Positions 1 to 57,622 of a DNA stretch of 57,622 bases are shown piece after piece. Within the stretch, counting starts at the first letter, position 1, and each line of letters opens with the position of its first letter. The notes beneath the pieces were generated by a model that saw only the letters and a program-made list of their open reading frames with translations, searched no databases and was not told the DNA's origin. Origin of the DNA: Lujinxingiaceae bacterium (GTDB lineage: Bacteria > Myxococcota_A > Bradymonadia > Bradymonadales > Bradymonadaceae); NCBI GenBank assembly GCA_013697635.1, contig JACCWM010000189.1, positions 1 to 57,622 of the forward strand. The letters run 5' to 3'. The translations under genes and the position numbers were made by a program.

Positions 1-1218
1 GCCGCCGACGAGGCGATTCAGGAGCAGCTGCTCACGATCTATGCCAACATCGAAGCCTTAGAGCACGTCAAGGTGAGCGTTCGCTCGAGCGTGGTGCGCC
101 TTTCGGGCAAGGCCCTGAGCGCGGAGGCGCGCAACCAAGCCGGCGATTTAGCCACGCGCATGAGCGGCGTGCTCTTTGTCGACAACCATATCAGCGAGAC
201 CAGCGAGGTCGCCGACCGCATCTCGCCGACGATCGAGCGCATCGTCGATTTTATCGTCAAGTTCGCCGTGCGCATCCCGCTGTACGCCATCGCGCTGGTC
301 GTGATCGTGCTCTTCTGGCAGCTCGCGCGCTTTTTGGTGCGCTGGGAGTGGCCCTTTGAGCGGCTGACGGGAAACGAGATGGTGCGCGCGATCATCAAGC
401 AGATCATACGCGCCGCGGTGTTTGTGGGCGGCTTGATCATCGCCCTCGATCTGCTCGACGCCACGGCGCTCGTTGGCGCGGTGGTCGGCACGGCCGGTGT
501 CATGGGTCTGGCGATAGGTTTTGCTTTCAAGGATATCGTGGAGAACTATCTGGCCAGCGTGATCTTGAGCGTGCGCCGACCCTTTGAGCCCCACGATCTG
601 GTCGAGGTCGACAAGTACCGCGGCAAGGTGGTGCGCATGACGACGCGCGACACGGTCTTGATGACCGCCGAGGGCAATCACGTGCGCATTCCCAACGCCG
701 TGGTCTTCAAGAGCGTGCTGTTCAACTTTACGCGCAATCCGCGCCGGCGCTTCGACTTTGCGGTGAGCGTGGGCACCGATGAGGATCTGCTCGAGGTGCA
801 GCTCGTGGGTCTGGCCGCGCTCAACGCGCTCGAGGGCGTGCTCGGTGATCCGGGTGCGCTGGCGCGCGTCGAGGAGCTGGGCGACTCGAGCGTGACCGTG
901 CGCTTTTTCGCCTGGGTCGACCAGCGCCAGACCGATCTGGGCAAGATGCGAAGCGAGGCGATTCGCCTGGTCAAGCTCTCGCTCGAGGCGGCCGAGGTGG
1001 ACATGCCGGCGCCGATCTACCGCATCGAGAGCCTGGCCCCTGGCGCGCTCAGTGCTGAGCCCAGACAAAAGTCCGAGGAGCGCACGCCCTATCAAACGGC
1101 CAAACACCTGGCCGTGGCCGTTCAGACGGTGCAAGACGTCACCGTCGACGACGACATCGATCGCCAGATCGACGAGGAGCAGCGCGATTTTCCCGAGAAA
1201 GATCTGCTCTTGAAGTAG
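1..1218 (+). CDS. BON-domain MscS-family mechanosensitive channel (5' end outside window)
   Basis: The frame is open from the first base, so the true start lies upstream; the GTG at 73 is internal. Translation begins with a BON-like segment (VRLSGKALSAEARNQAG). Two hydrophobic segments follow, then the pore-lining helix rich in Ala/Gly (ALVGAVVGTAGVMGLAIGFA). After FKDIVENYL comes the MscS beta domain with the family signature RIPNAVVFKS. MscS channels open under membrane tension and release solutes on hypo-osmotic shock; a BON domain would sit in the periplasm. About 400 residues are visible. The C-terminus is charged and variable. The gene converges on the minus-strand aminotransferase 13 bases downstream, with no clear terminator between. 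Confidence 0.9.
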   Translation, partial: AADEAIQEQLLTIYANIEALEHVKVSVRSSVVRLSGKALSAEARNQAGDLATRMSGVLFVDNHISETSEVADRISPTIERIVDFIVKFAVRIPLYAIALVVIVLFWQLARFLVRWEWPFERLTGNEMVRAIIKQIIRAAVFVGGLIIALDLLDATALVGAVVGTAGVMGLAIGFAFKDIVENYLASVILSVRRPFEPHDLVEVDKYRGKVVRMTTRDTVLMTAEGNHVRIPNAVVFKSVLFNFTRNPRRRFDFAVSVGTDEDLLEVQLVGLAALNALEGVLGDPGALARVEELGDSSVTVRFFAWVDQRQTDLGKMRSEAIRLVKLSLEAAEVDMPAPIYRIESLAPGALSAEPRQKSEERTPYQTAKHLAVAVQTVQDVTVDDDIDRQIDEEQRDFPEKDLLLK

Positions 1219-1231
1219 GCCCGGCCGCGGC

Positions 1232-2989
1232 TCAGCCCGGCAGACGCAGCGGGCTGGAGACACCCTGGGCACAGGCGCCGCCCTGGAGCTCCTCGAGCGC
1301 CTCGGTGGGCATGGTAAACCAGCGCAAGCACTGGAAATCGGCCGAAAGGGGCGGGTCGTTGGCCACGCTTGTGGCAAAGGTCTCGGCGGCGCGCTCGAAG
1401 ATCTGGCGCGCCTCGGCCAGGTAATCGAGCAGCGCCGATTCGGGCTCGGTGGCGTGGCGAACGCGGTACTGCAACTTGCCGGTGGTGTAGCGCAGATCGC
1501 TCAAGCTCAGGGCGGGATCGGGGCGGCCGCCGCGGTGGCGCCAGACGCCGCTGACCGGATCGAAGGCGTAGTGGGGCAAGAGCTTCCAGCCGTGGGTGGC
1601 GACCAGATCGACGGCCTCGACGAGAAACTCGAAGACCGTCTCGGAGATGAAATAATTGAAGTTGAGGCGCACCCAGCCGGGCTTGATGCCCTCGCAGCCG
1701 CGCACGATCTCGCGCTCGAACTCCTTGGAGGTGTCCAGATCGATGCCGAGCAGGCGGTGGCCGTAGGGCCCGGCGCACGAGCAGCCGCCGCGTGCCTGGA
1801 TTCCCAGCAGGTCGTTGAGCAGGGCGACGACAAAGTTGTGGTGCAGGTAATGCTCGCGGTGGCGAATGACCAACGAGACGATCGACAGGCGCCAGGCGTT
1901 GACGTTGCCCAAAATGCGCACGTTGGGGTTTTGACCCCAGCGCGCGATCGCCTGGCTGACAAAGGCGATCTCGCGCTCGCGGATCACGTCCTCGCCAACG
2001 GCGCGCTTGAGCTGAAAGACCAGGCCGGCGCGGATCGACTCGATGATAGCCGGCGTGCCGCCTTCCTCGCGGTGCACCGGGTCGTCGAGGTAGCGGTGCT
2101 CGGCCGTGTTGACGTAGGCCACCGTGCCGCCGCCGGGCACGCTGGGCACCTCGTTGGTGAACAGGCGGCGCTTGGCCACGAGCACGCCGGGCGTGCCCGG
2201 GCCGCCGATGAACTTGTGCGGCGACAAGAAAATCGCGTCCTTGTAGATGAGCTCGCCGTCTGTGCCCTCGTCGCGCATGTTCATCTCCATGCAGACATAA
2301 GGGCCGGCGGCGGCAAAGTCCCAAAACGAGAGCGCGCCGTGGCGGTGGAGCAGGGCGGCGGTATTTCGCGTATCGGAGCCGATGCCGGTGACGTTGGAGG
2401 CCGCCGAGAAGCTGCCGATCTTGAGCCGGCGTGCGCTGTAGCGCACCAGCTCGCGCTCGAGGTGGGCCAGGTCGATGCGCCCATCGCAGTCCTCGGAGAT
2501 CACGACCACGTCGGCGATCGATTCGCGCCAGGGAAGCTCATTGGAGTGGTGCTCATAGGGGCCAATGAAGACCACCGGGCGCTCCTCGGCGGGAATCTGC
2601 TCACCAAAGCCGTAGCGCGCGTCGAGCTCGTAGGGAATGCGCAAGTTGAGGATCTCGATCATCTTGTTGATCGCGCCCGTGGCGCCCGAGCCACAAAAGA
2701 TCACCACGTCGTCGTCGCCACCGCCGACGGCCTCTTTGATGATGCGCCGGGCGTCCTCGCGAAGCCGGGTGGTCTGCAGGCCCGTGCCCGATGTCTCGGT
2801 GTGGGTGTTGGCGTAGAGCGGCATCACCTCGTTTCGCAAAAAATCTTCGATAAACGACAGTGAGCGCCCCGATGCCGTGTAGTCGGCATAGGTGAGTCGG
2901 CGCGGGCCAAAGGGGCCGTCGAGCACGCGGTCGTCGCCGATGATCGACTCGCGGATGGTTTCGATCAGGCGCGGGCGGTGGTCTACCAT
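1232..2989 (-). CDS. Class V (cysteine desulfurase-like) PLP aminotransferase
   Basis: 585-residue PLP-dependent enzyme of the class V fold. Visible family features are a Gly-rich cofactor-binding stretch (FCGSGATGAINKM, about 98-110), EHHSN (about 146-150), an Asp in FWDFAAAGP (D224) and the Schiff-base lysine in SPHKFIGGPGTPG (K259). A later CSCAGPYGHRLLG segment carries cysteines. It is longer than typical NifS/SufS (about 400), with about 150 extra C-terminal residues of unclear role, so cysteine desulfurase activity is not assured; it may be a related lyase or transferase. The ATG at 2989 has GGAG five bases upstream on the minus strand. It stands alone, convergent with the MscS gene. 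Confidence 0.85.
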   Translation of the reverse strand: MVDHRPRLIETIRESIIGDDRVLDGPFGPRRLTYADYTASGRSLSFIEDFLRNEVMPLYANTHTETSGTGLQTTRLREDARRIIKEAVGGGDDDVVIFCGSGATGAINKMIEILNLRIPYELDARYGFGEQIPAEERPVVFIGPYEHHSNELPWRESIADVVVISEDCDGRIDLAHLERELVRYSARRLKIGSFSAASNVTGIGSDTRNTAALLHRHGALSFWDFAAAGPYVCMEMNMRDEGTDGELIYKDAIFLSPHKFIGGPGTPGVLVAKRRLFTNEVPSVPGGGTVAYVNTAEHRYLDDPVHREEGGTPAIIESIRAGLVFQLKRAVGEDVIREREIAFVSQAIARWGQNPNVRILGNVNAWRLSIVSLVIRHREHYLHHNFVVALLNDLLGIQARGGCSCAGPYGHRLLGIDLDTSKEFEREIVRGCEGIKPGWVRLNFNYFISETVFEFLVEAVDLVATHGWKLLPHYAFDPVSGVWRHRGGRPDPALSLSDLRYTTGKLQYRVRHATEPESALLDYLAEARQIFERAAETFATSVANDPPLSADFQCLRWFTMPTEALEELQGGACAQGVSSPLRLPG

Positions 2990-3165
2990 TCAAGCTCCAT
3001 GGGGGTCAGGTCAGTGGCAAGCACAGACTGCCGGCACGAGCGCCGCTGCACTCGGATGAGCGTAGGTGCAGCCTAACCGATGGCGAGCAAAACCTCCATG
3101 CCCTTTGGCATGCGAGCCAGGCGCAACACAGCCTGGCCAGGAGGCGGGGTAAAAATCCTTATTTA

Positions 3166-3193
3166 TTGCCATGTTGTTTCGATAGGCTATATT
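3166..3193 (+). promoter_or_regulatory. Candidate sigma-70 promoter for the barrel/S41 pair
   Basis: TTGCCA (3166-3171) and TATATT (3188-3193) are separated by 16 bases in an AT-rich stretch about 80 bases before the next gene. The sequence match is the only evidence. Confidence 0.4.
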
Positions 3194-3271
3194 CGCACTA
3201 TAACGAATTATCGAGTCGTACCGCGCCGTCTGATCCGGTTTTGCAGCCTCTTCTGCATGGAGGAAATCGCC

Positions 3272-4150
3272 GTGACCGAGATGCTCATCGATCGACTATA
3301 CCCTGGCCGAAGGCGCGCTTCGCACATGGTCGTGCGCCTGGTCTTGGCGGCGTTGGCCGGCCTGCTCGTCGCGGTCTATGCCGGCAATCTGTGCGCTCAG
3401 CCGCTCGAGGTGCCTCGCCACGCGTTCACCGTTGGCGCCGGCTTAGAGTATCTGGGCAGCCGCGACGACATCGGCTCGCCGCTTCGCTACGAGGGCATGG
3501 GCTTTCCACTGCGCCTGGCCTACAGCGGGCAGGCGCACTTGAACCACTTTCACGAGTTCAACGCTGCTTTTAGTTTCACGGGCTTCAATGCCTCGCATCT
3601 GCGCGCGGCGATAGCCGACGAGCAAAGCCACATTGCCGAGACGGCGTTCGTCAACGTGGCCTACGGCCAGTTCTTTCGCTTGAGCTCGACGCGCATTGGA
3701 CGGCTGTTTTTGGGTCCGCAGCTGCGCAGCCTGGTCTTCTTTCGAAGCTACCAGTACGAGCCCAATCAAATCGGCAGCGTCGAGGTCTGGGACGCGGTGA
3801 CGTCGTTGGATCTGGCCGCAAGGCTTCGCCATCGTATCGGGCGCCACCACCACTTCGACCTTGGCATCGGGCTGCCGCTCTTGGCCTACGTCTTGCGCCC
3901 GGGCTATGCGGTGCGTGGCGATGAGCGCGTGCGCATGGTCTACCACCGCCTCGAGGTGTTCACCTCCGGGCGATTTGCGACCTGGAACACGCTTCAGATG
4001 GTGAACACGACCCTGCAGTATGGATTTCAATTTGCAGCCAACTGGCGCGTCGACGCGACCCACAATTTTTCGCTGTTTCACTACAGCGAGCCGTTGACCA
4101 CGCGTGGCATGAACCATCGCTTGACAGTTGGTGTGTCGTTTTTGTTTTAG
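3272..4150 (+). CDS. Outer-membrane barrel-like envelope protein
   Basis: About 292 residues. The frame is open from 3080, but GGAGG at 3259-3263 lies eight bases before the GTG at 3272, so I choose that start; ATGs at 3281 and 3326 are alternatives. A hydrophobic signal segment (VVRLVLAALAGLLVAVYAG) ends near CAQP. The mature part alternates aromatic and polar residues (FTVGAGLEYLG, LRLAYSGQ, LTVGVSFLF) and ends in Phe, as outer-membrane barrels do. No specific family recognised. The S41 protease lipoprotein follows 18 bases later, so the two are probably one transcript. Confidence 0.65.
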   Translation: MTEMLIDRLYPGRRRASHMVVRLVLAALAGLLVAVYAGNLCAQPLEVPRHAFTVGAGLEYLGSRDDIGSPLRYEGMGFPLRLAYSGQAHLNHFHEFNAAFSFTGFNASHLRAAIADEQSHIAETAFVNVAYGQFFRLSSTRIGRLFLGPQLRSLVFFRSYQYEPNQIGSVEVWDAVTSLDLAARLRHRIGRHHHFDLGIGLPLLAYVLRPGYAVRGDERVRMVYHRLEVFTSGRFATWNTLQMVNTTLQYGFQFAANWRVDATHNFSLFHYSEPLTTRGMNHRLTVGVSFLF

Positions 4151-4168
4151 CCCCATGGAGGGCACTCG

Positions 4169-5245
4169 ATGCAATGCTCAAAGCTTGCCCGACGCAGTGC
4201 GCTTGCGCTGCTTATATTGTTGATGGCATCGATGTCGGCCTGTGCGGATTGGTTTATCGGAGGCGATCCGCAGGACGACCCGGAGACCAATTTCGAGATA
4301 TTCTGGCAGACCTTCGATCGCCACTATTCCCACTTCGAGCTCAAGAATATCGACTGGCACGGCGTCTATGCGCACTACCGCCCGCTGGTTGGGCCACAGA
4401 CCAGCGACGACGAGCTCTTCACGATCTTTAGTGAGATGATCTCCACGCTCAACGATGGCCACGTCTATCTGGCGACATCAACGGGGCGCTTCTACTCGGA
4501 CGGCTACAGCCGGGGGGCGGCGCGCAATTTCAACCGCGAGCACGTGCGAACGACCTATTTGACCGAGGCCGACCGTGTCGTCGGTGAAGGCAACATCATC
4601 TATGGCTGGGCGGCGCCCGAGATCGGCTATATCCGCATCGCCTCGCTCTCCGGGGGCGCCGGCTACGGCCAGGACGTGCGCGGCTGGATTACGGACATGG
4701 ACATCCCGCTGAGACGCTTTGCCAGCGCCCAGGGCATCATCATCGATCTGCGCAACAACAGCGGCGGTCGCGCGTTTAACTCGCAGTATCTGGCCGGGCG
4801 CTTTGCCACGGACCGACGCCCGTTTATTGTCACTTCCAGTCGCAACGGCCCGGGCTACGGCGATTTCAGCGCCGAGAACCACTGGTTTGTCGAGCCCACC
4901 GGCGCCAGCCAGTTCACCGGCCCGGTGGTCGTGTTGACCAACCGCTTCAGCTTCAGCGCGGCCGAGTGGATGACCCTCGCGCTTCGCCAGTACCCCCATG
5001 TCACCCACATGGGCACCAACTCCGGCGGCGGCCTCTCGATGTTCTTGCCCCGCGAGTTGCCCAACGGCTGGACCTTTACCGTCTCCGTACAGGACACACG
5101 CTGCATCGATGGCTACAGCTACGAGATCGTCGGCGTCGAGCCCGACGTCCACGTCGAGATCGCAGACCAGGACGCCAAGCGCGAGCGCGACACGATCATG
5201 GACACCGCGATTCGCGACATCAGGGCGCGCGCCGCGCGCCCGTGA
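4169..5245 (+). CDS. S41-family (C-terminal processing-like) protease lipoprotein
   Basis: 358 residues. The N-terminus is a lipoprotein signal ending in MSAC, so the protein is probably membrane-anchored in the envelope. The S41 core is visible: IIIDLRNNSGGRA (about 190-202) and the nucleophile region RFSFSAAEW, with the likely catalytic Ser at 263, followed by GTNSGGGLS. No N-terminal PDZ domain is evident, which resembles tricorn-core type S41 enzymes more than classic CtpA. GGAGG seven bases before the ATG supports the start. It follows the barrel protein by 18 bases; the pairing hints that it processes envelope substrates, which is inference. Confidence 0.85.
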   Translation: MQCSKLARRSALALLILLMASMSACADWFIGGDPQDDPETNFEIFWQTFDRHYSHFELKNIDWHGVYAHYRPLVGPQTSDDELFTIFSEMISTLNDGHVYLATSTGRFYSDGYSRGAARNFNREHVRTTYLTEADRVVGEGNIIYGWAAPEIGYIRIASLSGGAGYGQDVRGWITDMDIPLRRFASAQGIIIDLRNNSGGRAFNSQYLAGRFATDRRPFIVTSSRNGPGYGDFSAENHWFVEPTGASQFTGPVVVLTNRFSFSAAEWMTLALRQYPHVTHMGTNSGGGLSMFLPRELPNGWTFTVSVQDTRCIDGYSYEIVGVEPDVHVEIADQDAKRERDTIMDTAIRDIRARAARP

Positions 5246-5246
5246 G

Positions 5247-5263
5247 CCTGCCTTGCAGGTTTT
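5247..5263 (+). terminator. Weak hairpin plus T4 after the S41 gene
   Basis: CCTGC-CTT-GCAGG followed by TTTT lies directly after the stop codon, in the convergent gap with the next minus-strand gene. The stem is only five pairs with a three-base loop, so termination is uncertain. Confidence 0.3.
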
Positions 5264-6119
5264 AGGGGCCGCCGCGAACCGAGACGCCCAGGCCAAAGCT
5301 CCAGCCGGCTGCGCTGTTGCGCGAGTAGGGCGTCCAGTAGGCGTCGGCCTCCATGGCGATGAAGTGGTTGAGCGGGATGAACAGCGAGGGGCCGACCGTG
5401 ACATAGCTCTTGCTGACGGTGTCCTCTTGGAGCGCCATCAAGCCGGAGGTGTTGAGCGAGATGATCGCGCGATCGTCAAAGAGCCAGTAGCCGGCCTGGG
5501 CGGCGAAGACCAGACCGTCGGAGAAGGGGCCGCGGGCGGTGTCGGAGAGCGTCAGGGAGGTGCGGTGCTGGTAGCCGACGTCGGCAAAAAAGAAGAGCGG
5601 GATGGTGTTGAATCCGGCGCCAGCGCTGAGCCAGGCCGTGAGGTCGAGCTGGGCGTCGCCGCGCGCGGGGGTTTGCAGGGCATTGGGGCCGCTGATGTCG
5701 CCCGAATAGAGCGGGATCTTGGCGTCGAGGCGAACGGCCGTGGGAAAGGCGAGCTTGAGCGGGCTTGCCTGGATGCCGAGCATGGCATCGCCAAAGCCGC
5801 GATCGGAGTAGACCTCGCCACCGAGCTGATTTTGGGCGACGACGAAGGGCAAGTAGCCATGGATGTGCAGGCCGTTCATCAGGCCGAATTCGCCGTAGAG
5901 ATAGGTCGTGGCGCTGAAATAGTCCGTGCCGGCGACCAGTTCGCCATCGGCGTTGCGAAAGGCGTCGGCCATGTAGAAGCTCTCGCCGAACTTGACGTAG
6001 AACTCCCCGCTGGATTTGGTCCAGGGGCCGGCCGATGCCGTGGGGACCTGGGTGGCGAGCGTGGCGGGCAGGGCGAACAAAAGGGCCAGCGCTGCAAAAC
6101 GAAGCTGGTTACGGTTCAT
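5262..6119 (-). CDS. Secreted outer-membrane barrel-like protein
   Basis: 285 residues from the ATG at 6119 (MNRNQLRF), which precedes a clear signal peptide (ALALLFALPATLA...ASAG). The frame extends further upstream, but that would overlap the amidohydrolase gene, whose stop is 55 bases before this start. The mature chain has alternating aromatic strands (YVKFGESFYMADAF, TTYLYGEFGL, SFGLGVSVR) like outer-membrane transport or barrel proteins of the phenol-degradation-protein-meta type. It is probably co-transcribed with the amidohydrolase lipoprotein, suggesting an uptake or export partner. Function not assigned. Confidence 0.65.
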   Translation of the reverse strand: MNRNQLRFAALALLFALPATLATQVPTASAGPWTKSSGEFYVKFGESFYMADAFRNADGELVAGTDYFSATTYLYGEFGLMNGLHIHGYLPFVVAQNQLGGEVYSDRGFGDAMLGIQASPLKLAFPTAVRLDAKIPLYSGDISGPNALQTPARGDAQLDLTAWLSAGAGFNTIPLFFFADVGYQHRTSLTLSDTARGPFSDGLVFAAQAGYWLFDDRAIISLNTSGLMALQEDTVSKSYVTVGPSLFIPLNHFIAMEADAYWTPYSRNSAAGWSFGLGVSVRGGP

Positions 6120-6174
6120 GAACGATCTTGGGAGGCGGTTGAAATCAGCCCCCGCTTCAATGCGGGGTCCACTC

Positions 6175-7986
6175 TCAATTATCGCAAATGGCCAGTTCGA
6201 GCAACTCATCTCCGCGCTTGTATTGCTCGCAGGTCTGGGCAACGCACTTGTTGGCGATGCAGCGAAGCGAGTTGTCGCACTCCGAGCTGTTCACGCAGGT
6301 CGGCGCGTTGGGGGCGTCGCAGCCTTCGGTGGGGTAGCCGATACCCTCGAGAATATTGAAGAGCTGGGTGCGGATGTCGTCGAGCTTCTCGTCTTTTCGG
6401 GCCGTGGCGCCGGGCGACTCCTGAACGCAGATGAACTTGGGCTTGCCGCAGGCGTCGAAGTCCTCGCAGTACTCGTTGACGGCGGCGCTTTGCATCAGAT
6501 TGGCGTCGCCGTACATGCCCTTGCCATCGACAAATACCAGGCGCACGTCCTGGGTGCGGCTGTCAACGACGGCCGCATAGGGGTCGTCGCCGCGGCGGCC
6601 GAAGACGGCGATGTCGGCGCGAAAGCCCGGCTCGAGGCGGCCCAGGTGGGCCTCGAGGCCCACGACGATCGCGCCATCGCTTGTGGCCATCTGCCACAGA
6701 CGCTTGGAGGTGAGGATGCCGACGTTCTCGGTCTCGGCCCAACTTCTGGCAAAGCGCAGCTCCGCGAGCATGTCGGGCTCGCCGGAGACGGTCCAATCCG
6801 GGCCGATGCCCGTGACGATCTCGGCGTTGAGGATGCGCTCGATGGGCGAGGTCGTGCCGTAGAGCACCATCTGGCTCGAGGGCGACCAGACGATCTTGGC
6901 GTTGCTCATCTGCGTCTCGTCGAGCTGGGCGTCGGTCATGACCATCGAATGGATCAGGATTGAGGTGTGGTTGAGCAGCGAGAGTCCCTGGTGGCGAGCA
7001 ACGTTGGTGCGCTCGTCGCGACCGGCAAAGGAGTCGAACTCGAGCAGCACGTTGTTGTCGGCCAGGCCCTCGGTCATGTGAACGGCAAAACGGGTGACCG
7101 GATTGACCTCGGCTTCAAAGCGCGAGATGTAGTTTTCGGCCTGAGCGGTGGTGATGTCGCGCACCGAGCCGATCGCTGTGGCCATGTGGTTGTGGCCCAG
7201 ACCGTGGTAGTGGTCGGCGTTTCGAATACCCCAGTTGACGCAGGCCTGTTGGAAGGATTGGCCTTGCATGGTGGTCGTTGCGTGAATCAGCGAGCGCAGC
7301 TCACCCCACTTGCCTGCCGGACAATAGTGCGAGCCTGTGCTACGGCGCTTGGCATAGGGGCGCACGTGGTCCTCGTAGGCGGCTTCGTCGGCCCACTGGT
7401 AGCGGTTGTTGAAGAATCGATAAGGATTGGGAAACCACTGGGGCAAAAAATTGTAGCCCAGGTGGTTGTGGCCATCGATTAGCCCCGGTGAGATGACGCC
7501 GTTGGTGTTGATCCAGGTGGCGTCGTTGGCGTCGGGATGGCCGGTGCAATCCGCGGCGACGCAGACGATTGTTGTGCCTTTGAAGAGCACCTCGCCCGGA
7601 TCAATTACCCGATCGGGCGCCAAAACAATGCCCCGCAGCAGCATGCCGCCTTTGGCCACGCCGACGCGCAGCACGGTCGCTGGAGCCGAGGGCAGCGTGT
7701 GGTCATTGCCAGCATCGGGAAGGTTCGGATCGGCGTCGGGATGGTCTGGGTCGGCGTCGGGATGGTCTGGGTCGGCGTCGGGATCGATTGGGTCGGCATC
7801 CGGGTCAACGACGACGTCGTCGCCGGGGATGTAGCCATCGGGCGCGTCGAATTCGATGTCTTCACCGGCGTCGATCCCTCCAGTGTCTGCGCGACTGCGC
7901 GACGGGTCCGAGGTACTACAACCTGCAAGCAACGATGCCGAAACAAACACCAATAGTGTGAACCAAACGCCCGAAATCCTTGTCAT
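6175..7986 (-). CDS. Amidohydrolase-superfamily lipoprotein
   Basis: 603 residues. Signal peptide with lipobox LLAGC (C23), then an Asp/Pro-rich linker (about 60-92) built of repeated DPDHPDA units. The metal-dependent hydrolase domain follows, with the metal-binding HxH in DGHNHLGYN (H173, H175), a later NHTSILIHS histidine region and GIGPDW, where the catalytic Asp normally lies. The last 80 residues are Cys-rich (CDAPNAPTCVNSSECDN...), as in many myxobacterial secreted proteins. It probably hydrolyses a cyclic amide or related substrate at the outer membrane; the substrate is unknown. GGAGG six bases before the ATG fixes the start. First gene of a two-gene minus-strand unit. Confidence 0.85.
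   Translation of the reverse strand: MTRISGVWFTLLVFVSASLLAGCSTSDPSRSRADTGGIDAGEDIEFDAPDGYIPGDDVVVDPDADPIDPDADPDHPDADPDHPDADPNLPDAGNDHTLPSAPATVLRVGVAKGGMLLRGIVLAPDRVIDPGEVLFKGTTIVCVAADCTGHPDANDATWINTNGVISPGLIDGHNHLGYNFLPQWFPNPYRFFNNRYQWADEAAYEDHVRPYAKRRSTGSHYCPAGKWGELRSLIHATTTMQGQSFQQACVNWGIRNADHYHGLGHNHMATAIGSVRDITTAQAENYISRFEAEVNPVTRFAVHMTEGLADNNVLLEFDSFAGRDERTNVARHQGLSLLNHTSILIHSMVMTDAQLDETQMSNAKIVWSPSSQMVLYGTTSPIERILNAEIVTGIGPDWTVSGEPDMLAELRFARSWAETENVGILTSKRLWQMATSDGAIVVGLEAHLGRLEPGFRADIAVFGRRGDDPYAAVVDSRTQDVRLVFVDGKGMYGDANLMQSAAVNEYCEDFDACGKPKFICVQESPGATARKDEKLDDIRTQLFNILEGIGYPTEGCDAPNAPTCVNSSECDNSLRCIANKCVAQTCEQYKRGDELLELAICDN
7711..7806 (-). repeat. 18-base in-gene repeat encoding Asp-Pro linker
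   Basis: Within the amidohydrolase gene, near-identical 18-base units (on the plus strand GGATGGTCTGGGTCGGCG) recur head to tail and give the DPDHPDADP linker between lipid anchor and catalytic domain. The number of units is likely to vary by slippage. Confidence 0.75.
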
Positions 7987-8244
7987 CCATTACCTCCGTT
8001 GGGGGAAGTCTAGCGACATTGGCCGCAAATTATAAGGTCTTTCGTCATTTGAGTGGCCCAAGGCCTCTGAGGCAGTGAATTTAGCGCTCATTTGGCAGGC
8101 CTGCTTCTCATGGCCAGCGAGGTGATTAGTCTCTGGAGTCAGACAACGACCATCACACTTGCCCGCTCATTGCGGCCATGCACAGCTTATGCGTCAGGGC
8201 TCTGCTCGAGCCCTGAGCACCTGCCTGCGATCGAGGATCCCCTG

Positions 8245-8463
8245 GTGAATCACCGAAGCATTTTGATCGCCGCCGCGCTGAGCGCGAGCGCGCTTTTAGT
8301 GTGCGCCCCGACGGCCCACGCCGCAGCTCCGCTGTTCGGTCCTGAGGCCTCGTCATCAGCTGCGGGCTGCATGGATGAGCCGGCTGACGCCGGTAACACG
8401 GTCGCCGTGGCGATGACCGTCGGTTTTTTGACCCTGTGGCGGCGCCGGGTTCGCCAAAGATAG
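8245..8463 (+). CDS. Tiny secreted protein with MYXO-CTERM-like tail
   Basis: 72 residues from the GTG at 8245; GAGGA at 8233-8237 is seven bases upstream, so this start is better than 8092. The protein is almost entirely sorting signals: an N-terminal signal peptide (SILIAAALSASALLVCA...AHAAA), about 15 residues of mature sequence, a Gly-Cys (SAAGCMDEPA), then a hydrophobic segment (TVAVAMTVGFLTLW) and an Arg cluster (RRRVRQR). Gly-Cys, membrane helix and Arg-rich end match the MYXO-CTERM sorting layout. Function unknown. It could be a remnant of a longer secreted protein. It converges on the penicillin-binding protein gene. Confidence 0.55.
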   Translation: MNHRSILIAAALSASALLVCAPTAHAAAPLFGPEASSSAAGCMDEPADAGNTVAVAMTVGFLTLWRRRVRQR

Positions 8464-8471
8464 CCGACTGG

Positions 8472-11400
8472 TCAGCGTCGTGGCTGCGGGCGCTGTGCGG
8501 GCTGCTGAAAGCTCGCCGGGGCAGGGCGCGGCTTCTCCCAGCGGGGAATGTCCTCGCGCGAGATGGCGAGCGGCGCATCGGGACGCGTCTTGGCGCTGGC
8601 TGCGCTTGATGCGGCTGCGACTCCTGGCGCTGGCGGCATTGGGCGAGCTGAGGCGCTGCTTGCCGGCGCAACGTAGGCGGGCTTGTCCGTTGTGGCGTCG
8701 GCCATCAACTCGCCACGCGCTGGGAGGGGAAGCCCGCTGTGCTCGATCTCAAACACACCAGTGGCTGCTACAAGCTCGAGCGCGCCATGGGCATCCTCGT
8801 CGCTGGCCGACACGCCTGCGTCGGCCAAGACCAGCTCATCCTGCTTGCCCAAGAGTGTGTCCACAGCCTCCTCGCTCAAGCAGGCGAGCAGCGGCTCACC
8901 TTGCTCGACGAGCGATGTTATCTCGCAGTGCTCCACGTCGGCCATGGCCAGCATCGGGTGTGCATGGGGCCATGCCAGCGTCAAGAATCCCTCAAAGGCG
9001 TTTTGACCCGCGGCGCCGTCCTCAGGCAAGTAATTGGCCAATGCTCCGAGTTCGACGAGGTCGGCCTCGAGCACGTCCTTGAGGTCATACTCGGAGAGGG
9101 CCAAGGGGTCGTCGGCGATCAACTCTGTGGGAGCATCGGCCAGGCGTCGGCGAGAAACATTGCTGTGCATCGAGGCCAGAAAGTGTGGTCCCTGGTAGTC
9201 GCTCTCGGCCAGGTAGCTTGGCCAGACGCCGGCGCCAAAGACCAGCGGCCAGGAGGGCAGGATCTCGGCAAAGATCGCAGGCTCGGCCATCGCTTGCTGG
9301 CGTTCGGGCTGCGAGCCCTCGAGCTCGACCGACATCAAGCCGGCGGCAAACATCTCCGTCCAGGCGGGCAGGCCCACCGCGAGCAGACGCTCGGGCGCAT
9401 AGCGCGGCTCGTCGTTGAGCTGTGCGACGAGCAAGGCCTCGCCGGCCGGCTCGTTGATGAGCTCGGGAATCTGCTCAACGTCGGGCTCGGGCACCGGATC
9501 GATCATGAGCATCAGGCCGGGCGCGAGCGCGCGCAGAAGCTGGGCGGGCAGGGCGCTCGTGAACTGAAAGTTCGCCGCGTCCTCGCCAGGAACGAAGACG
9601 GTGAGGGTGCCAAAGAAGCGCTCGCCGACGAAGAAGGCAAAGGTCGCCGTGCGGTTGATCGCTCTGGATTCAATGAGCCGGCCGCCGGCGTAGCGCTTGA
9701 TCCGGTGGTCGCCAGTGCCGGTTTTGCCACCAACTTCGAGCACCTCGCCATCGAGGGTGACAAAGGCTTTTTCGACGCGGCGCGCGGTGCCGCTTTGCAC
9801 GACGTCGAGCAGCGCGCGCCGCGTGACGTGGGCGACCTCCGGGGCAAGGATCTGTTGGGCCTCGGGGGGCTTTCGCCCGATGACGGTCTCAAACGGTGTA
9901 TTCTTGGCAAATTCGTACTCCTCGACGCGCACCGTGGGCAAGCGCGCGCCGTCGTTGAGGATGATGCCGACGAGCTCAGCGAGGGCGGCCGGGCGGTCGG
10001 CGCTGCTACCGATCGCGGTGGCATAGGAGGGCACGAGCGAATCAAAGGGATAGCCCAGGCGCTGCCAGGAGGCGTGAATCTGGGTGAAGGCCTCGTCCTC
10101 GAGCATGATGCGGATGCGCTTGTCTTGTTGGTGTTTGCGGCTGGTTCGAAACAGCCAGCGGTAGACCTGCTGGCGCTCGCTGCGGCTGGCTTCGATGATC
10201 TGCTCGTAGCCGGCCTCCTGGTTGTTTCGCATGTAATTGGCCGTCCACAACTCCAGGGGATGCACGCGGGCCAAATAGCCCTGATCGGCCAAGTTGAAGG
10301 CGCCGGGGGCGTGCTTTTGATAGAGCTCGTCGAGCAACTTGTCGCCGGGCACGCTCGAGGCATGTCGGCGCATGAAGTCGGAGAACGATGCGATGTCTTG
10401 TTCGGGAGCGACCGCGCGGTAGGCCACAGCGAGCTGCTTGGGCGTGAGCTTTCGGCCGCTGGCGAGGGCTTCGAGCACGGCCTCGGGGTTCTTGGCGCGG
10501 TACTTGCGCACGTAGCGATCCTGGAAGGTGCGTCCCTCCTGGTCGGCGAAGCGCTCGAGGAAGATGCGCCGCTCGAAGTCGTTGACGTCGTTGATGATCC
10601 GGTCGGCACGGCCGGCGTCGAGGTGCAGATAGTAGCGCGCAATATCGCGCATCATGCGAATGAACGGCAGGTTGACGGAGTGACGAAATGCCTCGTGAAC
10701 GCTCATCACGTGGTTTCGCTTGTTGTCGAAGTTCGAGAAGGTGTGCACCCCGCCACCGGTGAAAAAGTTCTCGCTCGGGCTGCCCGAGTATTGGCGGTTC
10801 ATCGCCGCCTCGAGCATGGTCTCGAGCGAGCGGTCCTTGGCGCGCGCCAGATAATCGGCCGCCCAGCGCGTCAGGTTGTCCTTGGCCTCGCTCGAGTTCT
10901 GGCGAAGCGTTGCGGCCTCGAGCACGTGGAAGCGACCGTGCAGCTCGGCGACGATTTCGAGATAGGTCACCAGGGTGCGCAGCTTGGCCGTCGAGCCCAG
11001 GTCGAGCTTGACTTGCTCGTTGATGTTCAGTGGCTGGTCGTAGCTGTCGGCCTGCACGCGCAGCACGTTGCCCACCGGCGTTCGCTCATAGAGCGTGAAG
11101 CTGTAGACCAGCGAGCTGAGGTCACTCTTTGCGCTGAGCAAACGGTGGCCCTTGAGGCCCAAGGTGGTGGCGAAGACCGGATCGTGGAGTTGGCTGAGCA
11201 CGTCGGTCACCGCGCCCTGCGCCTGACCGTCGATCGTGGTGCGCGCGGTCAAGTCGAGGCGGTCGAGATCGTAGAGGCCCTTGAGGCCGAGCTCGACCAT
11301 CATGTGGGTGCGGATGCCGTCGACGGCCTTTCGCTCGACAAAAGAGCCTGTCGGGCGCACCGGCACGCCGCGATTGACCTCAACCGTTGTGACGAGCGCG

Positions 11401-12668
11401 ACATCGCGAAGGGCGGTGGAGATGACGCCCGCGCGCGCCAGGATACGCAGGTATTGGTCGGTGAGCTCACTGAGCGCCTTGGGATCCTGGGCCAGAAAAT
11501 AGGAGGGCCGGCGGTGGGCCAGCATCAGGCTCAAGACGCGCCGGTAAGCCTCGGCCTGGCGCATCAAGGTGTCGCTTTGTTTGTGGGTGCTGTCCAAGCC
11601 GTAGATCGTGGGGCGGTCGGAGGTGAAGGCAGCCATGACCTCGCTGTGGTCGACGCCGTACCAGGCCCTCAAGCCGTCGGCCAGGCCATGCACCTCGCCG
11701 TGGCCGGCGACGGCCGCAAGGGGCACGCCGTTGAGGTATTCGAGCACGATGCGTCGCTGGGCCTCGATCGTGTTCTCGCCGCCGGCGTAGGCGCGAAGCG
11801 AGGCCGTGGCCATCTGGCGAAGCTTGTCGCTCGAGGTCTTGGTGCGCCCCTCGTCGGAGTGGCGAAACTTTTCAATCTGGGTGGCGAGCGTGCTGCCGCC
11901 AAAGACGTTGCCGCTTGCGCCCAAATAGCGCGCGCCCATGGCCAGGGTTGCACCGATGAAGCGCCTCCACTCGATGGCCGGGTTGAAGGTGGGGAAGTTC
12001 TCATCGAGCAGATTGCGGTTCTCGATGAACAGCAGGGTCTGGACGACTAGCGGGGGGATCTCGTCGAAGGAGGCGAAGCCGTGCTCGGGAAAGCTGACCT
12101 TGTAGACCGGCTTGCCATGGCGGTCGAGCACTTCGAGGCCGGCGTGGCTCTTCTCGTCATAGAGCGGGAAGAGGCCCTTATCGACGAGCTCTTCCATGCG
12201 TGGGGACAGGCGCGCCTGGGAGCTGACCTCGTAGCCGCGACGGGCGAGGCGCTCGCTGGCGGTCGGAATGTGCGTGTAGCCCAGGCGACGGTCGTAGGGG
12301 CCGGTGGTGGGAAAGTGCATTGCGGGATTTTGGCCCTCGTCCACCCAGTAATAGAGCTCCTGGCCCAGGGCGGCGAGATACCGCGCCTGAAGACGTGAGG
12401 TCGTCAGCTCGACGTAGACCGCATAGGCGAGCAGGCCGGCGCAGGCGGCGACGGTCACGACGAACAGTCGGCGAAGCGGGGTGGCCACGGGCGCAAACAG
12501 GATCGACAACATCAGCGCCATCGCGCGCCACAGCAGACCGCGTCTCGGCCTCGGCTGCCCGGTGGGCAACGATGCTCTCACGGCCACCGGGCGGCGTGAA
12601 AACTTGAGGCGAGAGGTCACTGGGCTCGTAAAGACGTTGCGCAACATAGCGGGCCACCACCACGACAT
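8472..12668 (-). CDS. Very large class A penicillin-binding protein (GT51 transglycosylase/transpeptidase)
   Basis: 1398 residues, against about 750-900 for most family members. One membrane segment lies near 68-86. The GT51 domain shows FIENRNLLD (catalytic Glu about 216) and GGSTLATQ (257-264). The transpeptidase domain has the three active-site motifs: STAK (S559-K562), SVN (664-666) and KTG (982-984). The SxxK-SxN and SxN-KTG spacings are much larger than usual, so there are insertions (about 570-660 and 690-870). About 340 C-terminal residues are Pro/Ala/Glu-rich and unrecognised. It polymerises and crosslinks peptidoglycan in the periplasm. The start is uncertain: ATG at 12668, or 12647; no clear ribosome site. 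Confidence 0.85.
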   Translation of the reverse strand: MSWWWPAMLRNVFTSPVTSRLKFSRRPVAVRASLPTGQPRPRRGLLWRAMALMLSILFAPVATPLRRLFVVTVAACAGLLAYAVYVELTTSRLQARYLAALGQELYYWVDEGQNPAMHFPTTGPYDRRLGYTHIPTASERLARRGYEVSSQARLSPRMEELVDKGLFPLYDEKSHAGLEVLDRHGKPVYKVSFPEHGFASFDEIPPLVVQTLLFIENRNLLDENFPTFNPAIEWRRFIGATLAMGARYLGASGNVFGGSTLATQIEKFRHSDEGRTKTSSDKLRQMATASLRAYAGGENTIEAQRRIVLEYLNGVPLAAVAGHGEVHGLADGLRAWYGVDHSEVMAAFTSDRPTIYGLDSTHKQSDTLMRQAEAYRRVLSLMLAHRRPSYFLAQDPKALSELTDQYLRILARAGVISTALRDVALVTTVEVNRGVPVRPTGSFVERKAVDGIRTHMMVELGLKGLYDLDRLDLTARTTIDGQAQGAVTDVLSQLHDPVFATTLGLKGHRLLSAKSDLSSLVYSFTLYERTPVGNVLRVQADSYDQPLNINEQVKLDLGSTAKLRTLVTYLEIVAELHGRFHVLEAATLRQNSSEAKDNLTRWAADYLARAKDRSLETMLEAAMNRQYSGSPSENFFTGGGVHTFSNFDNKRNHVMSVHEAFRHSVNLPFIRMMRDIARYYLHLDAGRADRIINDVNDFERRIFLERFADQEGRTFQDRYVRKYRAKNPEAVLEALASGRKLTPKQLAVAYRAVAPEQDIASFSDFMRRHASSVPGDKLLDELYQKHAPGAFNLADQGYLARVHPLELWTANYMRNNQEAGYEQIIEASRSERQQVYRWLFRTSRKHQQDKRIRIMLEDEAFTQIHASWQRLGYPFDSLVPSYATAIGSSADRPAALAELVGIILNDGARLPTVRVEEYEFAKNTPFETVIGRKPPEAQQILAPEVAHVTRRALLDVVQSGTARRVEKAFVTLDGEVLEVGGKTGTGDHRIKRYAGGRLIESRAINRTATFAFFVGERFFGTLTVFVPGEDAANFQFTSALPAQLLRALAPGLMLMIDPVPEPDVEQIPELINEPAGEALLVAQLNDEPRYAPERLLAVGLPAWTEMFAAGLMSVELEGSQPERQQAMAEPAIFAEILPSWPLVFGAGVWPSYLAESDYQGPHFLASMHSNVSRRRLADAPTELIADDPLALSEYDLKDVLEADLVELGALANYLPEDGAAGQNAFEGFLTLAWPHAHPMLAMADVEHCEITSLVEQGEPLLACLSEEAVDTLLGKQDELVLADAGVSASDEDAHGALELVAATGVFEIEHSGLPLPARGELMADATTDKPAYVAPASSASARPMPPAPGVAAASSAASAKTRPDAPLAISREDIPRWEKPRPAPASFQQPAQRPQPRR

Positions 12669-13074
12669 AAAACCATTTATTCCGACCTAACTGCCGCATA
12701 CCCCGTGGCATGCAGCCAGCAACGCAGCTTGAAAAAGACGCTCCTCGGGCGTCGAATCGACCTTCCTTGGTGAGATGGAGGTATTACCTCTGGTTTTAAA
12801 ACCAGTTATCTCAACAAATTATGCCGGATTCGCCCCCAGCGTCGAATTATTCGATTGATTTCGTGCTGGACAAACACACAGGATGGACCATCAAGCGCGC
12901 CGACACACATCAGTCAAAAAAGGATGGGCGCTAAGTGTCTGGATTCTAAAGTATTTGTTGGCATCTCGCAAGTAAATCGAGAGTGTCGTTGGCTGCTGTA
13001 TTTCCAGAATTCGTGTGTGCTATGCTGCGGCGTCGGGCTTCATTGTGTTGGCCACACTTTTTTGTGCAGATGGT
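12669..13074. other. 406-base AT-richer divergent intergenic region
   Basis: Lies between the divergent penicillin-binding protein gene and the acyltransferase gene and must hold both promoters. The only structure I can support is the nested palindrome cluster at 12767-12817. No convincing -35/-10 pair or small ORF was seen. The acyltransferase frame is open from 13015, so up to 60 bases of this gap could be coding. Confidence 0.5.
12767..12817. repeat. Nested palindrome cluster (possible operator or cruciform)
   Basis: Outer arms TTGGTGAGAT (12767-12776) and ATCTCAACAA (12808-12817) are inverted copies with one mismatch. Between them sit GAGGTATTACCTC (12778-12790, perfect 6-bp arms) and TGGTTTTAAAACCA (12791-12804, perfect 14-base palindrome). 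Three dyads in 51 bases of a divergent promoter region suggest regulator binding; there is no T-tract in terminator position. Confidence 0.6.
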
Positions 13075-14040
13075 ATGAATCTTTCGACTCTCAAGGGTAC
13101 CGAGCCCGTCGCGCGAGCACGCTGGAGCCGCGGTGTTTACCGGGCGGCCATGGTCTCGTTTGCCCTTGGCGGTCGCACACGCGTGGCGATCGAGGGCGAG
13201 CAGTATCTGCCTCGCGAGCCGGCAATCTTCGCCGTCAATCACACACACTCGTATGATTTTTTGCCCATGCGCGTGGCGCTGTTTGGTCGCGGGCTCAACC
13301 TGGTGACCTGGATCAAGGCGCGCGCTTTTGGCGACCCGCTGTCGGCGGCCTTTTTTTCGAAGACGGGCAATATCCCGCTGTGCTCGCGCGGCTACGTCAT
13401 TGCCGCGGATTTTCGTGACTTGATCGGGCGTCGCCCCAGCGAGGATGAGTACCGCGCGCTTCGTGACTTCATCGACGACAGCGTAGCGCTTCCGGACAAC
13501 GCGTTGTTCGCCAAACTGCAGGGCGAGCCGCGCGACATGCTCGGTATACGCTTTGAGCCGAGCACGACGGGCTACCGCGATGCCATTCGCACGCTGTACT
13601 TCGAGATGATGCAGGCCACGCTCGAGCTTGCCAGGCGCTGCGTCGAGGCCGGCCACCACATGCAGATCTATCCGCAAGGCTCTGTTTCAAGGCGTTTGAG
13701 CCCGGGCCATGTCGGTATCATCCACGCTGCGATGGCGTTGCGCCTGCCGATCATTGCAAGCGGGCAGAGCGGTTGTCGCGAGGCCTTTGTCGGCGCCGGT
13801 CCGTTGACGAGAAAGGGTCAAATCGTGCTGCGTCTTGGCGAGCCAGCACACATCGACTACAGCGCCTACCCGGGCGATTTTCGCGCGTTTCATCCCGACG
13901 ATGAAGACCGCCACCGTGCGCGTCTCGAGGCCGACACAGCCGGGATCATGGAGCGTGTCAACGCCTTGCTCGACCCAGCCTACCAATGGGCGCCCGACAG
14001 GCAAAGCGACGGTAAGCAGGGCACGGCGCGCTTTTTCTAA
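13075..14040 (+). CDS. PlsC-like (lysophospholipid) acyltransferase
   Basis: About 321 residues from the ATG at 13075 (MNLSTLKG); a GTG at 13015 in the same frame is possible, and neither has a strong ribosome site. The acyltransferase HX4D motif is visible as NHTHSYD (H56-D61), and later segments MQIYPQGSVSR and SGQSGCREAF fit the glycerol-phosphate acyltransferase fold. It likely transfers an acyl chain to a lysophospholipid or related lipid at the inner membrane. The DegT-type aminotransferase follows 56 bases later on the same strand, so acylation of an unusual amino-sugar or amino-lipid is possible but unproven. Confidence 0.75.
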   Translation: MNLSTLKGTEPVARARWSRGVYRAAMVSFALGGRTRVAIEGEQYLPREPAIFAVNHTHSYDFLPMRVALFGRGLNLVTWIKARAFGDPLSAAFFSKTGNIPLCSRGYVIAADFRDLIGRRPSEDEYRALRDFIDDSVALPDNALFAKLQGEPRDMLGIRFEPSTTGYRDAIRTLYFEMMQATLELARRCVEAGHHMQIYPQGSVSRRLSPGHVGIIHAAMALRLPIIASGQSGCREAFVGAGPLTRKGQIVLRLGEPAHIDYSAYPGDFRAFHPDDEDRHRARLEADTAGIMERVNALLDPAYQWAPDRQSDGKQGTARFF

Positions 14041-14096
14041 AGTATCGCTTGAGATGTATTGCTTTAGGTGACCCGTGGGTAAGATGAGCGTAATCG

Positions 14097-15341
14097 ATGT
14101 ATAGTCGTAAGCGACTGGATATGGGCTGGTTGGACGTCGTTGCAGGCTTTGGCTTTGTTGTCGGCGCAGGCCTCAACAGGGAGCCTCAAGTAACGCTTGA
14201 GCAAACTTGGTCGCCGCGAGGACAGGCTCTGGCCTGTCTCTCGGTGCGAAGCGGCTTCGATTTGCTGTTGGGCTGTCAGGACTGGCCCGAGGGCAGCGAG
14301 TTGGTGATGACGGCGATCACGATCCCCGACATGGTGCGCATCGTCGAGCACCACGGCTTCGCGGCGATTCCAGTCGACGTCGCCGTCGATAGCCTCGAGT
14401 CCGATATCGAGGCTATCGAGCGAGCGATTGGGCCCAAAACGCGGGCCATTGTCGTGGCGCATCTGTTCGGCACGCGCCATGAGATTGGACCGATCGCGAA
14501 GCTGGCGCGTGCACACGGCCTGCTGCTCATCGAGGACTGCGCCCAGGCGTTCGATGGCCTCGACTACCGGGGCGATGAGCGCGCCGACGTTTCGATGTTC
14601 AGCTTCGGCACGATCAAGACGGCCACGGCCCTCGGTGGCGCTCTGCTCACCGTGCGCCGGCCGGCGCTTTTGGAGGCGATGGCCAAGCGCCAGGCAGACT
14701 ATCCGCTTCAGCCGAGGCGAAAGTATCTGGCCAAATTGATTCGGTGTGTGGCGATGATGGCCCTTTCACCGGCTTTTGCCTACGGTTTGTTGGTCGCCTC
14801 GTTGGGTGCGCTCGGCCAGGATTATGACGCGGTCGTGCGCAACCTGGTTCGCGGGTTTAGCGGTCCGAGCTTCATCGATGCGATCCGCCATCGGCCCTGC
14901 CTGGCGCTGCTGTCGATGCTGGAGCGCCGGCTGCGCTCACCGCTGACCGAGCGGCGGCTGCGCGCGCGCGCAGCAGCCTCGCGTGAGCTGGCCGAGGCAC
15001 TTGGCACGAGTCTGCAGTATTTTGGCGAGCGCGCTCAGCCGCACACGTTTTGGTTGTTTGCCGTCGTCGTCGAAAATCCTGAGCCGTTGATTCAAAGGCT
15101 TCGCGAGGCGGGCTTTGATGCGACCAGCGGAGGCTCGACTCTGGTGGCGACCGGCTCCAATGGGCTCGCCGCGACACTTGCCCCGGCGGCTAGTTTGGCC
15201 ATGGCGCAGATCGTCTACATTCCCGTGTATGCGCAGATGTCCGCGCGGGCCAGGCGCCGTCTTGCGCAGGTCGTCAATGCGCAGGCACAGCCGCTGAGAA
15301 CGGTGCAAAGCGAGCCGATGCACCAGGACAACGCGGCCTGA
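14097..15341 (+). CDS. DegT/DnrJ/EryC1-type PLP aminotransferase
   Basis: 414 residues. Family features: EDCAQAFDG (D147 contacts the PLP nitrogen) and the Schiff-base lysine in FSFGTIKTATALGGAL (K174). These enzymes usually transaminate nucleotide-linked keto-sugars, and some act on other aldehydes. The C-terminal half is diverged, with a hydrophobic stretch (VAMMALSPAFAYGLLVASLG) that is unusual for soluble family members and may be a membrane-associated segment. The start at the ATG 14097 has no clear ribosome site. It lies 56 bases after the acyltransferase and converges on apaG. Confidence 0.8.
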   Translation: MYSRKRLDMGWLDVVAGFGFVVGAGLNREPQVTLEQTWSPRGQALACLSVRSGFDLLLGCQDWPEGSELVMTAITIPDMVRIVEHHGFAAIPVDVAVDSLESDIEAIERAIGPKTRAIVVAHLFGTRHEIGPIAKLARAHGLLLIEDCAQAFDGLDYRGDERADVSMFSFGTIKTATALGGALLTVRRPALLEAMAKRQADYPLQPRRKYLAKLIRCVAMMALSPAFAYGLLVASLGALGQDYDAVVRNLVRGFSGPSFIDAIRHRPCLALLSMLERRLRSPLTERRLRARAAASRELAEALGTSLQYFGERAQPHTFWLFAVVVENPEPLIQRLREAGFDATSGGSTLVATGSNGLAATLAPAASLAMAQIVYIPVYAQMSARARRRLAQVVNAQAQPLRTVQSEPMHQDNAA

Positions 15342-15345
15342 GCTC

Positions 15346-15729
15346 TCAGTTCAAGGCGTGGGGCTGGCTCAGCGAGAAGGAAGGGATCGCGACATCGAAG
15401 TGTGTGCCGTCGTTGGCGATCATCGTGTAGTTGCCGCGCATCATGCCAAAGGGTGAGTCCAGCGGACAGGCGCTGGTGTACTCGAATGCCTCACCGGGCG
15501 CGATCAGGGGCTGCTCTCCGACGACGCCGGCGCCATAGACCTCGGAGACGACGCCTTCGGCGTTTGTAATTAGCCAGTGGCGGCTCAACAAGCGCACAGA
15601 CTGGGTGGCGACATTGTGGATGCGAATGCGGTAGATGAAGAACCACAAGTTCTTAAGGGGAGCGGAGCGCTCCGGTGCATAACGGCAATGAACGCTGATT
15701 TCGATGGTGTTCTCGAGGACTGCGGGCAT
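15346..15729 (-). CDS. apaG: ApaG domain protein
   Basis: 127 residues, the usual ApaG length, and alignable end to end with the family: YRIRIHN, RLLSRHWLITNAEG, GAGVVGEQPLIAPGEAFEY and TSACPLDSPFGMMRGNY. ApaG has an Ig-like fold; in enterobacteria it lies with ksgA and apaH and has been linked to cobalt/magnesium phenotypes, but its biochemical role is unsettled. Here it is solitary, divergent from the kinase gene and convergent with the aminotransferase (gap four bases). GAGG lies ten bases before the ATG. Confidence 0.93.
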   Translation of the reverse strand: MPAVLENTIEISVHCRYAPERSAPLKNLWFFIYRIRIHNVATQSVRLLSRHWLITNAEGVVSEVYGAGVVGEQPLIAPGEAFEYTSACPLDSPFGMMRGNYTMIANDGTHFDVAIPSFSLSQPHALN

Positions 15730-15928
15730 AGCGGACTTACCTCAGGTGGGGCGCACAGGACTTTGTTTCATGTGATGCAGCGACAGGTTATGCGTGCTGG
15801 CCACCCGGCGTCAATTCGCGTGAGCCGTGGGCTAGGCTCGAAATTCTACAATGCTGTTTTCGTTCGGCCGCGAATAGGATAAAAGCGGTGGTGCGCAGCG
15901 AGAACGCCTGGCTCAACATTGGACGCTC

Positions 15929-18900
15929 ATGTCGACAAATTCCTGGAACACCGATCTCAACAAAGGCGTCAAGGTCTTTGCCGGGCGTTATGCCTATCAA
16001 AAGCCTTTGGGCCGTGGGGCAGGAGGCTCGGTGTATCTGGCCGAGGACCTGCTGCACAAGCGGCGCGAGGTCGCGCTCAAGGTGCTCTCGGCCGAGGCCT
16101 ACCAGACGGTCCAGGGCAAGATGTTGCGCCGCGAGTTCGAGATCCTCTCCAAGCTCGACCACCCCAATCTCGTGCGGGTTTTTGATTACGGCAGTCTGCC
16201 CGATGGCGGCGTCTATTTGGCCGAGGAGTACATCGACGGCTTCAGCCTGCAAGATGCACGCGCACTGCTCGAGCCGGTGGCGCTGATCAACCTCACCATT
16301 CAGCTCTTGCAGGGCCTGGCTTATTTGCATGCGATGGGCACGATCCACCGCGACATCAAGCCGGCCAACGTCATGTTGCTGTGGCTCGACGACGCCTCGG
16401 CGCTCCCGATGGCAAAGCTCGTCGACTTTGGTCTCTCGAGCATGGACCCCAAGCGCGACACGCTGCGCGGCGGTACGCGCTCCTACATGGCGCCCGAGGT
16501 GATTCGCGGGGAAAAGGGCGAGCAGCGCTCGGATTTGTACAGTCTGGGCGTGACGCTTTACTACGCGCTCTGTGGCGTTTTGCCCTTTGGCCCGCGCAGC
16601 AAAGACGACCCACCACCGACGGACGAGGATTTTCGCCCGCCCGAGCCTCATCGCCTCAATCCGGAGGTGCCGCTGCCGTTGAGCCGCTTTACGATGGCCC
16701 TGTTGCGCCAGCTTCCTGACGTGGAGTACGCCGACGCCGGCGAGGCGCTGCAGGCGCTGGCTGCGGACGCGGAGACTTTTGAGGCGATGTCGGCCGGTCG
16801 CATGGCCAATTCGCTCGACGTGGCGGCCTCGCCGGTGCTCAAGGGCTATTTTGAGCGCGGCATTTTGGAGCGCCGCGAGCGTGAGGCTGACGCGCTTGTG
16901 GAGTGGTTGGGGCGCGAGGGCGCAAGCCATGTCGGCCAGGTCAACCTGATCTCGGGCACGCCGGGCTCGGGTCGCTCGCGCTTGCTGCACGACGTCGAGA
17001 GTGCGAGCAAGCTTGGCGGCCATCTGGTCTTGCGGGTCAACTGCCGGGCACCGATGGCGCCCTTTGAGCTGATGAGCGAATTGCTTCGCCAGACGATCGC
17101 CGTGGCGCGCAGCCACCAGGCCGACGCGCTCGCCAAGCACCGGGTTCCGGCGGCGGTTCGGGCCTGCTTGACTGCGTTGGAGCTGGCCACGGCCGGCGAG
17201 GGCGCCGAGCCGCAAGTCGAGCAGGCGTGGATGCGAACGGCCTTTGAGGAGGCCGTGGCGCTGCTCGCGCCCTACCGTCTGGTGTTGTTCATCGACGACA
17301 TCGATCAGGGCGATGAGCACTCCATGGCGTTTTTGCGCAACTGGTACGAGCGTGCCAAGTCATCGCATCGGCCCGATATCATCGCCGCGGCCGTGGCAGG
17401 CAAGGCCCTGTCAGGGCTGGAGAGCTCGCCGGCCACACAACATCTGGTGATTGAAGGCATCACACGCGCCGATGTCGACGCATTCTTTGTCGACAAGCTC
17501 ATGCTCGCCAACACCTCCGAGAGCTGGCGCAGCGAGGTGGCGCGCTTTGGGCAGGGCCGCCCCTCCTATATCGAGGAGCTGTGCCGCCACCTGATCGACG
17601 TCGGGGTTTTGCGCCGTGCCTCAGCGCAAGCCTGGGAAGCCGACTTGACCGATCTGGGCGTGGTGCCGATGCCAACGAGCATCAAGGAGTCGTTTCGCCG
17701 GCGTATGACGGCCGTGGGCGCCGGTGGGCGTGAGTGCCTGGAGCTTTTGGCGCTGCTCGACCGACCCGTCTTGTGGGAGTCGATCCGTGAGCTGCTCGTC
17801 GTGGGCGGCACGACGCCCGAGGAGGCCGATCGTACGCTGGATACGCTGCAGTGGCGCCATCTGACGCTGACTGAGCTTGAAACAAGTGGTCGCCTGGTGC
17901 GCCTGATCGCCGTCGAACTCAGCGATGTCGTCCGGGACATGCTCAGCCCGGAGTGGAAGCGCGCCTTGCATCGGCGCATCGGTAATCACTTGATTGCGAG
18001 CTGGCGCAAAGGCGACGCCGATCCCTGTGAGGCTGCCCGTCACCTCGAGCTTGGTGGCCAGCGCGTGCCTGCCCATGACGTCTTGGAGGTCGCCGGCGAC
18101 GATGCCTCGATGCGCTCCAACAATTATCGCCAGGCGCTGTCGTTTTATGACAAAGCGCTGGTCGACAATCGTGACGGGCGTGCGTCGGCCATCTTGCACG
18201 TCAAAATTGCCCAGGCAGCCGTCGCGCTCTACGATCCTGCGCGCGTGCGCCACCATCTGGCTCAGGCCGGTGTGCTGGCCGAGCGCACGGCGCTCGATTG
18301 GCTGATGTACCGTGTGTTTTTGAGCGCGGCGCGCATCGCCATATGCGTCGGAGACACCGCCTGGGCACATGAGTGGCAGAACCGGCTGCGCGACTGCTTG
18401 CCAGCGATGAGTCAGCAAGGCGAAGTGCTCGAGCTCGACGCCCGGCTTGCACTATCCCAGGGTAGCCTGGATTTGGCCACGTCCGGGCTGCAGCGCTGCA
18501 TCAAGCGCGCACGCCACTTCGGAAATCGCGCCGGTCTTGTTGTGGCGCTGCGCCACTACGCGCATTTGCGCCTGCTCGGTGGACATGTCGCCGAGGGCTT
18601 CGAGTTCTACAATGAGGCGATCGAGGTGGCCAGCCCCCTGGGCGCGACGAGTCTTGGGGCTGTGCTTGCGAGCTATGGCGGGGACTTGCGCCGGGTAGGA
18701 CGGGTCAATGAGGCGATCGAGGCGCTCGTTGATGCCATTGAGATGTTGCGTGAGGGCGACGAACCCGAAGAATGGATCCGCGGGCTGCTCGAGTTGGCCA
18801 ACTGCCACGCCGATCGCGGCGACCTCTCCGAGGCCAGAAAGCGTGGCGTTGAGGCGTCGTGCTTCGCTCAACGGTTGAACCATCGTCCGCTCGAGCAGAA

Positions 18901-19159
18901 GATCGCCTTGTTTTTGGGCAGCCTCGTGCTACGCGGAAGAGGCGATGCGAGCAAGGCGTTAGACTCGGTGGCGCTGGTGATCGCGAGTTTCTCCAAGCGC
19001 GAGGATTTCGCCCTCGACCGCGCCGAGGCGCTGATCGCGCTGGGCAGCGTGGCCGTGGGCGCAGGTCTCACGGAGCATGGCCAGATCTGGCTCGATGACG
19101 GTGTTCGCCTGGCGGACAGCATCGGGGCGCGCCTCTTTGTGCAACGTACTGGCTCCTAA
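15929..19159 (+). CDS. Ser/Thr protein kinase fused to AAA-type ATPase and TPR-like repeats
   Basis: 1076 residues. The kinase domain is complete: Gly loop GRGAGGSVY (28-36), VALK (K51), HRDIKPAN (D142), DFG (166-168) and APE (188-190). A central ATPase region follows, with Walker A GTPGSGRS (343-350) and Walker B LVLFIDDIDQGD (D456/D457). The C-terminal 400 residues are helical repeats of TPR type (QALSFYDKAL, GFEFYNEAIEVA). Walker A carries Arg where Lys is usual. Such kinase-ATPase-TPR proteins are abundant in myxobacteria as signalling hubs. No transmembrane segment was seen, so it is cytosolic. The FAD oxidoreductase follows 17 bases later. Confidence 0.93.
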   Translation: MSTNSWNTDLNKGVKVFAGRYAYQKPLGRGAGGSVYLAEDLLHKRREVALKVLSAEAYQTVQGKMLRREFEILSKLDHPNLVRVFDYGSLPDGGVYLAEEYIDGFSLQDARALLEPVALINLTIQLLQGLAYLHAMGTIHRDIKPANVMLLWLDDASALPMAKLVDFGLSSMDPKRDTLRGGTRSYMAPEVIRGEKGEQRSDLYSLGVTLYYALCGVLPFGPRSKDDPPPTDEDFRPPEPHRLNPEVPLPLSRFTMALLRQLPDVEYADAGEALQALAADAETFEAMSAGRMANSLDVAASPVLKGYFERGILERREREADALVEWLGREGASHVGQVNLISGTPGSGRSRLLHDVESASKLGGHLVLRVNCRAPMAPFELMSELLRQTIAVARSHQADALAKHRVPAAVRACLTALELATAGEGAEPQVEQAWMRTAFEEAVALLAPYRLVLFIDDIDQGDEHSMAFLRNWYERAKSSHRPDIIAAAVAGKALSGLESSPATQHLVIEGITRADVDAFFVDKLMLANTSESWRSEVARFGQGRPSYIEELCRHLIDVGVLRRASAQAWEADLTDLGVVPMPTSIKESFRRRMTAVGAGGRECLELLALLDRPVLWESIRELLVVGGTTPEEADRTLDTLQWRHLTLTELETSGRLVRLIAVELSDVVRDMLSPEWKRALHRRIGNHLIASWRKGDADPCEAARHLELGGQRVPAHDVLEVAGDDASMRSNNYRQALSFYDKALVDNRDGRASAILHVKIAQAAVALYDPARVRHHLAQAGVLAERTALDWLMYRVFLSAARIAICVGDTAWAHEWQNRLRDCLPAMSQQGEVLELDARLALSQGSLDLATSGLQRCIKRARHFGNRAGLVVALRHYAHLRLLGGHVAEGFEFYNEAIEVASPLGATSLGAVLASYGGDLRRVGRVNEAIEALVDAIEMLREGDEPEEWIRGLLELANCHADRGDLSEARKRGVEASCFAQRLNHRPLEQKIALFLGSLVLRGRGDASKALDSVALVIASFSKREDFALDRAEALIALGSVAVGAGLTEHGQIWLDDGVRLADSIGARLFVQRTGS

Positions 19160-19176
19160 CTTCCAATCAGACGACC

Positions 19177-20838
19177 ATGAGCTCAACGAACACTGACAAG
19201 CTACGCCTGCAGCTCAGCGGGTTGCGCCGCGATTTCGCCGAAGACGAGAGCGTGCTCCACGAGCGCGCCGCTCAGATGCTCGGCGTCGATCCAAGTGAGA
19301 TAGCCGAGCTCGAGATCTTGAAGCGAAGCCTCGACGCGCGCCACCGCCCGACCTTTATGTACAACGTCGAGGTCGCGCTCGAGCGTGCCCAGGCACTGGG
19401 CGCGCTTCCGGCCGGCGCGCAACTTGCGCCCGAGCCTGGCTCGCTTGCACCGCAGCGCTTCGAGGTGAAAAAAAGGGAGCGCGTCGTGGTTATCGGCGCC
19501 GGTCCCGCCGGACTGTTTTGCGCGCACCGCCTGGCCGAGAGCGGGGTGGAGACCATCTTGCTCGACCGAGGACAGCCCGTCGAGATTCGCGGCAAGCACG
19601 TCTCGGCGCTGATGCATCGCGGCGAGCTCGATTTGGACAGCAACATTTGCTTTGGAGAGGGCGGGGCGGGCACCTGGTCGGACGGCAAGCTCTACACGCG
19701 CGTCAACGATGTGCGTGTGCGCCACGTATTGGAGACGGTCGTGCGCCTGGGCGGGCCAGCCGAGATATTGGTGGCGGCAAAGCCTCACCTTGGCACCGAC
19801 CGGCTCGTGGCGCTTTGCAAGGCCTTTCGCGCCAAGCTCATCGAACAGGGCTGCACGGTGCGCTTTGGTGCCTTCGTCAGGGACTTCGACGTTGAGCGCA
19901 GCGTGGGCGGCGACCGCGTGCGCGCGGTGATCTTGCGCGATGGCGAGCGCATCGAGGCCGACCGCTTCGTCTTGGCCGTGGGCCACTCGGCGCGCGAGAC
20001 CTATCGCTGGTTGGCCGAGCACAAGGTCGCCATGGAGGCCAAGCCCTTCGCCGTGGGTTATCGCGTCGAGCACCGCCAGGAGCTCGTCAACGAGATTCAG
20101 TACGGGCGCTATGCCGGCGAGGCTCAGCTTCCCTCGGCCGACTACCGCCTGGCGGTCAATTTTGGAAAGGGTGAGGAGCACCGCGGGGTCTACAGCTTTT
20201 GCATGTGCCCGGGCGGCCAGGTCGTGCCCTCGCATACACTGGCAGAGGGCGTCTGCGTCAATGGCATGAGTCACGCCAGCCGCCGCGGTCACTGGGCGAA
20301 CTCGGCGCTGGTCGTGAGCATCAAACCCAAGGACTTCGCCGGCTTTGGGGACATCGAGGGGCTCAACGACTACGGCGGCCTGCTCGCCGGAATGGCCTTT
20401 CAAGATGAGGCCGAGCGGCGCGCCTACAAGCTCGGCGGCGGCGGCTTTATCGCGCCGGCCCAGCGTCTGACCGACTTCAAATTGGGTCGAAAGAGCAAAG
20501 ACCTGCGAAAGACCACCTACAAGCCTGGCATCGCCGCGGCCGATGTGGCCGAGTGCTATCCGGAGTTCGTGACCAATGCGCTTCGCAAAGCGCTCGACGG
20601 ATTCGAGCGCAAGATGCGTGGCTTTGTCAGTGAGGACGCCTTGCTCATCGGCGTCGAGACGCGCACGAGCGCCCCCGTTCAGATCACGCGCGACGACGAT
20701 AGCCTGCAATCGCGCTCGCTCAAGGGGTTTTATCCTTGCGGCGAGGGAGCGGGCTACGGCGGCGGCATCGTCAGCGCAGCGATCGACGGGCTGCGGGTAG
20801 CGGAGCGCATACTGAACGAGCTTAGCGTCCTGAGCTAA
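19177..20838 (+). CDS. FAD-dependent oxidoreductase (COG2509-like)
   Basis: 553 residues. A helical N-terminal domain of about 100 residues precedes the dinucleotide-binding motif VVVIGAGPAGL (GxGxxG at 107-112), with the ribose-binding acid in LLDRG (D131). Family-specific segments follow: FGEGGAGTWSDGKLYTR, PGGQVVPS, and near the end FYPCGEGAGYGGGIVSAAIDG, the second FAD contact. This family of uncharacterised FAD dehydrogenases is widespread; substrate unknown. It follows the kinase by 17 bases and may share its transcript. Confidence 0.88.
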   Translation: MSSTNTDKLRLQLSGLRRDFAEDESVLHERAAQMLGVDPSEIAELEILKRSLDARHRPTFMYNVEVALERAQALGALPAGAQLAPEPGSLAPQRFEVKKRERVVVIGAGPAGLFCAHRLAESGVETILLDRGQPVEIRGKHVSALMHRGELDLDSNICFGEGGAGTWSDGKLYTRVNDVRVRHVLETVVRLGGPAEILVAAKPHLGTDRLVALCKAFRAKLIEQGCTVRFGAFVRDFDVERSVGGDRVRAVILRDGERIEADRFVLAVGHSARETYRWLAEHKVAMEAKPFAVGYRVEHRQELVNEIQYGRYAGEAQLPSADYRLAVNFGKGEEHRGVYSFCMCPGGQVVPSHTLAEGVCVNGMSHASRRGHWANSALVVSIKPKDFAGFGDIEGLNDYGGLLAGMAFQDEAERRAYKLGGGGFIAPAQRLTDFKLGRKSKDLRKTTYKPGIAAADVAECYPEFVTNALRKALDGFERKMRGFVSEDALLIGVETRTSAPVQITRDDDSLQSRSLKGFYPCGEGAGYGGGIVSAAIDGLRVAERILNELSVLS

Positions 20839-20843
20839 AGTTC

Positions 20844-20871
20844 AGTGTCATGGCGTTGACACTTCACTTTT
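20844..20871 (+). terminator. Possible terminator hairpin after the FAD oxidoreductase
   Basis: AGTGTCA (20844-20850) and TGACACT (20857-20863) form a perfect seven-pair stem with a six-base loop, followed by TCACTTTTG. The T-run is short, so this is tentative. Confidence 0.35.
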
Positions 20872-20942
20872 GATGCGCTCTTCTGTATGGTGTCGGCGCA
20901 GTCAATAGCTGCGTTGTCTTATCTGTAATGGAGGTTTGTATT

Positions 20943-21512
20943 ATGGCGATCATTATTCGCACGTTTAGCACGCTCGCGCTAATTTTTACCCTGTCGTTTT
21001 TTTGTACAGATGCATATGCATCTGGCCCCATGAACCGTAACTTCGGTCTGGGTGTCAGTCTCGGAAACCCCACCAGCTTGACCGGCAAGTACTATATGGG
21101 CAGTGGCAACAACGCCATCGACTTCCATATCGGTACCTTCCGCTCCTACAATTCGCGCCGCTACGGTGGAACGATTTTCTTGGCGGGTGACTATCTGTTC
21201 GACGTTTGGACCTTTGTTGAGAACAGCACGCTGAAGATGCCGTTTTATGTTGGCCCTGGCGCGGCATTGCTGATCGGTCAAGGCCGTGACGGCTACTACT
21301 TTGATCGTGGCTACTATTCGGGCTATCGAAGCTATGGCCTGGGTGTAGGCGCTCGTCTGGTCGTGGGCACCGCTCTTCAGTTTCAGACGGCTCCGTTTGA
21401 GATTTTTCTCGATCTCAGCCCGACGCTGATGTTTCTCTTCCATGACCAGGGCGGCGTCGGCAACTATTTTGCGATCGACAACCTGGCCCTTGGCGCGCGC
21501 TTCTTCTTCTAA
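20943..21512 (+). CDS. Small secreted outer-membrane barrel-like protein
   Basis: 189 residues. GGAGG at 20930-20934 is eight bases before the ATG at 20943, which fixes the start. The signal peptide is clear (IRTFSTLALIFTLSFFCTDAYAS). The mature protein alternates Gly and aromatics (FGLGVSLGNPTSLTGKYY, YYFDRGYYSGYRSYGLG) and ends in ARFFF, typical of small outer-membrane barrels with a C-terminal Phe. No known family recognised. It converges with the M64 peptidase gene. Confidence 0.7.
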   Translation: MAIIIRTFSTLALIFTLSFFCTDAYASGPMNRNFGLGVSLGNPTSLTGKYYMGSGNNAIDFHIGTFRSYNSRRYGGTIFLAGDYLFDVWTFVENSTLKMPFYVGPGAALLIGQGRDGYYFDRGYYSGYRSYGLGVGARLVVGTALQFQTAPFEIFLDLSPTLMFLFHDQGGVGNYFAIDNLALGARFFF

Positions 21513-21526
21513 GTGACGTTCGTCAC

Positions 21527-23305
21527 TTACGGGGCCACGCGCACCCACCAGCTGAAACGCTCGCGGGTGCGCGGATCCTCGACCCTTACAAATCCAGTGG
21601 TCTCCTCGACGAGGCCGACGAGCTCCACCCAATCGCCGGCTTTGCCGTGGGCGAGGATGGGACGCGTCGAGAGATCGAGCGTGGGGTTGTTGCTGATGAC
21701 TTCATCGCCGATCATCCAGTTGATGCTGTAGCGCCGTGTTTGCTCGCGAAGCGGCACGCGAAAGCGCAGCCGGTCGGCGCCCAGGCGCTCGACGCTTGCG
21801 GCTTCCTCGTGGCGCGTAACATCGACGACGCTGTAGATGCGCCGGACCATCTGCTCGGCGCACACCGCACAAAACTCCTGATGTGAGGAGTTCATCTTGC
21901 AGTCGTAGGCCGGGCGGTAGAGAAAATCACAGTTATAGGCGCCCTTGTAGGCCCCGATGCGATACTGGGAGCGAAGGTTGGTGGGTGTGGGAATGGGGGT
22001 GTCGGTCACCAGCCAGGCCGCCCACTTGATCGCCGAGGTGGCGGTCGGGGCGGTGGCGATGTTCGAAGGCAGCGGGATCTTCGGCTCGGCGAAGTAGCAG
22101 GCGTCGCCCTCGGCCTGGTACTCATCGCCGAGGATGCCAAAGGTGTGGCCAAACTCGTGGACGGCGACATCGGGAAATTCGCCGCGGTCCCAGGAGGTCA
22201 CCAGCGCCACGTAGAGCCCGGCAAAGCCGGCGCGCTTTTGAGAGTTCGATAAGACGATGACCTCATCATAGGGAACAAGCGCCGCGGTTTCGAAGGCCTT
22301 TCCGATCTGGACGGGAAACGCCACGCGGTCGGAGATGCTCGAGACGTCGATGTTGAACTTGTCGCCGACGGCCGGGATCACGAAGACGGTTTCATAGGCC
22401 GTGTCACGAAAGCGCTGTTCGCAGCCGGTTTGGCCGGGGCGACAATCGTAGCTGGCCCCGGTATCTTTGCTCGGCGTCCAGATGGCCCAGATGTTGAAGA
22501 GATCGCGGTGCTCGTAGAGCGGGGTGGTCTCGAGCAGTCGCTTTGCGGTGGCTTGGGCGTCGAGCTCGAACTTCTCGCGTTGGGCCTCGGTGTAGCCATC
22601 GCTCAAGATCACGACGTCGATCTTATCGACCGACGGCCCGTTGTCGACGAGCGCCGTCACGGTACCCTCGAAGCGCACCGGCTTGGCGGCGGCCTTCATC
22701 GTCGCGATGTCGAAGCGTCCGATCTCGACGAGATTACCGGCGTCGGTCGGTATGTGCAGCACGTAGTGCACGCCGCCCTCAATGGCCATCGGGATGCGCA
22801 CGGCAAATTCGAGCAGCTCGGGATAGTCGGCCTTAACCAGGTTGTAGATCTGGTGAATCGTGAAACGAATCGAGCCCGTTTGCTCGAGGATCAGCTTGAG
22901 AAACTCCAGTGACTGGAAGATCGAGTTGACGTTTTCCGTCCAGAGCACGGTGCCGTCTTCGTCGACGATCTCGGCGCGCATGATCAAGTGGCTGTTGGCG
23001 CTGGGCACATTGATGTCGGAGTACATCTCTGCATCGAGGGTGCGCACGAACTCCACGGCATAGGGTTTATCGCGCTGATTGGTCGAGATGCCTCTTAGAA
23101 AGACGAGCATCGCTTCGCGCCCTTCGACCAAGCCTAGGTGGGTCTGGCCTACCAAGAGCTCGATCGCCTCGGCGCTGTCGCGGGTCTCGTCGGCGCTGAA
23201 TTGGAGGCTTCCGGCAGCCTCGAGGCTGTCGCCTGGTTCGCCACAACCTGTCGTCAGTGACGCGGCCAAAAGGATCAATACGGCAAGGGCTACGAGATGC
23301 TTCAT
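21527..23305 (-). CDS. M64-type (IgA peptidase-like) zinc metallopeptidase lipoprotein
   Basis: About 592 residues from the ATG at 23305; an ATG at 23323 is also possible. The N-terminus is a lipoprotein signal ending LTTGC (C21). The zinc site HEFGHTFGILGDEY (H383, E384, H387, D394) matches the M64 HExxHxxxxLxDEY pattern. Upstream segments IDVVILSDGYT and VIVLSNSQKRAGFAG also fit the family. The chain ends in a strand-rich domain with SWWVRV. M64 peptidases are secreted zinc proteases first known for IgA cleavage; in a free-living bacterium the substrate is unknown. Anchoring to the envelope follows from the lipobox. Confidence 0.88.
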   Translation of the reverse strand: MKHLVALAVLILLAASLTTGCGEPGDSLEAAGSLQFSADETRDSAEAIELLVGQTHLGLVEGREAMLVFLRGISTNQRDKPYAVEFVRTLDAEMYSDINVPSANSHLIMRAEIVDEDGTVLWTENVNSIFQSLEFLKLILEQTGSIRFTIHQIYNLVKADYPELLEFAVRIPMAIEGGVHYVLHIPTDAGNLVEIGRFDIATMKAAAKPVRFEGTVTALVDNGPSVDKIDVVILSDGYTEAQREKFELDAQATAKRLLETTPLYEHRDLFNIWAIWTPSKDTGASYDCRPGQTGCEQRFRDTAYETVFVIPAVGDKFNIDVSSISDRVAFPVQIGKAFETAALVPYDEVIVLSNSQKRAGFAGLYVALVTSWDRGEFPDVAVHEFGHTFGILGDEYQAEGDACYFAEPKIPLPSNIATAPTATSAIKWAAWLVTDTPIPTPTNLRSQYRIGAYKGAYNCDFLYRPAYDCKMNSSHQEFCAVCAEQMVRRIYSVVDVTRHEEAASVERLGADRLRFRVPLREQTRRYSINWMIGDEVISNNPTLDLSTRPILAHGKAGDWVELVGLVEETTGFVRVEDPRTRERFSWWVRVAP

Positions 23306-23443
23306 TGATTCCACAAGCTCCATAGGGCATCGTTGATGTCTGGCACCGAGACGGTAGCCTAGTGCGCCTCGATTCTCAATGCTGCATGCCTTAGATCGCG
23401 CGTCAGCGGCAGCGATGAACCCCTTTGGGGTGAAGAAGTCTCT

Positions 23444-24220
23444 ATGATTGGTTGGCTCATACTGATTGCGGCCATCGCGCTCATCGCGTCGATTATCTGG
23501 GCCAGCATGCGCTTTGCGCGCTATCGGCGCATAGCCCAGCGGCGCACCGAGACGGCCGGGGAGCTTCAGCGCACGATGCGCATGCTCGGCTTGAGTGAGG
23601 TTCGCGAGTCGCAACTCTTTCAGTCCCGGGTATTTACTTTGCGCGGGGAGCTCAATGGCTTTCGCATCGACTGCGAGCTCTGGGACCACTCCCAGGACCC
23701 ATTTTGTCGGGTGACCATCGCCTATCCTCGCCCCCTTCGCCAGGGCATGCGCATGTTTCCGGCCCGCGAGGGGCGCCTGTTTGGCGGGCTCACGGGAGCG
23801 GCAAGAGGCGAGTCGGCAACGACCATCAGCAACGGCCTGGTCGTGACGGCGCACGAAAACGCCGAGCGGCTGCGAAGTTTTTTGGACGGCGATATCCAGC
23901 ATCACGTCGAGCGGCTTAACGAGCGTGTCGACGATCTGTTCGTCGGTGACGAGCGCTTGTTTCTCTACGCGGAAGGCCCGCTCGCGGAGCAAAACTGCGA
24001 GGCGTTGATTCGCGACGGCATGGCGATCGCGGCGTCGTTGTATTCACGGGCGATGGCGCTTGGTCCGAGCCGAAAGAGCCGTGTTGGCACTTATGCTCAG
24101 GTTGAGACGGAGATGTTCAACCGCAGCTCGCTGGAGATGAGCCTCGATCCGCCAATTAGTGAGCATGGGCGATCGCGCACAGGCGAGATCAGTCAGTCGG
24201 GTTCGTCGCCACCGGCTTGA
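23444..24220 (+). CDS. Single-pass membrane protein of unknown function
   Basis: 258 residues. One N-terminal transmembrane helix (IGWLILIAAIALIASIIWA) is followed by a basic stretch (RFARYRRIAQRR) and a cytosolic domain with mixed strands and helices (RIDCELWDHSQDPFCRVTIAY, GLVVTAHENAERLRSFL). No family recognised. The stop region overlaps by 28 bases, tail to tail, the gene for the membrane-anchored GrpE-like protein. The start at the ATG 23444 has only a weak ribosome site. Confidence 0.65.
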   Translation: MIGWLILIAAIALIASIIWASMRFARYRRIAQRRTETAGELQRTMRMLGLSEVRESQLFQSRVFTLRGELNGFRIDCELWDHSQDPFCRVTIAYPRPLRQGMRMFPAREGRLFGGLTGAARGESATTISNGLVVTAHENAERLRSFLDGDIQHHVERLNERVDDLFVGDERLFLYAEGPLAEQNCEALIRDGMAIAASLYSRAMALGPSRKSRVGTYAQVETEMFNRSSLEMSLDPPISEHGRSRTGEISQSGSSPPA

Positions 24221-24810
24221 AGTGTGTCGGCCTCGTCCGGGCTGTCGGCGCAGGGCTCTGGGTCGATGGGCAAGGCCACGGACTTGACCACCTCGACCAT
24301 CGCTGCGCGGAGCACGCGATCGTCGTCGCGATAGCCCGAGCGCAGGCAGCGCGCCACATGGCCAGCCTCGATCGTTTCGCTCTCGACGAGATTGACGGCC
24401 TCGTGCCAGGTGGGCTCGAAGGCGTCGCCGATGCCGGGTTGAATGGCCACGACGCCGTGGCGTGACAGCGCGCCGATCAGTGCGCCCAGCGCCAACGCAA
24501 TGCCTTGCTCGATCGGGGCCTGTTCGGCCTCGTGGGCACAGCGCTGGGCCTCTTCGAGGGCATCGACGACCGGTAAAATGTCGCTGACGAGTTGGTGATG
24601 GGAGAAACGCCGGGAAACCTCGGCCTCACGGCGCAGCCTTCCAAGGCGTGCGTCGTGCTCCGAGCCTAGTCGCGCGAGCGCCTGCTTGTGCGATGTATGC
24701 GTGGCCTCGATACGCCGGCGCGCGCGACCCTGTGCGAGCAGGACCGTGGCTGTGGCGATCGCGGCGAGCACGATGGCTGTGAGAATAATCCAGAGCATGG
24801 AGCGGTTCAT
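24193..24810 (-). CDS. Membrane-anchored GrpE-like protein
   Basis: About 205 residues from the ATG at 24810. One N-terminal transmembrane helix (MLWIILTAIVLAAIATATVLL) is followed by a charged helix and then a GrpE head-like domain: VSDILPVVDALEEA, GVVAIQPGIGDAFEPTWHEA and LRSGYRDDDRVLRAAMVEVVK. These align in order with the canonical GrpE at 29841 (VMDLIPAVDNLERA, GSAFDPQRHEA, FQKGYFLHDRLLRPALVSVAK). GrpE is the nucleotide exchange factor of DnaK; a membrane-bound copy might recruit DnaK to the membrane. It is away from the heat-shock cluster, divergent from tRNA-Cys, and overlaps its plus-strand neighbour by 28 bases. Confidence 0.8.
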   Translation of the reverse strand: MNRSMLWIILTAIVLAAIATATVLLAQGRARRRIEATHTSHKQALARLGSEHDARLGRLRREAEVSRRFSHHQLVSDILPVVDALEEAQRCAHEAEQAPIEQGIALALGALIGALSRHGVVAIQPGIGDAFEPTWHEAVNLVESETIEAGHVARCLRSGYRDDDRVLRAAMVEVVKSVALPIDPEPCADSPDEADTLQAGGDEPD

Positions 24811-24921
24811 CCGGGGTAAGTCGTCGACTGCGCCATTGTGATGCGATCGTCGCCATCTCGCAACCCTCGATGCTTGTGCGATGTCGGCGTCGAGCGCGGC
24901 CAAAGACAATGAGTGAAAGAG

Positions 24922-24950
24922 TTGACAGAAGCGCTCGGGCCATGTTAGTT
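24922..24950 (+). promoter_or_regulatory. Promoter of tRNA-Cys
   Basis: TTGACA (24922-24927), 17-base spacer, TTAGTT (24945-24950). The expected start point is about eight bases before the mature tRNA 5' end, as for many tRNA promoters. Confidence 0.7.
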
Positions 24951-24964
24951 CCCGACACCTTAAC

Positions 24965-25035
24965 GGCGGCGTAGCCAAGCGGTAAGGCATGGGCCTGCAA
25001 AGCCTTGATCACCGGTTCGAATCCGGTCGCCGCCT
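24965..25035 (+). tRNA. tRNA-Cys (GCA)
   Basis: 71 bases. Acceptor GGCGGCG pairs with CGCCGCC; the D arm is AGCC...GGC, the anticodon loop CTGCAAA gives GCA, and the T arm contains GGTTCGAATCC. The discriminator base is T, usual for tRNA-Cys. The 3' CCA is not encoded. Confidence 0.96.
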
Positions 25036-25216
25036 CTTTCACCACAAGCTTGATGAGCATCAATATCGAACCGTGACACACAGCCTACCCAGACTTCTTT
25101 GGGTGCAGTGTGCACGGGTTGACCAACGCAGGGATGGCGTCTATCGTTCTCCCGCGCAGGTTGTGTACGCGTGCGCTGGAGTTTAGCGAGAGCGCAGAGG
25201 TTTTGAGGAGGCAGGA

Positions 25217-25591
25217 ATGGCGGTGTCGCGCAAGGTGATGATCCTCGATGACAATTTGCTCGACGTCATGGAGGTCGAGAAGTACCTGCATACGGGTGGC
25301 TACGATGTCGTTCACCTTTCCTCGCCCAACGGCGCGATCTCGAAGATCGAGTACGAAAAACCCGAGATCTTGCTGCTCGACATCAAAATGCCTCGTCTCA
25401 ATGTCAGCGATTTGATCGCGACGTTGCGCGCCGCCAGCGATCTCGAGGAGTTGGTCATCGTGCTCTTCAGCGACATGGATGCTGAGCGCCTGCAACAATT
25501 CTGTATGGATAACGACATCAACGGCTACTTTTGCAAGTCGATGGATGTGCGCCAGATTGCGGAATTTCTGAACAACTTCTACGAATACTGA
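25217..25591 (+). CDS. Stand-alone response-regulator receiver domain
   Basis: 124 residues, just one receiver domain. The acidic pair is in MILDDN, the phospho-acceptor Asp in LLLDIKMP, a Ser at the Thr/Ser switch position in LFSDMD, and the conserved Lys in YFCKSMD. There is no output domain, so it would act through a partner, like CheY or SpoF. A good ribosome site (GAGGAGG) lies seven bases before the ATG. No histidine kinase is nearby. The glycosyltransferase-like gene starts about 100 bases downstream on the same strand. Confidence 0.92.
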   Translation: MAVSRKVMILDDNLLDVMEVEKYLHTGGYDVVHLSSPNGAISKIEYEKPEILLLDIKMPRLNVSDLIATLRAASDLEELVIVLFSDMDAERLQQFCMDNDINGYFCKSMDVRQIAEFLNNFYEY

Positions 25592-25689
25592 CGGGGATTG
25601 GGGTGGCGTTGAGCGCACTCTGAAGACGGGCCTGGCGCTTGGGAAGTCCCTGTTGTGGCCGGAATTATTTTGCGTGTTGAGGAGAACTC

Positions 25690-27459
25690 ATGGTCGACCA
25701 TCAAGCAGGATCGTTCGAAGGTGCTTTTGCGGACAAACAACCTGAGCAAGGTGCAGCAGGGCGCATCTGGATTCTTGTGGATCATTCGGCGCGCGAGGCC
25801 GCCTTTGAGTCCGTAGCCCGTGAACTCGAGAAGAGCGGCATTGAAACCCAGATTGTGACGATCACCGAGGTGATTGGCACAATGGCTCGCGAGGTGCTTG
25901 CTGGCGGTGCCGAGCGCTTGCTTCGCGGTCTGCGCGTGGCGGTCAAGGGCCGCGGCCCCGACGAGGATCTGATCGGTGCCGTGCGCCGCGCTCGCCCCGA
26001 TGTCTTGGCGATCACTAACGCACGCTATGTGCGCGCGCTGGGATTGCTGGAGAATTTGACCGGAATTCCCACTCTGCAACTGGGCGTGCTTCCCGATTAC
26101 AACTTGTCGACGCTTTGGCTAAACAGCGCTTTGCAGGCCTACGTGGTGCCTCACGAGGAACAAAAGCAGCGACTGGTGCAGAGCGGCGTCTTGGCCGATC
26201 GCATCCTGGTCGCCGGTCCGGCCATTCAGCCTGGCTTCAGCGCCGCGATCGATCGCGATGCCGTGCGCGCCGAGCTGGGCATGGCCGATCAGTTCGTGGT
26301 CCTGGTGCGCGCTGACGGCTTCGATCCGGCGGTCATCGAGAAGCTGGTATTTCAATGCACGCTGGTTGACCGACCGATGCGCTTTGTCTTTCATCACAAT
26401 GGCGACAGCACGGCGGCCGCAGCCCTTCGCCGCGGCGCCGATCAGTACCGCCTTCCGGCAGCGATGTTTGGCAAAGTCGACGATCTGGAGCGCTACTTTG
26501 CGGCCGCCGACGCCGTCATCGCCTCGCCGCAGGAAGCTTACCTGGCGGAGCTCGTCGCGGTGGGCCGCCCCTTGCTCATCGTCGGCAACGACGAGAACTA
26601 CGGCGCGCAGTTGCAATTTCTCGCGCATCACGGCGTGCTGCGCGCAGTGTCCGATGTGCTTCGGCTGGGAAGCGAGCTCGATCGCTTTGCAACCGAGGAG
26701 AATTTGAACGCGATGGCCCAGGCGACCGCCGAGGTGGGCAGCCGTGAGGGCAGCCGCCAGATCGCCGACGCGCTCAAGATTGCCCTGGCCAACGTGGAGC
26801 AATGGCGCGTCGCGCCGGCAGTCCAGACACCCCAGGACGCGCCTGCGAACGGCTCCTCGAGCGCCGATCAGAGCGGCGCCGAGACGGACACGGCGAGCGC
26901 TGACACGGCGCCAAGCCCCTTTGAGAGCATCGGCACCGGGCAGCGAAGCGCTGGCTCAAACGAGAGCGCGACGACTTCCAAGAGCCGAGATGGTGCGACA
27001 AGCGCGCCCGAGCAGCAGCGCGATTACAGCGGCATCTCGCAGGCCGAGGCCAAGGAGCAGCTCGCGCAGCTAATCTTGATCGAGCGCGATTTGGAGCGTC
27101 GCATGGGTGAGACCGAGCGCCAGCAACAGCGCTGGCGCAATCGACTCGAGCTTGCCCGGGAGTGGAACGAGGAGGATCTGGCGAGCGAGGCCGAAGGTGT
27201 GCTTCGTGGCTACCTCGAAGAGGCCAAGCCCGTGCAGCGCGAGCTCGACGACGTGCGTCGTCAAAAAGAGAAGCTCAAGCAGGCCGCTCATGGTGCCCGC
27301 CAGCCTGCTGGCCCGGCACCGGGCACGTCTACAAACGATGCGCCACCGGCGCGCAGCGATGATCGCGCCTCCGAGATCGAGCGGCGCTTCCAGCGCATCG
27401 AGGTCGACAGCGATCTCAAGGGGCTCAAAGACCGTATCAAGCGCGAGCTTGGCGAGTGA
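25690..27459 (+). CDS. MGDG synthase/MurG-like glycosyltransferase with coiled-coil tail
   Basis: 589 residues. The first 380 resemble the GT-B fold of MGDG-synthase-like enzymes: RIWILVDHSAREAAFESVA, then LPDYNLSTLWLN and AYVVPHEEQKQRLVQSGVL followed by ILVAGPAIQPGF, and a donor-site-like YFAAADAVIASPQEAYLAE. An Ala/Ser/Thr-rich linker (about 380-440) leads to a charged helical region (about 445-535) likely to form a coiled coil, then a conserved-looking end (RFQRIEVDSDLKGLKDRIK). It may make or modify a glycolipid. Some catalytic positions look degenerate, so activity is uncertain. GAGGAG precedes the ATG. A flippase-like gene follows by 29 bases. Confidence 0.6.
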   Translation: MVDHQAGSFEGAFADKQPEQGAAGRIWILVDHSAREAAFESVARELEKSGIETQIVTITEVIGTMAREVLAGGAERLLRGLRVAVKGRGPDEDLIGAVRRARPDVLAITNARYVRALGLLENLTGIPTLQLGVLPDYNLSTLWLNSALQAYVVPHEEQKQRLVQSGVLADRILVAGPAIQPGFSAAIDRDAVRAELGMADQFVVLVRADGFDPAVIEKLVFQCTLVDRPMRFVFHHNGDSTAAAALRRGADQYRLPAAMFGKVDDLERYFAAADAVIASPQEAYLAELVAVGRPLLIVGNDENYGAQLQFLAHHGVLRAVSDVLRLGSELDRFATEENLNAMAQATAEVGSREGSRQIADALKIALANVEQWRVAPAVQTPQDAPANGSSSADQSGAETDTASADTAPSPFESIGTGQRSAGSNESATTSKSRDGATSAPEQQRDYSGISQAEAKEQLAQLILIERDLERRMGETERQQQRWRNRLELAREWNEEDLASEAEGVLRGYLEEAKPVQRELDDVRRQKEKLKQAAHGARQPAGPAPGTSTNDAPPARSDDRASEIERRFQRIEVDSDLKGLKDRIKRELGE

Positions 27460-27488
27460 GCCGTTGCATTCACTGAGCTGAAAACTGC

Positions 27489-28550
27489 ATGGTTCGTTTT
27501 CTCGTTTACTTTTTGATCGCCAACGTCATCGGCGGTTTTTTTCTCTGGCTGAGCGCGCGCGCACTTCCTTTTGACGAGGTGAGCGCCTACGTGCAGGCTG
27601 CCGATCTGGGCCATCTGGCGCTTTGGTCGGCGCTTTTTATTGTGATCTACATCGTGTGCCACGGCGCACGCGTGGCGCGCTGGTATTATCTGGTTCAACC
27701 GCTGGGCGATGTTGCGCCAGGTCGCGTTCATCGGGTCTGCGCGGTAGGATTTGCGGCGATTTTGCTTTTGCCGCTTCGCCTGGGCGAGTTGGTGCGTCCC
27801 TACCTGCTCGCCCGCCAGACGGGCTTGCCGATGGCCGGTGTGCTGGCCACGGCCGTCGTCGAGCGCGTGATCGATGGCCTGTTGATCACGGGCTTGTTGT
27901 TCGTCACGCTGGCCACTTACAGCGGCGATCGGGCCACGGGCTTCGCCCTGAGTGCCGGGCTGGTCAGCGCGGCGATTTTCGTGCCGGCGTTGAGCATGTG
28001 CATGATCGCCTACTGGCGACGGGCCTGGGCGTCGGCGCTGCTCACGCACACGATCGGGCGCGTTTGGCCTGCGCTCGCCGCCAAGCTTGGTGGCATGCTC
28101 GACGCCTTTATTGGAGGCTTCAAGGCGCTGGTGCAGGGGCGGGCGATGGGGCGGTTCATGACGCTGACCGCGCTGTATTGGACGGCCAACGTCGTCTCGA
28201 TGTGGATGCTTGCGACCTATTGTTTTGGTCTCGAAGTCGGCCTCTGGGAGATGGCCACGGTGCTCGCCATCCTGGTGATCGGCATCATGATCCCGGCGGG
28301 CCCGGCCATGGCTGGCAATTTCGAGTACTTCGTCGCGCAGGGTATGGCGTTGTTTTTGGCCATTGAGTTGACGCCTATCGGCACACGCGTGGCCGTCTTC
28401 GCGGCCACCGTGCACATTTTGCAGTTTGTCGTGATTGTGCTGCCCGGCGTGCTCTTGATGTGGCTTGACCCCGAGTCGCGCCACCTCATTCGCCTCTCGC
28501 AGGAGGCCGAGAAGGCCGCGCGCGAGCTCTCGTCCGAGCCGGTCGGTTAA
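27489..28550 (+). CDS. Lysylphosphatidylglycerol-synthase-type/flippase-like membrane protein
   Basis: 353 residues, about eight hydrophobic segments. The family signature is clear: ARWYYLVQPLG, then LLLPLRLGELVRPYLLAR and TAVVERVIDGLLITG. These match the transmembrane region of LPG synthases and of AglD-like flippase domains. There is no soluble aminoacyltransferase domain. It is predicted to move or handle a lipid-linked substrate in the inner membrane. It follows the glycosyltransferase-like gene by 29 bases, consistent with a shared glycolipid task. Confidence 0.82.
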   Translation: MVRFLVYFLIANVIGGFFLWLSARALPFDEVSAYVQAADLGHLALWSALFIVIYIVCHGARVARWYYLVQPLGDVAPGRVHRVCAVGFAAILLLPLRLGELVRPYLLARQTGLPMAGVLATAVVERVIDGLLITGLLFVTLATYSGDRATGFALSAGLVSAAIFVPALSMCMIAYWRRAWASALLTHTIGRVWPALAAKLGGMLDAFIGGFKALVQGRAMGRFMTLTALYWTANVVSMWMLATYCFGLEVGLWEMATVLAILVIGIMIPAGPAMAGNFEYFVAQGMALFLAIELTPIGTRVAVFAATVHILQFVVIVLPGVLLMWLDPESRHLIRLSQEAEKAARELSSEPVG

Positions 28551-28579
28551 TTGACATCCGAGCCAGAGATTTGTTAGAT
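28551..28579 (+). promoter_or_regulatory. Promoter for the hrcA-grpE-dnaK-dnaJ cluster
   Basis: TTGACA (28551-28556), 17-base spacer, TTAGAT (28574-28579), immediately after the stop of the flippase-like gene and about 110 bases before hrcA. It looks like a housekeeping promoter. No canonical CIRCE (TTAGCACTC-N9-GAGTGCTAA) overlaps it. Confidence 0.65.
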
Positions 28580-28697
28580 TCTGCCAACTTGTCACCAGGC
28601 AAGGCTGGCTTGTCAGGCTCAAATCGCCCTGCTTTGTCATATGTGTGGCGAGGCCTTGGGGCGCGCAGCCTGAGGACCAAAGAATCAAGGTCGCATC

Positions 28698-29738
28698 GTG
28701 TTATCATTGTCGCAACGCCAGCAAAAGGTCTTGCTCTGCGTGATCGAGCATTTCAATGCTACGGGTGAACCAGTGCCCAGTTCCGTGGTCGCGCGAAACC
28801 AGGAGCTCAACGTCAGCTCGGCGACGATTCGAAACGTCATGAGCGAGCTCGAGGAGCTCGGCCTGCTCAACCAGCCCCACACCTCGGCCGGGCGCATGCC
28901 CACGGCCATCGGCATGCGCTACTACGTCAACCATTTGCACCGCGGCCCCGGCCTCCAGCGCGGCGACGATCAGGAGCTCACGCGCCAGTTTGTCGCGCTT
29001 CGTGATGACGACCTCGAGGTCAAAGCCCGCTCGACGGGTGTGCTGCTCAGCCAGCTCAGTCAGCTCGCCAGCATCGTGTCCTTGCCGAGCGTATCGCAAT
29101 CGCGGCTTCAAGAGGTGCGCTTTACCCCGCTGACCGAGCGCCGCGTGCTGGTGATCCTGATGACCGAGGACGGACGCATCTTCAACCGTGTCGTGCGCGT
29201 TGACGAAGAAATCGACGAGATGACGCTTGCGCGCATGCAGAACTACCTGTGCGAGCTCGTCGCGGGGATGACCCTGAGGCAGGTGCGCGCACGCGTGAGC
29301 CAGGAGCTCGCCGCGATCGAGACGCGCTACCAGAATCACATCACCCAGGCGCTTCGCGTGGGTCAGCTCGCGCTCGAGGCCGCTCCCCAGGCGCAACTCT
29401 ACGTCGAGGGCACGCTCAACATCCTCGAGTTCACCGAGATAATGCACGACGTCGATCGTGTGCGCGAGTTGCTGCGTGGCTTGCAGGATAAGGAGCGCGT
29501 CGTCGATATCCTCGACCGCATCTGTGATGCACGCCGGCCTCAAGCGCTGATCGGCCCGGAGTTGGGTTGGGACCTTGGAAACGACTTGAGCTTTATCGCC
29601 TGTGGTTATTATCGCTGCGACCACCAGATAGGCGTACTGGGCATCCTGGGGCCCATTCGCATGGACTACGCGCGCATCATTCCACTGGTCGAGCATGCCG
29701 CGCGTATGTTATCGAAAGACACCAACGATGATGCCTGA
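28698..29738 (+). CDS. hrcA: Heat-inducible transcription repressor HrcA
   Basis: 346 residues, normal for HrcA. The N-terminal winged helix has the family sequence SSATIRNVMSELEELGLL followed by QPHTSAGRMPT. The C-terminal sensing domain ends with the typical GVLGILGPIRMDYARII. HrcA represses chaperone genes by binding CIRCE and is kept active by GroEL. The start is a GTG at 28698 with AAGG seven bases upstream. It is the first gene of the heat-shock cluster, and grpE follows about 100 bases later. No canonical CIRCE was seen anywhere in the cluster. Confidence 0.97.
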   Translation: MLSLSQRQQKVLLCVIEHFNATGEPVPSSVVARNQELNVSSATIRNVMSELEELGLLNQPHTSAGRMPTAIGMRYYVNHLHRGPGLQRGDDQELTRQFVALRDDDLEVKARSTGVLLSQLSQLASIVSLPSVSQSRLQEVRFTPLTERRVLVILMTEDGRIFNRVVRVDEEIDEMTLARMQNYLCELVAGMTLRQVRARVSQELAAIETRYQNHITQALRVGQLALEAAPQAQLYVEGTLNILEFTEIMHDVDRVRELLRGLQDKERVVDILDRICDARRPQALIGPELGWDLGNDLSFIACGYYRCDHQIGVLGILGPIRMDYARIIPLVEHAARMLSKDTNDDA

Positions 29739-29840
29739 ATCCAGGGCGACTTGCTGAATCTTTATTTGATGGTTGGTTGAAGCGCGGTGCTCGCGCGGTT
29801 GATGCTGTGACTGAATGACCATGACTTGGAGGTAGGTGCC

Positions 29841-30761
29841 TTGAGCGACGAGAAACACGAGAATGATGTGGCCGAGAACAACGACTTAGCCAGCGAACCC
29901 GAAGACGAAAACAAGACCCAGGCCGATGCCTCTGGCGAAGGGCAAGTCGACGCGTCCGTTGAGGAGGCCGCCGAAGCGCCGATCGACGATCTCTTCTTGA
30001 GCCCAGACGACTCCGATGGGGAGGTCGTCGAGGTCGTCGATGCCGCCGCAGCCGGCGATTCGGCGAGCTGGAGTGAGCAGCTCGCGCGCCATGCCTCGGT
30101 CACAGGCGCGCTCAACGCGGAGAACGAGCGGCTCACCAAACTCGTCGAGGAGTTGAGCGCCGATCGTGACGATCACAAGAATCGTCTGCTGCGCGTTGCC
30201 GCCGATTTGGAGAATTTTCGTCGGCGCAATCAGCGCGAGAAAGAAGAGCTTCGCATGTACGGCATCGACCGGGTGGTCATGGACCTCATTCCTGCCGTCG
30301 ACAACCTCGAGCGTGCCCTGCAACACGCATCGAACGAGGGCGACAGCTCCTCGGTGATCGATGGCGTGCGCATGGTCTATCGCCAGATCGTCACGGCCTT
30401 GGGCAAGTACGGTGTTGAGAGCTTCGAGGCACGTGGCAGCGCATTCGACCCGCAGCGCCACGAGGCGATCCAACAAATCGAGACGTCCGAGCATCCCACC
30501 GGCACCGTGATGGAGGAGTTCCAAAAGGGATACTTCTTGCACGATCGCTTGCTGCGCCCGGCCCTGGTGTCGGTGGCAAAGAATGTTCAGCCCGCGCCGT
30601 CGCCCGATGCCGAGGCCGGCGACGATCTCGACGCGTCGCAAAGCGAGTCGGAGTCTGGGCAAGCCGATGCCGACGAGCAAAGCGCACAGAACGACGATTT
30701 GGCGCATGAGCCGAGCGGGCACGACGAGAGCTCCGAGGGTGAGGACCCGCTTCGATCTTGA
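29841..30761 (+). CDS. grpE: GrpE nucleotide exchange factor
   Basis: About 306 residues, longer than the usual 190-200. GGAGG at 29828-29832 stands eight bases before a TTG at 29841, which I take as the start. The first 90 residues are strongly acidic and probably disordered. The coiled coil follows, then the GrpE domain: DLENFRRRNQREKEELRMYG, DLIPAVDNLERAL, GSAFDPQRHEAIQQIE and GYFLHDRLLRPALVSVAK. A second acidic, Ser-rich tail ends the protein. It releases ADP from DnaK. Acidic extensions on both ends are unusual in degree. Confidence 0.97.
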   Translation: MSDEKHENDVAENNDLASEPEDENKTQADASGEGQVDASVEEAAEAPIDDLFLSPDDSDGEVVEVVDAAAAGDSASWSEQLARHASVTGALNAENERLTKLVEELSADRDDHKNRLLRVAADLENFRRRNQREKEELRMYGIDRVVMDLIPAVDNLERALQHASNEGDSSSVIDGVRMVYRQIVTALGKYGVESFEARGSAFDPQRHEAIQQIETSEHPTGTVMEEFQKGYFLHDRLLRPALVSVAKNVQPAPSPDAEAGDDLDASQSESESGQADADEQSAQNDDLAHEPSGHDESSEGEDPLRS

Positions 30762-30762
30762 G

Positions 30763-30777
30763 CATGAATGATTCATG
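30763..30777. repeat. Perfect palindrome upstream of dnaK
   Basis: CATGAATGATTCATG has seven-base arms around one central base, two bases after the grpE stop. A second, shorter dyad (TGAA-TGGG-TTCA) begins next to it at 30778. It could be an operator or an mRNA hairpin between grpE and dnaK; it is not CIRCE. Confidence 0.5.
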
Positions 30778-30854
30778 TGAATGGGTTCATACTGGATGGG
30801 CTTGAGCGTGTGAACCTGAGACCGACACGACAGATGCATTGAGGCAACGACGTC

Positions 30855-32678
30855 ATGGCAAAGACTATCGGAATCGATTTAGGGACCACCAACAGCTGCG
30901 TGTGCGTGGTTGTTGACGATCAACGCATCGTCATTCCCAATGCAGAGGGCAGTCGCACGACACCATCGGTGGTCGGGTTTACCGAAGATGGTCAGCGCTA
31001 CGTGGGCCAGATCGCCAAGCGCCAGGCGCAGGCCAACGCCGAGAATACGGTCTTCGCCGTCAAGCGCCTGATCGGTCGGCGCTTTGACGCCGAGGACGTG
31101 CAAAAGAGCCGTGAGACCGCGCCCTATGAGATCGTCGAGGGGCCCAATGGCGACGCCTGGATCAGAGTGCGCGGGCGCGAGTACTCGCCGGCCGAGATCT
31201 CCTCGATCGTGCTTCGTGAGATGAAGAACATCGCCGAGGATTACCTGGGCGAGCCCGTCGAAGACGCGATTATTACGGTTCCTGCCTATTTCAACGACGC
31301 CCAGCGCCAGGCGACCAAGGATGCCGGGCGCATCGCCGGACTCAACGTCTTGCGCATCGTCAACGAGCCCACGGCCGCTGCTCTGGCCTACGGCCTGGCC
31401 AATCTGGACAAGGACAACATCAAGGTCGCCGTCTACGACCTTGGCGGTGGCACGTTCGATATCTCGATTCTGGAGTTGGCGGACGGTGTCTTCAGCGTCT
31501 TGTCCACCGCGGGCGATACGTTTTTGGGCGGCGAGGACTTCGACAACGTCATCATCAACTGGTTGGCCGACAGCTTTCGTGAGGAGAACGGCGTCGATCT
31601 GCGCGAGAACAAGATGACGCTTCAGCGTCTCAAGGAGGAGTCCGAGCGCGCCAAGTGCGAGCTCTCCAGCGCGCAGGTGACCGAGATAAGCTTGCCCTTT
31701 ATCCACGTCCACGATGGCACACCATTGCATCTGGAAGCCTCGCTCAGCCGTGAGAAGCTCGAGGAACTCGTCGGTGATCTGATCGCGCGCACGCTCGAGC
31801 CGTGCAAATCGGCGCTCTCCGATGCGCGCGTCTCCAAGAAAGAGATCGATGTGGTCTTGCTCGTTGGTGGCATGACGCGCATGCCGCGTGTGCGAAAGAC
31901 CGTGGCTGAATTCTTCGGCAAGGAGCCCGACGCCTCGGTCAATCCTGACGAAGTCGTCGCCATGGGCGCCTCGATTCAGGCCGGCATCGTGCGCGGCGAA
32001 TTGACCGACGTGTTGTTGCTCGACGTCACGCCGCTGACGCTGGGCCTGGAGACGATGGGCGGCGTGTTCACTCCGCTCATTGCGCGCAACACCACCATTC
32101 CCTACAGCTTCTCCGAGGTCTTCAGTACGGCGCGCGATTTTCAGGACATGGTGCGCGTGCACGTGTTGCAGGGTGAGCGCGCGATGGCCGAGGACAACAA
32201 GAGCCTGGCCGTCTTCGAACTCACCGGTATACCGCCGGCACCGCGCGGCGTGCCCAAGATCGAGGTCGTCTTCGCGATCGACGAGAACGGCATCGTCAGC
32301 GTTTCGGCCAAGGATCTGGGTACGGGTCGGGTTCAAAGCGTCAATGTCGTCGCTGACGGCGGCTTGAGCGAGGCCGACATCAACCGCATGATCAGCGAGG
32401 CCGGTGCCAACGAGGAGCGCGATCGTCTCAACAAGGAGTCGATCGAGAAGCGCAACACGGCCCAGGGCATGCTCTACTCGACGGACCGCAGCCTCCAAGA
32501 GTACGGTCACATGCTGGCCGAGGACGTGCTCGACGAGCTCAATCACGATATTGCCATGGTCAAAGATTTGCTCGAAGGCGCCTCCTTCGACGAGCTGAGC
32601 ACGATCATCGCCACCCTCGAATCGGCGGCGTTTCGCCTCGCTGACGCCATGTACGGCGCGGTCGACGCCGGCGGCTGA
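30855..32678 (+). CDS. dnaK: Chaperone DnaK (Hsp70)
   Basis: 607 residues. All Hsp70 signatures are present: [25 protein letters not shown] and [13 protein letters not shown], plus the substrate-domain segments [14 protein letters not shown] and [14 protein letters not shown]. It refolds proteins in an ATP cycle with DnaJ and GrpE, both encoded here. It is about 30 residues shorter than E. coli DnaK and ends ...VDAGG without the acidic C-terminal EEV-type tail. The region after RNTTIP also differs from the usual TKSxVFSTA form ([10 protein letters not shown]). GAGG lies ten bases before the ATG. A hairpin separates it from dnaJ. Confidence 0.98.
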
Positions 32679-32705
32679 CAAAGCTCGAAGGCGCCGAATA
32701 AATGC

Positions 32706-32751
32706 GGGTGAGCGCTGGTTTTTCTCTCGGAAAATGACACCGCGCTCACCC
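32706..32751 (+). promoter_or_regulatory. Strong hairpin between dnaK and dnaJ
   Basis: GGGTGAGCGC (32706-32715) and GCGCTCACCC (32742-32751) form a perfect ten-pair stem, extendable inward with one bulge. The downstream arm ends 14 bases before the dnaJ ATG, which has no visible Shine-Dalgarno. There is no T-run after it, so it looks like an attenuator or an RNA-processing/stability element rather than a terminator. Confidence 0.6.
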
Positions 32752-32765
32752 TTGCCCCATACTCC

Positions 32766-33914
32766 ATGAATCAAGATCTCTACAACATCCTGGGCGTCTC
32801 GCGCGAAGCCACGGCCGGCGAACTCAAGACGGCCTACCGCAAGCTCGCGCTCAAGTATCATCCCGACCAAAATGGCGGCGATGCAGCGGCCGAGGAGCGC
32901 TTCAAGCAGATCAGCGCGGCCTACGAGATTTTGGGAGATCCTCAGAAGCGCAGCACCTACGATCGCTTCGGCTCAACGAGTGCCACGAGTCCTTTCGGCT
33001 CCGGCTCGCCCTTTGGCGGTGGCGCGGGCGGTCAGCCCTTCGGCGCGGGTTTTGAGAATCTGGGCGACTTCTTCGATATTCTCAACTCGGTGTTCGGCGC
33101 CGGTGCCGCCGGGCGTGCAGGCGCCGCGGCCGGCGTCGGGCGCCGCGGCGTCGATCTCAAGATCGAGGTCGACCTCACCTTTGCCGAGGCCGCACACGGC
33201 GCCACCAAGGTCATCGAGGTGCCCACCGCCCATGAATGCAGCACCTGCGCCGGCAGCGGCGCCAAGCCTGGCACCAAACCGGTGACCTGCGCGCGCTGCG
33301 CCGGCCGGGGCAAGGTGCGCGTGCAGCAGGGCTTCTTCTCGATGATGCGCACCTGCTCGAGCTGCGAGGGTCAGGGCACGGTGATCGAAAGCCCATGCGC
33401 CGTCTGTCAGGGCCGCGGGCGCGTGGTCACCAACGAGCCGCTGGCCGTCGATATCCCGGCCGGAGTCAACACCGGCCATCGGCTGCGCTGGGCGGGAAAG
33501 GGCGAGCCGGGCAGCAGCGGTGGCGCGCCAGGCGATTTGTACGTGGTCATCCGCTTGCAGGATCATCCTCTCTTTGAGCGCGAAGGGCTCGACGTTCGCT
33601 GCACCATCCCGGTGAGCTTCACCCAGGCCTCGCTGGGCGCGCGCGTCGAGGTGCCCACGCTCGACGGCAAGGTCATGATGAAGATTCCCTCGGGAACCCA
33701 ATCGGGCAAGGTCTTGCGCCTTCGAAACAAGGGCTTTCCAGCACTGCAAGGCCAGGAGCGAGGCGACCAGTTCGTGGCGATCGTCGTCGAGACGCCCGTG
33801 CGGCTGAACAGCCGTCAAAAGGAGCTCTTGCAGCAGTTCGCCTCCGAGGCCGGCGAAGACGCGCATCCCGAGGGCAAGAGCTTTTTTCAGCGGATGAAGG
33901 AGCTCTTTGACTAA
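32766..33914 (+). CDS. dnaJ: Chaperone DnaJ (Hsp40)
   Basis: 382 residues with the full type I layout: J domain with the HPD motif (KYHPDQNGG), a Gly/Phe-rich region (about 70-105), four CxxCxGxG zinc repeats ([32 protein letters not shown]) and the C-terminal substrate domain. It delivers unfolded proteins to DnaK and stimulates its ATPase. It lies 87 bases after dnaK, beyond a strong hairpin. The last eight bases overlap the start of the next gene, so translation of the two is probably coupled. Confidence 0.98.
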
Positions 33915-35151
33915 ACAGGCCACATACGCGCTCGTTGTGGTGGCGTTGTGGCTGTGCGCAAGCATGTGGCCGGCGTCGGCGGCGGCCCAGGCGGCTAGCC
34001 AATCCGAATCTGGCGCGTTGGCTGGACTGAAGATCGGTGTGGTCGTGCCGCTCAGTGGCGAGTTCGCGCCGATGGGCCGACAGGTCGTCGAGGCCGCGCG
34101 CTTGGGCGCGGAGCGCTTTGGGCTCGAGCTGGTGGTGCGCGACAGCCAGGGCCAACCCGAGGACGCTGTGCGCGCGGTCAGCGAGCTTGGCGCCGACCCG
34201 AGCATTGTGGCCATTTTGGGCCCGATCGGGCGGCGCGAATCCCAGGCGGCAGCCTCGGTTGCGCACCGCCTGGCGCTGCCTCTTTTGACGCTGAGCAGCG
34301 TCGAGCAGGTCAACCTGATCGGGCCGACGATCTTTCGCTTGCGCCTCTCGCCGGGTGAACAGGCGCGCACGATCGCACAGGCCGCCAGCGAGCGCCTGAA
34401 GCTCTCGCGCGCGGCGGTGATGTTTGTGGACAACGAGTACGGCAACGCGGCGGCGCTGGCGTTTGTCCAGGAGTTTACGACGCGCGGCGGCACGGTGGTC
34501 GCCGTGGCAGCCTACGACGAGTCGACGACCAACTTTGCGCGCGCGCTCGATGTTTTGACCGGCAAGAGCGTATTCTTGGGTCGCAGCCAGATGCTGGGCA
34601 AACGCCGGGCCGATGCCAACGGCTATTTGAGCATTCGGCGCGAGGCCGTGATCGATTTTGACGCGATCTTCATTCCTGACTTCCACCAGCGCGTGGCGCG
34701 CATCCTGAGCTTTTTGCCCGAGGCCGGCCTGCAGACAGGCGACGGCGGCGAGGGCGTCGGTGTGCAGTTGTTGGGCCTGGCCGGCTGGCAGGGCAAGTCG
34801 ATGGAGCTCACCGGCGGGCTCGCCGCCGGCGCGATCTACACCGACGTTTTTGTCGGGGCCGAGGAGGGCGGCAGCGCCGAGGCCTTTGGCCGCTACTTTG
34901 AGGGCCGCACCGGGCGCGCAGCGGTCGATCTCGACGCCGAGGTTTACGATGCGCTGACCATGGTCGGGGCACTCTTGAGCGACACTGCGCATGATGGAAC
35001 AGCACGCGCCCGGTTGGTCGCGCGCCTTGGCAGCGAGCGCAATTGGAAGGGCGTGTGCGGAGCGCTGAGCTTTGGGTCACGCGGTGAACCACTTCGACCC
35101 GTACGCTTGTTTCGCTTTGACGTGGGCGGAACCGTCGTCCCACTTTTTTAG
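33907..35151 (+). CDS. Type 1 periplasmic-binding-fold protein (ABC substrate-binding or PBP-activator-like)
   Basis: 414 residues. It starts at a TTG (33907) inside the end of dnaJ, with GGAG four bases upstream. The signal peptide is clear ([22 protein letters not shown]). The two-lobe Leu/Ile/Val-binding fold is visible: [61 protein letters not shown]. Such proteins bind small ligands for ABC uptake, or act as LpoA-like activators; no permease or ATPase gene is adjacent, which favours a non-transport role. The overlap with dnaJ is unusual for a periplasmic protein. Confidence 0.75.
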
Positions 35152-35166
35152 AAGGCCGCAGCCGCC

Positions 35167-36099
35167 ATGGACCCACATACTCCGATGCTTGACGGTCCCA
35201 GCCGAAAAGAGCTGCTCGTACACGGCGCGCTGTTCTTGGTGACTTCGGCCACCGCGCTTGTCGCCGGGATCTACATGGCCGGCGGCGATCCGATCGAGCT
35301 CGCGGCCTGGCAAAACGGGCCGATGCTGCTCGCTGCGACAAGCTATGCGGCGGCGCTGATGGTGATTTTGACCGCCCACGAGTTCGGCCACTACTTGCAG
35401 GCGCGCCGCCACGGGGTCGATGTCTCGCTGCCTTATTTTCTGCCGGGAATTGGACCGATTCCGGGTTTTGGAATTTTGCCCTTTTTCGGGACATTTGGCG
35501 CCTTCATCCGGATGCGCCTGGGCGCGGTCGAGGCGCGCCCGCTGCTCGAGATCAGCGCGTGGGGGCCGCTTGCGGGCTTTGCGTTTACGGTGCCGGTGTT
35601 GTTTGTGGGCATGGCGCTCTCCGAGATTCGGCCGATGCCCGAGACGGGCGATTTCATGATGCTCGGCGACTCGCTCTTGCTCATGATCGCGGAGTGGACG
35701 TTTTTTCCCGAAATCGCGCCGGGACACGACGTCTTCTTGCACCCGCTGGCGATGGCCGGTTGGGTGGGCTGCCTGCTCACCGCGCTCAACTTGTTGCCCA
35801 TTGGCCAGCTCGACGGCGGCCATATCGCCTACTGCGTCTTTGGAGACAGCTATCGCCATGTGGCGCGCGTGCTCTACGTGGGGCTGATGGCGCTTGGCGT
35901 ATTTGTCTTTCCGGGCTGGCTGCTCTTTGGTGTGCTCGTTGGGGTGATGGGGCCCTCGCACCCGGCGATCATGCGCGGGCCACCGGTGCGAGAGCGCTCG
36001 CTGTGGTTGGTGGGGGCGGCTTTGGTGATGTTCGTACTGACGTTCACCCCGCGGCCGATTGTCGTGGACTCGCTGCCCGTGCTGCTCGGGCTGTGGTAG
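35167..36099 (+). CDS. Site-2-protease-family (M50) membrane metallopeptidase
   Basis: 310 residues, about six to seven hydrophobic segments. The zinc-binding HEFGH (71-75) and the distal LDGGH (D216) are both present in membrane segments. PYFLPGIGPIPGFGILPFFGTFGAFI matches the compact S2P subgroup without a PDZ domain. These enzymes cut transmembrane segments in signalling or quality control. It lies 15 bases after the periplasmic binding protein gene and 10 before the zinc-ribbon protein gene, so all are probably one operon. Confidence 0.87.
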   Translation: MDPHTPMLDGPSRKELLVHGALFLVTSATALVAGIYMAGGDPIELAAWQNGPMLLAATSYAAALMVILTAHEFGHYLQARRHGVDVSLPYFLPGIGPIPGFGILPFFGTFGAFIRMRLGAVEARPLLEISAWGPLAGFAFTVPVLFVGMALSEIRPMPETGDFMMLGDSLLLMIAEWTFFPEIAPGHDVFLHPLAMAGWVGCLLTALNLLPIGQLDGGHIAYCVFGDSYRHVARVLYVGLMALGVFVFPGWLLFGVLVGVMGPSHPAIMRGPPVRERSLWLVGAALVMFVLTFTPRPIVVDSLPVLLGLW

Positions 36100-36109
36100 G
36101 AGGCTCGAC

Positions 36110-36862
36110 GTGGAGATCCGCTGTAGTAGTTGCCAACATGTTGGGCCGGCCGCCGAGGTTCGCGCCCTGGCCAGCGGTGCGGGCCTGGTGTGCGCAAAAT
36201 GCGGCCAGGTCAATATGCTCGATCTCGGCCCATCGACGACGGGCGCGCCCAGGCGTGCGAGCCCTCAGAGCACAACAACAACAAGCGCGCCTGCCACAGG
36301 CGGCCAGGAGATGGTTCGTTGGGTGCGTGAGCACGCCGTCGAGCGTCTCGTGCCGGTGGCCGGCGAGGGCGCGCGCTGTCGTAAGTGCGCCGCGCTGCTT
36401 GCCGATGATGCTGTCCATTGCATCAAGTGCGGGCTAAGGCTTGCGCGAGCACAGCGTTATGCACCGGGCAAAGCCCCCTGGGAGCTTGCGCCCACGGGCC
36501 AGGAAGCCGACCTGGCAAAGTCCCACGAGCTCTGGGACCTGCTCGAAGCGAGCTGGGAGCCGGCTCAGATCGCGGCCTTTGTCGATTTCGTCAAAGCGCG
36601 CGACCTGCTCAACCATGGCATTCGCAAATTTCAGTTTCGTCTGGTCGACCATCCTGGCGACGCCCTGGCGCTGGGCGCGCTCGCCAGCCTTGCCGAGGGT
36701 CTGCAAAAGCGCATGGTCGTAGCGACGAGCCAGGCCGAAGCCAGCGCCCAGTCCGATGCCGCCGAGGTTTTTCGGCTTCGAAAGAAATTGTTGGTTGTCA
36801 GCTTCGCCTTCTGGGGCTCTATTTTGCTTTTGTTTTCGGCGCTCTTGTGGAGTAATTGCTAG
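36110..36862 (+). CDS. Zinc-ribbon protein with C-terminal membrane anchor
   Basis: 250 residues from the GTG at 36110, with AGGAGG six bases upstream. Two zinc-ribbon-like Cys pairs sit at the N-terminus (C5/C8 in CSSC, C28/C31 in CAKC) and a second set follows (CRKC...CIKC). The middle is helical, and one hydrophobic helix lies at the end (LLVVSFAFWGSILLLFSALLW). No family recognised beyond the ribbons. It is probably tail-anchored in the inner membrane with the ribbons in the cytosol. It lies between the site-2 protease and thiL in a tight run. Confidence 0.72.
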   Translation: MEIRCSSCQHVGPAAEVRALASGAGLVCAKCGQVNMLDLGPSTTGAPRRASPQSTTTTSAPATGGQEMVRWVREHAVERLVPVAGEGARCRKCAALLADDAVHCIKCGLRLARAQRYAPGKAPWELAPTGQEADLAKSHELWDLLEASWEPAQIAAFVDFVKARDLLNHGIRKFQFRLVDHPGDALALGALASLAEGLQKRMVVATSQAEASAQSDAAEVFRLRKKLLVVSFAFWGSILLLFSALLWSNC

Positions 36863-36866
36863 CCTT

Positions 36867-37877
36867 ATGTACCGAGAATTTGAGCTGATTGGCCAAATCG
36901 AAGCGCTTTTCCCGACCCCCAAGGGCGTGATCCTTGGGATCGGCGACGATTGCGCTGTGCTCGAGCGCGCCGCCTTCGATCTGGTGACGACCGACTCGCT
37001 GGTCGAGGGCGTGCACTTTCGCCGCGACTGGAGTGATCCGGGCGACATCGGCTGGAAGGCGTTGGCGCGCTGTCTGAGCGACATTGCGGCGATGGGCGGC
37101 ACGCCGGGCGCCTTTTTCTTGAACTTGGTGCTCGGTCCAAGCGACGACAAGGCCTTTGTCGACATGCTGCTCGCCGGGATCAAGCAAGCCGCCGACGAGC
37201 TCGCGCCGGCAGGCTTCGGGGTCTCCACGGCCGGCGGTGACGTTGCTCAGACGAGCGGGCCAACCATGATTTCGATCACGCTGCTCGGGCGCACCGCGAA
37301 GTTAGGACCGATCGTGCGAAGCGGTGCCAGCCCGGGTGAGCGCGTCGTGCTGAGCGGGCCGACGGGTATGGCCGCAGCGGCGGTCGATTTGTTGGCCGGC
37401 AAGCTTTCGGCCGACCCGAAGGATTATCCCAGCCTGCTTGCGGCCCATCGTCGGCCCAGGCCACGTGTGGGGCTCGGCGCGCTGTTGGGCCATCACCAAA
37501 TTGCCACCGCGATGATCGACATCAGCGATGGATTAGGGCAGGATCTGGGCCACATCTTGTCGCGAAGTGAGGTCGGTGCCTCTCTTCAGGTCCAAGATCT
37601 GCCCGTTCACGACGAGCTTGCCCGCTTGAGCGTTGAGGCCGGCGTCGACGTCTTGCCCTATGTGCTCGGGGGCGGCGACGACTATGAGCTGCTCATGAGC
37701 GTCTCGCCGGACCGCCTTGGTGAGCTCTTCGAGCTTGGGCGGGCCAACGGCTGCGCCATGTACGACATTGGTGAGGTATGCGCTCCCGGCCAGGGCTTGC
37801 GCGTGCTGCAAGTCAATGGAGAGCTGCTGAGCGCACCCGCGATACGGCTTGGCTACGAACACTTTGAGGCACCATGA
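36867..37877 (+). CDS. thiL: Thiamine-monophosphate kinase ThiL
   Basis: 336 residues from the ATG at 36867, four bases after the previous stop. Conserved ThiL features: FELIGQIEALFP, ILGIGDDCAVLE, TTDSLVEGVHFR, SDIAAMGGTPGAF, the second metal site STAGGDVAQTSG, and IDISDGLGQDLGHI. It phosphorylates thiamine monophosphate to thiamine pyrophosphate with ATP, the last step of cofactor synthesis. No other thi genes are here. The stop overlaps the methyltransferase start (ATGA). Confidence 0.95.
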   Translation: MYREFELIGQIEALFPTPKGVILGIGDDCAVLERAAFDLVTTDSLVEGVHFRRDWSDPGDIGWKALARCLSDIAAMGGTPGAFFLNLVLGPSDDKAFVDMLLAGIKQAADELAPAGFGVSTAGGDVAQTSGPTMISITLLGRTAKLGPIVRSGASPGERVVLSGPTGMAAAAVDLLAGKLSADPKDYPSLLAAHRRPRPRVGLGALLGHHQIATAMIDISDGLGQDLGHILSRSEVGASLQVQDLPVHDELARLSVEAGVDVLPYVLGGGDDYELLMSVSPDRLGELFELGRANGCAMYDIGEVCAPGQGLRVLQVNGELLSAPAIRLGYEHFEAP

Positions 37878-38692
37878 AAGATACGGGCAGTGAGCATCAA
37901 GTAGCGATCGGTCACAAGAATGTGGTCGAGCGGTTGTGGACTGAGCCTGCCTTCGAGCAATGCCGCAAGCATCTGCCCAAGCCGCCCAACGCCAACGTGC
38001 TGGTTGCCGAGGCGCGCTGCGGCATGGTGCCGATAAAGTGGATCGAGGATTTGCCCGAAACCACCCGGGTCATGGCGCTCGACTCCTCGAGTGCGATGCT
38101 CGACACCGCTCGCCAGCGCATTGGCGACGATCTGCAGCGGCGCATCTTCTTTGTCCAGCAGCGCGTCAGCCAGCTCTCCTATGCCGATGGCGTCTTTCCG
38201 GCCGCGATCTGTCTGAGCGGCATCGTGACCGCACGCCAGGCCCAGGAGGGGCTTGGCGAGTTGACGCGCGTGACGAGCTCGGGCGGCCAGGTGGTGATCT
38301 GCGCGCCGTTGGCGACGAGCTTTCCCGAATTCTACGATCTGCTCGACGAGGCCCTTCGCGCCCACGGTCTGGCGGACGCTCTTGGCCGTCTCAACGATCT
38401 GCGAAACTCCCTGCTCAGCCCGGCGCGCCTGCTCGATACGGCGCGCAGCCTTCGCCTGACCGACATCAACGTCAGCGAACTCAGTTGGAACGTGGCCTTT
38501 GGCAGCGGCCGCGAGTTTCTCTACTCCCCGCTGGTACAGGAGAGTTTTTTCCCGCACTGGGTGGGCGCGATCCGCTCCAGCGAGCGCGAACCGGTGCTGC
38601 GCTACATCGGTGACGCCATCGACACCTACTGGCACGAGCGCATGATGCGCAGCACCATAACCGCATGCATGCTCAAGGCGACCAAGATTTGA
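37874..38692 (+). CDS. SAM-dependent methyltransferase-like protein
   Basis: 272 residues. It has a class I methyltransferase layout: NVLVAEARCGMVP in place of the usual Gly-rich motif I, VMALDSSSAMLDTARQR as the acidic SAM-binding strand, and a methyltransferase-like SGGQVVICAP. Motif I (ARCGMVP rather than GxGxG) is degenerate, so catalysis is not certain. Substrate unknown. The ATG overlaps the thiL stop by four bases (ATGA), implying coupled translation. It is the last gene before the tRNA-Asn unit. Confidence 0.7.
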   Translation: MKDTGSEHQVAIGHKNVVERLWTEPAFEQCRKHLPKPPNANVLVAEARCGMVPIKWIEDLPETTRVMALDSSSAMLDTARQRIGDDLQRRIFFVQQRVSQLSYADGVFPAAICLSGIVTARQAQEGLGELTRVTSSGGQVVICAPLATSFPEFYDLLDEALRAHGLADALGRLNDLRNSLLSPARLLDTARSLRLTDINVSELSWNVAFGSGREFLYSPLVQESFFPHWVGAIRSSEREPVLRYIGDAIDTYWHERMMRSTITACMLKATKI

Positions 38693-38715
38693 GAATGTTT
38701 TTTGCAGCAAGGTTG

Positions 38716-38745
38716 TTGACATCAACGCATCGATTGTGGCAATAA
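38716..38745 (+). promoter_or_regulatory. Promoter of tRNA-Asn
   Basis: TTGACA (38716-38721), 18-base spacer, CAATAA (38740-38745), about 40 bases before the mature tRNA. Confidence 0.55.
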
Positions 38746-38786
38746 ACCTGCTCGCTGGGCGCACGCGCCAAGCACATCTACCATAA

Positions 38787-38858
38787 TCCGGCGTAGCTCA
38801 GTGGTAGAGCGATCGGCTGTTAACCGATTGGTCGTAAGTTCGAATCTTACCGCCGGAG
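38787..38858 (+). tRNA. tRNA-Asn (GTT)
   Basis: 72 bases. Acceptor TCCGGCG pairs with CGCCGGA; the D arm is GCTC...GAGC, the anticodon stem-loop ATCGG-CTGTTAA-CCGAT gives GTT, and the T arm is GTAAG-TTCGAAT-CTTAC. The discriminator is G. CCA is not encoded. Confidence 0.97.
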
Positions 38859-38869
38859 CTTAAAAAAAA

Positions 38870-38902
38870 GGCCCCCAGACATCATCGTCTGGGGGCCTTT
38901 TT
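38870..38902 (+). terminator. Strong intrinsic terminator after tRNA-Asn (bidirectional)
   Basis: GGCCCCCAGAC and GTCTGGGGGCC form an eleven-pair stem around ATCATC, with A8 before and T5 after. It ends the tRNA-Asn transcript and, read the other way, can also end the minus-strand GST gene. Confidence 0.95.
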
Positions 38903-38926
38903 GTTGGGCGGTGACCGGGCTACATC

Positions 38927-39550
38927 CTATTTCTGCTGGTAGGCGACGATCCGCGGATCGGCCAGATAGGCCTCGGCCAGTCGCACCAGGCCCGGATAGG
39001 GCAAGAGGGCTTCCGGTGAGATGCCGTCAAAGCGGCCACCCTGAATTTGAAGGACGTTGGGCGCGGCGACCAAATCGGCGATGGAAAGAGAGGCGCCGAG
39101 AAAAAAAGGCCCGCCGGAGCGCGCGAGCACTGACTCGGCGTAACCAAAGGCGCGGGCCATCGGGCCAGCGGCAAACTGCGCTCTCATCTCAAGCTTCTTG
39201 GCCATGTCCGGCTCGAACATGCTCGCAACCATTGCGTTGGAGAGTGTGTCGTTGAAGGTGTCGAGCACGCTGTCCGTGATGAAGGCCTCGCTCGGATCGC
39301 CGGGGTAGAGCTTCGTCTCGCCAAGGCGAGCCACGAAGCGCAGCATCGCCGAGGTCTGGGTGTACGTGAAGCCGTCCACCTCGAGGACAGGTACGCTGCC
39401 AAGTGGAAAGGCGCCCGCTTGCTTGAGAGCGGCGAACTGCTCAAAGCTCAAGCGGTTATCCTCAAAGGGCAGCCCGGCGATGAACAGGGCGATACGAAGC
39501 GGTTCGGCACGACCGGCGGCGTCAAAATAGGTGAGCTTGAGCTGGGGCAT
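38927..39550 (-). CDS. Glutathione S-transferase, sigma-like class
   Basis: 207 residues, normal GST length. The thioredoxin-fold half starts LKLTYFDAAGRAEPLR (probable catalytic Tyr8), with the cis-proline region GSVPVLEVDGF and TQTSAMLRFVA. The helical half has FFLGASLSIADLVAAP, the usual N-capping motif. This pattern is the sigma/alpha/mu-like type that uses Tyr. It conjugates glutathione to electrophiles or isomerises substrates; the actual substrate is unknown. It ends near the bidirectional terminator. A short DUF2795-like gene lies upstream on the same strand. Confidence 0.9.
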   Translation of the reverse strand: MPQLKLTYFDAAGRAEPLRIALFIAGLPFEDNRLSFEQFAALKQAGAFPLGSVPVLEVDGFTYTQTSAMLRFVARLGETKLYPGDPSEAFITDSVLDTFNDTLSNAMVASMFEPDMAKKLEMRAQFAAGPMARAFGYAESVLARSGGPFFLGASLSIADLVAAPNVLQIQGGRFDGISPEALLPYPGLVRLAEAYLADPRIVAYQQK

Positions 39551-39672
39551 GATCTGGACTCTGCGTAAGAGCGTCGGGCGGCATGCCCGGCGCGAGCCGC
39601 CAGACTAGACCTGGCCGCGCCTTCTTGCAATTCACACGATCCCAAAGAGCCCCGGTCGACGACTCGGATTGA

Positions 39673-39921
39673 CTATTGACCACCCTCGCTCGGCGGAGTC
39701 TCGTTGCGCGTGCCTCCGGCGACGAAGTCGAGCAGCAGGCGCAGCTCTTCGAAGATCTGATCGGGCAAGGCCTCGAGAGCGTCGATGATCGACTCATCGA
39801 GCCCTTGTTGTCGGGCGTGGGCGACGATTGTGGCCGTGTTGGCCGGAAAGTCGAGGTCCGCGAGGGCCTGGCCGATCGTGCCTGAGAGTTCGTTGCCGTA
39901 GTGTTGATGGTCCGCGTTCAT
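39673..39921 (-). CDS. DUF2795-like small protein
   Basis: 82 residues. The core ALADLDFPANTATIVAHARQQ followed by IIDALEALPDQIFE matches the DUF2795 pattern (FPA.K..L..hA...gad..vl..L..LPd..Y/F). Function unknown; the family is short and helical. The ATG at 39921 has AGGG four bases upstream. It is divergent from the Na/Pi cotransporter gene. Confidence 0.72.
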   Translation of the reverse strand: MNADHQHYGNELSGTIGQALADLDFPANTATIVAHARQQGLDESIIDALEALPDQIFEELRLLLDFVAGGTRNETPPSEGGQ

Positions 39922-39960
39922 GATGCCCTTTTGCCAGGTGTCGAAGCGTTCGGTTGTTGG

Positions 39961-39982
39961 TGCAGTGTACGCTGCAGTGTAC
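39961..39982. repeat. 10-base direct repeat in divergent promoter region
   Basis: TGCAGTGTAC occurs at 39961-39970 and again at 39973-39982, a 12-base period (about one helical turn), between the divergent DUF2795 and Na/Pi genes. It may be a regulator site. Confidence 0.45.
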
Positions 39983-40193
39983 CCAATTTCAGCTTGATCT
40001 GGGTAGAGGCAAACCGAGCCTGTTCAAAATGAAGTCGGCGGGGAGATCACGCGCGCCACGGAGGCTATTTAGCGTGGCACAAAGCCAAGTTGCGCGATGG
40101 GTGATGGACGTGAGGACGCCGCGCTGTATTTAGAATTGGCTGTGATGCTACGATGGCGATGGTGAGTTGTGGGCGAGCACGGCGGAGGTCGAG

Positions 40194-41852
40194 ATGAGTT
40201 TGGAGATCGCGTTGAACGCGGTGGGTGGGCTGGCGCTTTTTCTGCTCGCCATGTTGATGATGACCGATGGTTTGAAGGTTTTTGCCGGCAGCGGGCTCAA
40301 GCGGATCTTGGGTCGCTGGACGTCGACGCCGCTGCGCGGCGTGCTGGTGGGTATCGGGGTCACGGGCCTGGTGCAATCATCGAGCGCGGTGACGGTAGCA
40401 ACGATCGGCTTCGTCAATGCCGGCGTGCTCACGTTGCGCCAGGCGTTGGGCGTGATTTTTGGCGCCAATGCGGGCACGACGATGACCGGTTGGCTGGTGA
40501 GCCTGGTCGGCTTCGGGTTCAAGATCGAGTCGTTCGCGCTGCCGATTCTCACGGTGGGTGTGGTGCTTCGGCTGACGGCGCCCGGGGCGCGCTACCGGGG
40601 GTTGGGCCAGGCGCTGGCCGGCTTCGGCTTGTTCTTTTTGGGCCTGGCGATCTTGAAGGATGCCTTCGGTGGGCTGGCGGCCACCTACGGGGCAAGTGTG
40701 GTCGCCGGTGACAGTGCCGGCAACTGGGCGGTGTTCTTGATGGTGGGCTTTATCGCCACGGTGCTCACACAATCCTCGAGCGCCTCGATCGCGATCATCT
40801 TGACGGCGGCCACCGGCGGCGTGGTCGGGATCGAGGCGGCCGCCGTGGCCGTGATCGGCGCCAACCTGGGCACGACCTCGACGGCGGCCGTCGCCGTATT
40901 GAAGGCGACCTCGAGCGCCAAACGCCTGGCCATGGGACACATCGCCTTCAACGTCTTGACCGGCATCGTAGCGCTGGCGCTGCTGCCGTTGTTGTTGTGG
41001 CTGATCGGTGTGACCAGCGAGTGGATGCACGTCGAGGGCAGCCCGGCGGTGGTTCTGGCGATGTTTCACACAACCTTCAACCTGCTCGGCGTGATCATCA
41101 TGTTGCCGCTTGCCGGGCGCCTGGCCACGGCGTTCGAGAAAATGTTTCGCAGCGACGAGGAGGACATCGGGCGCGCCCAGCACCTCGATGCCACGCTGGC
41201 CTCGACGCCGGCGCTGGCGGTCTCGGCGCTCTGGCAGGAGTTGATGCGCCTTCGGGGCATCGTGACGAGCATCGTGGAGACGACCTTGTCCGGCCCGGCC
41301 CAGGCCACGGCTCTGGAGCGCCAGACGGCGTCCGTGCACGCGCTCGATGAGGCGATTACGGGCTTTGTCAGCTCGGTGCAAACCAAGGTGATGTCCGAAG
41401 AGGTGGCCAGCGAGTTGGCCGATGCCTTGAGCACGGTGCGCTGTTTGAACGAGGTCACTCGGCTTGCGCCACGCTTGCTCGCGCTTCGCCAAAAGACCGA
41501 TCAGCTCACGGATTCGTCGGCCCGAGCGAGCATGAAGCTGGTCTTGGCCGATGCCGAAGTGTGTCTGTCGATCGTCGCGCGCACCGAAGACTCGCGCGAC
41601 GCCGCCGCCGCGCTCGAGGCTGCCGAGGAGCAATTCGAGGTGAGCAGCGAGCAGGCTAAAAAGGCGCTGCTCAATGCGGCGGTCGGCGCGCGGCTGTCGG
41701 TCGAGGCGACCAACGCCATACTCGACGCGCTGAGCGCCACACGGCGCCTGGTCGATCAGCTCGTCAAGGGTGACCGCTTGCTGCGCCGCCAGGGCCAGGT
41801 CGAGCTCAGAGCTTCCAAACCAGCGGTAGCCACAGCCATGCAACCAGAGTGA
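40194..41852 (+). CDS. Na/Pi cotransporter family protein with PhoU-like tail
   Basis: 552 residues from the ATG at 40194, with GGAGG five bases upstream (a GTG at 40167 is less likely). The two inverted repeats of the family are seen as GLVQSSSAVTVATIG (Q61-S64) and VLTQSSSASIAI, each in hydrophobic surroundings. The last 200 residues are helical and soluble, resembling PhoU (ALDEAITGFVSSVQTKV). It imports phosphate, or exports it in some bacteria, with sodium. Its end overlaps the convergent SLC13 gene by 47 bases. Confidence 0.92.
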   Translation: MSLEIALNAVGGLALFLLAMLMMTDGLKVFAGSGLKRILGRWTSTPLRGVLVGIGVTGLVQSSSAVTVATIGFVNAGVLTLRQALGVIFGANAGTTMTGWLVSLVGFGFKIESFALPILTVGVVLRLTAPGARYRGLGQALAGFGLFFLGLAILKDAFGGLAATYGASVVAGDSAGNWAVFLMVGFIATVLTQSSSASIAIILTAATGGVVGIEAAAVAVIGANLGTTSTAAVAVLKATSSAKRLAMGHIAFNVLTGIVALALLPLLLWLIGVTSEWMHVEGSPAVVLAMFHTTFNLLGVIIMLPLAGRLATAFEKMFRSDEEDIGRAQHLDATLASTPALAVSALWQELMRLRGIVTSIVETTLSGPAQATALERQTASVHALDEAITGFVSSVQTKVMSEEVASELADALSTVRCLNEVTRLAPRLLALRQKTDQLTDSSARASMKLVLADAEVCLSIVARTEDSRDAAAALEAAEEQFEVSSEQAKKALLNAAVGARLSVEATNAILDALSATRRLVDQLVKGDRLLRRQGQVELRASKPAVATAMQPE

Positions 41853-43317
41853 TCAGCACGACGAAGCCCAGATTGAGGTAGATGCCGGCTTTGATCATGT
41901 CGCGCATGGTGACGTAGTTGGAAGCGAAGACAACGGCGTTGGGTGGTGTGGCGATCGGTAGCATGAAGGCGCACGAGGCGGCGGTGACGACCGTGATCAT
42001 CAGGGTGTAGGGGTGGACGCCGACGACGGTGGCCAGGATGGCCGCGATCGGCACGAAGATCGTGGCCGTCGAGGTGTTCGAGGTGACCTCGGTCAAAAAG
42101 ATCACGAAGAGCACGATCACGAAGATCACGAGGATAGGAGGGGCGCCCGCGAGCATGCCGAGGCCTTTGGCGAGCCAGGCTGCGAGGCCGCTCTTCTCGA
42201 TGCCGCTGGCCAGGGCCAGCCCGCCGCCAAAGAGGATGAGGATGCCCCAGGGCACCTCCTTGACGTCGTCCCAGCAGAGCAGGGCGACTCCCTTGCCGAA
42301 GTTGGCCGGGATGATGAAGAGCAGCAGGGCTCCCAAAATGGCGACGGTGGTATCGGTGAAGCCGGAGAGGCCGAGCGCGCCGAGGTAGGGCAGCAGGGCG
42401 CCGCGCACAAGCCAGAGGCCGGCGACCAGCGCGAAGACGAAGAGAACGCGGCCTTCGGGGCCGCTGATCGAGCCGAGCGCCTTGCGCTCGGTTTCGACGA
42501 TCTCGCCGATGCCTTTAAAAGCGCCGATGCGGATCGGATAGGCGATGCGGGTTAGATACAGCCAGGTCAGGCCGATGCCGACGATCGCGATGGGCAGGCC
42601 GTAGAGCATCCATTGCAAAAAGGAGATCTTGACCTTGTAGACGCTGTCGACGTAGCCAACGAAAATCGCGTTGGGTGGGCTGCCAATGATCGTGGCAACG
42701 CCGCCGATCGAGGCCGAGTAGGCGATGCCGAGCATCAGGGCCATGCCAAAATGGAACTTGCCGGGGCTGGTATCGACGTCCATGCCCTGTTCTTTGACCA
42801 GCTCGGCGACCTGGGTGATTACGGCCAGACCAATGGGCACCATCATCATGGCGCTGGCCGTGTTGGAGATCCACATCGACAAAAAGCCCGTGGCGATCAT
42901 GAAGCCCAGCACCAGGCGGGCGGGCGCAAAGCCGACGATGCGAATGATCGTGAGCGCAATGCGCCGGTGCAAATTCCATTTCTGCACGGCGATCGAGAGC
43001 AAGAAGCCGCCAAGAAACAGATAAATCAGCTCGTGGCCGTAGTTGAGCGTGGTCTCCTGGGCGCTGAGCACACCGGTGAGCGGAAAGAGCACGATCGGTA
43101 CCAGCGCCGTGGCATAGATCGGCAAGGCTTCGGTGAGCCACCAGATCGCCATGAGCATGGTGATGGCTGCGGCGGCCTGGCCTTCGCGGCTCAAGCCCTC
43201 GATGCCGGTTCCAAGCATCAAGAGAAAGAAGACGACGGGCCCGAGGATCAGGCCGCCGACTTTGATTTTCGACACGCGATCTTTATTGGTTGGTGCAAGA
43301 GTCACGGTGGTCTCCAC
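41806..43317 (-). CDS. SLC13/DASS-family sodium:anion symporter
   Basis: 503 residues, about eleven hydrophobic segments. The paired SNT motifs of the family are present: WISNTAS (151-153) and EVTSNTSTATI, along with GIAYSASIGGVATIIGSPPNA and PIATPPNAVVFASN. It carries dicarboxylates, sulfate or related anions with sodium. It begins at a GTG (43317) with no clear ribosome site. Its 3' end overlaps the Na/Pi cotransporter gene tail to tail by 47 bases, so transcription of one could silence the other. Confidence 0.93.
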   Translation of the reverse strand: METTVTLAPTNKDRVSKIKVGGLILGPVVFFLLMLGTGIEGLSREGQAAAAITMLMAIWWLTEALPIYATALVPIVLFPLTGVLSAQETTLNYGHELIYLFLGGFLLSIAVQKWNLHRRIALTIIRIVGFAPARLVLGFMIATGFLSMWISNTASAMMMVPIGLAVITQVAELVKEQGMDVDTSPGKFHFGMALMLGIAYSASIGGVATIIGSPPNAIFVGYVDSVYKVKISFLQWMLYGLPIAIVGIGLTWLYLTRIAYPIRIGAFKGIGEIVETERKALGSISGPEGRVLFVFALVAGLWLVRGALLPYLGALGLSGFTDTTVAILGALLLFIIPANFGKGVALLCWDDVKEVPWGILILFGGGLALASGIEKSGLAAWLAKGLGMLAGAPPILVIFVIVLFVIFLTEVTSNTSTATIFVPIAAILATVVGVHPYTLMITVVTAASCAFMLPIATPPNAVVFASNYVTMRDMIKAGIYLNLGFVVLITLVAWLWLPLVWKL

Positions 43318-43475
43318 AATTCAACCGCGGCGCGCGGCTACAGGTGTGCAGTAATCACAAATTGCGTGCGAGCGCCAGCATACGGCGCTACCCACATCAA
43401 ACCCACCTTGACGCTCGGTATTGATTGGGGTTTGTAGGAGCTTGCTTGACTCCCTCACCTCAACGAGCTTTAGAC

Positions 43476-44072
43476 ATGTCCGACACGAGCCACCTCGAGA
43501 ATACTCTTTGCGTTCGCGCCAGCAATCAATGTGAGCTCTGCAAGGGCGACGATGCACTCACCGCGCACCTGGTCTTGCCCCACACCGATGATGACGACGC
43601 CGAGCACCACGTGCTCGTGTGCGCGATTTGTCGGTCTCAGATCGAGGTTGGCGGCGCTGAGCTCGACTCCAAGCACTGGTTTTGCCTTCAAGAGGCGATC
43701 TGGAGCGAGGTGGGCGCCGTGCAGGTGGTCAGTTGGCGCCTGCTCAAGCGGCTGAGCGCGGCCGAGCCTTGGGCCCAGGATCTGCTCGACCAGGCTTATT
43801 TGAGCGACGAGGTGCTGGCGTGGGCCAAAGAGGGTGTGCAGCCGGAGGTAGCAGGCGGCCAGTCGCGCACCGTCGACAGCAACGGCGCTGAGCTGCAAGA
43901 GGGCGACTCGGTGACCTTGATCAAGGATCTCGACGTCAAGGGCACCTCGTTTGTCGCCAAGCGCGGCACGCTGGTCAAAGGCATTCGCCTCACCGACAAC
44001 CCCGAGCACGTCGAGGGCAAGGTCAACGCGGTGGCGATCGTGCTCAAAACGATGTTCTTGAAGAAGGCTTAA
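43476..44072 (+). CDS. PhnA/YjdM-family protein
   Basis: 198 residues from the ATG at 43476. The N-terminal half holds Cys pairs (CELCKGDD, CAICRSQ), as in the PhnA zinc ribbon. The C-terminal 70 residues are the PhnA domain: VDSNGAELQEGDSVTLIKDL, RGTLVKGIRLTDNPEHVEGK, VLKTMFLKK. Despite the name, PhnA-domain proteins have no agreed role in phosphonate use. The region between Cys half and PhnA domain is longer than in E. coli YjdM. It stands alone, divergent from the SLC13 gene. Confidence 0.87.
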   Translation: MSDTSHLENTLCVRASNQCELCKGDDALTAHLVLPHTDDDDAEHHVLVCAICRSQIEVGGAELDSKHWFCLQEAIWSEVGAVQVVSWRLLKRLSAAEPWAQDLLDQAYLSDEVLAWAKEGVQPEVAGGQSRTVDSNGAELQEGDSVTLIKDLDVKGTSFVAKRGTLVKGIRLTDNPEHVEGKVNAVAIVLKTMFLKKA

Positions 44073-44123
44073 GCCGTCTCGCGCTTCAGTGTTCTGCGCT
44101 TCAGCACGTCAGCCGGCGTCGTG

Positions 44124-46073
44124 CTATTGCGGCTGTGCTGAGCGCAACTGCCAGATCTGGGTGAGCCAGGCAATGCGCGCCTGGGCCTGCGCGTCGTCGG
44201 GGCAGCGTCGGGCCAGGTCGGCGAGTTCGTTGACGAAGGTCGCGGCGAGCTTGCGCCGCTCCGGGGGCGTGACCGAGGCCGTGAGCTTGAGCATGTCGGT
44301 GGACTCCTGGGCGGCCCGATAGGCGCACTCGGTGCGCATGGCGGGCACGACCGATTCGGCCCCGGCGACCGGCGCCAGCCCCTGGGGATCTTCGGCGCCG
44401 ACTTGCAGGCGCACGAGCCATTGGCCGTCGCGGGTGTGCGAGCTGTAATGGGCGCGCGGAAAGCGGGCGACGAATGCGCTCTGCGTGTCGCTTATGGCCG
44501 TGGGTGACTGGGGCATCAGTGCGGTGGCGAGCTTGTGCAACTCCGAGAGGTCGACAAAGAGGGCCGTGCCCGGGGCAATTGCCTTGTCCTGGGCCTGAAA
44601 TGCCTCGTCGACCGGAGCGCCGACGGACAAAAAATACTCGACGCGATCGGCGTGAGCCATGGTGCGCGCGTCGGATGGAACGCCGAACTGGCCAAGCAAG
44701 GGGCGAAGCGCCTCCAAGCCCGCATCGGCGCCGGCCTCGACGCCGCTGACCAGCGCAAGCGCACCGATCAGATCTTGGAAAGAGGGCTGGGCGACGTCGG
44801 GCTTAACGCCGGCACGCAAGGATGCGCCGCGCAGCGTGCGGGCTTGGGCGCCGACGACTTGAAAGTCTGTGCCGTGCTCAAAGCCCGCGCGCAGCATGGT
44901 GATGCCGTACTGAAGGTAGGCCAGGTTGGCCGAGGAGCCGACCTCACGAAAGCGGTCATTCAAGACGCGCGAGAAATTGGCGGCCGAGATGTTTTCGGGG
45001 CGTTGGGCCCAAAGCGGAAGCTCGGTCGCTGCCGTGGCGGCGGCCATATCGAAGGCCCAGCGAAGGTCGACGATGCTTGCAAGCGTGGGCGCCGCGCTCA
45101 GGGGAGCGGCCACGTGACCGGCCGCTTCGACCGCTTCGCCATACGGAGTCAATGAGCCGACACCATCGACAAAGAGCGCCTCGCCGCGCATCTCAAAGCC
45201 GAGCATCACATCGTAGAGCTCGGCCACCTCAGGGCTCTCGAGGAGCAGGCCCTGGCTAAGCGTTGCGCTGGTGACGTCGTACAAACTCTCGGCATCTTGC
45301 GGGGAGGCAAAGCGAAGGTAGGCAAGCGAGCGCTCGGCCTGCACCATCGCGGCCAGCTCGAAGATGTCGTGCATGGTGGCATGAGCGGCGATGGCGGCGT
45401 CGCTGGCCAAAAAGGCCAGCCATGCCGCTGTGGGAGGCGCCGGGGCAGGGCGCGTCATCAGGGCCAGGCGTGCATCGAGGCGTTGGGCCGTGACTGAATC
45501 GGCGCGGGCGGTCGCCTCGTCGGCCATCAGGATGTCCACGCTCAAGAAGCCGGCGTAGGGCGTCAGACGCATGAACTGCAAACAGAGATCGCCCTCGGAG
45601 CGCTGTACGCAGCGCTCGCTGAGCGCGCGAGCGACGGCCTCGGCATCGGACGTCTCAACAACCATGCGCAGGTGCATGCCGCCGGGCAGGGTTTCTTGCG
45701 ATGGCAGCGGAGCTCCGGCGTGCAGATGACGCAGCAGATCCTCCTGGCCAGCAGTGGAGAGCACCACGAGGTGGCGACGCTCGCGATCGATGCCGGCGAC
45801 GGACTCGGGGCCGAAGACGTCTTGAATGATCGGCGGCGCCCCGCTCCAAAACGCCGCGCGCTGCGCGTCACTGACCCCAAAGGCCGCTTCCAGCGTTCGC
45901 TCCAGGTGGGCGGGGCGCACAGCCAACGCAAAGCGCGTGGTGTCGGGCAGCAGATCCGTGATCGTCGTGGGCTGCATGCGCTCGGTGGGGACGTCGTCGG
46001 GACGAGGGGTCGTGCGGCATCCGACAACGAGGAACGTGCAGGCAGCGAGCACTGCGAGGCGGTGGAGAGTCAT
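44124..46073 (-). CDS. Large lipoprotein of unknown function
   Basis: 649 residues. Signal peptide with lipobox FLVVGC, then TTPRPDDVPTERM. The rest alternates domains with repeated motifs such as ALAVRPAHLERTLEAAFG and DLLPDTTRFAL, a style seen in DUF3352-like envelope proteins, but I cannot place it firmly. Cysteine pairs (CVQRSEGDLC) suggest a disulfide in the periplasm. AAGGA five bases before the ATG at 46073 supports the start. It converges on the PhnA-like gene and is divergent from the WGR gene. Confidence 0.7.
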   Translation of the reverse strand: MTLHRLAVLAACTFLVVGCRTTPRPDDVPTERMQPTTITDLLPDTTRFALAVRPAHLERTLEAAFGVSDAQRAAFWSGAPPIIQDVFGPESVAGIDRERRHLVVLSTAGQEDLLRHLHAGAPLPSQETLPGGMHLRMVVETSDAEAVARALSERCVQRSEGDLCLQFMRLTPYAGFLSVDILMADEATARADSVTAQRLDARLALMTRPAPAPPTAAWLAFLASDAAIAAHATMHDIFELAAMVQAERSLAYLRFASPQDAESLYDVTSATLSQGLLLESPEVAELYDVMLGFEMRGEALFVDGVGSLTPYGEAVEAAGHVAAPLSAAPTLASIVDLRWAFDMAAATAATELPLWAQRPENISAANFSRVLNDRFREVGSSANLAYLQYGITMLRAGFEHGTDFQVVGAQARTLRGASLRAGVKPDVAQPSFQDLIGALALVSGVEAGADAGLEALRPLLGQFGVPSDARTMAHADRVEYFLSVGAPVDEAFQAQDKAIAPGTALFVDLSELHKLATALMPQSPTAISDTQSAFVARFPRAHYSSHTRDGQWLVRLQVGAEDPQGLAPVAGAESVVPAMRTECAYRAAQESTDMLKLTASVTPPERRKLAATFVNELADLARRCPDDAQAQARIAWLTQIWQLRSAQPQ

Positions 46074-46280
46074 GCAGATCCTTAATGTGCGAAGTAGGTG
46101 ATTCAGTGGGCATCAAAAGTCGGGGGAGCCTAACAGGCGATGGTGGGTTGTCAACCGCTCGGCGCAGCCATCGCCTTGACGTTTCATGAGATTCTCGACT
46201 ATCTTCGCGCCGAACTGTTGGAAATCTATCGTTTATCCGCGCTCAACCCTCGCTTTGAGCGTCCAACTTGTGAGGGCCGC

Positions 46281-47672
46281 ATGCGCCGCCGATTTACCTA
46301 TTCTGACGCCAAGTCCAACAAGTTTTGGGAAGTGGAGCACGTCGAAGGTGAAGCCACTTTTGCGACCTACTGGGGTAGAATCGGCACCAACGGCCAGAGC
46401 AAGACCCAGACGGTGGCCTCAGCGGCGGCGGCCAAGGCCGACGTGGCCAAGCTGGTCATGAAGAAGGTGCGAAAGGATTATGTCGAGGACGCGAGCGCTG
46501 CCACGGCACCGGTTGCCGCACCCGTCGCTGCGCCCGTTGTCGTTGCGCCCGTTGTCGTTGCGCCCGTTGTCGTTGCACCCGTTGTCGTTGCACCCGTTGT
46601 CGTTGCACCGGCAGCCGTCAAGGTTGCGCCCGCTGCGCCCAAAGTCGTAGCCGTTGTGCCGCCCGCGGCGCCGGTCGCCGTCCAACAGCCCGAGCATGTT
46701 GGGCGTCGGCGCACGCTCACTCAGGATTGGTACGACTGGGAGAGGACCTCGCTCAAGCTCGAGTACGAGGTCTTCGAAGACGATCCGCGCACCAAGGACG
46801 GATCCTGGAAATCTTATCATCGCACGGGCCAGCTCAAGGGCGAGCGTTTGTACAGCGAGGGGCGGCTCATGGAGGTGTTGAGCTGCTTGGATGTCGATGG
46901 CAACCCCCTGGAGCGCGGAACGCTCGCTGGCGGCGAAGGCACGCTCAAGGGCTACCACGAAAACGGAGCCCTTCAGTTCGAGGGCCAATACCATCAGGGG
47001 CTGGCCACGGGTACCTGGACCTATTTCCATGACGACGGCTCGCTCAACGGTGGCGGGGAGTACCGCAGTGGCGAGCAGTTTGGAGAGTTTCAATGGTGGG
47101 GTAAGGAGGGCAACCTCTACCAGCGGGGCATCTATGCCGAGGACGGCGCTCAGCTCTTCCACTACAAGGCTGGCCGGCTGACCAGCGAGGGGCACGGGCT
47201 GATCCTTCAAGACAACTTCGTCAAGCATGGCGTGTGGAAGCACTACGGCGACGATGGCAGCCTCACCAAGCGCGTCGAATATGATCTCGGCGCCGAATTC
47301 GCGCTCGAGGCGCCCGATACCACGGCCTTGCTCAAGGCTTATCGAGGCAGCTCCGATCCGATCGCGCAGATGTGCGCGATGCTGGCGGCCAAGTACGCCG
47401 AGTATCGCGAGTACCACCACAATCCCAGAGAGCTGGTGGCCGCGCTCAAGCAAGCCGTCGCCGACGGGGACATGGTTTTGAATCCGGAGTTGGCCATCCG
47501 GTTGTATGTCAAGATGGCCGAGAATTACGTGCTGCAGATGCTTCCCGTGCTGGAGCTTATCGATGGCGAGCCGGCCGAGATCCGCGCAATTCTCGAGGCG
47601 CGCCTGGACGCCATTGCGAAGGGGAAGTCTCCCAATGGAAACCAGATCTCAGCGCTGGTGCTGGCCTTGTAG
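46281..47672 (+). CDS. WGR-domain protein with MORN/YwqK-like repeats
   Basis: 463 residues from the ATG at 46281. The N-terminus is a WGR domain (KFWEVEHVEGEATFATYWGRIGTNGQ broken up: NKFWEVEHV, then TYWGRIGTNGQ). A linker of five APVVV units follows, then MORN/YwqK-type repeats (GYHENGALQFEGQYHQG, YFHDDGSLNGGGEYRSG, HYGDDGSLTKRVEY) and a helical end. WGR domains occur in PARPs and in MolR/DUF4132 proteins. It ends at TAG (47670-47672), but the same frame continues open into the HEAT/DUF4132-like gene, so this may be the N-terminal half of one protein. Confidence 0.85.
   Translation: MRRRFTYSDAKSNKFWEVEHVEGEATFATYWGRIGTNGQSKTQTVASAAAAKADVAKLVMKKVRKDYVEDASAATAPVAAPVAAPVVVAPVVVAPVVVAPVVVAPVVVAPAAVKVAPAAPKVVAVVPPAAPVAVQQPEHVGRRRTLTQDWYDWERTSLKLEYEVFEDDPRTKDGSWKSYHRTGQLKGERLYSEGRLMEVLSCLDVDGNPLERGTLAGGEGTLKGYHENGALQFEGQYHQGLATGTWTYFHDDGSLNGGGEYRSGEQFGEFQWWGKEGNLYQRGIYAEDGAQLFHYKAGRLTSEGHGLILQDNFVKHGVWKHYGDDGSLTKRVEYDLGAEFALEAPDTTALLKAYRGSSDPIAQMCAMLAAKYAEYREYHHNPRELVAALKQAVADGDMVLNPELAIRLYVKMAENYVLQMLPVLELIDGEPAEIRAILEARLDAIAKGKSPNGNQISALVLAL
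46533..46607 (+). repeat. Five 15-base tandem units encoding APVVV linker
   Basis: CCCGTTGTCGTTGCG/A repeats exactly five times in phase in the WGR gene, between the WGR domain and the MORN-like repeats. Only the last base of the unit varies (G in copies 1-2, A in 3-5), so the array is recent or kept uniform. Confidence 0.9.
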
Positions 47673-47732
47673 CGTTTTCGCGGCGAAGCGCCACCCTTTG
47701 ATGCGCGCTTTGACGAGCTGCTCAACAACCGC

Positions 47733-50582
47733 GTGCTGACCTACATGGAGTCGGATGCCGTTCGCCCGGTTGCTCGCCGATTGTATCCGCTGTTGAAGAG
47801 TTTATCCGAGGAGCGCCGTGAGAAGCTCGTGCTCCACCATCGCACCTACAATGACACGCACACAGCGAACTGGCAGGTCGTGGGCGCGTGCCCGACGCCC
47901 AGGGTGATCGCGGTGTGCGTGGCCGAGGTGCTGGGCTGGGAGCGCTCCAAGTTCAGCTACTGCGAGTACCGGCGCACGAACACGAACGAGGCTTTTGCCG
48001 CCTTTGGAGAGGCCGCTGTACCGGCGATCCTGGAGGCGCTGGCGGCAGACGGCGCCAAGTGTGCCCTGCGCGAGATTTTAGTGCGTGCGTTGGCCGACGC
48101 CGCCAGCCCGGCGGTGGCGGCGGTGTTGCTCGAGTTTCTCAACGACAGCATCGAGGCGGTGCACATCGCGGCGGCCGAAGGGCTTCGCGCGCTGGGCCTG
48201 GCGGCCTTGCCGCATCTGGAAGAGGGGCTCAAGTCGCGCAAGAAGAACGTGCGTATTCGCTCGGCCGAGGTGCTGGCGGGCTTGCCGCTTGGGCCGGCGG
48301 TGCGTGCGCTGATCGAGCAAGGCCTGGCAAGCGTCAAGGACACCGAGGCCATCCAGGTACTGACGGCTGCGCTCGGGCCCAAAGAGGCGTTGCCCGACGG
48401 GCTCAAGGCCCTGCAAACGCTTCGCGCAGCCATAACCAGCGAGGATCGCGAGGCGCTGTTCGAGCGCATGACGCACGTCAACGATCACTTCACCTCGATC
48501 CCCAACCTCGTGCTGCTCGATCACCGGGTGATCGTCATTCTGGTCGATGAATTCTTGCAGTTTCAGCGCGGCGCGCGGTCGACGGAACCACCGTGTCGCG
48601 ATTTTTTCTGGTGGTGCATGCCACGGCTCAACAACCGCCCAGAGATGGTCTGGCTGGCGGCCGAGGAGCTCTTGAGCTACCCGAAGAGATCGAAGTACGA
48701 CATCACCAGGGGCTTGGAGAAAGGCCTCGAGGCCTTTGGTGCGCGGCTGGCCACACCGCTGGCCTATTATTTGAGTCGGTCCAGCTACGATACGCGCCAG
48801 CTCTTCATCGAATGGATCGCCGATCACGGTCCCGAGGCGGGGCGCGAGGCCTTGCTCGCGGCGCTCTCGGACAGCGCCAAGGGCGTGCGCGAGACGGCGA
48901 TGGCCGCGTTGACTGCGATGGGTGAGTCGGTCTTGCCGGCGCTGTGGCCGCTGCTCGAGGGCAGCGCGGATCAAATCACGTGCGTGGCGACGATTCTTCG
49001 CGACGTGCCCAGCGCCAAGTCGGTGCCCTATCTGGAGGCGGCGCTCGCGGGTGAGCGTCAGGCGGCGCGCCAGGAGCTTTTGCATGCGGCGATCAACGCC
49101 TGCAGGCTGGCCACGGCCGGCAGCGGCGACGAGGCTGGCGGCGACGAGGACTTTGCCGAGCTCGACCGGGGGTTGGCGGGGCGAAAGGCAGGCAAGGTGC
49201 CTGAGCTGGCGGCTGCCACGACGCTGCGCTGGCTCGACGCCTCGCCCGTCTCCGAGGCGGCCACGCGGTGGATCTTGGCCACGCTCGGGGCCGAGGGGCC
49301 CGAGAGCCAAAACGCCGAACTCGCCGCCGTGCGCAGCCGTCTGCAGGACGAAGGCTGCGAGGCGCTGGGCCGCACGTTGGTCGCCGAGCTGGGATGGAGC
49401 ACGCGCTGGGTGATGTATGCCGCCGGCGTTTTGGGCGGCGATCTGCTTATGAACGATCTGGGCGCCGCGTTGCAAAACCTCGTGCACGCGGTCAGCGCCC
49501 ACCACGCCGCCCACGGCGTCAACGCCCTGGTGCGAAATCCTGTGCCGGCTTCCGTGCGCTGGCTCGACCACTGGGCGCGCAAGGCCGAGACCGGCAAGCT
49601 CAAAAAAGACGCGCGCAAGGCCCTGGCCGATTTAAAGGAGCGTCTCGGGCTGAGCGGGGACGATCTCGTCGATCAGGTCACGCCGACCTTTAATTTTTCG
49701 TCCGCCGGCGATCTGGCCTTCGATTATGGCGGGCGCGCTTTGACCCTGGTGCTCGACGCCCAAAACAGCGTGATGGTGCGCGATGAAGCTGGCAACATCT
49801 CCAAGAGCTTGCCACGCGCGCTCAAGACCCAGGACGCTGCGGCCGTGGCCACCGCAGCGGAGCGCTTCAAGGCCCTGAAGAAGGCCGTCTCAGGCACGGC
49901 CAAAGACGTGTTGGTGCGCCTCGAGGACGCGATGATCGTCGACAGGCGCTGGCCGCTGCCGCGCTGGCAGGCGTTCTTCTTGCAAAATCCGGTGCTCTAC
50001 GCCCTGTCGCGCGGCCTGGTCTTTGCGATCCACGATGAGAAGGGGGCGATCGCGAGCCTGTTCTTCGTCAGCGAGGAGGGCGAGGCTACCGACGCCAATT
50101 TGGAGGCCGTGGTGTTCGACGCGCAGGCCGTGATCTCGATTCCCCATCCCGTGATCTTGAGCGACGAGCAACGCCAGAGCTGGTCGGCGCTGCTCGCTGA
50201 TGCCGAGATCGTGCAGCCCTTTGCCCAGCTCGAGCGTGGGTTCGTGCTCGGCGCCTCCAAGGCCTTAGAGCCGACAAAAGGAAAGACGGTGCCTATGTCG
50301 GTCCTTCCCCGAAGCCTGCGCCGGCTGGGCTACAAGGCCGGCCGGCCCCAAGATGGCGGCAATGTCTTTGATGCCAGCCGCCAGCTTGGCAGCCAGATCG
50401 AGCTCATGCTCTCGCACACCGGCTATCCCGTGCAGACCGGTTACATCTCGGCCAACGACACGCTCGAGTTCTACGGCATTTACCCGCAGTGGCTCGAGGG
50501 CGCCACGGCTGGGCCGATTGCCGAGAGCATCTACAGCGAGGCCGCCCTCGATTTGCAGGCATTCCTATCGCTCGATGCTTGA
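47733..50582 (+). CDS. HEAT-repeat protein with DUF4132/MolR-like C-terminus
   Basis: 949 residues from the GTG at 47733, but the frame is open without a break back to the TAG at 47670, and the 20 codons between read as natural protein (FRGEAPPFDARFDELLNNR). No ribosome site precedes the GTG or the ATG at 47745. Residues about 70-400 are HEAT-like helix pairs (GEAAVPAILEALAADG, LAALPHLEEGLKSRKKNV). The last 300 contain DUF4132-like sequence: LAFDYGGRALTLVLD, RFKALKKAVSGTAKDVLVRLEDAM, RRWPLPRWQAFFLQNPVLYALSRGL broken by spacing. Probably the second half of a WGR-DUF4132 protein. Confidence 0.75.
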   Translation: MLTYMESDAVRPVARRLYPLLKSLSEERREKLVLHHRTYNDTHTANWQVVGACPTPRVIAVCVAEVLGWERSKFSYCEYRRTNTNEAFAAFGEAAVPAILEALAADGAKCALREILVRALADAASPAVAAVLLEFLNDSIEAVHIAAAEGLRALGLAALPHLEEGLKSRKKNVRIRSAEVLAGLPLGPAVRALIEQGLASVKDTEAIQVLTAALGPKEALPDGLKALQTLRAAITSEDREALFERMTHVNDHFTSIPNLVLLDHRVIVILVDEFLQFQRGARSTEPPCRDFFWWCMPRLNNRPEMVWLAAEELLSYPKRSKYDITRGLEKGLEAFGARLATPLAYYLSRSSYDTRQLFIEWIADHGPEAGREALLAALSDSAKGVRETAMAALTAMGESVLPALWPLLEGSADQITCVATILRDVPSAKSVPYLEAALAGERQAARQELLHAAINACRLATAGSGDEAGGDEDFAELDRGLAGRKAGKVPELAAATTLRWLDASPVSEAATRWILATLGAEGPESQNAELAAVRSRLQDEGCEALGRTLVAELGWSTRWVMYAAGVLGGDLLMNDLGAALQNLVHAVSAHHAAHGVNALVRNPVPASVRWLDHWARKAETGKLKKDARKALADLKERLGLSGDDLVDQVTPTFNFSSAGDLAFDYGGRALTLVLDAQNSVMVRDEAGNISKSLPRALKTQDAAAVATAAERFKALKKAVSGTAKDVLVRLEDAMIVDRRWPLPRWQAFFLQNPVLYALSRGLVFAIHDEKGAIASLFFVSEEGEATDANLEAVVFDAQAVISIPHPVILSDEQRQSWSALLADAEIVQPFAQLERGFVLGASKALEPTKGKTVPMSVLPRSLRRLGYKAGRPQDGGNVFDASRQLGSQIELMLSHTGYPVQTGYISANDTLEFYGIYPQWLEGATAGPIAESIYSEAALDLQAFLSLDA

Positions 50583-50660
50583 AGTACGATCGATGAAACG
50601 GGTAGGCATAGGGCTGGTTGAAAGTTTGATCGCCGAAATTCAAGCCGTAGAAGTGCAAAT

Positions 50661-52343
50661 ATGAAGCTATCGATCCCTTGTTTGACGTCGAATCCGGTCG
50701 TCGTGTTCGCCCTGGCAATCATGCTGCTGAGCCTTGGCTGTGGCCCCGACGAGCGCAGGGCGCGCTCCAAGCCCAAAGCTGACGTCGGGGTTGTTGACGC
50801 AGGCGACGACGCAGCCGACGCTGCAGGCGACGACGCCCCAGCGGTCGATAGCGGCGATGACGCTGCATGGACGGACGCTTGCATCGGTGAGAGCTGCGCT
50901 CAACCACGCTGCGACGATGGGGTCAAAAACGGCGACGAGACCGACATCGATTGCGGCGGAGTAGCTTGCGCGCCGTGCACTGTCGCCAGCTGCAGCGACA
51001 ACGTGCTCAATGGGTCCGAGAGCGATGTCGATTGTGGCGGTCCAGATTGCGCGGCCTGCCTGCCCGGGAGCCGTTGCGGCAGCGTCAATGACTGTACGAG
51101 CAAGCTGTGCATCAACAGCCTGTGTGCGCTGAGCCGGCTGGCGGTGACACTTGACGGCGCGGGCAGCGGCACCGTGACCTCCAGCCCGGCCGGTATCGAC
51201 TGCGGCGCGACATGCATCGGCGAATACGCCCACGCCACATCCGTCACGCTCACGGCCTCGCCAGCACCAGGCAGCCGCTTCACCGGCTGGTCCGGAGCGT
51301 GTACGGGCACGGCCGCTTGCACGGTGTCGATGAGCGAGGGGCGCTCGGTCGTGGCGAGCTTCTCGCTTGAGCGCACGCTGGACGTCAGCCAGGCGGGCAG
51401 TGGCCAGGGCACAGTCGCCTCGACGCCGGCCGGCATCGATTGTCCGACGAGCTGCAGCGCAGCGTTTGATCACGGCGCCCAGGTTGCGCTCAGCGCCTCG
51501 CCAGGTGCGACGAGCAATTTCACGGGTTGGTCGGGCGCCTGCATCGGTCTGGCCAACTGCGTCGTCTCCATGACCGAGGCGCGCACGCTGGTCGCAAATT
51601 TTGCGCTCAAATCCTACACCTTGTCGGTGAGCAAGGCCGGCAGCGGCATCGGCACGGTGACCTCGAGCCCATCGGGCATCAGTTGCGGCGCAACCTGCAG
51701 CCGCGACTACGCGCACGGCACCCAGGTGGTCTTGACGGCTGTGCCATCGGCGAACAGCAACTTCATAGGCTGGTCGGGCGCCGGATGCACGGGCGTCGGA
51801 ACCTGCAGCGTGACCATCACCCAGGCCGAGTCGGTCACCGCGCTCTTTTATGCCCCATTCTTACCCACGGATTTCGAGTCGGAGAGCTTTGATAATCTCA
51901 GCATCTCGGCGGCCTCCTACACCGCCGGCAGCTTCGTCGGCGACGCCAACCGCACCTGGCATTTTGAGGACGTCCGCCGAACCGGCGCCACCTCCGGGAG
52001 CATCGACGGCAACGGCATGGTCTTTCGAGGCAACAGCACCAGCGGCGGCGTACCCTATCTGTCGCGCCTTTATTCGCCACCGATGAGCGGCGGCATCGGT
52101 GGCTTCTCGGTCGAGATGCGCAAGGCGTTCGAGGGCAGCGGCGTGCGCCAGATCGAGCTCGTGATCAACGGAACCTCCGTGGCCACCTCCGTGGCCTTTG
52201 GCGATTTCTCCGGCGAGGAGACGATCGTGCGAAAGTTCGAGGTGCCCAACGTCAACATCGCCGGCAACGTCGTGATTGAGCTGCGCGCCGTCGGCGTCGG
52301 CCAGCTCGTGCTCGACAATCTGGTGTGGACCCAGAGCCCGTAG
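50661..52343 (+). CDS. Lipoprotein with DCGG modules and InlB-type B-repeats
   Basis: 560 residues. Lipobox LSLGC, then an Asp/Ala-rich linker (VVDAGDDAADAAGDD). Two Cys-rich modules follow (NGDETDIDCGG, NGSESDVDCGG), a myxobacterial surface style. Three divergent InlB B-repeat-like units span about 155-400, each with GSGTVTSSPAGIDCG-like, ATSVTLTASPAPGSRFTGWSG-like and VVASF-like segments. The C-terminal 160 residues form a strand-rich domain (FDNLSISAASY...VEMRKAFEGSG) ending LDNLVWTQSP, probably sugar- or ligand-binding. Cell-surface adhesin or binding protein is the likely role. Ribosome site weak. Confidence 0.8.
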   Translation: MKLSIPCLTSNPVVVFALAIMLLSLGCGPDERRARSKPKADVGVVDAGDDAADAAGDDAPAVDSGDDAAWTDACIGESCAQPRCDDGVKNGDETDIDCGGVACAPCTVASCSDNVLNGSESDVDCGGPDCAACLPGSRCGSVNDCTSKLCINSLCALSRLAVTLDGAGSGTVTSSPAGIDCGATCIGEYAHATSVTLTASPAPGSRFTGWSGACTGTAACTVSMSEGRSVVASFSLERTLDVSQAGSGQGTVASTPAGIDCPTSCSAAFDHGAQVALSASPGATSNFTGWSGACIGLANCVVSMTEARTLVANFALKSYTLSVSKAGSGIGTVTSSPSGISCGATCSRDYAHGTQVVLTAVPSANSNFIGWSGAGCTGVGTCSVTITQAESVTALFYAPFLPTDFESESFDNLSISAASYTAGSFVGDANRTWHFEDVRRTGATSGSIDGNGMVFRGNSTSGGVPYLSRLYSPPMSGGIGGFSVEMRKAFEGSGVRQIELVINGTSVATSVAFGDFSGEETIVRKFEVPNVNIAGNVVIELRAVGVGQLVLDNLVWTQSP

Positions 52344-52384
52344 GCCCAATCCCTCGTGCCCACATGAAGCTCGGCCCTAGCTGG

Positions 52385-52489
52385 TGGTCGAATGAGAGAT
52401 TTGCAGGTGCTCGACCGACCCAGGCCGTGGTCGAATGAGAAATTTGCACGCGCGACCGGCTCAGGCGGTGGTCGAATGAGAGATTTGCA
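52385..52489. repeat. Tandem repeat, 42-base period, 2.5 copies
   Basis: A 21-base core beginning TGGTCGAATGAGA recurs at 52385-52405, 52428-52448 and 52469-52489, with one base changed in copy 2. The two intervals (22 and 20 bases) also resemble each other (CGACCGACCCAGGC against CGACCGGCTCAGGC), so the true unit is about 42 bases. Non-coding; between the lipoprotein and Fic genes. Confidence 0.85.
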
Positions 52490-52536
52490 GGTGGGGCTTG
52501 TGTAAATCTTGGGGCGGGCGTCGGGTACTGTAGAGC

Positions 52537-52567
52537 CGACGATCTGGTGTGGACTGAGAGCCTGTAG
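52537..52567 (+). pseudogene. Relic of a duplicated lipoprotein gene 3' end
   Basis: Bases 52537-52570 match the end of the InlB-repeat lipoprotein gene (52313-52346) at 29 of 34 positions, including the stop. The relic reads ...DDLVWTESL-stop against LDNLVWTQSP-stop. Only the last few codons are recognisable; upstream lies the 42-base tandem repeat. It looks like the remainder of a tandem paralogue or of a recombination event. Confidence 0.6.
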
Positions 52568-52572
52568 ACCGA

Positions 52573-53898
52573 TCAGCGCCAGAGCGCGCGCCAAGCGGCG
52601 AATTCACTGGGGCGCACGCGGTAACGGGCGAAGTTTCCTTCATGCAAACTAGAGAGTTCCGCCTCGGCGACTTCGATGAATCGGCTGCGTTGTTCAATCG
52701 GCAGGTCCTGGGCGAAGCTTTGAATCCAATGCGACGCCTCATCGGGATTCAAGGGCTTTCGTACGACCTCTCCAATCACTTCCTTGAGTTCGCTTCGCCA
52801 TTGCATGCGAAATCGGTCAGGCTCACCCAGGGAGTCTCTGATCGCTGCATATCGCGCAGCCGAGCGCTCGTAGGCGCTGACGAAAACGTCGCGAAGCAGG
52901 GCAATGTTGTTCAGCTCGTAGACTCCGAGCATTCCCTGAACGTAGTCATCCGGGGTGACGTCGATAAATGAGAGTGGACAGAGGTTTTGTTGGATAAATG
53001 GGATGTTGGCAGCGAGCCGTGAAACGCGTTTGTTGACGTCGGCAAAGGGCTGCAGATAGGGAAGCTGGACCAGGACAAAAAAAGATTGTTCAAAAGGATC
53101 GTGGATCGCTTCAGCTTTTTCCAAAATGGAGTCAAAGGCTTCGCGCAGTTGGTGTGGATTGTCCAGAGGATAGAAGACCGAGCCGGTGATCCCAACGGCG
53201 TAGGAGCGAAGGCGTCCACCTGCGGCCGGGTCAGACAGCAGGTTCTCCGATAGGAGCGCGTGAAGGTTGAGAATCGTCAAACGATTGAAGCCGATATACT
53301 CGGCGCTCTCAACGAGGAACTCGATCGCCGCTTTGTGATTGAGAATCATTTGAGTCTCAAACGAGCCCCGCTCGTCGGCAACGATGCCCTGTGCCAACAG
53401 GCGCTCCGTTTCGAGCAAAGAATAAGTGTTTCCCTCGAGCCGACTCGAGTTCCATGACAGGTCGATAAGTAGCCGGTCGAAGATCTGGCGAGCGTATGTG
53501 CCAGCGGGCTGGCTCGTCGTTGAGACCAAGCCTCGAGATCTCAAATGTGCCCGAGTCGACTCTGAGAGATAGAATGTCTCGTTGGGCTGGTAGTGGTCCA
53601 AGAACTCGCGACGATAGCCCACGGGGTGGCGACTGCGCTCGGGAAGCGTGAGAAGTCGTTTCACCTCAAGGGCCTCTGATGACGCTAGAATAGGTGCCGT
53701 GGTGACGACGAGAAAGTAGCGTGTCGCTCGGCTTTCACCTTCGCGACGAATTTTACCTTCTTCAATCAAACGCTTCAGACGGCGCTGCAGTGTGCGTTGT
53801 GCCAGGTCGATGTGGTCTGCAATGTCACCTAATGTTGCCCCTTCACTCGAAGTCGTGGCAAGGACTTTCAAAATTTGCTCGTCTTCCAGGACAGCCAT
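52573..53898 (-). CDS. Fic-family protein with winged helix and altered active site
   Basis: 441 residues from the ATG at 53898, with AAGGAG ten bases upstream; the frame extends to 53985 but would run into the 31-base repeats. Residues 1-65 are a winged-helix domain (DIADHIDLAQRTLQRRLKRL). The Fic N-terminal region has an inhibitory-helix motif (SSRLEG, 151-156) and ETQMILNHKAAIEFL. The active-site motif reads QPFADVNKRVSR (283-294), so the catalytic His of HPFxxGNGRxxR is Gln and the first Gly is Val. Fic enzymes usually attach AMP to target proteins; this one may be inactive or altered. It is flanked by tandem repeats on both sides. Confidence 0.88.
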   Translation of the reverse strand: MAVLEDEQILKVLATTSSEGATLGDIADHIDLAQRTLQRRLKRLIEEGKIRREGESRATRYFLVVTTAPILASSEALEVKRLLTLPERSRHPVGYRREFLDHYQPNETFYLSESTRAHLRSRGLVSTTSQPAGTYARQIFDRLLIDLSWNSSRLEGNTYSLLETERLLAQGIVADERGSFETQMILNHKAAIEFLVESAEYIGFNRLTILNLHALLSENLLSDPAAGGRLRSYAVGITGSVFYPLDNPHQLREAFDSILEKAEAIHDPFEQSFFVLVQLPYLQPFADVNKRVSRLAANIPFIQQNLCPLSFIDVTPDDYVQGMLGVYELNNIALLRDVFVSAYERSAARYAAIRDSLGEPDRFRMQWRSELKEVIGEVVRKPLNPDEASHWIQSFAQDLPIEQRSRFIEVAEAELSSLHEGNFARYRVRPSEFAAWRALWR

Positions 53899-53977
53899 CT
53901 TGGCTCGTCTCCTTTGCTCGTATCTCAGCGCGTGCCGCGCTAAAAGCCCGACATTTGCACGACACAATATCAGAAAG

Positions 53978-54070
53978 CCCGACAAAAGCCCGCCATTTCA
54001 TCGATTTTCCCGACAAAAGCCCGCCATTTCATCGATTTTCCCGACAGAAGCCCGTCATTTCATCGATTTG
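53978..54070. repeat. Three tandem 31-base repeats upstream of the Fic gene
   Basis: Units at 53978-54008, 54009-54039 (identical) and 54040-54070 (a few changes) begin CCCGACAAAAGCCCGCC and end in CATCGATTTT. A degenerate partial unit (AAAAGCCCGACATTT) lies near 53942. No unique spacers, so not CRISPR. The array sits between the divergent Fic and MoxR genes, where both promoters should be. Confidence 0.9.
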
Positions 54071-54161
54071 CCCGCCGGCTTGCCAGAGCTTGGCGGCGCG
54101 TGGGATAAATGCGCCGGTTCACAAGTTCATCGTTGGTCCCCTAAACGCCGAGTCGTAGAGC

Positions 54162-55268
54162 ATGGAAATTCAACGCGCGCTTGCCGAAGAGCGCCACGCA
54201 CGCGAGCTTGCGGCGCTGGTCGCGGCCGATACGGGCTCGAGGCCGCCGGGTTGGCGGCTTTCGCCGCGGGCGGTGGTCGATTTCATCGTCGGGCTCGCCA
54301 GGCCGATCGCGCATCCCGATGGGGAGCTGGTGCAGGTCGAGCGCAAGTTCTATGGGGACGATGCGCTCGTCGAGCGGGCGGTGATTACGCTGACGACCAG
54401 CCGTGGGCTGATGTTGGTGGGTGAGCCGGGTACGGCCAAGACGATGTTGTCGGAGTTGCTGGCGGCAGCGATCAGCGCGGACAGCACGCTGGCTATTCAG
54501 GGTTCGGCGGGTACGACCGAGGATCAGGTGCGCTACGGGTGGAACTACGCGGCGCTTTTGGCCTCGGGGCCTTCGATGAGCGCGCTGGTGCCGGCGCCGC
54601 TTTATCTGGCCATGGAGCAGGGCTTGCTGGTGCGTTTTGAAGAGATTACGCGCTGCGCGCCGGAGGTCCAAGACGTGCTGCTGTCGCCGTTATCCGACCG
54701 GCTGCTGCTGATTCCTGAGCTTGCGGGGGCCGAGCGTATTGTGCAGGCCAGGGTGGGCTTCAATGTGATTGGGACGGCCAATACGCGGGATAGGGGCGTG
54801 AGCGACATGAGCGCGGCGCTCAAGCGGCGCTTCAACTTCGAGACGGTGCGCCCGATTCGGGATCTGAAGCTCGAGGTCGAGCTCGTGTTGCAAAACACCA
54901 ACCGGGCGCTGGCCGAGATCGCGGTGCCGGTACGCCTGGAGGAAGACGTGGCGCGCCTTTTGGTTACGACCTTTCAGGAGCTGCGCGAGGGAATCACGCG
55001 AGAGGGCGACCGGGTCGACTGTCCGACCACTCCTATGTCGACGGCTGAGGCCGTGGCCGTGGCGACGAGCTCGGGCTGTCATGCGCACTTTTTGGGCAGC
55101 GGTCAAATTCGGCCAGACGATCTGGTGCGCTATTTGATGGGCACGGTGCTCAAGGACGACCCGGAGGATCGCGAGCGGCTGGTCAACTACTTCGAGCGCA
55201 TCGCCAAGCGTCGGGCCAAGGACAACCCGCTGTGGAAGGAGTGGAGCGACGCGAAGAAGTGGCTGTAA
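54162..55268 (+). CDS. MoxR-type AAA ATPase
   Basis: 368 residues. Walker A GEPGTAKT (87-94) is exact. The Walker B region reads LLVRFEEITRCAPEVQDVLLSPLSD, here FEE in place of the usual DE, a form I associate with a MoxR subgroup. Sensor 1 is FNVIGTANTRDRG and the arginine region ALKRRFNFETV. MoxR ATPases act as chaperones that work with von Willebrand A-domain partners. The stop shares one base with the next start (TAATG), so the downstream DUF5682-like gene is translationally coupled. Start at the ATG 54162; weak ribosome site. Confidence 0.9.
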   Translation: MEIQRALAEERHARELAALVAADTGSRPPGWRLSPRAVVDFIVGLARPIAHPDGELVQVERKFYGDDALVERAVITLTTSRGLMLVGEPGTAKTMLSELLAAAISADSTLAIQGSAGTTEDQVRYGWNYAALLASGPSMSALVPAPLYLAMEQGLLVRFEEITRCAPEVQDVLLSPLSDRLLLIPELAGAERIVQARVGFNVIGTANTRDRGVSDMSAALKRRFNFETVRPIRDLKLEVELVLQNTNRALAEIAVPVRLEEDVARLLVTTFQELREGITREGDRVDCPTTPMSTAEAVAVATSSGCHAHFLGSGQIRPDDLVRYLMGTVLKDDPEDRERLVNYFERIAKRRAKDNPLWKEWSDAKKWL

Positions 55269-57622
55269 TGAACGTCGTTTTTCTGCCCGTGCGCCACCAC
55301 TCACCGGCCTGCGCGGTGCAGGTGCGCCGGCTCTTGGAGCAGGTGCGCCCGGCCGAGGTGCTCATTGAGGGTCCGGCTGATTTCAACGCGCACTTTGGCC
55401 GCCTGCAAGAGCGCGACGTCGTGCCGCCGGTCGCGCTTTTTACCTACGTGGCGCGGCCAAGCGTCGACGATCCCGGCCAGACCGAGCGTTTTCAGGGCTG
55501 GTACCCATTTTGTGACTACACGCCGGAGTGGGTGGCGCTCAAGACGGCCGCGCGGCTGGGCATCCTGGCGAGTTTTATCGATCTGCCGCTCGCTGAGCGG
55601 GTCGCGCTCGAGCTCGATCCCGAGACGCGCGAGCTGCTCAAAGACGGGGGCATCGATCTGTTCGCGCGCAGTGACGAGGCCGTCGAGCGCTATATCGCGC
55701 ACCTTGGCGCCAAGATTCGCTCGCGCGACAGCGACGACACCTGGGATCGTCTGTTCGAGATCGGAGCGAACATGGCGCCTGTGGCCTTTTTTGAGAACCT
55801 GCGCGCTTTTGGTGGGGCGCTTCGAGCGATGACTGGCGAGCAGGTGGCTGCGGCGCGCGGCGACGTGTGGCGAGAGCGCTTCATGGCGGCGCGCATTCTC
55901 GAGGCCGTCGAGCGAAACGAGGCGGGTGCAACGATCGCCGTGGTGTGCGGGGCCTTTCATGTCGAGGGGCTCGAGCGCCTGCTTGCCGGCGCCCCGATCG
56001 CTGTCTCGCCAGGCGCTTGCCCTGTGGCCGAGGAGCGCGGCATCTATCTGGTGCCCTATGATTTCAAGCGCATGTCCAGCCTGCACTATGCGGCAGGGGT
56101 GGCGGCGCCGGCCTGGTATCAGGGGCTGTGGGAGGACCTCAATACGCCGGCTCAGGCTGGCCCGTTTTGGATGCGCATGCTGGCCGAGGCGATGCGGGCT
56201 GCGCGCGAGGCGGACATCGCGTTGAGCACGGCGGAGCTTGAGGCGGCAAGCGAGATGGCCCTTCGGCTGGCCACGTTTCGCAACCAGGCCGAGCCCTCAC
56301 GCGTCGACGTGCTCGACGCCGTGCGCACCTGCTGGGTCAAGGGGCCCGTCGACCAGGCCCATGCCCGGGTGCTCGGGGTGGTCGACGCCGTCTTTCGTGG
56401 CGATCGCGCCGGCCAGGCCGGCAGCTCGGCCAGCGATCCGCCGCTGGTGCAAGACGTCGACCGGCTGCTCTTGGCCGCCTCGCTCGATTGCGCCAAGGGC
56501 AAACGCGAGCTGCGCCTTCGACCGGCGCGCGCTGAGCGTGACCGCGATCGCATGCGCCTGCTGTTGCGCCTGCAATACCTGGGCGTCGCCTACGCCACGC
56601 AGCTCCGTGGGCAGCACTCGAAGAGGCGCGAGCGCGAAGCCGTCGACCAACCCACGCTCCACAACTGCTCGATGCGGTCGAGATCCCTGCCCTCCAAAAA
56701 GCGCGGCCCGTACGGCGCCACCCTGGAGGACGCCGTCGCCGAGCGCTTGCGTGAGCTCGCCGGGCGCGCCGAGGGCGGGGCAGCGAGCGCGGTCGGCCAC
56801 CTCTTCGACGCCTGCGCGCTGGGGCTGCACCGGCTGGCCGACATCCTGCTCGAAAAGCTCGCGCCGGCGATCGCTGGCGAGGGTCGGCTGCTCTCGGTGC
56901 TCAAGGCCGTGCAGGGGTTGGTCACGCTGTACCGCTACCGCGACGTGCTCGAAGGCGTCGGCCTGCCGGCTCTGGCCGAGGCGATCGGGCGCTGCTGGCA
57001 GCGCGCGCTATGGTTGATCGATACGCTCGCGAGTGTGAGCGAGGAAGAAGAAGACGAGGCGCTGCAAGGCTTGAGAGCCCTGGAACACGTTGCGCTCACC
57101 CTTGGCGAGGAGCGAGACGACAGCCGTTTCGGCGTGGAGGCCGATGCTTATTTTGACGCCTTGAGCCGCGTTCGGCCGGCGCTTCGCCACTTGCCGGGCC
57201 TTCACGGCGGCGCAGGGGGGCTGCTGTGGCGCGCGGGTCAATGCGATGCCGACGAGCTCTCCGAGCACGCCACGGCGCACTTTCGTGAGGTCGGGCTCTT
57301 TGCCGAGGCTCCCGGGCGCTTTGTTGGCGGGCTGTTGACCGTTGCCAGGCGCGCGGTGCTCGACGAGCCGCTGATCATCTTGGGGCTGGGAGAGGCGTTG
57401 GGTGAGCTCGATGAGCAGGACTTTCGTCGCAGCCTGCCGCGACTGCGACGGGCGATGGCCGCGCTGACGCCTTCCGAGACCGGGCAGTTGGCGCGCCAGG
57501 TGGTGGCGCTCTGGGGTGGGGATGCGTTGGAGCTGGTGGGGCGTTTGGATTTGCCGGTCGAGGAGCTGGTCGCGCTTCGGGTTTTGGAGGCCGAGGTGAG
57601 GCAAGACTTGGGAGAGTGGGGG
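55268..57622 (+). CDS. DUF5682-like protein (3' end outside window)
   Basis: 785 codons, open to the last base. The start ATG overlaps the MoxR stop by one base. The N-terminus LPVRHHSPACA (7-17) followed by VLIEGPADF and, near 228-231, GAFH in VVCGAFHVEGLERLL fit the DUF5682 pattern and its likely relation to ChaN/TIKI-type hydrolase folds. The second half is a long helical region. Residues about 466-482 look scrambled: another frame gives a more natural helix there, suggesting two compensating frameshifts. MoxR-DUF5682 pairs usually continue with a VWA protein, which would lie past the window. Confidence 0.75.
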   Translation, partial: MNVVFLPVRHHSPACAVQVRRLLEQVRPAEVLIEGPADFNAHFGRLQERDVVPPVALFTYVARPSVDDPGQTERFQGWYPFCDYTPEWVALKTAARLGILASFIDLPLAERVALELDPETRELLKDGGIDLFARSDEAVERYIAHLGAKIRSRDSDDTWDRLFEIGANMAPVAFFENLRAFGGALRAMTGEQVAAARGDVWRERFMAARILEAVERNEAGATIAVVCGAFHVEGLERLLAGAPIAVSPGACPVAEERGIYLVPYDFKRMSSLHYAAGVAAPAWYQGLWEDLNTPAQAGPFWMRMLAEAMRAAREADIALSTAELEAASEMALRLATFRNQAEPSRVDVLDAVRTCWVKGPVDQAHARVLGVVDAVFRGDRAGQAGSSASDPPLVQDVDRLLLAASLDCAKGKRELRLRPARAERDRDRMRLLLRLQYLGVAYATQLRGQHSKRREREAVDQPTLHNCSMRSRSLPSKKRGPYGATLEDAVAERLRELAGRAEGGAASAVGHLFDACALGLHRLADILLEKLAPAIAGEGRLLSVLKAVQGLVTLYRYRDVLEGVGLPALAEAIGRCWQRALWLIDTLASVSEEEEDEALQGLRALEHVALTLGEERDDSRFGVEADAYFDALSRVRPALRHLPGLHGGAGGLLWRAGQCDADELSEHATAHFREVGLFAEAPGRFVGGLLTVARRAVLDEPLIILGLGEALGELDEQDFRRSLPRLRRAMAALTPSETGQLARQVVALWGGDALELVGRLDLPVEELVALRVLEAEVRQDLGEWG

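Follow-up and report, generated by a model that had tools for sequence, protein, structure and literature searches.

The window analysed here, a stretch of 57,622 nt, is contig C11 of a draft-like 6.21-Mb genome (G000) in 213 contigs. On its forward strand, the frame from 46281 to 50582 holds a single internal stop, TAG 47670-47672, which in translation is codon 464 of 1,434. The N-terminal open part (46281-47672, 463 codons plus the TAG) encodes a WGR domain (PF05406, E 1.2e-15), a repetitive Ala/Pro/Val linker, MORN_2 repeats (2e-7) and the start of a helical region. Its start at 46281 agrees with homologues and has a usable Shine-Dalgarno (SD) sequence, GAGGG (-6.1 kcal/mol). The C-terminal open part (47673-50582), which is homologous to a paralogue and relatives, continues in the same frame as WGR for 969 codons without a further stop and ends in TGA; it encodes the rest of the HEAT-like solenoid (HEAT_2, 2e-12) and DUF4132 (PF13569, E 2.8e-33), with a GC3 of 0.83. 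These results bear out the preliminary description, in which one TAG divided an otherwise open WGR/MORN/HEAT/DUF4132 frame. The linker contains an in-frame 15-bp tandem repeat at 46524-46606 (5.5 copies, 97% matches), which encodes Val/Ala/Pro-rich sequence and may vary in copy number from strain to strain.

Two downstream genes on the same strand resemble neighbors of molR in Escherichia coli. A MoxR AAA+ ATPase (54162-55268, AAA_5) is a YehL homologue with 50.5% identity to YehL residues 7-361, and a YehM homologue (55289-57622; tblastn residues 9-755, E 3e-51) reaches the contig end. Although two unrelated genes lie between them and the interrupted gene, their presence identifies a molR–yehLM-like locus. 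Since the YehM homologue runs off the contig, the rest of the cluster may be on another contig. DUF4132, yehL and yehM homologues are also close neighbors in two other genomes (G011 and G038). The genome of the window contains a second yehL-yehM-yehP cluster (L184, contig C41, 1141-5920), with a separate 302-aa DUF4132 frame near it (C41:14716-15621, minus strand). Two candidate affiliations of the locus were rejected. Membership in a defence system was dropped because PADLOC returned a weak HEAT hit only, and membership in the ternary MoxR–vWA conflict systems because the key paper on these systems mentions neither MolR, WGR nor YehL.

The continuity of the frame was examined by alignment of the joined translation with homologues. 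Closest to the window gene is a second copy in its own genome, the paralogue C62:1425-4136 (minus strand), whose alignment is unbroken over the stop with about 49% identity before it and about 50% after. Across the junction the window reads LAL*RFRGEAPPFDARFDELLNNRVL and the paralogue LALGRFQSEQSVLDLRFDELFNGLVL. The 20 codons at 47673-47732, which lead from the TAG to GTG 47733 and were described earlier as protein-like, are indeed homologous to coding sequence of the paralogue, so the continuity of the frame is not due to chance. A protein from the same order (G023:C316) is one chain of 1,417 aa aligned over residues 100-1429, and a 1,271-aa chain in G193 aligns over residues 123-1421. At least ten further DUF4132-family proteins have a single open frame that begins ahead of the stop position. 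Some distant chains of the family, such as L046 and L156, give local alignments on either side of the stop column, and in other distant members the open frame starts far ahead of the point where their alignment begins. These single chains contradict the possibility that homologues are always two genes. In the multiple alignment, which is loose for the distant DUF4132-family proteins, homologues never show a stop at this column, and no relative encoded as two genes split at this place was found among the DUF4132-family relatives examined. Comparison of the sequences thus shows that the interrupted frame was ancestrally one gene with a single reading frame.

Several apparent exceptions were rejected. 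Chains in G111 and G186 considered as split homologues stop before DUF4132 and no split partner was found for them, and a TGA in G023:C614 considered as an internal stop is a terminal stop. A scan of genome contigs yielded three loci only, of which one is the G023:C316 protein again. The named assemblies with relatives are uncultured proteobacterial and Myxococcales/Polyangiaceae, so that the window is presumably of myxobacterial origin.

The position of the stop within the protein was examined with an AlphaFold2 model of residues 328-856. The stop falls at segment residue 137, within a predicted helix (126-139), in a model built from a two-sequence alignment with mean pLDDT 71 and values of about 70 or lower around the stop. 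The TAG is therefore predicted to lie inside a conserved helical region and not at a domain seam. The start of the C62 paralogue lies close to where the MORN repeats finish, some 125 residues ahead of the stop; by alignment this is a more natural boundary than the stop itself.

Restart of translation after the TAG was considered at the GTG at 47733 and the ATG at 47745, neither of which had been credited with a ribosome site. Their SD pairing is weak (-2.8 and -1.7 kcal/mol, respectively), below the mean of -3.7 for in-frame internal ATG, GTG and TTG codons. However, several accepted genes of the window, such as those at 50661 (-2.8) and 54162 (-2.5), are equally weak. The lack of a ribosome site is therefore weak evidence by itself.

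Use of TAG in the genome was examined to learn whether it is read as a sense codon. TAG ends about 29% of the ORFs in a 444-kb sample, compared with 20% for TAA and 51% for TGA. All tRNAs detected in the genome, 45 in number, were read, and none has a CUA anticodon or otherwise reads UAG; RF1 is detected with a score that clearly exceeds its cut-off. In regions L078-L097 and the window, 9/79 TAG-ended ORFs have in-frame extensions of at least 300 codons, compared with 8/206 TGA/TAA-ended ORFs. Despite this mild excess, genome-wide recoding of TAG was rejected, since in every case that Pfam could judge it pointed to separate genes, for example a penicillin-binding protein after a short upstream ORF and a GDC-P protein that finishes at its stop. 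When 23 other pairs of ORFs abutting in frame at a stop (13 TAG, 10 TGA/TAA; about 0.5 Mb) were scanned as joined translations, the stop interrupted no domain in any pair with a Pfam match; several pairs had none and are uninformative. Because TAG is normally used, RF1 is present and 0/45 tRNAs read UAG, genome-wide recoding is excluded. The two hallmarks of recoding or readthrough, a decoding tRNA or reassigned stop and an in-frame stop conserved in homologues, are both absent here.

Other members of the subfamily in the same genome are also damaged. The paralogue on C62, about 50% identical to the window protein and continuous with it at the stop column, is truncated and has an internal deletion: WGR and MORN are missing, as are about 195 residues of its HEAT region, and a long open frame is kept. 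A remnant on C114 (L039, 1683-2888) joins the beginning of the helical region directly to the final ~141 residues, over which it is 87% identical to C62; nearly all of residues ~368 to ~1290 is missing. A more distant DUF4132 gene on C110 (L038, 3880-7715) has a frameshift at L038:6493-6528. Since base-call errors cannot make large deletions, these copies look as if the subfamily is decaying in its own genome.

The interrupted gene has the architecture of E. coli MolR, in which an N-terminal WGR and a C-terminal DUF4132 domain occur in one chain, as the preliminary description had stated. E. coli strains SM107 and GTEN_97 each carry a single 1,264-aa 'WGR and DUF4132 domain-containing protein'; in the window gene the same two domains are separated by the TAG, and in its homologues they share one chain. 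The two proteins differ in the MORN repeats and the long, repetitive linker of the window protein, and similarity is detectable only in WGR (45%, YehF/MolR) and the DUF4132 end (28%). YehI of E. coli (1,210 aa) likewise has a C-terminal DUF4132 and lies upstream of yehL, but it gives no WGR or MORN hit and shows 28.5% identity over about 310 residues. For molR of E. coli a link to molybdate has been put forward; PMC8533742 restates it but finds the molybdate genes unchanged.

The E. coli gene also carries a natural in-frame stop after its WGR part in some strains and is intact in others. The MG1655 annotation shows yehF (WGR) and the pseudogene yehH in the molR region, followed by yehI, yehK, yehL, yehM, yehP and yehQ, and molR of strain 26561 is annotated 'internal stop'. 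Codon 275 of 1,264 is TGA in K-12 MG1655 and 26561, and sense in six other strains that were read; the stop in the window gene is TAG. A search of 5,426 E. coli genomes found 708 that match the K-12 stop context and 3,218 that match the sense context, these being counts of a matching short context and not full genotypes.

Four explanations of the TAG had been put forward, and the weight given here to each is a judgement. The comparative and genome-context data favor a recently acquired nonsense mutation in a MolR-like WGR-MORN-HEAT-DUF4132 gene, which we consider likely. The damaged sister copies speak for it as well, and the stop in E. coli molR is a close parallel. The frame carries a disabling change relative to intact homologues, as a pseudogene does, and the gene is probably a young pseudogene. 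In this frame about 3% of random substitutions would create a stop, and a single disabling change is what would be expected of a young event. From the absence of a second one, divergence since the mutation is bounded at about 0.7-1.1% (95%), assuming no selection and 5-10 indels per 100 substitutions. Compared with C62, dN and dS are 0.44 and 0.99 before the stop and 0.39-0.44 and 0.79-0.83 after it; these similar values reflect the long shared past of the two copies and not the time since the stop arose. Two observations count against a recent nonsense mutation. The strong coding character downstream of the TAG also fits a gene that is still translated, and the two closest homologues have Gly (C62) and Ala at the stop column, with codons more than one step from TAG.

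The main rival, though an unlikely one, is a base-call or consensus error in a gene that is truly an intact single frame. The draft-like state of the genome and the integrity of all but one codon are consistent with it, and the frameshift on C110 could be another such error. On the other hand, none of the 23 other in-frame pairs has a Pfam domain cut by its stop, the deletions in the sister copies are beyond what base-calling can produce, and genuine alleles of a MolR gene that carry a stop occur commonly in E. coli. An early gene fission, with a WGR/MORN protein and a separate HEAT/DUF4132 piece made by restart at 47733 or 47745, would explain why both parts keep open frames. WGR-only frames such as E. 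coli YehF are annotated as genes, and C62 retains a long frame without WGR/MORN. However, the very weak restart sites, the location of the stop inside a predicted helix and some 125 residues beyond the C62 start, and the failure to find a relative divided there make a functional split rather improbable. Programmed or leaky readthrough, which would yield short and full-length proteins, draws on the frame going on exactly after the TAG and on the C that follows UAG, a non-optimal context for termination. With no UAG-reading tRNA, RF1 present, families that finish at TAG where Pfam could judge, and no homologue with a stop at this column, it is very improbable.

If a recent nonsense mutation is the correct explanation, a point mutation would have placed a premature TAG at codon 464 of the ancestrally single frame. 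Translation would now stop after WGR, MORN and part of the helical region. Of the HEAT/DUF4132 part little would be made at best, through chance restart or background misreading, and the full-length protein would thus be effectively lost. The annotation of the locus should be corrected, the two ORFs being one interrupted MolR-like gene. With the window, WGR–DUF4132 genes broken by an in-frame stop are now seen in two lineages that are distant from each other, and this suggests that proteins of this large kind can be dispensed with or experience fluctuating selection. It is conceivable, and we think very doubtful, that WGR-DUF4132 genes repeatedly gain stops just past WGR and the linker (codon 275 in E. 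coli molR, codon 464 here) because the truncated WGR fragment retains or acquires a regulatory role, in which case the stop would be an on/off allele and not decay. In a loose and weak alignment, the stop of E. coli molR (L171, L175, L176) falls about 10 residues from the window stop. This near-match may be either coincidence or a tolerated truncation point.
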